23,141 nt of DNA, taken from positions 1 through 23,141 of the IMG/VR virus record IMGVR_UViG_3300045922_000782; one strand, given 5' to 3'. How positions within the stretch are numbered: position 1 is the first letter of the stretch; each line of letters begins with the position of its first letter. Of the stretch, positions 1 to 23,141 are shown in pieces. The DNA comes from a virus. Both the position numbers and the translations under genes were made by a program. The notes under the pieces are model-generated. The model made no database searches. It saw only the letters and a list, made by a program, of their open reading frames with translations, and was not told the DNA's origin.

Positions 1-2
1 CA

Positions 3-962
3 GAAAATGAATATTCAAAATCATATAAAGAGCCTGATTTTGAATTTGATAAGCAATTACGAGTTGATGAACAATATATAAGTAGTTTACCAGATTTACA
101 AAATGGACATGCTGCTTTAATTCAAGGCGCCCCTGTAGCAATTCAACAAGTTGGAATTCATAATTTTCGATTACCATTACGATATTCTCGCAAAAACAAC
201 CCTATACCTTTGGAATTAGAAACTTCAGTTACAGGTACTGTATCGTTAGAAGCTCATAAAAAAGGTATTAATATGTCTCGCATTATGAGAACTTTTTATG
301 AATATAAAGATGAAGTATTCACTTTAGAAACAGTAAGACAAATCTTAAATTCATATAAAGAAAAACTTGGTTCTTTTGAAGCAAGAATAATGATGAAATT
401 TTCTTACCCTATTATTCAAAAATCATTGAGAAGTGGATTAGAAGGGTATCAATATTATGATGTTTGTTTTGAAGTAGATATGGATAAAGATGGTAATACA
501 AAAGAAATATTACATTTTGATTTTGTATACTCTTCTGCTTGTCCGTGTTCATTTGAGTTAGCTGAACATGCTCGCAAATATAGAAACAAAGCAACTGTAT
601 CTCACTCTCAACGAAGTGTAATGAGAGTCTCAATTGATTGTGCAAAAATGATATGGATTGAAGATTTGAAAGATTTGTGTTTAGAAGCTCTTCAAACAGA
701 AACTCAAGTTATGGTTAAAAGAGAAGATGAACAAGCTTTTGCAGAGTTAAACGGTTCTTATTTAAAATTTGTTGAAGATGCAGTAAGATTAGTGTACAAG
801 TCTTTAAGTAACAATCCCGATATCAAAGATTTTAAAATAATTGCTTCTCATAATGAAAGTTTACATAGCCATAACGCTATTGCAGTTATTACTAAAGGAA
901 TACCTGGAGGGTTTGATCATACAGTATCGAGAGAAGATTATAATGTATTAGGTAGTAGATAG
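3..962 (+). CDS. folE2: GTP cyclohydrolase IB (FolE2), 5' end outside window
   Basis: FolE2 is the zinc- or other metal-dependent GTP cyclohydrolase that converts GTP to 7,8-dihydroneopterin triphosphate, the entry step to folate and to 7-deazaguanines (queuosine, preQ0-type DNA bases). The frame is open from base 3 to the TAG at 960-962 (319 codons). It carries the family hallmarks: LPDLQN near the N terminus, QQVGIHNFRLPLRY, the KGINMSR stretch, SSACPCSFELAEHAR with the metal/active-site cysteine region, and HSHNAIA near the C terminus. A TTG at 210 is not the real start, because conserved FolE2 sequence lies upstream of it; the start is probably just before the window. In phages this enzyme commonly feeds 7-deazaguanine DNA modification, but no que/dpd gene is in view, so that role is inference. 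A mobile element begins 4 bases after the stop codon and leaves the gene intact. Confidence 0.93.
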   Translation, partial: ENEYSKSYKEPDFEFDKQLRVDEQYISSLPDLQNGHAALIQGAPVAIQQVGIHNFRLPLRYSRKNNPIPLELETSVTGTVSLEAHKKGINMSRIMRTFYEYKDEVFTLETVRQILNSYKEKLGSFEARIMMKFSYPIIQKSLRSGLEGYQYYDVCFEVDMDKDGNTKEILHFDFVYSSACPCSFELAEHARKYRNKATVSHSQRSVMRVSIDCAKMIWIEDLKDLCLEALQTETQVMVKREDEQAFAELNGSYLKFVEDAVRLVYKSLSNNPDIKDFKIIASHNESLHSHNAIAVITKGIPGGFDHTVSREDYNVLGSR

Positions 963-965
963 TTA

Positions 966-1274
966 GTGAACTGCCTATAATCTAAAGAATTATAGGCTTC
1001 CTGCAAAGTAAACTTTGCAATACATTAGTATTTATTACTAATGGCTCGTTCACAGAAGCAAGCTAGTTATATTGATAATAATTTATCAATAATTAAAACT
1101 AATAATATTACAGTGAAACTGTAATTCATATTCTATTTACCCTGAATATGGAGGGTTTTATATAAATATAAAATTTTTAAAACAATAACTAAATTATTTG
1201 TACTTTTTTTTTAAAAAAATATACCCAAATTTATTCTAAAAGCTAAAGACTTTTAGGTTTTCTTTGAGAGTTTT
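966..1274 (-). mobile_element. Element A: TnpB-less IS605-type element with omega-RNA-like hairpins
   Basis: 309 bp on the minus strand. The right end (966-1062) is a near copy of the 3' end of the tnpB gene at 20036-21256, including the terminal hairpin and the GAAGCC...AGTTCACT-type end. The segment 1107-1155 matches tnpB bases 20815-20868, so the element is an internally deleted tnpB copy. The left-end hairpin is at 1236-1256, and TTTAT (minus strand, 1279-1275) adjoins the left end as a candidate target/TAM. No ORF remains. Hairpins at 1127-1150 and 1107-1125 pair as in tnpB but with compensatory changes. The base next to the right end is the folE2 tail, so a guide segment would read the last bases of folE2. 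Confidence 0.8.
1236..1256 (-). repeat. Left-end hairpin of element A
   Basis: Imperfect palindrome CTAAAAG...CTTTTAG, shared with the left ends of the elements at 16410-16627 and 21277-21496. It is the expected TnpA recognition hairpin of IS200/IS605 elements, set about 18 bases inside the TTTAT-adjacent end. Confidence 0.7.
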
Positions 1275-1315
1275 ATAAAATTAAATTAATATATTAAACA
1301 AAAAAAAATAACAAA

Positions 1316-1840
1316 ATGGAAGTATTAAATTTAGTAACAACAGGAGATGAATTAACAAAAAAATATGGCTTTACTCCAACAATAGTACCTTTAGCTACTT
1401 GGCCAGATGAAAAACAAAAATTTCTTATTGCTGAAGAAGTTAAAGAGTTTGGTGATTTCCTTATTAGAACATTTAGACCTGATTTGCGTTTAGTAAACAT
1501 TGGATATGTTTTTAAGCAAAAAGCTAGTAAAAGTGGTGATAATGTTACTTTAGGAGCTGCTAAACCACAAAACGAATTACAAAAAGTATTACATAATATT
1601 GATGCTGTTATTGAAATTGGTTTTGATACATGGAAAGATTTAACCACAGATCAAAAAGCAAGATTAGTTGATCATGAATTAGCCCATATAGGTTTAAACC
1701 TAGACGGAAGTAAAATTGTTTCCAACCCACATCCGGTAGAAGAGTTCCCGGAGATTGTACAGAGATGGGGATTAGGAAATGATGCACAAATAGATTTTAT
1801 AGCAGCTTATAACAAGTTTTGTGAAAATAATAAGAAATAA
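1316..1840 (+). CDS. Putative phage metallopeptidase (HExxH)
   Basis: A 174-residue protein with the zincin motif HELAH at residues 120-124 (DHELAHIGL). The metal-binding and catalytic H120, E121 and H124 are all present. Length and layout fit the putative phage metallopeptidase domain found in many tailed phages: an N-terminal region with conserved aromatic and acidic residues, a central AAKPQNELQ segment, then HExxH, then a PHPVEEFPEIVQRWGL tail. The target is unknown. It starts 42 bp after mobile element A, and its stop codon overlaps the ATG of the next gene by one base, so it is the first gene of the long plus-strand block. No signal peptide is seen, so it is probably cytoplasmic. Confidence 0.75.
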   Translation: MEVLNLVTTGDELTKKYGFTPTIVPLATWPDEKQKFLIAEEVKEFGDFLIRTFRPDLRLVNIGYVFKQKASKSGDNVTLGAAKPQNELQKVLHNIDAVIEIGFDTWKDLTTDQKARLVDHELAHIGLNLDGSKIVSNPHPVEEFPEIVQRWGLGNDAQIDFIAAYNKFCENNKK

Positions 1841-2655
1841 TGACTCAAAAACACATTTCTTTTTCTGAATATCGTTTATATAAAACATGTCCTTTTAAAC
1901 ATTATTTAAGTAAAGATTTAAAATATTCGGAACCCAGCAATGAGTTTTTAATGTTTGGATCTGCTGTACATGCAACAATTGAAGAGATTATAAAAAAACA
2001 ACCTTCAAAAATATTATGGAAGCCAATATTTGAAAAACATTTATTAAACGAATCAAATGAGGTTTTAATGAAAACTTATTTTGGACGTTTATTCACCAAA
2101 CAAGGTGTAGAAATAATAAAAGAATTAAATTTTTTTGAAAGGTTTAAAGAATGGGAAGTGGTAGGTGTTGAAGATGAATTATATGAAGAGTTGTTTAACC
2201 ATGAAGGTGACACAATTTACTTTAAAGGAATTATTGATTTAGTTTTAAAAAAGGGCGATGAGTATCTAATATTAGATTGGAAAACTGGAGCAAAACCTTG
2301 GGATATAGAAAAGAAAAAACAAGACCGAGATTTTTTTGGACAATTAGCTTTATATAAACACTTTTATGCAAAAAAACATAACATTCCGATAGAGAAAATT
2401 CAAACTCGATTTGTTAATTTAACTAGAGATCCTGTTAGTGTACAACAATTTGATATTGATTTATCATCAGAGTTTTGTGAATATATTTTAAATGATATTA
2501 TATCAATAGCTAAACAAATTATAACTACAACTGAAAGGTTAAAATTGAAACATTATGGAAATAAAACTGCATGCAGTGGGTGTTATTTTCATAATAAAAT
2601 TTGCAATGATGATCCGTTTCAAAAAGTTGAACCATATAAATCTAATAAAAGTTAA
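1840..2655 (+). CDS. PD-(D/E)XK nuclease, Cas4/RecB-like with four cysteines
   Basis: A 271-residue protein with the layout of RecB/Cas4-type nucleases. C17 lies in the N-terminal YKTCPFKHY segment and H44 in GSAVHATIEE. The catalytic core is D133 (KGIIDLVL), then DWKTG with D146 and K148, followed by QLALY at 168-172. The C-terminal CSGC...C supplies C245, C248 and C255. Together with C17 this is the four-cysteine set that binds a 4Fe-4S cluster in Cas4 and AddB. No CRISPR array or cas1/cas2 is nearby, so a role in phage DNA end processing, recombination or replication is more likely than spacer acquisition. It is coupled by one-base overlaps to both neighbours. Confidence 0.85.
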   Translation: MTQKHISFSEYRLYKTCPFKHYLSKDLKYSEPSNEFLMFGSAVHATIEEIIKKQPSKILWKPIFEKHLLNESNEVLMKTYFGRLFTKQGVEIIKELNFFERFKEWEVVGVEDELYEELFNHEGDTIYFKGIIDLVLKKGDEYLILDWKTGAKPWDIEKKKQDRDFFGQLALYKHFYAKKHNIPIEKIQTRFVNLTRDPVSVQQFDIDLSSEFCEYILNDIISIAKQIITTTERLKLKHYGNKTACSGCYFHNKICNDDPFQKVEPYKSNKS

Positions 2656-3290
2656 TGAGTAACAGACCTAAAGTAGCAATTGTATTAGATTATACACTAC
2701 GTTTACCTAATTTTAAAGAATGTTATTCAATAGCAAGAGAACAAATACTTACTAACAACAAAGCGGATACTCTTGAACAAAAGGATATAATAATAGAAAA
2801 TAACTATTGGCAACAACAAGCACAACAAGAAGAAGTTTTAAAATTTTACGCTCAAATAACCGTTCCAGAGTTAGATGAACAGTTTGATATGTCTTTAAAA
2901 AAATACTTTTATAATGAAGAGCATTTAAATAAATTTTTAGAAGAATGGTCATATAATTTATTTGGACAAGGTAGTGTAACTAATAAAGCAGATATTAACA
3001 TGATTAATATTGCCCAAACAAAATTATGTGATATTGTATTAATTGATGTAACAACACATACACGTAAAATTTCTAATACATTTGCTTTTTTAGCAAGAAC
3101 AGGTATTTTTATTAAGGAAGTACGTTTTTTAACACACTTTGAATTAGAAAACATTAAAGAAGAGTTTTTTGATATTTGGAACCCTTATGAAAGTAAAAAT
3201 ATAATTTTGCCTAACAATAAATTTGGACAACCTAGTGGGAAACTATTAGAGTGGTTTGAGGAAGTAGAAAAAAAAATTAAAAACAAATAA
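2655..3290 (+). CDS. Hypothetical protein, 211 aa
   Basis: Not recognised. The N terminus (KVAIVLDYTLRLPNF) begins with a hydrophobic beta strand ending in Asp, faintly like the first motif of HAD-fold proteins, but the second Asp of DxD is absent, so I do not assign a HAD function. The middle is acidic and helical with Gln/Glu-rich stretches. The second half (CDIVLIDVTTHTRKISNTFAFLARTGIFIKEVRFLT) reads like a Rossmann-type alpha/beta core. It is translationally coupled to the nuclease upstream (TAATG overlap) and followed 10 bases later by a small ORF. Confidence 0.7.
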   Translation: MSNRPKVAIVLDYTLRLPNFKECYSIAREQILTNNKADTLEQKDIIIENNYWQQQAQQEEVLKFYAQITVPELDEQFDMSLKKYFYNEEHLNKFLEEWSYNLFGQGSVTNKADINMINIAQTKLCDIVLIDVTTHTRKISNTFAFLARTGIFIKEVRFLTHFELENIKEEFFDIWNPYESKNIILPNNKFGQPSGKLLEWFEEVEKKIKNK

Positions 3291-3300
3291 ACTAACAATA

Positions 3301-3573
3301 ATGGATAAATTAATAATTTTACATGTTGATGTAGGAACAAAACTAATACTTGATGATTTAGCTCATATAGAGCGCGTAAGAAAACAAGTACAGTTTGAAG
3401 AAGTAGAAGGATATAATGTACAAACAATTACTACAAATAACCCAGATAGTACGGAAATTAAAATAAATTGTATATATCCTCCAGCAATTTCTTTTGTTGA
3501 TGCAGAAAAATTAACAGATTTAAGAAGTAAATTAGATGAATATGTAAATATTATTCAAAAAGAATTAAAATGA
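3301..3573 (+). CDS. Hypothetical protein, 90 aa
   Basis: Not recognised. A short protein with an N-terminal beta-rich part (KLIILHVDVGTK), a central strand region (INCIYPPAIS) and a C-terminal helix with regular hydrophobic spacing. It has no cysteines beyond one, no signal peptide and no membrane segment. Its stop codon overlaps the ATG of the glycosyltransferase by four bases (ATGA), so the two are probably co-translated. Confidence 0.65.
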   Translation: MDKLIILHVDVGTKLILDDLAHIERVRKQVQFEEVEGYNVQTITTNNPDSTEIKINCIYPPAISFVDAEKLTDLRSKLDEYVNIIQKELK

Positions 3574-4829
3574 AACAAAAAAAGAGTAAAAAATCAGAAT
3601 TTCGTAAACGTATTGATTCAGATATTAAAAAGCAATACGATTTAAATCTCCCAGAAGAAAAACGTAAACAGTTAAGATATGCTAAATTAGAAGGTATATT
3701 TAACCAATTAACTAATAGAGAAAATAGATATTTGTTTTATTGTCCAGATATTCCATTTGCATGTTCTTTAGTGCGTATTGTTTATGAACATGTAAATATT
3801 TTAAATAAATTAGGATATAGGGCAGAAATTATTCATGAAGTAAAAGGATATAAACCTACTTGGTTAAAAGAAAATTACGTATCAGATATTAAAGTACATT
3901 ATTTATCTGAGAAAGATAAATCAGGTAAATTAACCAAACCATCTTTTAATTTTTCTCCGACAGATACTATTGTTATTCCAGATGGATTTTGGACTGTAAT
4001 GACTGGTTTTGTTGAAATTAAAACTTTACATAAAGTAGTATTAGCATTAGGATATGGTGGTTTTATGACTGCAGAGCCAGGAGCTAATTGGGCTGATTTA
4101 GGATTTACTGATGTATTATGTGTATCAGAACAAATCAAAGAAGATTATCAAAGACATTGGCCAGGTTTAAATTATTATGTAACTGGTTATACAGTTAACC
4201 AAGAACAATTTGCTCCAGTAGCAAGTAGAGAAATTACTCCTACTATTGGATTAGCTTGCAGAAGTAGAGAAGATGCTCAAGCTATAATTAACTTATTTTA
4301 TAGTAAATATCCGTTTTTTGATATGTTTCAATTTAGAGTTTTAAAGAAAATGGATACTGAAACGTATGCTGATGTATTACGTCATTGTGCTCTACAAGTG
4401 TTTATAGACGAAAAAGCTGGACATCCTGCACCTTTAATAGAAGCAATATCATGTGAAGTTCCTACTATATCAGTTTTTGGTAGAGGTATGAGCCACTTAG
4501 ATCAGCAACAAGGAATTCAATGGTTACCTACTAATGATTTATTTATAGTAGTTGAAGCAATTGCTGAATTTTGTTTAAATTGGTTAGAAAATAATATTAA
4601 CCCTATTATTGATAAATCTATTTTAAACAATTACACTTATAATGCTTTAAGAGATAGAATCTTGTTTGCTACGAAGGAGTTACAAAATCATAAGGTTATG
4701 TTATTTACTGCTATTAAAACCGCTGTAGATGAAGGCAAATTAGAAGATACAGTCTTAGATACATTACCAGTAACATCTTCTAACAATGAAGAAATTACAC
4801 AGTCAACATTAACAGTAGTAAAAGATTAA
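3570..4829 (+). CDS. GT-B fold glycosyltransferase (family 4-like)
   Basis: A 419-residue protein with a lysine-rich N terminus followed by a GT-B layout. The N-terminal Rossmann domain (YLFYCPDIPFACSLVRIVYEHVNILNKLGY) has the sequence style of glycosyltransferases that start by describing the donor/acceptor cleft. The linker contains VLCVSEQIKEDYQ. The C-terminal domain has TIGLACRSRED and the typical ADVLRHCALQVFIDE-KAGHPAPLIEAISCEVPTISV segment, in which the conserved Glu of the E-x7-E-type nucleotide-sugar site is E436-like in context (PLIEAISCEVP). Substrates are unknown; phage DNA-base, tail or host-surface glycosylation are all possible. Its neighbours do not settle this. Confidence 0.72.
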   Translation: MKQKKSKKSEFRKRIDSDIKKQYDLNLPEEKRKQLRYAKLEGIFNQLTNRENRYLFYCPDIPFACSLVRIVYEHVNILNKLGYRAEIIHEVKGYKPTWLKENYVSDIKVHYLSEKDKSGKLTKPSFNFSPTDTIVIPDGFWTVMTGFVEIKTLHKVVLALGYGGFMTAEPGANWADLGFTDVLCVSEQIKEDYQRHWPGLNYYVTGYTVNQEQFAPVASREITPTIGLACRSREDAQAIINLFYSKYPFFDMFQFRVLKKMDTETYADVLRHCALQVFIDEKAGHPAPLIEAISCEVPTISVFGRGMSHLDQQQGIQWLPTNDLFIVVEAIAEFCLNWLENNINPIIDKSILNNYTYNALRDRILFATKELQNHKVMLFTAIKTAVDEGKLEDTVLDTLPVTSSNNEEITQSTLTVVKD

Positions 4830-4833
4830 TTTA

Positions 4834-4998
4834 ATGCAAGTTAATAAGAATTATTATACCAATAGCCCTAAAACCTCTAACATAGGAATACAATTAGAAA
4901 TTATATTCCCCGACTTTCCAACTTCAGAAGAAATTAGAACTAAAATAAAAAACAAAATAACTACACAACAGTTTATAGTTAAAAACATTAAACGATAA
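4834..4998 (+). CDS. Hypothetical small protein, 54 aa
   Basis: ATG at 4834, stop at 4996-4998, lying in the gap between the glycosyltransferase and the next gene. It reads MQVNKNYYTN...NIKR and contains the hydrophobic strand IGIQLEIIFPDFP followed by a charged helix. Codon use matches the neighbours and it fills the gap in the same orientation with 4 and 15 bases of spacing, which is the main support. No family recognised. Confidence 0.5.
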   Translation: MQVNKNYYTNSPKTSNIGIQLEIIFPDFPTSEEIRTKIKNKITTQQFIVKNIKR

Positions 4999-5013
4999 TC
5001 TAAAATATTTTAA

Positions 5014-5670
5014 ATGAAAAAAATTAAATATATTATTATAGGAGCTAAAAAAGAGAAAATTAACAAAGAAACGTTAGAGTCTCTAGTAGCTTTAACTGGA
5101 AAAGCAGATTTACAAACTGTTTTCATACAAGTATCTGATAAAGAAAAAGAAGAGACTCTAATTAACGAAGAAATAAGTAAAATAGAAGAAGAAATTGAGT
5201 ATGTATGTATTGTTAAGAACGGCTCTATATTCAAAAATACATTTGCTAAAACAGTAGAAGATTATATAACTAATCCTAATGTGGTTTATTTACCCCTTGT
5301 AGAATACCATGGAGTTTCTGGAGAAACTACAGGGTTTAAAGGATTTTTAAACTCTTCTTTATGGAAACCGTATTTTACTGAAAACATAGGAGAATTAGAT
5401 TTAAAGTTATCTAAAAGAGGAGTTGATTTAACAATTTATGGTGCTATCATTCCTGTGAATATTTTAAAAAACAATAAATTTAAATCAACAATACCTTATT
5501 ATTCATATTTTGAATGGTTTAATAGAATTATTAATAAAGGAGTAACTGTTGTAGGTATTCCAAGAGTAGTTGTTAAATCTATGTTTGATTACGAATTACA
5601 ATCTTTGTCAAAAGAAGATAAAATTGCCTTTTTTAAACAAGCACAAGAAGATTATGTAAATGAAGCTTAA
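5014..5670 (+). CDS. Hypothetical protein, GT-A-like features, 218 aa
   Basis: Not firmly recognised. The pattern is vaguely that of GT-A glycosyltransferases: N-terminal IKYIIIGAKK strand, a helix-rich middle with SKIEEEIEYVCIVKNGSIF, then NPNVVYLPLVEYHG, and a C-terminal FEWFNRIINKGVTVVGIPRVVV segment. There is no clear DxD metal motif, so this is weak. It sits next to a GT-B glycosyltransferase, which slightly favours a carbohydrate role. Its last 11 bases overlap the start of the following gene in another frame. Confidence 0.65.
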   Translation: MKKIKYIIIGAKKEKINKETLESLVALTGKADLQTVFIQVSDKEKEETLINEEISKIEEEIEYVCIVKNGSIFKNTFAKTVEDYITNPNVVYLPLVEYHGVSGETTGFKGFLNSSLWKPYFTENIGELDLKLSKRGVDLTIYGAIIPVNILKNNKFKSTIPYYSYFEWFNRIINKGVTVVGIPRVVVKSMFDYELQSLSKEDKIAFFKQAQEDYVNEA

Positions 5671-6061
5671 TCGTGATTTGTTAAAAGTCATTAGTTTAAT
5701 AAACAAGGAGATAGAGGAAGGTAATTCTTCTTATTGTCTCCTTGTCTCTTTATCTAATGATTTTTCTCCTGTTAAATGTTCTAAAATAGCATTAAACTTA
5801 AATGATATTAATCCACATAGATCTACGTTAGATTTAAAAATTGATATTCAATCAATTGAATCGATAAGTGATTATATAATTAATTCACTTAAATCTACTC
5901 AATTAAACACTAAAGATTATACTTTACACATTATAGATAGTACCAGTAATGATGTTTTAAAAACAATTGATATAAAAAATTGTCATATTACTGAATTTAC
6001 ATATATTGACGATAACGATTGTCAAATAACTTTAACCTGTGATACAATTACAAATTTTTAA
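5660..6061 (+). CDS. Hypothetical protein, 133 aa
   Basis: Not recognised. It starts inside the end of the previous gene (11-base overlap). The sequence shows alternating polar and hydrophobic residues with a beta-rich C-terminal half (DYTLHIIDSTSNDVLKTIDIKNCHITEFTYIDDNDCQITLTCDTI), which suggests a small beta-sandwich or a virion accessory protein. It precedes the sigma-like gene by 14 bases. Confidence 0.65.
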   Translation: MKLNRDLLKVISLINKEIEEGNSSYCLLVSLSNDFSPVKCSKIALNLNDINPHRSTLDLKIDIQSIESISDYIINSLKSTQLNTKDYTLHIIDSTSNDVLKTIDIKNCHITEFTYIDDNDCQITLTCDTITNF

Positions 6062-6075
6062 CTTTTAACATATGA

Positions 6076-6828
6076 ATGGATTTAACAAATCAACCCAAAA
6101 AAAGAGGGAGAAAACCTAAAAACCCAGAGAGAACCAATGAATATTTTTCTTCTAAACAAGAAGAAGCAGTAAAAATGTTTTTAACAGGAAACATTTCAGA
6201 GCGAGAAAGAAACTACATTTTTGAAAATATTATAGATCCTTCATTAAAAGAATTAATTGACGGGATATTAAAAATGCCCATGTTTCAAAAATTAGTTGTT
6301 ATAGGTACTAATGTTGAACAATTAAAAGAAGACGCATATTTTCATCTTGTTGAAAACATGCATAAGTTTGATCCCAATAGAATAGGTAAAAAAGACACAC
6401 CAGTAAAAGCTTTTTCGTATTACGGAACAATTGTTAAAAATTATTTTCTAGCACTTAAAATTAAAAACGATAAATTAATTGCTGAACACAAAGGTGCTGT
6501 AGATATTGATGATATAAAAGAACAAGTTCCCGCGAATAATACCAGTGAAGAAGAGTTTAATGAAACTATTAAATTAGTAATAGATCAGTTAGATAAAACT
6601 CTTACTAGTAAAAAATTAAATAAAAATGATTTAGTTGTAGGACATACTTTAAGATATATGTTAATAAATTGGCATAAAATTGAATTCCAAGATAAAAATG
6701 AATTTATTAGAAAATTATGCTATTATACCCAATTAAAACCAACAATTGTAGCTAGAAGTTTAAAAAAATATAAAACACTAGTATATGATTTGCTTTTCCA
6801 ACCTAGAAAAAAACGAAAATCTAAATAA
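6076..6828 (+). CDS. Candidate late sigma factor (T4 gp55-like) with N-terminal AT-hook
   Basis: 250 residues. The N terminus contains KKRGRKPKNP, an AT-hook-like GRKP minor-groove binding motif. Residues from about 95 to 135 (HKFDPNRIGKKDTPVKAFSYYGTIVKNYFLALKIKND) resemble sigma region 2 as it appears in phage gp55 proteins: a KFDP segment, then an aromatic-rich AFSYY..I.KNYF helix that in sigma factors binds the RNA polymerase clamp and melts the -10. Gp55 of T4 directs late transcription. The position just before baseplate genes fits a regulator embedded in a late operon. A divergent structural protein is the alternative; assignment is moderate. Confidence 0.55.
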   Translation: MDLTNQPKKRGRKPKNPERTNEYFSSKQEEAVKMFLTGNISERERNYIFENIIDPSLKELIDGILKMPMFQKLVVIGTNVEQLKEDAYFHLVENMHKFDPNRIGKKDTPVKAFSYYGTIVKNYFLALKIKNDKLIAEHKGAVDIDDIKEQVPANNTSEEEFNETIKLVIDQLDKTLTSKKLNKNDLVVGHTLRYMLINWHKIEFQDKNEFIRKLCYYTQLKPTIVARSLKKYKTLVYDLLFQPRKKRKSK

Positions 6829-6855
6829 ATATTTAATAATAAATGTTTAGTATAA

Positions 6856-7197
6856 ATGGCAAAAAGAAAAATAACAATTGATGATGAAGGTTTAAATGAT
6901 CTAATTAATGATGCTTTAAATGGGTGCATAGAAGATTTACAAGAAGCTGCTTTAAATGTTGATTTATACAAAACAGAAGTTTTAAACGATAAACTAGGAA
7001 AAGAAAGATATTCTACTCAGTTAAATGAAGCTCTAAAAATCAAAGGATCAGCCAGAGATAGATTAATCAAACTAATTAATTTGGTTAAAGATAGAGTAAA
7101 AACTAAAGAGTTTTTTGAACAACAATCTTCTGGTGTTGGAAATTATTCCCCAGAATTAATTAGTAAAATAATTGATGAAATTAATGATGAAGATTAA
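6856..7197 (+). CDS. Hypothetical helical protein, 113 aa
   Basis: Not recognised. Highly charged and predicted to be mostly helical (DLINDALNGCIEDLQEAALNVDLYKTEVLNDKLGKERYSTQLNEALKIKGSARDRLIKLINLVKDRVKTKEFFEQQ). Size and helicity would suit a small terminase subunit or a chaperone, but no diagnostic motif is visible and I do not assign it. It overlaps the start of the following gene. Confidence 0.6.
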   Translation: MAKRKITIDDEGLNDLINDALNGCIEDLQEAALNVDLYKTEVLNDKLGKERYSTQLNEALKIKGSARDRLIKLINLVKDRVKTKEFFEQQSSGVGNYSPELISKIIDEINDED

Positions 7198-7372
7198 TTT
7201 AAAAGAAATAACGACCCAAGAGTTAGAAAATAAATTAAAATATCTATCTTCTACTGCTGAACAATTACGTAAAGACATTCTTAATAAATGTGATAAGTTA
7301 GAAGTTCTTTACAAAGAATTAATATTAATAGATGATGAATTAAAAGAAAGAAAAAATGGCAACACCAAATAG
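7187..7372 (+). CDS. Hypothetical coiled-coil protein, 61 aa
   Basis: A small protein, almost entirely one amphipathic helix with heptad-like Leu/Ile spacing (LENKLKYLSSTAEQLRKDILNKCDKLEVLYKELILIDDELKERK). I prefer the ATG at 7187 over TTG at 7172 because it gives an 11-base overlap with the upstream gene rather than an unusual start codon. Its 3' end overlaps the start of the gp5-like gene by 17 bases, so it is probably part of the baseplate translation unit. A virion or assembly role is likely but unproven. Confidence 0.55.
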   Translation: MKINLKEITTQELENKLKYLSSTAEQLRKDILNKCDKLEVLYKELILIDDELKERKNGNTK

Positions 7373-8285
7373 AATTACATCATCTCGTCCATCAGATCAA
7401 ATTAAAACTTCTTTAGCCGACTTAATAGCTGTCAATAATGCTATAGGCCAAAATAGAATGTTTTATTATGGTCAAGTTATTGATTCTAACGATCCTAAAA
7501 ATGCTAATAGAATAAAAGTAAGAATTCCCTTATTAGATGACGTGTTTTATCTTAACGATAAAAACGAATTAGAAGATTCAATTGGTGATGATAAATTGCC
7601 TTATTGTTTACCAGCTAATTCACATTTTATAGATACTCCTGAAAACGGTAGTGTAGTACTAGTTGGTTTATTTGATTTAGATAATCCATATGCTGGGAGG
7701 GTTTATTTTAATGTATTAAGTGAGTTAAATAATAAAAATATTTTTGATAAATCTAAACTTACTGAAGAGCAGACTGGTGATAATGCGTGGGAAACCGCTG
7801 AAAAAAGTATTGAGTATAGTTATAATAGCACTCCAGGTTTGAGAGGCAATAAGAAAATTAAGTCTAAACAAAAAACAAAAAACGACAAGATAGGTATTAA
7901 GGGTAAAGATAAAAACAAATTAATTTTTGAAGATGGAAAAACTTATTTAATACAAAATGAAGGCGATATAAATGAATCTAAAATTGAAATAACAGGAGAT
8001 ATTGATATTAGAGCTTCTGATATGATTAATATATTAAGCAAACAAGGGACTATTACTCACAGTCCTGTTTTTGCTGATCCCCTATTTGTTTATTTAGAGT
8101 TAGTTAATGTATTATTAGCACAATTGGTATTAGTACATACTACTGTTCCTAGTTTATGGTTGGGAGCTATACCTAACGGGCCCTCACCTGCATCTAGCGG
8201 ATTACCTGGAACTTTATCTACACTCCAACAACAACTTCAACAATTAAAACAAATAGGAAAATCAAAAAAAATTAAAATTAACTAA
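7356..8285 (+). CDS. Baseplate hub protein, gp5/gpV-like OB-fold
   Basis: 309 residues. Residues about 37-75 (YYGQVIDSNDPKNANRIKVRIPLLDD) and the following SVVLVGLFDLDNPYAGRVYF are the typical OB-fold opening of gp5/gpV/VgrG proteins, which sit at the tip of the contractile tail and carry the membrane-piercing spike. After a lysine-rich middle there is a beta-repeat segment (KLIFEDGKTYLIQNEGDINESKIEITGDIDIRASDMINI) like the beta-helical spike stem. The C-terminal part is hydrophobic then Gln-rich. No lysozyme domain is seen, unlike T4 gp5. It ends one base into the ATG of the tail fibre gene. Confidence 0.7.
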   Translation: MATPNRITSSRPSDQIKTSLADLIAVNNAIGQNRMFYYGQVIDSNDPKNANRIKVRIPLLDDVFYLNDKNELEDSIGDDKLPYCLPANSHFIDTPENGSVVLVGLFDLDNPYAGRVYFNVLSELNNKNIFDKSKLTEEQTGDNAWETAEKSIEYSYNSTPGLRGNKKIKSKQKTKNDKIGIKGKDKNKLIFEDGKTYLIQNEGDINESKIEITGDIDIRASDMINILSKQGTITHSPVFADPLFVYLELVNVLLAQLVLVHTTVPSLWLGAIPNGPSPASSGLPGTLSTLQQQLQQLKQIGKSKKIKIN

Positions 8286-10192
8286 TGTCTGTTCTTAATA
8301 GTGTATTAGCACAAAACATATTAAACGCATTTGTTAATTCAGCTCCTAATCCTGGTAGTGTATCTCCTAATGATAATCTTATTGAGTTATGTAATGGATT
8401 AGCTAATGCTATTATCTCTTATAATCCTAATAACAATAATAACAGTAATGTCGTATCTGTTAACGGTTATACAGGAATAGTTGTTTTAAACAAAGCTGAT
8501 ATAGGTTTAAGTAATGTTGATAATACTAGTGATTTAAATAAACCTATAAGTATCGCTACTCAAAACGCTTTAAATAATAAAGCGAATTTAATTCATACCC
8601 ATAGTTTAAGTGATATTACTCAATCGGGTGCGTCAACAGGTCAAGTACCTCAATGGAATGGTAGTAATTGGGTTCCAGTTACTATAAATACTAGCAATGT
8701 AATTTCAGTTAATGGTTATACGGGAGTTGTTGTTTTAAATAAAGCTGATATAGGATTAGCTAATGTTGATGATATACAACAATTACCTTTGTCTTATTTA
8801 GATATTGATACGTTATTAACAGCAAATAGTGACGTAAAAGTTCCTTCACAAAAAGCTATAAAAACATATGTTGATAATGGATTAAATACTAAGCAGAACT
8901 TATTAGGGTTTACTCCGGAAAATGTTGCTAATAAAGTTACTACATTAACTTCTCCTAATAATACAACATATCCTACTACACAAGCAGTTGCTAACGATGT
9001 TTTATATACTTGGACTCCTACTTCTACGTTTACACAAGGACAGAAGTTTGTATGGCGAGCAGCTACTAACGATTGGAGAACTTACATAGTTAGAAATGGA
9101 TTTACATTGAATGCTGGCGAAACACCATTTACTAATCCTGAGAAAGTGGATAAACTAAATCCATTTAGTACCTTCTCATTAAAATACATGACCGTTAATC
9201 CTGGTAATACAAATAATGGTAATGGTTTATTAGGTATACAAAATTGGTTATATGATGAAGTAAATGATAAGTATGTAATAGCAGGTGGGCCCAATACTGA
9301 CAACGTAATAATATTTACCAGACCTAATGTTAATGAAATATACACAAGTATTACAAATATAAATTGTAGCCACGATGTTATAAGAGTAGTTTATATAAAC
9401 AACGAATATTGGGCTATTACTAGCGTAGCTGGCACTATGACTATAACAAGAATAAATGCTGTTACTAATACTATTATTGGAACATTTACAAGTACCTATA
9501 GTGGTACTATATCTGGAGGGAATTATATAGTTAGAAATAATCGTTTATACTATGTAACATTTCAATCAACAGTTTCTCTTTTTAGATTATATGAAATAGA
9601 TTCTACTACACTTACAACAGCATTATTGATAGACCAAACTACAGGATCTGGATTTACATATATGGTTTGGTGGTTTGATGAAGTAAATGGATTTATATGT
9701 ACAAGTACAAATGGTGCTAATACTTTTAGAGTATATAATATTAATACATACACATTGATTGGTACATATAATATGCCATATTTTGGAAATATGACACATT
9801 ATATACAACCTATTTACGCAAGCAATGGTAAAACTTATATAATTTTTTCACAAAGTAATGTTGGTGTTGGTGGTTTAAGAATTCTTGAAATAAATCCATC
9901 AACTGGTGAACCTACAGTTGTATTAACATTAGGAAATTCAATAACTGCCCCTAATAATGCTTATCAAGTTTTATACGATGCAAGTAATCCAGATTGGGCT
10001 TTATTTGCAGCTGTTAATAATCCATTAGGTATAGCTTATTTTATCAATGTTATAACAGGCGAGTCTGTTGTGATTAACATACCAATGTTTTCACAATTAA
10101 GATATTTTAATAAACAACTTGAGTATTATTATTATATTGGTCCTGCTGGTGTTACAACTGTTAGACATATTTTGAGATATGATTTTAGGTAA
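8285..10192 (+). CDS. Tail fibre / receptor-binding protein with propeller-like C terminus
   Basis: 635 residues. Two copies of the phage fibre module SVNGYTGxVVLNKADIGLxNVD occur at about residues 58-79 and 141-162; the first continues into the classic TSDLNKPIS..TQNALNNKANLIHTHSLSDI linker. These NGxTG/KADVGLGNVDNT modules are common in trimeric fibres. The C-terminal 350 residues are rich in repeated strands with aromatic residues (YVIAGG, YWAITS, YYVTF, YIIFS, YYYIGP), which looks like a beta-propeller and is likely the receptor-binding head. The position between the hub and wedge genes suits a fibre attached to the baseplate. Confidence 0.8.
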   Translation: MSVLNSVLAQNILNAFVNSAPNPGSVSPNDNLIELCNGLANAIISYNPNNNNNSNVVSVNGYTGIVVLNKADIGLSNVDNTSDLNKPISIATQNALNNKANLIHTHSLSDITQSGASTGQVPQWNGSNWVPVTINTSNVISVNGYTGVVVLNKADIGLANVDDIQQLPLSYLDIDTLLTANSDVKVPSQKAIKTYVDNGLNTKQNLLGFTPENVANKVTTLTSPNNTTYPTTQAVANDVLYTWTPTSTFTQGQKFVWRAATNDWRTYIVRNGFTLNAGETPFTNPEKVDKLNPFSTFSLKYMTVNPGNTNNGNGLLGIQNWLYDEVNDKYVIAGGPNTDNVIIFTRPNVNEIYTSITNINCSHDVIRVVYINNEYWAITSVAGTMTITRINAVTNTIIGTFTSTYSGTISGGNYIVRNNRLYYVTFQSTVSLFRLYEIDSTTLTTALLIDQTTGSGFTYMVWWFDEVNGFICTSTNGANTFRVYNINTYTLIGTYNMPYFGNMTHYIQPIYASNGKTYIIFSQSNVGVGGLRILEINPSTGEPTVVLTLGNSITAPNNAYQVLYDASNPDWALFAAVNNPLGIAYFINVITGESVVINIPMFSQLRYFNKQLEYYYYIGPAGVTTVRHILRYDFR

Positions 10193-10207
10193 TAAAACAA
10201 AAATACA

Positions 10208-10408
10208 ATGAACATACAAGTAAGAAACAACAAGATATTAGCGATAGGAGAGAGAATCCTAGACAATGGGCTTAACGAAGTGTTCCCTATTGATATGGAC
10301 ATTCTACCTAAAACAGAAGAAGGTAATTTAGATTATGAAAAAATATTTAGTGCAACTGTTATATTTACAGATAATAATATAACAGAATTAATTTGGGATA
10401 ATGACTAA
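10208..10408 (+). CDS. Hypothetical protein, 66 aa
   Basis: Not recognised. A short acidic protein (MNIQVRNNKILAIGERILDNG...) with beta-strand character and a C-terminal IFTDNNITELIWDND. It lies 15 bases after the fibre gene and overlaps the gp25-like gene by 8 bases, so it is likely translated with the baseplate genes. A fibre chaperone or small baseplate part is possible, with no direct evidence. Confidence 0.6.
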   Translation: MNIQVRNNKILAIGERILDNGLNEVFPIDMDILPKTEEGNLDYEKIFSATVIFTDNNITELIWDND

Positions 10409-10778
10409 TTGGGGTTGTACATATTTTCCGTTTGAAGAAAACTATCAAGATAAATCTTTACGTAAAGCAACAAGCATTAATGATACAATTAAATCTTGTA
10501 TTCGTTGTTTTTTATTAACTGAAAAAGGACAAAGACGCGGTAATCCTATAGGAAGTATTCTTCCTACTTTAGTACATAAGTTAATTTCTGAAGATGAATT
10601 GTCTAGCTACGCTGATGATATAAAAAACGAATTAGTGGCTCAGTTTCCAGGGATCATTTTTTACAATGTTGTATTAACTAAAAATATAGATAATAATATT
10701 AGTAGTTTAAATGTGCAAATTTCCTTTAGTACACCAATTAGTGAAGTAACCGAACTAGTATTATTAATACAGAGATAA
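10401..10778 (+). CDS. Baseplate wedge protein, gp25/GPW-like
   Basis: 125 residues matching the GPW/gp25 family in length and in its central signature (IKSCIRCFLLTEKGQRRGNPIGSILPTL), where family members have a leader helix, a TxxGER turn and a Gly-Ser/Phe-Gly segment. The C terminus has the family's beta strands (GIIFYNVVLTKNI...SLNVQISFSTP). In T4, gp25 joins gp6 and gp53 in the inner baseplate and templates sheath assembly. The next gene is gp6-like, which is the expected partner and the usual gene order. Confidence 0.82.
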   Translation: MTNWGCTYFPFEENYQDKSLRKATSINDTIKSCIRCFLLTEKGQRRGNPIGSILPTLVHKLISEDELSSYADDIKNELVAQFPGIIFYNVVLTKNIDNNISSLNVQISFSTPISEVTELVLLIQR

Positions 10779-10807
10779 ACAAACTATGAAATATTAAGAA
10801 TAAAAAA

Positions 10808-12967
10808 ATGGCTGTTCGAGTAAATTATTTGTCAAGAGATTTTGAAAGTATAAAAAGAGATTTGTTAAACTGGGCCAAAACATATCACCCAGATTCGATG
10901 TTATACATAAACGATGCTTCTCCAGATATTATGTTTTTAGAAATGTGTAGTTATGTAGGTGATATGTTATCATATTATACAGATAAAACATTTAACGAAT
11001 CATTTCTAACAACAGCACAAGCTAGAGTTTCACTAGTAAGAATTGCCAATGATTTGGGTTTTTTCGATATTGGATTAACTCCATCTCAAACACAAGTAGT
11101 ATTATCTGTTGTTGTTCCTGCTTTTACTGATCCTAACACTGGAGTAATTTCTCCAGATCCAGAATTGTTACCAGCTATTAAAAGTGGTATGGTAGTACAA
11201 TCTGATAGTGGTGTAATTTTTGAAATATTAGAAGAAGTTAATTTCGCAGATAGTAGAAATAGAAATATTATTCCTAATTTAGATGCAAATAGACAAATTA
11301 TTAATTATACAATAGAAAAAACAGCGGTAGCTAAAGCAGGGGAAACTAAAATACAAAGGTTTTATATAGATGAGAATTTAGCTAAACCCTTTTTAACCAT
11401 TAGTTTAGATGATAGTGAAGTAACTGAAATAATTGGGGTAGTAGCAACTCCCGGAAATACATTTATAGCCCCACCAGATGAAGATTTTGTTGATATTGAT
11501 AAAGCGTTTTTTGAAGTACGCCTATTAATAGAGGATAGTAAATTTGTAGAATTAAATCCTCTACAACAACCAACACAACAAACAACTAGTTATATTTCAC
11601 CAGCTATTAAACAAGGAGTAAGAGTCCCAATATCAAAAAGATTTATTGTTCGAAGAGATGTAAACGGAGTAGTTAGTTTAACTTTTGGCTCAGGAACAAC
11701 TTCATACAATTCTTTTAACAATTTAATACAAAATTCTATTAATTCTAACAATGTATCTTTAAGTCAAGTATTAACTAATACAACATTAGGGGAAATACCG
11801 CCAGTTAATTCTACATTATTTGTTAAATATAGAGTTGGCGGGGGGGAAAAGACAAACGTAACTATTAATCAAATTAATAACATTTTAGCTAAACAGTTTT
11901 ATCCCGCATCACCTAATGTTTCAGTAGTGGATGTACAAAATGTAAGAGATTCTTTAACAATACGAAATGATATTCCTGCATTAGGAGGAACAGAGACTCT
12001 TTCAGTAGAAGAAATAAGACAAAATGCTAATAAATATTTTGCATCACAAGATAGATTAGTTACTTATGATGATATACAATCTATAATCAATACTATGCCC
12101 CCTCAATTTGGAAGGCCTTTTAGAATATCTTATGAAGAAATAAAACCTAGAGTAGCAAATTTTCAACAAGTTGAAAATGGTATTAATTTTTTATTAGATG
12201 AATTGTTGACAGAATCAACAACAATTGGCCGACAATTAAAAGCACAAGAAATTAAACAATTTTTAAATAACCTAAGAACAGCACCAACAGTAATTAATAA
12301 TAATATAATTCAGTCTACTTTAGATTCTAGTAGTTTACAATTATTAGGGCAAACCCCTACTTTATGGATTGGTGAAAAAGCTAGATTATACATTTTAGGT
12401 ATAGATGAAGATGGTAAATTATTATCTGCTTATAAAGATAGTAATGGATTATGGGTATCTCCAAATGATTTATTGAAAAAAAATATTAAAGAGTTTATTA
12501 AACAAAAAAGATTAATTGGAGATTGGATTGACATTGTAGACGCAAGAATAATTAATATTAGAATTGAATTTACAGTATTAGTGGATAAAAAAAATAAACA
12601 AGAAGTATTAATACAATGTTTAAATCGATTAAAAGAGTATTTTTCTGTATATAATTGGCAAATTAATCAACCAATATTTATATCAAATGTAACAACTATT
12701 TTACAAGAAATTGATGGGGTAGTTAATGTTGTAGATTTAAAATTTTATAATATTTTTGGATTAGGTCCTGATAACAAAGACCCTGTTACTGGTCGAGTAT
12801 ACTCACCTATGGAAACTGGTAGATATAGAAATAATAAACCTACTCCGTTAAACACTTCTAATAACTTATTTGAAATGAAATCAGTTAATAATATTATATT
12901 AAGCTATCCTGATAGTATGTGGGAATGTAGATATCCAGAAAGTGATATTATTGGAAAAGTAATTTGA
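10808..12967 (+). CDS. Baseplate wedge protein, gp6/J-like
   Basis: 719 residues. The N terminus (VNYLSRDFESIKRDLLNWAKTYHPD...ASPDIMFLEMCSYVGDMLSYYTDKTFNESFLTTAQARVSLVRIANDLGF) is the hallmark of gp6-like/baseplate J proteins, with the conserved D(F/Y)xSI, LLE.CSYVGD.LSYY and R.SL..IA..LG. segments. A central region has the VPI....V.R....V....GSG.. pattern, and the tail (RIEFTVLVD...QPIFISNVTTILQEIDGVVNVVDLKF) matches the wedge C-terminal domain. It forms the main ring of the contractile-tail baseplate with gp25. It is the last gene of the long structural block; a new promoter follows 20 bases later. Confidence 0.88.
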   Translation: MAVRVNYLSRDFESIKRDLLNWAKTYHPDSMLYINDASPDIMFLEMCSYVGDMLSYYTDKTFNESFLTTAQARVSLVRIANDLGFFDIGLTPSQTQVVLSVVVPAFTDPNTGVISPDPELLPAIKSGMVVQSDSGVIFEILEEVNFADSRNRNIIPNLDANRQIINYTIEKTAVAKAGETKIQRFYIDENLAKPFLTISLDDSEVTEIIGVVATPGNTFIAPPDEDFVDIDKAFFEVRLLIEDSKFVELNPLQQPTQQTTSYISPAIKQGVRVPISKRFIVRRDVNGVVSLTFGSGTTSYNSFNNLIQNSINSNNVSLSQVLTNTTLGEIPPVNSTLFVKYRVGGGEKTNVTINQINNILAKQFYPASPNVSVVDVQNVRDSLTIRNDIPALGGTETLSVEEIRQNANKYFASQDRLVTYDDIQSIINTMPPQFGRPFRISYEEIKPRVANFQQVENGINFLLDELLTESTTIGRQLKAQEIKQFLNNLRTAPTVINNNIIQSTLDSSSLQLLGQTPTLWIGEKARLYILGIDEDGKLLSAYKDSNGLWVSPNDLLKKNIKEFIKQKRLIGDWIDIVDARIINIRIEFTVLVDKKNKQEVLIQCLNRLKEYFSVYNWQINQPIFISNVTTILQEIDGVVNVVDLKFYNIFGLGPDNKDPVTGRVYSPMETGRYRNNKPTPLNTSNNLFEMKSVNNIILSYPDSMWECRYPESDIIGKVI

Positions 12968-12986
12968 AATATTTTTTTTAAAAAAG

Positions 12987-13020
12987 TTGTTTGGTTGTTT
13001 ATTTTAATATATCTTTAGGG
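12987..13020 (+). promoter_or_regulatory. Promoter P1, flavobacterial type
   Basis: TTG at 12987-12989, exactly 20 bases, then TATCTTTAGGG at 13010-13020. It matches the flavobacterial TTG / TAnnTTTG consensus. Nearly the same 48 bases recur at promoter P2. It points into the structured non-coding RNA. Confidence 0.72.
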
Positions 13021-13289
13021 CAATAAATTAAAAACAATAATTTTAATTATCAGTTTCTCTATTATTTGTTCTTAACTTAGTTAAGGGTAAAAAAAATAAC
13101 AAATAATAATGAGAACTGTTATGTGTAAAACCTCAGCTAGCAGTTTTAGTTTTAGTTGATATAATTAGAATTAAAAAGAAATATTAACTAATAACTCTAA
13201 AAAATTTAAAGATTCAAACTCCTAGCACAAAATTACACATAATGTTAAACTCTTTCTTAGAACCCCTGTTTTACGGGGGTTTTTTTTTG
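13021..13289 (+). ncRNA. Structured non-coding RNA of about 270 nt
   Basis: The 381-base gap between genes holds a promoter, a highly paired region and an intrinsic terminator, with no plausible ORF. Stems seen by eye: 13051-13070 with 13098-13118 (about 19 pairs), enclosing hairpin 13071-13076/13080-13085. Then a nested arm: 13119-13128 with 13233-13242 (10 perfect pairs), 13136-13146 with 13216-13226 (10 of 11), and 13153-13162 with 13181-13190 (10 pairs, one G-U). The RNA does not match tRNA, tmRNA, RNase P or 6S as far as I can judge. Function is unknown. Confidence 0.7.
13261..13289 (+). terminator. Intrinsic terminator of the structured RNA
   Basis: Stem ACCCC (13262-13266) with GGGGT (13276-13280), followed by a run of nine T. 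It closes the transcript from P1 just before P2. Confidence 0.85.
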
Positions 13290-13298
13290 TTTAAAAGG

Positions 13299-13332
13299 TT
13301 GTTTGGTTACTTACTTTAACATATCTTTAGGG
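13299..13332 (+). promoter_or_regulatory. Promoter P2, flavobacterial type
   Basis: TTG at 13299-13301, 20 bases, TATCTTTAGGG at 13322-13332; close copy of P1. It lies 17 bases before the ATG of the phosphatase gene, so the leader is very short. Confidence 0.75.
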
Positions 13333-13348
13333 TAATAAATTAAAACTT

Positions 13349-15103
13349 ATGAAAAAAGTAGTATTATTTATCTTATTAGGAATGTCGTTAAATTCTTTCT
13401 CACAAACACTAGAACAAGAGTTTTATGATCGCTTTTTTAACCCTACAGAAAATTCTTTAGAGTACTCTGCTTTAAAGAATTTAAGAAAACTTGAATCTAT
13501 TAAAGACTCAGTCCCTGCAAGGTTGTTAGATGTTTACATGTTTGAAGTCGGAGTAGCATTGTTTGATATTTATGAACATGAAAAATCTTATGAAATACTT
13601 AAGAGAGTTAATTATACTAATTTAACTCAATATCACCAAAATTTTTATTGGGGATATCTTACTGGAGCAACAGAACACATAGATTCAACATTAGCAATAG
13701 AAACATATAATAAATATTTTGAATACATTGAGTTGAATAAAAGTAAGTTTGCAAAATGTGATTCTGCTGAAATTGTACAAACAATGAAGGCTTATTATGC
13801 TTTTACTTATCAGTTTGATAAAGCGTATGAATATTCACTATTAGAAGAACAATATAATGATTGTTGGGCAAATATAGAGGATGATATTATATATGATCAT
13901 CACATAAGAATTTTTTATAAATACAAACATATAAGTCAAAATAAAGATAACAAATTTACTAAAACAAAAAGTGACTTAAAAGTATTAGATTCTTTGTTTA
14001 ACAAAGCAGATCAAATACAAACTAAATTAGATATTTTAAACACTTCTATGTTTGTTGCAAACTTATTAAATGAATACGATTTATTAATATACTATTCTAT
14101 TAAAAAAGATACTGTAAATCAATTATTATGTGAAGAAAAACAACGAGCCAATACGCGCAGTATCTTACAAGAAACAAAGCTAAAACATAGTGAGCAAGAA
14201 ATTAAACATTTAAACGCTTTAAATCAACAAAAGAGAAGAATAAATATAATAATTGGCGTATCTTTAATTATAGTAGTTATTATATTATTAATAGTTTTTG
14301 TTTTATTAAAACACACAAAAGCTCAAAAAGTATTAATAGAACAATCTAAAAAAGTTATTGAAAATAAAAATAAAGAAATGATTGATAGTATTGAATATGC
14401 TAAAAATATTCAAAGTACTATAATGGTTGATATTAGTGAAATTGAAAATGATAATTGTTTTGTATTATATAAGCCAAAAGATATTGTAAGTGGTGATTTT
14501 TATTGGTATGCTAAAACAGAACAATATACTTATTATGCTGCAGCTGATTGTACAGGTCATGGTGTACCAGGAGCATTAGTATCAATGTTATGTTCTCAAG
14601 CACTTAACGATACAATTAAACAATTTGTTAACCCAAATGATATTTTAACTTATACTAATCAAGTTATTTATTCTCATATGTCTAAATTTAACAGACAAGA
14701 CGGGATGGATGTTGCTTTAGCAGCAATTGACTTTGAAAACAATAAAGTATTATTTAGCGGAGCTAATAGACCTTTGTTTGTATATTCTAATAAAGAAGTA
14801 CAAGAGATTAATGGAACTAAACAATCAATTGGTGGATATAATACAAAAAACCAATTTGAATTAGTTGAATTAACTTTGAGTAAAGGTGATACTGTTTATT
14901 TAACTACAGATGGTTTTATTGACCAGTTTGGCGGAGAAAACAACAAAAAGTTTGGGAAAAAGAATTTTAAAGAATTACTTTTAAAAATAAATCAAACTAA
15001 CTTTGAGAAACATAAAACAATAATCGATGCTGAGTTTACTTCTTGGAAAGGAGAACATAATGAACAGACTGATGATGTTTGTGTAATAGGAATTAGTTTG
15101 TAA
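13349..15103 (+). CDS. Membrane-anchored SpoIIE-type PP2C phosphatase
   Basis: 584 residues. A signal peptide (MKKVVLFILLGMSLNSFSQT) is followed by a periplasmic helical, TPR-like region to about residue 290, a transmembrane helix at about 298-320, a short coiled coil with SIEYAKNIQSTI (347-358) and a cytoplasmic SpoIIE/PP2C domain. The phosphatase motifs are intact: KPKDIVSGDFYW (376-387, D383), ADCTGHGVPGAL (399-410, D400), MDVAL (453-457), TDGFIDQFGG (520-529) and TDDVCVIGI (574-582). Such proteins in Bacteroidota dephosphorylate regulators such as anti-sigma-factor antagonists. It is a host-like signalling gene in a phage setting, with its own promoter P2. Base composition resembles the neighbours, so transfer is not recent by that measure. 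The target is unknown. Confidence 0.88.
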   Translation: MKKVVLFILLGMSLNSFSQTLEQEFYDRFFNPTENSLEYSALKNLRKLESIKDSVPARLLDVYMFEVGVALFDIYEHEKSYEILKRVNYTNLTQYHQNFYWGYLTGATEHIDSTLAIETYNKYFEYIELNKSKFAKCDSAEIVQTMKAYYAFTYQFDKAYEYSLLEEQYNDCWANIEDDIIYDHHIRIFYKYKHISQNKDNKFTKTKSDLKVLDSLFNKADQIQTKLDILNTSMFVANLLNEYDLLIYYSIKKDTVNQLLCEEKQRANTRSILQETKLKHSEQEIKHLNALNQQKRRINIIIGVSLIIVVIILLIVFVLLKHTKAQKVLIEQSKKVIENKNKEMIDSIEYAKNIQSTIMVDISEIENDNCFVLYKPKDIVSGDFYWYAKTEQYTYYAAADCTGHGVPGALVSMLCSQALNDTIKQFVNPNDILTYTNQVIYSHMSKFNRQDGMDVALAAIDFENNKVLFSGANRPLFVYSNKEVQEINGTKQSIGGYNTKNQFELVELTLSKGDTVYLTTDGFIDQFGGENNKKFGKKNFKELLLKINQTNFEKHKTIIDAEFTSWKGEHNEQTDDVCVIGISL

Positions 15104-15160
15104 ATTTATTATGATTCACTTTAATACTTTAAATGAATTAAAAACGAGATAACATAAACA

Positions 15161-15628
15161 ATGAATTTTAAAGACTTATCTCAAACCCAAAGAAATGAGT
15201 ATTTTAATTTATTTTACAATGAATATAATAGTATAATATTACAATACATTGAAGAAAATAAAAAAAATCTACCTTTTGTATGGTCATTTGGTTATGATAA
15301 ACAGAACAAACACCCACTTAAATTATTTGGCATTAAACCCAGAGGATCAGGATTTTTAGTTACTATTTCAAAAAAGTCCCTTCCACCAAAAAAGTTCTTT
15401 CCCTCTGAAATACATCTTAGAATAATTAAAACAAAGAAAAAAAAAGGAGAATATGTTTATTTTATAAAACCGTATATAAGTCCTTATTATAATAAGAAAC
15501 TTCCATGGCAAGAAATAACAAAAGAACAATTTAGCTTACTTAATCAAATATATAATGTAACTATTCTCCCTTCCTGTAAGAAAGACTTAATAAGCGTTTT
15601 AATAAATATAAAAAATGAATTAATATGA
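15161..15628 (+). CDS. Hypothetical protein, 155 aa
   Basis: Not recognised. Lysine- and aromatic-rich (PFVWSFGYDKQNKHPLKLFGIKPRGSGFLVTISKKSLPPKKFFPSEIHLRII), probably a small alpha/beta protein, basic, no membrane segment. It starts 57 bases after the phosphatase and its last four bases overlap the next start (ATGA). Likely transcribed from P2. Confidence 0.65.
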   Translation: MNFKDLSQTQRNEYFNLFYNEYNSIILQYIEENKKNLPFVWSFGYDKQNKHPLKLFGIKPRGSGFLVTISKKSLPPKKFFPSEIHLRIIKTKKKKGEYVYFIKPYISPYYNKKLPWQEITKEQFSLLNQIYNVTILPSCKKDLISVLINIKNELI

Positions 15629-15828
15629 TAATAGTTAAACTTCCTGGTAAAATTGTATTACCTGAAAATATAGCACGAGCATATTTAACACAAATTGAAT
15701 CAGCTTATATTGATACTAAAAAAAAATGGGAATTAGAATTTACAAAATTAAAACCTGAGCACAAAAGATATTTACAGGACATGGAAGAGAAAATTAATTT
15801 ATTACGTCAACAATTAAAGATAAATTAA
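15625..15828 (+). CDS. Hypothetical protein, 67 aa
   Basis: Not recognised. Short basic protein: an N-terminal strand (MIIVKLPGKIVLPENIARAYL) followed by one long charged helix with Leu/Ile spacing (KKWELEFTKLKPEHKRYLQDMEEKINLLRQQL), likely a coiled coil. Coupled to the upstream gene by a four-base overlap. Confidence 0.6.
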   Translation: MIIVKLPGKIVLPENIARAYLTQIESAYIDTKKKWELEFTKLKPEHKRYLQDMEEKINLLRQQLKIN

Positions 15829-15860
15829 CCTAGTTCACTCTTTTTAAATTAAATAGAAAG

Positions 15861-15894
15861 TTGGATTATCAGAAATAAGTTTATAATTTTAGGG
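15861..15894 (+). promoter_or_regulatory. Promoter P3, flavobacterial type
   Basis: TTG at 15861-15863, 20 bases, TAATTTTAGGG at 15884-15894. Same spacing and GGG(T)AA downstream as P1 and P2. It points to the attenuator-like leader and the tRNA genes. Confidence 0.68.
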
Positions 15895-15932
15895 TAAGAA
15901 ATTAAACAATTAATATATTTATTTAAAAAAAA

Positions 15933-16016
15933 ATGAAAACAAGTGTTAACATATCACGTATTGCGATAATCGCACCGGAAGATTGCGAGCGTAATAGGGG
16001 TTTGTTAACAACTTAG
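15933..16016 (+). CDS. Possible leader peptide ORF, 27 aa
   Basis: ATG at 15933, TAG at 16014-16016; reads MKTSVNISRIAIIAPEDCER then NRGLLTT. The middle uses codons that are rare elsewhere in this window (GCG, CCG, TGC, GAG, CGT, AGG), so either the RNA structure constrains it or it is a codon-sensing leader. It spans the first two arms of the attenuator-like region. There is no direct evidence for translation. Confidence 0.35.
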   Translation: MKTSVNISRIAIIAPEDCERNRGLLTT

Positions 16017-16084
16017 TTAATCATTATAAATAAAATATTAAATGTTAACAAACCTCTTAGAACAACACCTAAGAGGTTTTTTAT
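15940..16084 (+). promoter_or_regulatory. Attenuator-like leader upstream of the tRNA genes
   Basis: Three arms share the palindrome TGTTAACA: 15944-15951 (arm 1), 16003-16010 within arm 2 (15999-16010), and 16043-16050 within arm 3 (16043-16054). Arm 2 pairs perfectly with arm 3 over 12 bases. Arm 3 overlaps the 5' side of the terminator (16051-16060) by four bases, so 2:3 pairing and the terminator exclude each other, while 1:2 pairing would free the terminator. Another hairpin lies between arms 1 and 2: TCGCA (15970-15974) with TGCGA, enclosed by ATTGCG with CGTAAT. This is the geometry of classical attenuation; the alternative is a discrete small RNA ending at the terminator. Confidence 0.5.
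16051..16084 (+). terminator. Intrinsic terminator / attenuator
   Basis: Perfect 10-bp stem AACCTCTTAG (16051-16060) with CTAAGAGGTT (16069-16078) and a T run after it. It lies between promoter P3 and the tRNA genes. Confidence 0.85.
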
Positions 16085-16090
16085 TATTTT

Positions 16091-16304
16091 AAAATTATTA
16101 TATTTATATAAAACTTTCCATATTCAAGGTAAATAGAATATGAATTACAATTACAATTGTAATATTATTAGTTTAATTATTGATAAATTATTATCAATAC
16201 AACTAGCTTGCTCTCGTGAACGAGCCATTAGTATTTACTACTAATGTATTGCAAATTAAACTTTGCAGGAAACTTATAATTCTTTAGATTATAGGTAGTT
16301 CACT
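16091..16304 (+). mobile_element. Element B: left-truncated TnpB-less IS605-type element
   Basis: Plus-strand relative of element A, reading toward the tRNA genes. Segment 16204-16304 matches the tnpB 3' end (21172-21273) and 16103-16163 matches tnpB 20803-20868. The left-end hairpin seen in element A is missing; similarity stops near 16091 next to the terminator, so it may no longer be mobile. Retained hairpins: 16119-16125/16136-16142, 16144-16151/16156-16163, an ATTGATAA/TTATCAAT hairpin, CATTAGTA/TACTAATG, TGCAAA/TTTGCA and the terminal right-end hairpin. The base after its end is 3 bases from the tRNA-Pro start. Confidence 0.75.
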
Positions 16305-16307
16305 TAC

Positions 16308-16402
16308 AAGGATGTGGAGACAATTGGTAGTCGACTTGATTTGGGATCAAGAAAGTAGGTATTTTAAAGCCGAAAATGCAGGTTCGAGTCCTGTCATCCT
16401 TA
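16308..16402 (+). tRNA. tRNA-Pro(TGG) with long variable arm
   Basis: Acceptor AAGGATG/CATCCTT, anticodon arm CTTGA-TTTGGGA-TCAAG giving TGG, and T arm CAGG-TTCGAGT-CCTG. It is unusual for Pro: about 27 bases lie between the anticodon and T arms and can form a 7-bp extra stem (GTATTTT/AAAATGC). The D arm is irregular. Elements B and E flank it. Confidence 0.75.
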
Positions 16403-16409
16403 CAATAAC

Positions 16410-16627
16410 AGTGAAGTGTTTAAAAACTAAAGGCTTTTAAACTTCTTGGTTCGTAGATTCTTTTATTAAAGATATCTCCCCAAGCTCTACCCCACCTCCC
16501 GTGGGTGAATAATTATATGTAAATAGTATATTTTTTAAATTATTTATATTTTTTTTAAAAAAAAAGAAATTTAATTCTCAAATTCATCCTAAAAGCTAAA
16601 GACTTTTAGGTTTTCTTTGAGATCTTT
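16410..16627 (-). mobile_element. Element E: TnpB-less IS605-type element, second family
   Basis: 218 bp on the minus strand, filling the gap between tRNA-Pro and tRNA-Asp. The left-end hairpin is at 16588-16610 and TTTAT (minus strand, 16632-16628) adjoins the left end. The right end carries a hairpin and the CACTTCACT terminus. It is a close relative of the element at 21277-21496, with which it shares the hairpin CCCAC-GGGAG-GTGGG and the following GTAGAGCTTGGGGAGATATC almost unchanged. A short frame ending in E-S-T-N-Q-E-V looks like the last codons of a lost tnpB (the family often ends S-M-x-Q-E-A). Confidence 0.75.
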
Positions 16628-16635
16628 ATAAATTA

Positions 16636-16710
16636 CAGCTGCGGCGCATAACGGTTGGTGCACTCGACTGTCTCTCGAGAGTTAGAGGGTTCGACTCCCT
16701 TCGTAGCTGC
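16636..16710 (+). tRNA. tRNA-Asp(GTC)
   Basis: Acceptor CAGCTGC/GTAGCTG, anticodon arm CTCGA-CTGTCTC-TCGAG, T arm GAGGG-TTCGACT-CCCTT. Base 37 is T, which is unusual. It begins 3 bases after the TAM-like flank of element E. Confidence 0.8.
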
Positions 16711-16725
16711 TAAAAAAAATATATA

Positions 16726-16905
16726 ATGAACATTGAAGAAATAAAATGGGGTGATTTAACTATAATTATTAATAATTGTAATAATAATTATGTTGCTGAA
16801 ATTAAACAACATGTTAATATTAGAGTAAAAGCTACGGAAAGAGAACAAGCTTTAAAACAAATTAAAGAGTTGTTTCTTTATATGCTAAGTAACAGGTTAA
16901 TATAA
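16726..16905 (+). CDS. Hypothetical small protein, 59 aa
   Basis: ATG at 16726, TAA at 16903-16905, ending 2 bases before tRNA-Ala. Reads MNIEEIKWGDLTIIINNCNN, then a beta strand (YVAEIKQHVNIRVKATEREQA) and a C-terminal helix (LKQIKELFLYML). A compact beta-beta-alpha pattern and ordinary codon use make it plausible. No family recognised; small ORFs between phage tRNA genes are common. Confidence 0.5.
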   Translation: MNIEEIKWGDLTIIINNCNNNYVAEIKQHVNIRVKATEREQALKQIKELFLYMLSNRLI

Positions 16906-16907
16906 TT

Positions 16908-16982
16908 GGGCTACATCTCGAAGGCAGAGCACTTGTTTTGCACACAAGTGAAAATAGTTAGGTTCGATTCCTACGTAGTCCA
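16908..16982 (+). tRNA. tRNA-Ala(TGC)
   Basis: Acceptor GGGCTAC/GTAGTCC, short D arm CTC/GAG, anticodon arm CTTGT-TTTGCAC-ACAAG, T arm TAGG-TTCGATT-CCTA, discriminator A. No encoded CCA. Confidence 0.85.
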
Positions 16983-16992
16983 CAGTAACTAT

Positions 16993-17066
16993 GTCCCGTT
17001 AGAATAGTGGTCGAATTCGCTCGCCTTTCACGCGAGAGATCATGGGTTCAAATCCCATACGGGATA
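16993..17066 (+). tRNA. tRNA-Glu(TTC)
   Basis: Acceptor GTCCCGT/ACGGGAT, anticodon arm CTCGC-CTTTCAC-GCGAG, T arm ATGGG-TTCAAAT-CCCAT, discriminator A. Confidence 0.9.
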
Positions 17067-17073
17067 CTAATCA

Positions 17074-17150
17074 TTCTCATATAGCTCAGTTGGTTTAGAG
17101 CACTTGTCTGATATACAAGAGGTCGCAAGTTCGAATCTTGCTATGAGAAC
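17074..17150 (+). tRNA. tRNA-Ile(GAT)
   Basis: Acceptor TTCTCAT/ATGAGAA, D arm GCTC/GAGC, anticodon arm CTTGT-CTGATAT-ACAAG, T arm CAAG-TTCGAAT-CTTG. Confidence 0.9.
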
Positions 17151-17183
17151 ATTTTAATAATTAATATTAATTGTTTTATTATT

Positions 17184-17309
17184 ATGAAAGCAGTAGAAAA
17201 AGAAATAGAAGTCATTAAGTTTGAATATTATTTAGAAAAAGAAGAAAAACTTAAAAGACGTAGATTACGTAAATGTTTGATGATTAGAAAAATTTTTAAA
17301 TTAAATTAA
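17184..17309 (+). CDS. Hypothetical basic small protein, 41 aa
   Basis: ATG at 17184, TAA at 17307-17309, ending directly before tRNA-Val. An acidic helix (KAVEKEIEVIKFEYYLEKEEK) is followed by a strongly basic tail (LKRRRLRKCLMIRKIFKL), which could bind RNA or a membrane. No homologue recognised. Coding status rests on codon use and fit into the gap. Confidence 0.4.
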   Translation: MKAVEKEIEVIKFEYYLEKEEKLKRRRLRKCLMIRKIFKLN

Positions 17310-17382
17310 TTCCTTGTGGTGTAGTGGTTAAGCACGATATTCTTACAAAATATAGACCTGAGTTCGATTCTCAGCAAGGAAA
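17310..17382 (+). tRNA. tRNA-Val(TAC)
   Basis: Acceptor TTCCTTG/CAAGGAA, anticodon arm ATATT-CTTACAA-AATAT, T arm TGAG-TTCGATT-CTCA, discriminator A. Confidence 0.88.
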
Positions 17383-17398
17383 CTTAAATTAAAAACTA

Positions 17399-17584
17399 AT
17401 GAATACACAAATGTTAATTGGGTTAGATAGTACTACTGCTAAACAAATTTGCTTAAACAGTGGGTTTAAAATAATTTTACTACTTCCACAAGAAGAAGTA
17501 AAAGAAACAACTTATAACTATAACCCTAAAAAAATTACATTGTTTAAAAAAAATAACATTATAACTAACGTAATAGTAGGATGA
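17399..17584 (+). CDS. Small protein resembling peptidase inhibitor I78
   Basis: 61 residues with the spacing of I78 family inhibitors: an N-terminal LIGLDSTTAKQICLNSGFKI segment (Gly, Ala, then a Gly before a strand), a variable middle, then T-x-x-Y-NPKKITLF and NxIITNVIVG, equivalent to the family's DYRPxRINLxxD..xIxxVxxG. Those proteins adopt the potato-inhibitor-I fold and inhibit serine proteases. A phage could use one against a host or superinfection-linked protease, but that is inference. The stop overlaps the next ATG by four bases. Confidence 0.5.
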   Translation: MNTQMLIGLDSTTAKQICLNSGFKIILLLPQEEVKETTYNYNPKKITLFKKNNIITNVIVG

Positions 17585-18276
17585 AACATACTTTTGTTTG
17601 CATTAGTGATACACATTCAAAACATAAAGAAATTCCGCAGAAACAATTAAAATCTGCAGATTTTATTATACATGCAGGTGATATTAGTAATCGTGGATTT
17701 GAATATGAAATAAGAGATTTTCTAAATTGGTATTCTGGATTAAACCAATATACTTATAAAATTTTAATTGCAGGAAATCATGATTTCTTTTTTCAAGATT
17801 ATAAAGAACCAACAAGAGAGTTGTTAAAAGAGTATCCTAATATAATTTATTTAGAAAATGAAAGTATAGAGATTGAAAATATTAAGTTTTGGGGAAGTCC
17901 AATTCAACCTACTTTTTTTAACTGGGCTTTTAATGTAGATAGAGGAGAAAAGATAAGGCAATATTGGGATATGATTCCTCATAACACGGATATTGTAATT
18001 ACACATGGACCAGTTTATAAACAATTAGATTTAGTAATTAATGAATATAGTTCTAATAATGGAGAGCATGTAGGGTGTGAAGAGTTGGGTAAAAGATTAC
18101 AAATTATTAAACCGATAATACATATAAGTGGTCATATACATTGCGGAAGAGGGGTTTCGCAAACTGATAATACAGCGTTTATTAATGCTTGTATTTTAGA
18201 CGAGGATTATAAAGTAGTTAATTGGCCGATTTATTTTGAATTAGAAAATAAAAAAATAATTAATATTGAATATTAA
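17581..18276 (+). CDS. Calcineurin-like metallophosphoesterase
   Basis: 231 residues carrying all five metal-site motifs of the metallophosphoesterase fold: DTH (D10, H12), AGD (D34), GNHD (N66, H67), THGP (H142) and GHIH (H185, H187). Overall pattern is that of the UPF0046/MPPED-type branch of the family, with the ISDTHSKH start and the SGHIHCGRG end. It hydrolyses phosphodi- or phosphomonoesters; the substrate cannot be told. It sits among tRNA genes and is coupled to the I78-like ORF, so an RNA-end role is conceivable but unproven. Confidence 0.85.
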   Translation: MKHTFVCISDTHSKHKEIPQKQLKSADFIIHAGDISNRGFEYEIRDFLNWYSGLNQYTYKILIAGNHDFFFQDYKEPTRELLKEYPNIIYLENESIEIENIKFWGSPIQPTFFNWAFNVDRGEKIRQYWDMIPHNTDIVITHGPVYKQLDLVINEYSSNNGEHVGCEELGKRLQIIKPIIHISGHIHCGRGVSQTDNTAFINACILDEDYKVVNWPIYFELENKKIINIEY

Positions 18277-18279
18277 ATT

Positions 18280-18352
18280 TCTCTCGTAGTTCAGTGGTAA
18301 GAACAGGATACTTATACTATCAAGGTCAAAGGTTCGATTCCTTTCGAGAGAA
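18280..18352 (+). tRNA. tRNA-Ile(TAT)
   Basis: Acceptor TCTCTCG/CGAGAGA, D arm GTTC/GAAC, anticodon loop CTTATAC within GGATA/TATCA (one mismatch at the base), T arm AAAGG-TTCGATT-CCTTT. The anticodon TAT reads AUA directly; most bacteria use a CAT anticodon modified to lysidine. Confidence 0.82.
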
Positions 18353-18358
18353 CAAAAC

Positions 18359-18434
18359 GGGTGTGTGGTCTGAGTCAGGTTTAGGCGTTACGCTGCAAAC
18401 GTAAATTAGATAGGTTCGAATCCTATCACACCCT
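18359..18434 (+). tRNA. tRNA-Cys(GCA)
   Basis: Acceptor GGGTGTG/CACACCC, D arm GTCT/AGGC, anticodon arm TTACG-CTGCAAA-CGTAA, T arm ATAGG-TTCGAAT-CCTAT. Confidence 0.88.
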
Positions 18435-18500
18435 CTAATAAAAAAACACCTTTAAAAACAATTGTTTTACAAAAAAAAATATATTTAATTTTAAATTATA

Positions 18501-18623
18501 ATGTGGATCAATGCATTAATATTTTCAGTTACTATGATATTATTAGTAATTTTTTTAGGAACCCCTAAAAAAGACAATAATTGTAAATGTAACGATTGTA
18601 AGTGTAAAAAAGATGAAAAATAA
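18501..18623 (+). CDS. Small membrane protein with Cys-rich tail, 40 aa
   Basis: ATG at 18501, TAA at 18621-18623. An N-terminal hydrophobic helix (INALIFSVTMILLVIFLG) is followed by a lysine-rich tail with four cysteines spaced CxC-x2-CxC (NCKCNDCKCK). This could bind a metal at the membrane face. Not recognised; the clear membrane segment supports it being real. Confidence 0.5.
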   Translation: MWINALIFSVTMILLVIFLGTPKKDNNCKCNDCKCKKDEK

Positions 18624-18627
18624 AATT

Positions 18628-18729
18628 ATGAATATGATAACCTTATTAACATGGCGCTCGAGTCAACATATGACGTTGATTGAATCGGGGTTATTTTGTA
18701 TTTATATATTATTTGACATTTTAATATGA
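18628..18729 (+). CDS. Possible leader ORF, 33 aa, in second attenuator-like region
   Basis: ATG at 18628, TGA at 18727-18729 (MNMITLLTWRSSQHMTLIES then GLFCIYILFDILI). A second frame inside it, 18651-18683, encodes MALESTYDVD and stops 3 bases before the antiterminator-like arm at 18687. The stretch 18651-18690 is much more GC-rich than its surroundings. Whether either frame is translated cannot be told. Confidence 0.3.
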   Translation: MNMITLLTWRSSQHMTLIESGLFCIYILFDILI

Positions 18730-18790
18730 CATTATAGAGAAATAAAAAGAAATTACAAATAACCCTGATAACTTCAGGGTTATTTTTTTT
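18637..18790 (+). promoter_or_regulatory. Second attenuator-like leader, before tRNA-Trp
   Basis: ATAACC (18637-18642, arm 1) can pair with GGTTAT (18689-18694, arm 2). GGGTTATTT (18688-18696, arm 2) pairs perfectly with AAATAACCC (18757-18765), which is the 5' arm of the terminator (18757-18768 with 18774-18785). A local hairpin TCAAC-ATATGAC-GTTGA lies between arms 1 and 2. The three mutually exclusive pairings repeat the layout of the leader at 15940-16084. Confidence 0.45.
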
Positions 18791-18792
18791 TT
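18757..18792 (+). terminator. Intrinsic terminator / attenuator before tRNA-Trp
   Basis: 12-bp perfect stem AAATAACCCTGA / TCAGGGTTATTT with a 5-base loop and a run of T. It lies inside the tRNA cluster, six bases before tRNA-Trp. Confidence 0.85.
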
Positions 18793-18797
18793 TACAC

Positions 18798-18868
18798 GCA
18801 CCTTTAAGATAATGATAGTCGCTTAAGCTCCAACCTTAAGAGTGAGGGTTTGATTCCTTCAAGGTGTG
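18798..18868 (+). tRNA. tRNA-Trp(CCA)
   Basis: Acceptor GCACCTT/AAGGTGT, anticodon arm TTAAG-CTCCAAC-CTTAA, T arm GAGGG-TTTGATT-CCTTC, discriminator G as expected for Trp. D arm is poor. Confidence 0.8.
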
Positions 18869-18874
18869 CTAAAT

Positions 18875-18966
18875 AGAGAGTTGGGGGAGTTGGCTTAACC
18901 CAATGGTTTGCTAAACCATCATACCTTTTAAAAAAGGTATCATCAGTTCGAATCTGATACTCTCTG
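18875..18966 (+). tRNA. tRNA-Ser(GCT)
   Basis: Acceptor AGAGAGT/ACTCTCT, anticodon arm ATGGT-TTGCTAA-ACCAT, long variable arm ATACCTT/AAGGTAT, T arm TCAG-TTCGAAT-CTGA, discriminator G. Confidence 0.9.
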
Positions 18967-18973
18967 CTAAAAC

Positions 18974-19045
18974 GCTCTTATAGTTTAGTTGGTAAAATAC
19001 TTGTCTTGTAAACAAGAGTCGTCAGATCGTAACTGACTAGGAGCT
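18974..19045 (+). tRNA. tRNA-Thr(TGT)
   Basis: Acceptor GCTCTTA/TAGGAGC, anticodon arm CTTGT-CTTGTAA-ACAAG, T arm GTCAG-ATCGTAA-CTGAC. Confidence 0.87.
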
Positions 19046-19062
19046 CATGTGAAATATAATTT

Positions 19063-19148
19063 GGAAAGTGAACAGAACAATGGAAGTTCGCCTTGTCTTG
19101 AAAACAAGTGGTACTTACGGGTATGGGGTTCGAGTCCTCCGCTTTCCG
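19063..19148 (+). tRNA. tRNA-Ser(TGA)
   Basis: Acceptor GGAAAGT/GCTTTCC, anticodon arm CTTGT-CTTGAAA-ACAAG, long variable arm, T arm GGGG-TTCGAGT-CCTC, discriminator G. Confidence 0.87.
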
Positions 19149-19162
19149 CAATTTTTTTTTAT

Positions 19163-19237
19163 GGGTTAATAAGTGTAATTGGTTATGCACACAAGTCTGT
19201 GAAACTTGTAGATCGAGTTCGAATCTCGAATTAACCC
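19163..19237 (+). tRNA. tRNA-His(GTG)
   Basis: Encoded G-1 opposite C73 (acceptor GGTTAAT/ATTAACC), the identity feature of tRNA-His. Anticodon arm CAAGT-CTGTGAA-ACTTG, T arm CGAG-TTCGAAT-CTCG. Confidence 0.9.
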
Positions 19238-19245
19238 CTATATTT

Positions 19246-19319
19246 GGCCTTATAGTTTAATTGAAAAAACATCTGAATACGAATCAGAAGACGTCTAGGT
19301 TTGAATCCTAGTAAGGCTA
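19246..19319 (+). tRNA. tRNA-Arg(ACG)
   Basis: Acceptor GGCCTTA/TAAGGCT, anticodon arm TCTGA-ATACGAA-TCAGA, T arm CTAGG-TTTGAAT-CCTAG, discriminator A. Confidence 0.88.
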
Positions 19320-19324
19320 CACAT

Positions 19325-19395
19325 CGCGATATAGTATAATGGTAGTACGATACCCTCATAAAGTATAGGTTCTAATTCGATTTTAGATATCGCGA
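19325..19395 (+). tRNA. tRNA-Met(CAT)
   Basis: Acceptor CGCGATA/TATCGCG, anticodon loop CTCATAA, T arm TCTAA-TTCGATT-TTAGA. The paired first position argues against initiator; lysidine-type Ile is unlikely as a separate Ile(TAT) is present. Confidence 0.8.
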
Positions 19396-19434
19396 CAATC
19401 ATTAATTTTTTTCATATATTTAAAAAAGAGTATA

Positions 19435-19935
19435 ATGTATACACCTAAAATGGTTTTATTATTAAATGCTGATTATATGCCTTTAAACATTACTTCTTTT
19501 AAAAAAGCTTATAAACTTATTTATAAAGGAAAAGCGGAGGTTATAGAGGAAGATGATATGATTGTATATACACCTAAGAGTTCTTTTAACAAACCTTCTG
19601 TAATTAGATTAAAAAACTATGTTTATTTTAATTACAGAAAAGTAACATTGTCTAAAATTAATATTTTAAAAAGAGACAATTTTACTTGTGCATATTGTGG
19701 AACCAAAAACGATTTAACAGTAGATCATATATTGCCTAGATCAAGGGGTGGAAGTAATACTTGGGAGAATTTAGTTACATGTTGTGGAAAATGTAATAGT
19801 AAAAAAAACAATAAAACCCCTGAAGAAGCTAAAATGCCCCTTTTATATAAACCCTATAAACCTAATTTCATTGTCTTTATATCTAAGGGAGTAAAAATAA
19901 AAGATGTATGGAAAAAATACATGTTAGTAAACTAG
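19435..19935 (+). CDS. HNH endonuclease
   Basis: 166 residues. An N-terminal domain (about 1-75) is typical of the Bacteroidota HNH_5-style proteins (MVLLLNADYMPLNITSFKKAYKLIYKGKAEVIE). The C-terminal HNH domain has CAYC (C85, C88), TVDHILPRSRGG (D97, H98), N112 and CGKC (C117, C120), the full zinc-finger and catalytic set. Stand-alone HNH enzymes in phages act as homing endonucleases or in packaging or defence. Neighbours are tRNA-Met upstream and a TnpB element 45 bases downstream; it lacks the arginine-rich bridge helix expected in IscB, so it is not an omega-RNA nuclease. Confidence 0.85.
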   Translation: MYTPKMVLLLNADYMPLNITSFKKAYKLIYKGKAEVIEEDDMIVYTPKSSFNKPSVIRLKNYVYFNYRKVTLSKINILKRDNFTCAYCGTKNDLTVDHILPRSRGGSNTWENLVTCCGKCNSKKNNKTPEEAKMPLLYKPYKPNFIVFISKGVKIKDVWKKYMLVN

Positions 19936-20035
19936 TGTAAAAAAAATTAAAATAAAAAAATTGGATTATTAAATATTTATTATTTAAAAAAAAACATACT
20001 ATTTATGTATGTAAGACAAAAAAAAAATATATAAA

Positions 20036-21256
20036 GTGAAAACATACTCTATTAGATTATTTCCAACAGCAGAGCAAGAAAAGACACTATATCGTCTTTC
20101 ATCTATTCGTTGTGAAATATATAATAGTTTACTCCAAATTCAACAAAGAAAATACGCAGAAACCAAAAAAATATTTAATAGGTTTGATTTAATTAACTTG
20201 CTACCAACTCTCAAGAAAGAAGAAGCTAATAAACATTGGAGTGAATTAAATTCAAAAGCAATACAAACTATTGCAACAGAATTGTCACAAAACTATCAAT
20301 CTTTCTTTTCGTTAATTAAAAAAGATAATAAAGCAAAGCCTCCAAGAGAAATTGATAGTACTAAATTTCACAGTATAACCTTTAATCAATCTGGTTGGGC
20401 ATTTCGTGATAATAACATCATAGTATTGAATAGAATATCAATTAAATTTAAAGGCCAGTTTGATAATGTTAAAGATTTACCTATTAAAGAGGTTCGTTTG
20501 AAATTAGTTAATGAAAAATGGCTTTTAGATTTAGTAGTAGATGATAAACAAATCTTTTCCGATAAAAAAGAAATAAGTACAAAGGTTCTTGCATTAGATT
20601 TGGGATTAAAGAGATTAGCGACAGGAGTAGATAATAGTGGTAATCAAGTTATCATTTTAAACAAAAGTAAGAAGATAAATAAATATTTTTGTAAACACAT
20701 TGATAAAATTAAGTCAAAATTATCTAAAAAAGTTAAAAACTCACGCTCATATAAAAGACTTAATAATGTGAAACGAGAATTATACAAAAAGAAGAATGTG
20801 CAAATAAAACAAACTCTCCATACTCAGAGTAAAAAATTAGTGAGTATGAATTACAATACTATTGTAATTGGCGACTTAAGAGTTAAAAAACTAATAAAAA
20901 AAAGAAATAATTCGATTAAAGGTATTCGTAAATCATTTAGCGAATCTAATATTTCGATGTTTCTTTCTATGTTAGCATACAAATCTCAAGCAAAACAACA
21001 AAGTGTGATAAAGATAAATGAAACACATACCACACAATTGAATTGCTTGACAAATAAATTGTTTGCAAACAAAGTTGATTTAACTCAACGTGAAGTTGAA
21101 GTCGCACCAGGTTTAGTCATTGATAGAGATTTAAACTCAGCTTTAAATATATTGAAGCGCTATCAAGACAACCATCTTGCTTCTGTGAACGAGCCATTAG
21201 TAGTTACTACTAATGTATTGCAAAGTTTAATTTGCAGGAAGCCTATAATTCTTTAG
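20036..21256 (+). CDS. tnpB: TnpB RNA-guided nuclease, atypical
   Basis: 406 residues, GTG start. N-terminal wedge/REC region (SIRLFPTAEQEKTLYRLSSIRCEIYNSLL) and the RuvC domain: LALDLGLKRLATG (D188), second motif TIVIGDL at 275-281 where the usual Glu is Gly279, and third motif VIDRDLNSALNI (D363). The zinc-finger segment, usually CxxC...CxxC, is THTTQLNCLTNKLF...REVEVAPGL, with only C337 left. It therefore belongs to a divergent group with a shifted catalytic Glu (E329 in INET is a candidate) or is inactive as a nuclease. TnpB cuts DNA next to a TAM using an omega-RNA made from the 3' end of its own gene and the right end. Its last codons run through the right-end hairpins. Confidence 0.85.
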   Translation: MKTYSIRLFPTAEQEKTLYRLSSIRCEIYNSLLQIQQRKYAETKKIFNRFDLINLLPTLKKEEANKHWSELNSKAIQTIATELSQNYQSFFSLIKKDNKAKPPREIDSTKFHSITFNQSGWAFRDNNIIVLNRISIKFKGQFDNVKDLPIKEVRLKLVNEKWLLDLVVDDKQIFSDKKEISTKVLALDLGLKRLATGVDNSGNQVIILNKSKKINKYFCKHIDKIKSKLSKKVKNSRSYKRLNNVKRELYKKKNVQIKQTLHTQSKKLVSMNYNTIVIGDLRVKKLIKKRNNSIKGIRKSFSESNISMFLSMLAYKSQAKQQSVIKINETHTTQLNCLTNKLFANKVDLTQREVEVAPGLVIDRDLNSALNILKRYQDNHLASVNEPLVVTTNVLQSLICRKPIIL

Positions 21257-21273
21257 ATTATAGGTAGTTCACT
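20815..21273 (+). ncRNA. Candidate omega-RNA scaffold within and after tnpB
   Basis: Hairpins 20819-20825/20842-20848 and 20850-20857/20861-20868, then CATTAGTAG/CTACTAATG, TGCAAA/TTTGCA and the right-end hairpin 21242-21263. The same hairpins are kept in the non-coding elements A and B, which lack the DNA between about 20870 and 21165. Exact ends are not determinable here; the guide would begin at 21274. Confidence 0.6.
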
Positions 21274-21276
21274 TAT

Positions 21277-21496
21277 AATTTTACAAAGAAAACCTAAAAG
21301 TCTTTAGATTTTAGGATGAATTTGGAAATTAAATTTCTTTTTAAAAAAAAAAAAAATATAAATAATTTAAAAAATTATACTATTTACATATAAATATTCA
21401 CCCACGGGAGGTGGGGTAGAGCTTGGGGAGATATCTTCAATGGAAGAATCTATGAACCAAGAAGCCTAAAAATTTTTAAATTATAGGTACTTCACT
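21277..21496 (+). mobile_element. Element D: TnpB-less IS605-type element, second family
   Basis: 220 bp starting 3 bases after the right end of element C, same orientation. TTAT at 21273-21276 adjoins the left end; left-end hairpin CCTAAAA...TTTTAGG at 21293-21315; right end terminates GTACTTCACT. Hairpin CCCAC-GGGAG-GTGGG (21401-21415) and the following 20 bases are nearly identical to element E. A residual frame at 21441-21469 (MEESMNQEA, stop) resembles a TnpB C terminus. Confidence 0.78.
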
Positions 21497-21502
21497 AAAA
21501 AC

Positions 21503-21537
21503 AAAAAACCCTGAAGCACTCACCTCAGGGTTTTTTT
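21503..21537 (+). terminator. Intrinsic terminator after element D
   Basis: 12-bp stem AAAAAACCCTGA / TCAGGGTTTTTT with T run. Its stem core is the same CCCTGA/TCAGGG as at 18757. The segment just after the end of element D runs into its 5' arm. Confidence 0.85.
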
Positions 21538-21564
21538 ATTTTCCTTTTATCTAATTTAGAATTT

Positions 21565-21636
21565 TGCCTTGTAGTGAAATTAGCATCACGATTGATTTTG
21601 GCTCAATAGTTCCACGGGCGGAGCGTGGCAAGGCAA
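21565..21636 (+). tRNA. tRNA-Gln(TTG)-like gene with abnormal T loop
   Basis: Acceptor TGCCTTG/CAAGGCA, D arm GTGA/TCAC, anticodon arm ATTGA-TTTTGGC-TCAAT (TTG), T stem CCACG/CGTGG. All four stems are perfect, but the T loop is GGCGGAG instead of TTCRANN. Confidence 0.65.
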
Positions 21637-21690
21637 CAAAAACAAAAGATACAAATTATGAATAATTTAATTTTTAAAAAAAAAACAAAC

Positions 21691-21774
21691 AGGCTAGTGA
21701 TGAAATTGGTAGTACATGACAGACTTAAAATCTGTTGAGCATTGCTCGTGTAGGTTCGAGTCCTACCTAGCCTA
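21691..21774 (+). tRNA. tRNA-Leu(TAA)
   Basis: Acceptor AGGCTAG/CTAGCCT, anticodon arm ACAGA-CTTAAAA-TCTGT, long variable arm GAGCATTGCTC, T arm TAGG-TTCGAGT-CCTA. Confidence 0.9.
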
Positions 21775-21781
21775 CTATTTT

Positions 21782-21865
21782 AGGGATATGATGAAACTGG
21801 TAGTACATACTAGTCTTAGAAACTAGTGCTAATTAAGCGTGTGGGTTCGAATCCCACTATCCCTA
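21782..21865 (+). tRNA. tRNA-Leu(TAG)
   Basis: Acceptor AGGGATA/TATCCCT, anticodon arm CTAGT-CTTAGAA-ACTAG, long variable arm, T arm TGGG-TTCGAAT-CCCA. Confidence 0.9.
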
Positions 21866-21992
21866 CTTAAAGTTTTTAAAACTTGCTTCATAAGTTTTTA
21901 ATGTTTTGTCTAAAAACATTAAAAAAAAAGAAAATACGAAGAGTTAAAGAAAAAAATACGATTCATAAGGTTACTTTCTCACTATAAATAAT

Positions 21993-22025
21993 TTGTTTGG
22001 TCAGTTTTTTTAAGATATTTTTAGG
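21993..22025 (+). promoter_or_regulatory. Promoter P4, flavobacterial type
   Basis: TTG at 21993-21995, 20 bases, TATTTTTAGG at 22016-22025. TTTGG after TTG and GGTAATTAAAA after the -7 box resemble P1 and P2. It lies 36 bases before the membrane protein gene. The 120 bases before it (21870-21990) hold only weak AT hairpins. Confidence 0.68.
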
Positions 22026-22061
22026 TAATTAAAATGTTTAACAAATTTAAATTAAAAAACT

Positions 22062-22667
22062 ATGATATTTCAAATTATCTCATCTGTATTAGCAGGTTTC
22101 GGTTTTTATTTTCTTGTTACTAAAATTATAGATTTAGTCAAAGAAATTAAAAAAATTTCCGAAGAGCGAAAAATATATCATGACTTAACGAGAGACATTC
22201 TTTCTAAGCAAATCAAATTTAAAGATAGAATAAATCATATTGTTAGATTTACATTACCTATTTCTAACAAAAAATACGAAGCATTACTGGGAATTTCTTT
22301 GAAAAACAATTTAGTTTTTTTTATAAAAGACAACAGTATTATTTACACCCTCCAACATTATAACAATGAAATTATTAAAGTCTTACAAACTACTTTTCAT
22401 AAAGAAATTAACACTGTAGTACACATTAACGGTGATATTGTAGACCGAAGAACTTATGAAAATAGTCTTTATTTTACTTTAAATCAAAACGAACTTAATG
22501 AGCTCAAATCTTTAACAGACCCAGATTATAGTTTGTTAAATTTATCTTCTCCAAAACTTTCTAAACAAGAACAGTTAAATTTACTTTTAGATAAAATAAA
22601 TCAATCTGGTTATGATTCTTTAACTGAAGAAGAAAAAGAACAATTAAGAAAATTATCAAACAATTAA
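22062..22667 (+). CDS. Membrane-anchored protein with DUF6576-like C terminus
   Basis: 201 residues. One N-terminal transmembrane helix (about 4-26, ISSVLAGFGFYFLVTKIIDLV), a charged helix, a beta-rich middle domain (about 60-145) and a C-terminal tail (LLLDKINQSGYDSLTEEEKEQLRKLSNN). That tail closely resembles the short ILDKIsxxGyDSLTxEEKxxL motif that I know from the C terminus of Bacteroidota rhomboid-family membrane proteins (DUF6576). No rhomboid active-site Ser/His is present. It is the first gene after promoter P4. Function unknown. Confidence 0.65.
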   Translation: MIFQIISSVLAGFGFYFLVTKIIDLVKEIKKISEERKIYHDLTRDILSKQIKFKDRINHIVRFTLPISNKKYEALLGISLKNNLVFFIKDNSIIYTLQHYNNEIIKVLQTTFHKEINTVVHINGDIVDRRTYENSLYFTLNQNELNELKSLTDPDYSLLNLSSPKLSKQEQLNLLLDKINQSGYDSLTEEEKEQLRKLSNN

Positions 22668-22685
22668 TTAATTAATATTAATTTT

Positions 22686-23105
22686 ATGAAAACATTTTTT
22701 ATTATTTCGGGACTATATTTTACAGTATGGTATTTAATTTTCGCTTTATTTCCTACAGTACAGTGGAGTGTTAAATTTTTATCGTATAGATTTAAACAAC
22801 TTAAAGAATTAGTTGATAAAGAAGATAAGAATAAATTTGAATTTAATTTATTAACTATTTTTACAGCGTTTTATTTAGTTTTTTACAAAGGATTTTTACT
22901 TGTTTGGTTGGTTATTACTACAGTTTATTTTTACAATAAAGATAATAATATTTTCGGTATTTTAATTTTATTTATTTTATTAGGAATGTTTAAGTTCTTA
23001 TCTTATTGGTTTTACTCTGTACAAAGTCAGTTACAAATAATTCGCGCGAGTGCAATTCTTAATATTATTATAATAATTACTTGTATTATACTATTAATAG
23101 GGTAA
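22686..23105 (+). CDS. Hypothetical multi-pass membrane protein, 139 aa
   Basis: 139 residues with about four hydrophobic segments: 1-21 (FFIISGLYFTVWYLIFALFP), about 55-80 (LLTIFTAFYLVFYKGFLLVWLVITTVYF), about 88-107 (IFGILILFILLGMFKFLSYWF) and 118-138 (ASAILNIIIIITCIILLIG). Between the first two lies a charged loop. It is probably an inner-membrane protein, possibly linked to the upstream membrane-anchored gene, which it follows by 18 bases. No family recognised. Confidence 0.7.
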   Translation: MKTFFIISGLYFTVWYLIFALFPTVQWSVKFLSYRFKQLKELVDKEDKNKFEFNLLTIFTAFYLVFYKGFLLVWLVITTVYFYNKDNNIFGILILFILLGMFKFLSYWFYSVQSQLQIIRASAILNIIIIITCIILLIG

Positions 23106-23141
23106 AAACAATAGAATTATTATACAACTAATTAAACATTT

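Follow-up and report, generated by a model that had tools for sequence, protein, structure and literature searches.

The reason for tRNA use by phages and its timing have been argued over for decades. The locus considered here puts this question in a concrete form: could a short open reading frame (ORF), combined with alternative RNA pairings and a terminator, allow a phage to switch on its own tRNA genes when tRNAs run short? Such a reading had been proposed in an initial annotation for positions 15861–16084 of the window, by which we mean the whole stretch of 23,141 nucleotides that was analysed.

The window and its tRNA genes

The window is a 23-kb record and its carrier is an unplaced tailed phage. 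Its baseplate genes have distant kin in Flavobacterium immuto phages and in Microcystis phage Mel-JY01. Protein and DNA searches found no close relatives of the window, an alignment search returning only distant ones (~29% identity), and an Rfam scan of the window gave chance matches only. We counted 17 tRNA genes, 16 detected by ARAGORN and one, tRNA-Ser(TGA) at 19063–19149, found with a relaxed threshold and previously overlooked. They are arranged as follows:

16308–18435, plus strand: tRNA group 1 (Pro, Asp, Ala, Glu, Ile-GAT, Val, Ile-TAT, Cys; ARAGORN)
18798–19396, plus strand: tRNA group 2 (Trp, Ser-GCT, Thr, Ser-TGA, His, Arg, Met; ARAGORN and, for Ser-TGA, the relaxed threshold)
21691–21866, plus strand: tRNA-Leu TAA and TAG, also sampled by leader 2 (see below)

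Group 1 is interspersed with small ORFs and an IS605-type remnant. The tRNA-Leu pair lies 2.3 kb beyond group 2, from which it is separated by another terminator. The region 21503–21690, between mobile elements and the tRNA-Leu pair, contains a terminator followed by a GC-rich potential hairpin (TTGCCTTG...CAAGGCAA) and is possibly a third control region.

Leader 1 and its surroundings

The region in front of group 1, referred to as leader 1, consists of the following elements:

15861–15890, plus strand: P3, promoter-like (TTG-N20-TAATTTTA, then GGGTAA), relaxed Bacteroidota consensus, resembling sites near 12995 and 13306
15933–16016, plus strand: leader 1 ORF, MKTSVNISRIAIIAPEDCERNRGLLTT, 27 codons with a putative start, covering 7/8 downstream tRNAs in ten codons
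15941–15952, plus strand: arm 1, partner of arm 2, predicted to favour termination
about 15951–15989, plus strand: putative sensing codons
15996–16010, plus strand: arm 2, partner of arm 1 or arm 3
16043–16057, plus strand: arm 3, predicted antiterminator partner of arm 2
16050–16084, plus strand: intrinsic terminator (stem 16050–16079 and T run)

The structural part of the initial annotation held up well. The palindrome TGTTAACA, said to be carried by three arms, is found at 15944, 16003 and 16043 and has exactly three copies in the window; a GC-containing 8-bp palindrome occurring three times within 110 nt was seen in 0/60 shuffled windows. For arms 2 and 3, which had been described as pairing over 12 perfect bases, we obtained 15 pairs (with G-U), 12 of them consecutive Watson-Crick pairs, and none of 1000 shuffles produced a 12-pair helix. 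Since the shuffles reproduce neither the palindrome triplet nor the helix, the pairings of leader 1 are beyond chance. A search with the paired-palindrome pattern returned scattered inverted repeats. Arm 3 does overlap the 5' arm of the terminator, and the proposal that pairing of arms 1 and 2 would free the terminator agrees with the modelled folds, in which this pairing is the ground state of leader 1 and the terminator then forms (P 0.99). The fold of leader 1 as a whole has a z-score of -6.8. The 27-codon ORF is present as annotated, its stop codon starting 3 nt past arm 2, and it does contain rare codons (ATC 3%, GCG 6%, CCG 8% and CGT 10% of synonyms). However, their rarity and GC-richness, which had been taken as the mark of sensing, do not play that role: the codons are marked by being decoded by the downstream tRNAs, and common codons such as GAA, GAT and ATT are also among them.

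P3, which had been called as a promoter, fits the relaxed Bacteroidota consensus, and TTTAGGGNAA is common to P3 and the two upstream sites near 12995 and 13306. In the regions 15800–16310 and 18430–18800, the strict Bacteroidota consensus has no match, and the relaxed one has just two, at 15861 and 18462, each upstream of a leader. An alignment of the P1 and P3 regions showed that the promoter is common to both and the body is not. The region 12980–13345 contains a P3-like promoter, then a structured transcript of ~270 nt, whose fold has a z-score of -4.7 and which includes a serine-rich ORF of 16 codons (13109–13159), and a terminator; a second P3-like promoter copy in the same region precedes a gene for a SpoIIE-type phosphatase.

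Leader 1 and tRNA-Pro are separated by 220 nt that include a mobile-element remnant (16081–16306), overlooked earlier. It belongs to a series of IS605-type copies:

16081–16306: IS605-type element copy
16402–16626, minus strand: IS605-type element copy
962–1286, minus strand: IS605-type element copy
21284–21496: IS605-type element copy
20036–21276: IS605-type element copy

Overall, the tRNA genes are interspersed with a TnpB-type (OrfB_IS605) gene, together with its right end, and with short deletion derivatives of that element, at least four in number; the right end of one copy abuts tRNA-Pro at 16308. A candidate terminator at 16588–16610 turned out to be the end hairpin of an IS605-type derivative. 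We also considered leader 1 as the left end of an IS605-type element and rejected this, the element homology beginning only at 16081, at the terminator end.

A second leader in front of tRNA-Trp

A second leader with the same anatomy, absent from the initial annotation, precedes tRNA-Trp:

18462–18493, plus strand: promoter-like site (TTG-N21-TAATTTTA), relaxed Bacteroidota consensus
18627–18644, plus strand: arm 1, pairing with 18687–18706
18628–18729, plus strand: leader 2 ORF, MNMITLLTWRSSQHMTLIESGLFCIYILFDILI, covering all 7 near tRNAs and Leu; alternative start at 18613
about 18643–18681, plus strand: putative sensing codons
18684–18706, plus strand: arm 2 (18684–18696 pairs with arm 3, 18687–18706 with arm 1)
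18757–18793, plus strand: arm 3 (18757–18769) and intrinsic terminator (stem 18757–18785 and T run)

Arms 2 and 3 form a 13-bp helix (18684–18696 with 18757–18769) that lies on the 5' arm of the terminator. The terminator stem is 12 nt away from tRNA-Trp; therefore, this tRNA has no room for a promoter of its own and would have to be reached by readthrough of the terminator. Between the promoter-like site and leader 2 there is a 40-codon ORF (18501–18623), whose product combines a hydrophobic segment with a tail rich in cysteine (NCKCNDCKCKK).

Correspondence between leader codons and tRNA genes

Leader 1 reads ISRIAIIAPEDCER and covers seven of the eight tRNAs of its own group (Pro, Asp, Ala, Glu, two Ile, Val and Cys); leader 2 reads LLTWRSSQHMTLI and covers eight of nine (Trp, two Ser, Thr, His, Arg, Met and two Leu). 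The tRNAs of the other group are covered much less, two by leader 1 and one by leader 2. Counted by codons, own-group and other-group matches are 11/14 vs 3/14 for leader 1 and 11/13 vs 1/13 for leader 2. Isoacceptors are sampled separately, the two Ser boxes by AGT and TCG and the two Ile types by ATA and ATT/ATC. When all six frames were scanned in stretches of ten codons free of stops (~22,000 in total), seven set 1 tRNAs were covered over leader 1 and nowhere else, and seven set 2 tRNAs over leader 2 and nowhere else; the two sets had been drawn from the leader positions and fixed once the pattern had been seen. In other words, each leader peptide of the window spells the tRNAs encoded behind it. 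Tests on other loci based on architecture only are free of such a post hoc choice of tRNA sets.

Leaders selected by architecture

For these tests, leaders were selected by a rule that ignores codons: an ORF of 12–60 codons, a stop codon with a terminator of 8 bp or more starting 18–36 nt after it, and a tRNA behind the terminator. Applied to named phages and 120 IMG/VR loci collected by a tandem-tRNA pattern, the rule gave 26 non-redundant leaders including those of the window, all with an intrinsic terminator between leader and tRNAs. In 24 of the 26, frame 0 matches the tRNA array better than frames +1 and +2 (p = 9e-6). Compared with permuted arrays, frame 0 favours the leaders' own arrays with z = 6.2 (p = 1e-5), or z = 5.55 without the window; for the control frames +1 and +2, z is below zero.

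The RNA pairings follow the same distribution. Complementarity of arms 2 and 3 is significant in 21/29 leaders vs 1/22 leader-like ORFs at non-tRNA terminators, and that of arms 1 and 2 in both window leaders and in 7/29 leaders overall. Across all leaders the stop codon lies 20–35 nt from the terminator, and in several of them the gap between terminator and first tRNA is about 7–14 nt, so that a separate tRNA promoter does not fit there. An independent promoter for the tRNA genes, one of the counter-cases raised in the initial annotation, is thus unlikely for leader 2 and many homologues.

A second set of 100 further loci from a pattern scan yielded nine architecture matches, three of them near-identical; together, the nine gave no significant result in the own-array test (p = 0.30). 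The arm-positive leaders of this set match their own tRNAs in 4/4 cases (p 0.001–0.017, combined 1e-6) and the arm-negative ones do not, a split that counts as support and not as a clean replication because the arm filter was chosen post hoc, with the first result known. When the best ORF was scored at all array heads with no architecture filter, 11/27 heads with a terminator reached p<=0.05 vs 23/402 without one, the latter being a weak enrichment.

Leaders in named phages and cellular genomes

The clearest parallel is found in Cellulophaga phage phi4:1, which has three leaders, each with its own tRNA group. MKIQRLHLQELEQP is followed by Pro, Glu, Gln, His, Leu, Leu and Arg tRNAs, LTKTGITVIDKTKGAR by Ala, Lys, Ile, Gly, Met, Asp, Thr, Val, Arg and Met, and MKTNYCTYNNSNWSFSY by Tyr, Ser, Asn, Trp and Phe. 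Own-group codon matches are 10/12, 12/16 and 10/16, vs 0–3 for the other groups. In two of the three, a promoter-like stretch, TTTG-N20-TATGTTTG, ends beside the leader ORF. A 634-kb phage (LR745206) carries MTTMNLNMTMNLTLNVVNITLCNIR ahead of Asn, Arg, Leu, Val, Ile, Thr and Met tRNAs, and in Vibrio phage D69 an ORF with SHSICSQSAQHSARYNAFNSW stands ahead of twelve (Ser, Tyr, Ile, Ala, His, Phe, Arg, Ser, Cys, Trp, Gln, Asn). The layout also occurs in many IMG/VR contigs and unrelated phages. By strict criteria, array heads with a leader are a minority (22/433 and 9/275), though these criteria lose true cases such as the second phi4:1 leader; applied to the tRNA regions of T4, T5, Acinetobacter phage 133, Munch and Aeromonas phage TSW001, they turned up no leader.

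Cellular genomes gave two independent architecture matches at tRNA arrays. On a cellular contig from a Bacteroidota sample (L339, reverse strand, 1008–1139), a 43-codon leader-like ORF with a terminator has codons for 5/5 downstream tRNAs (Cys, Arg, Asp, His, Pro); this locus may be a prophage.

Position of the sensing codons and proposed mechanism

We modelled a ribosome, with its edge at 15 nt, at each codon in turn. As soon as the ribosome covers arm 2, there is an abrupt drop in the modelled probability of arm 2 engaging the terminator's 5' arm before synthesis of the 3' arm. In leader 1 the predicted drop falls at codons 19–20, which is the end of the sensing codons, and leader 2 behaves alike. 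In the 26 leaders taken together, the array is matched by 53% of the codons lying upstream of this point and by 28% of those past it (p = 1.6e-5), and the fall is sharp, within about two codons. According to this model, the placement of matching codons is the geometry that a stalling-based switch requires. Since a finished terminator usually wins at equilibrium in the modelled folds, the switch must be kinetic.

On this basis we propose the following scheme. The short ORF would present about one or two codons for every tRNA encoded behind it, with arm 2 and the stop codon coming next. With plentiful tRNAs, the ribosome would reach the stop codon and cover arm 2, the terminator would form, and the tRNA genes would stay off. 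Scarcity of a sampled tRNA, or of its charged form, would make the ribosome stall upstream of arm 2; arms 2 and 3 would then pair, the terminator would come too late, and the polymerase would enter the tRNA genes. In the window leaders, the hairpin of arms 1 and 2 would favour termination also when the ORF is untranslated. The result would be a feedback loop by which the phage turns on a tRNA group when one member runs short, for example because of codon demand late in infection or host tRNA-cutting defences. The sequences directly show the anatomy, the codon-to-tRNA match and its position, and the recurrence in other phages; that the promoters are used, the ORFs translated, ribosomes stalled and terminators read through, and what triggers this in the cell, we infer. 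The second copy in the window, the leaders elsewhere and the codon-to-tRNA match all back the originally proposed tRNA-shortage attenuator, and we put at roughly 85% the probability that each leader is a ribosome-mediated transcription attenuator of the tRNA genes behind it. Several observations count against this reading: the equilibrium advantage of the finished terminator, the small share of leaders with significant pairing of arms 1 and 2, the overall result for the second set of loci, the minority of array heads with a leader, and the distance and element remnant between leader 1 and tRNA-Pro.

Relation to known systems and alternative explanations

Ribosome-mediated attenuators include those of E. 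coli trp and his, the multi-residue thr and ilvGMEDA leaders, and pheM before pheST. The leaders described here resemble attenuators of amino-acid operons in having an ORF with regulatory codons, an arm 2:arm 3 antiterminator opposed to an intrinsic terminator, and a stop codon just past arm 2. They differ in their targets, which are phage tRNA genes rather than biosynthesis or synthetase genes, and in their composition: instead of repeating codons for a single amino acid or a small number of them, one leader represents as many as a dozen tRNAs, each by about 1–2 codons. As a transcription switch responding to tRNA state, such a leader would also be akin to a T-box riboswitch. However, T-box RNA binds uncharged tRNA directly, whereas the predicted sensor here is a translated ORF, and a T-box covariance model has no match in the window at either the gathering level or a relaxed threshold.

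The attenuators might instead respond to amino-acid starvation or a general slow-down of translation, with the tRNA match serving to tune sensitivity. Charged tRNA is indeed the signal for known leader-peptide attenuators (PMC1183508), and to a ribosome the loss of a tRNA and starvation look alike. We nevertheless regard this as unlikely: many amino acids are sampled at once, in a way that tracks the tRNA genes of the leader's own group and fits tRNA supply better, and isoacceptors are distinguished (two Ser boxes, two Ile types).

Another explanation, and a much less probable one, is that P3 gives rise to an independent, structured small RNA of ~195 nt that is always terminated, with the ORF and the alternative pairing as by-products of its long hairpin. 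The very strong fold of leader 1 would suit it, as would the short structured transcript at 13015–13290, which likewise comes with the P3 promoter motif and a terminator. Yet it leaves unexplained the codon match, its frame specificity and position, as well as leader 2, whose tRNA-Trp lacks space for a promoter. Finally, although leader 1 contains many rare codons, and serving such codons is a role often ascribed to phage tRNAs, it is hardly conceivable that leaders and tRNAs agree solely through shared enrichment in host-rare codons, given that leaders within one genome match their own segment and not others, that common codons are among those sampled, that off-frame controls fail and that matching ends at the ribosome-occlusion boundary.

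Biological implications

The attenuation mechanism proposed for these leaders is of a known kind; what is new is its target, phage tRNA arrays, and the composite leader for many tRNAs. A search of open-access full text, with subscription journals and most preprints outside its scope, found no prior description of such phage tRNA leaders. When anticodon nucleases or retron effectors deplete host tRNAs, phage-encoded ones take their place (PMC10264068, PMC11555353), and a strong phage tRNA promoter has been described (PMC11555353); the main text of neither paper mentions leaders or attenuation. Countering tRNA-targeting defences would be a plausible purpose for expressing tRNAs on demand. Judging from the sequences, it is rather probable that in tailed phages of several unrelated lineages leader peptides each sample the tRNA group behind them, and that losing any single one of these tRNAs, say to a host anticodon nuclease, would turn on its replacements.

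The leaders suggest that some phages gauge the supply of those tRNAs for which they carry genes and bring these into use when needed, and one composite sensor would read up to about a dozen tRNAs. The sequence rule obtained here can serve to find putatively regulated arrays and to predict which tRNAs a phage would monitor, and the question of phage tRNA use becomes directly testable, tRNA by tRNA.
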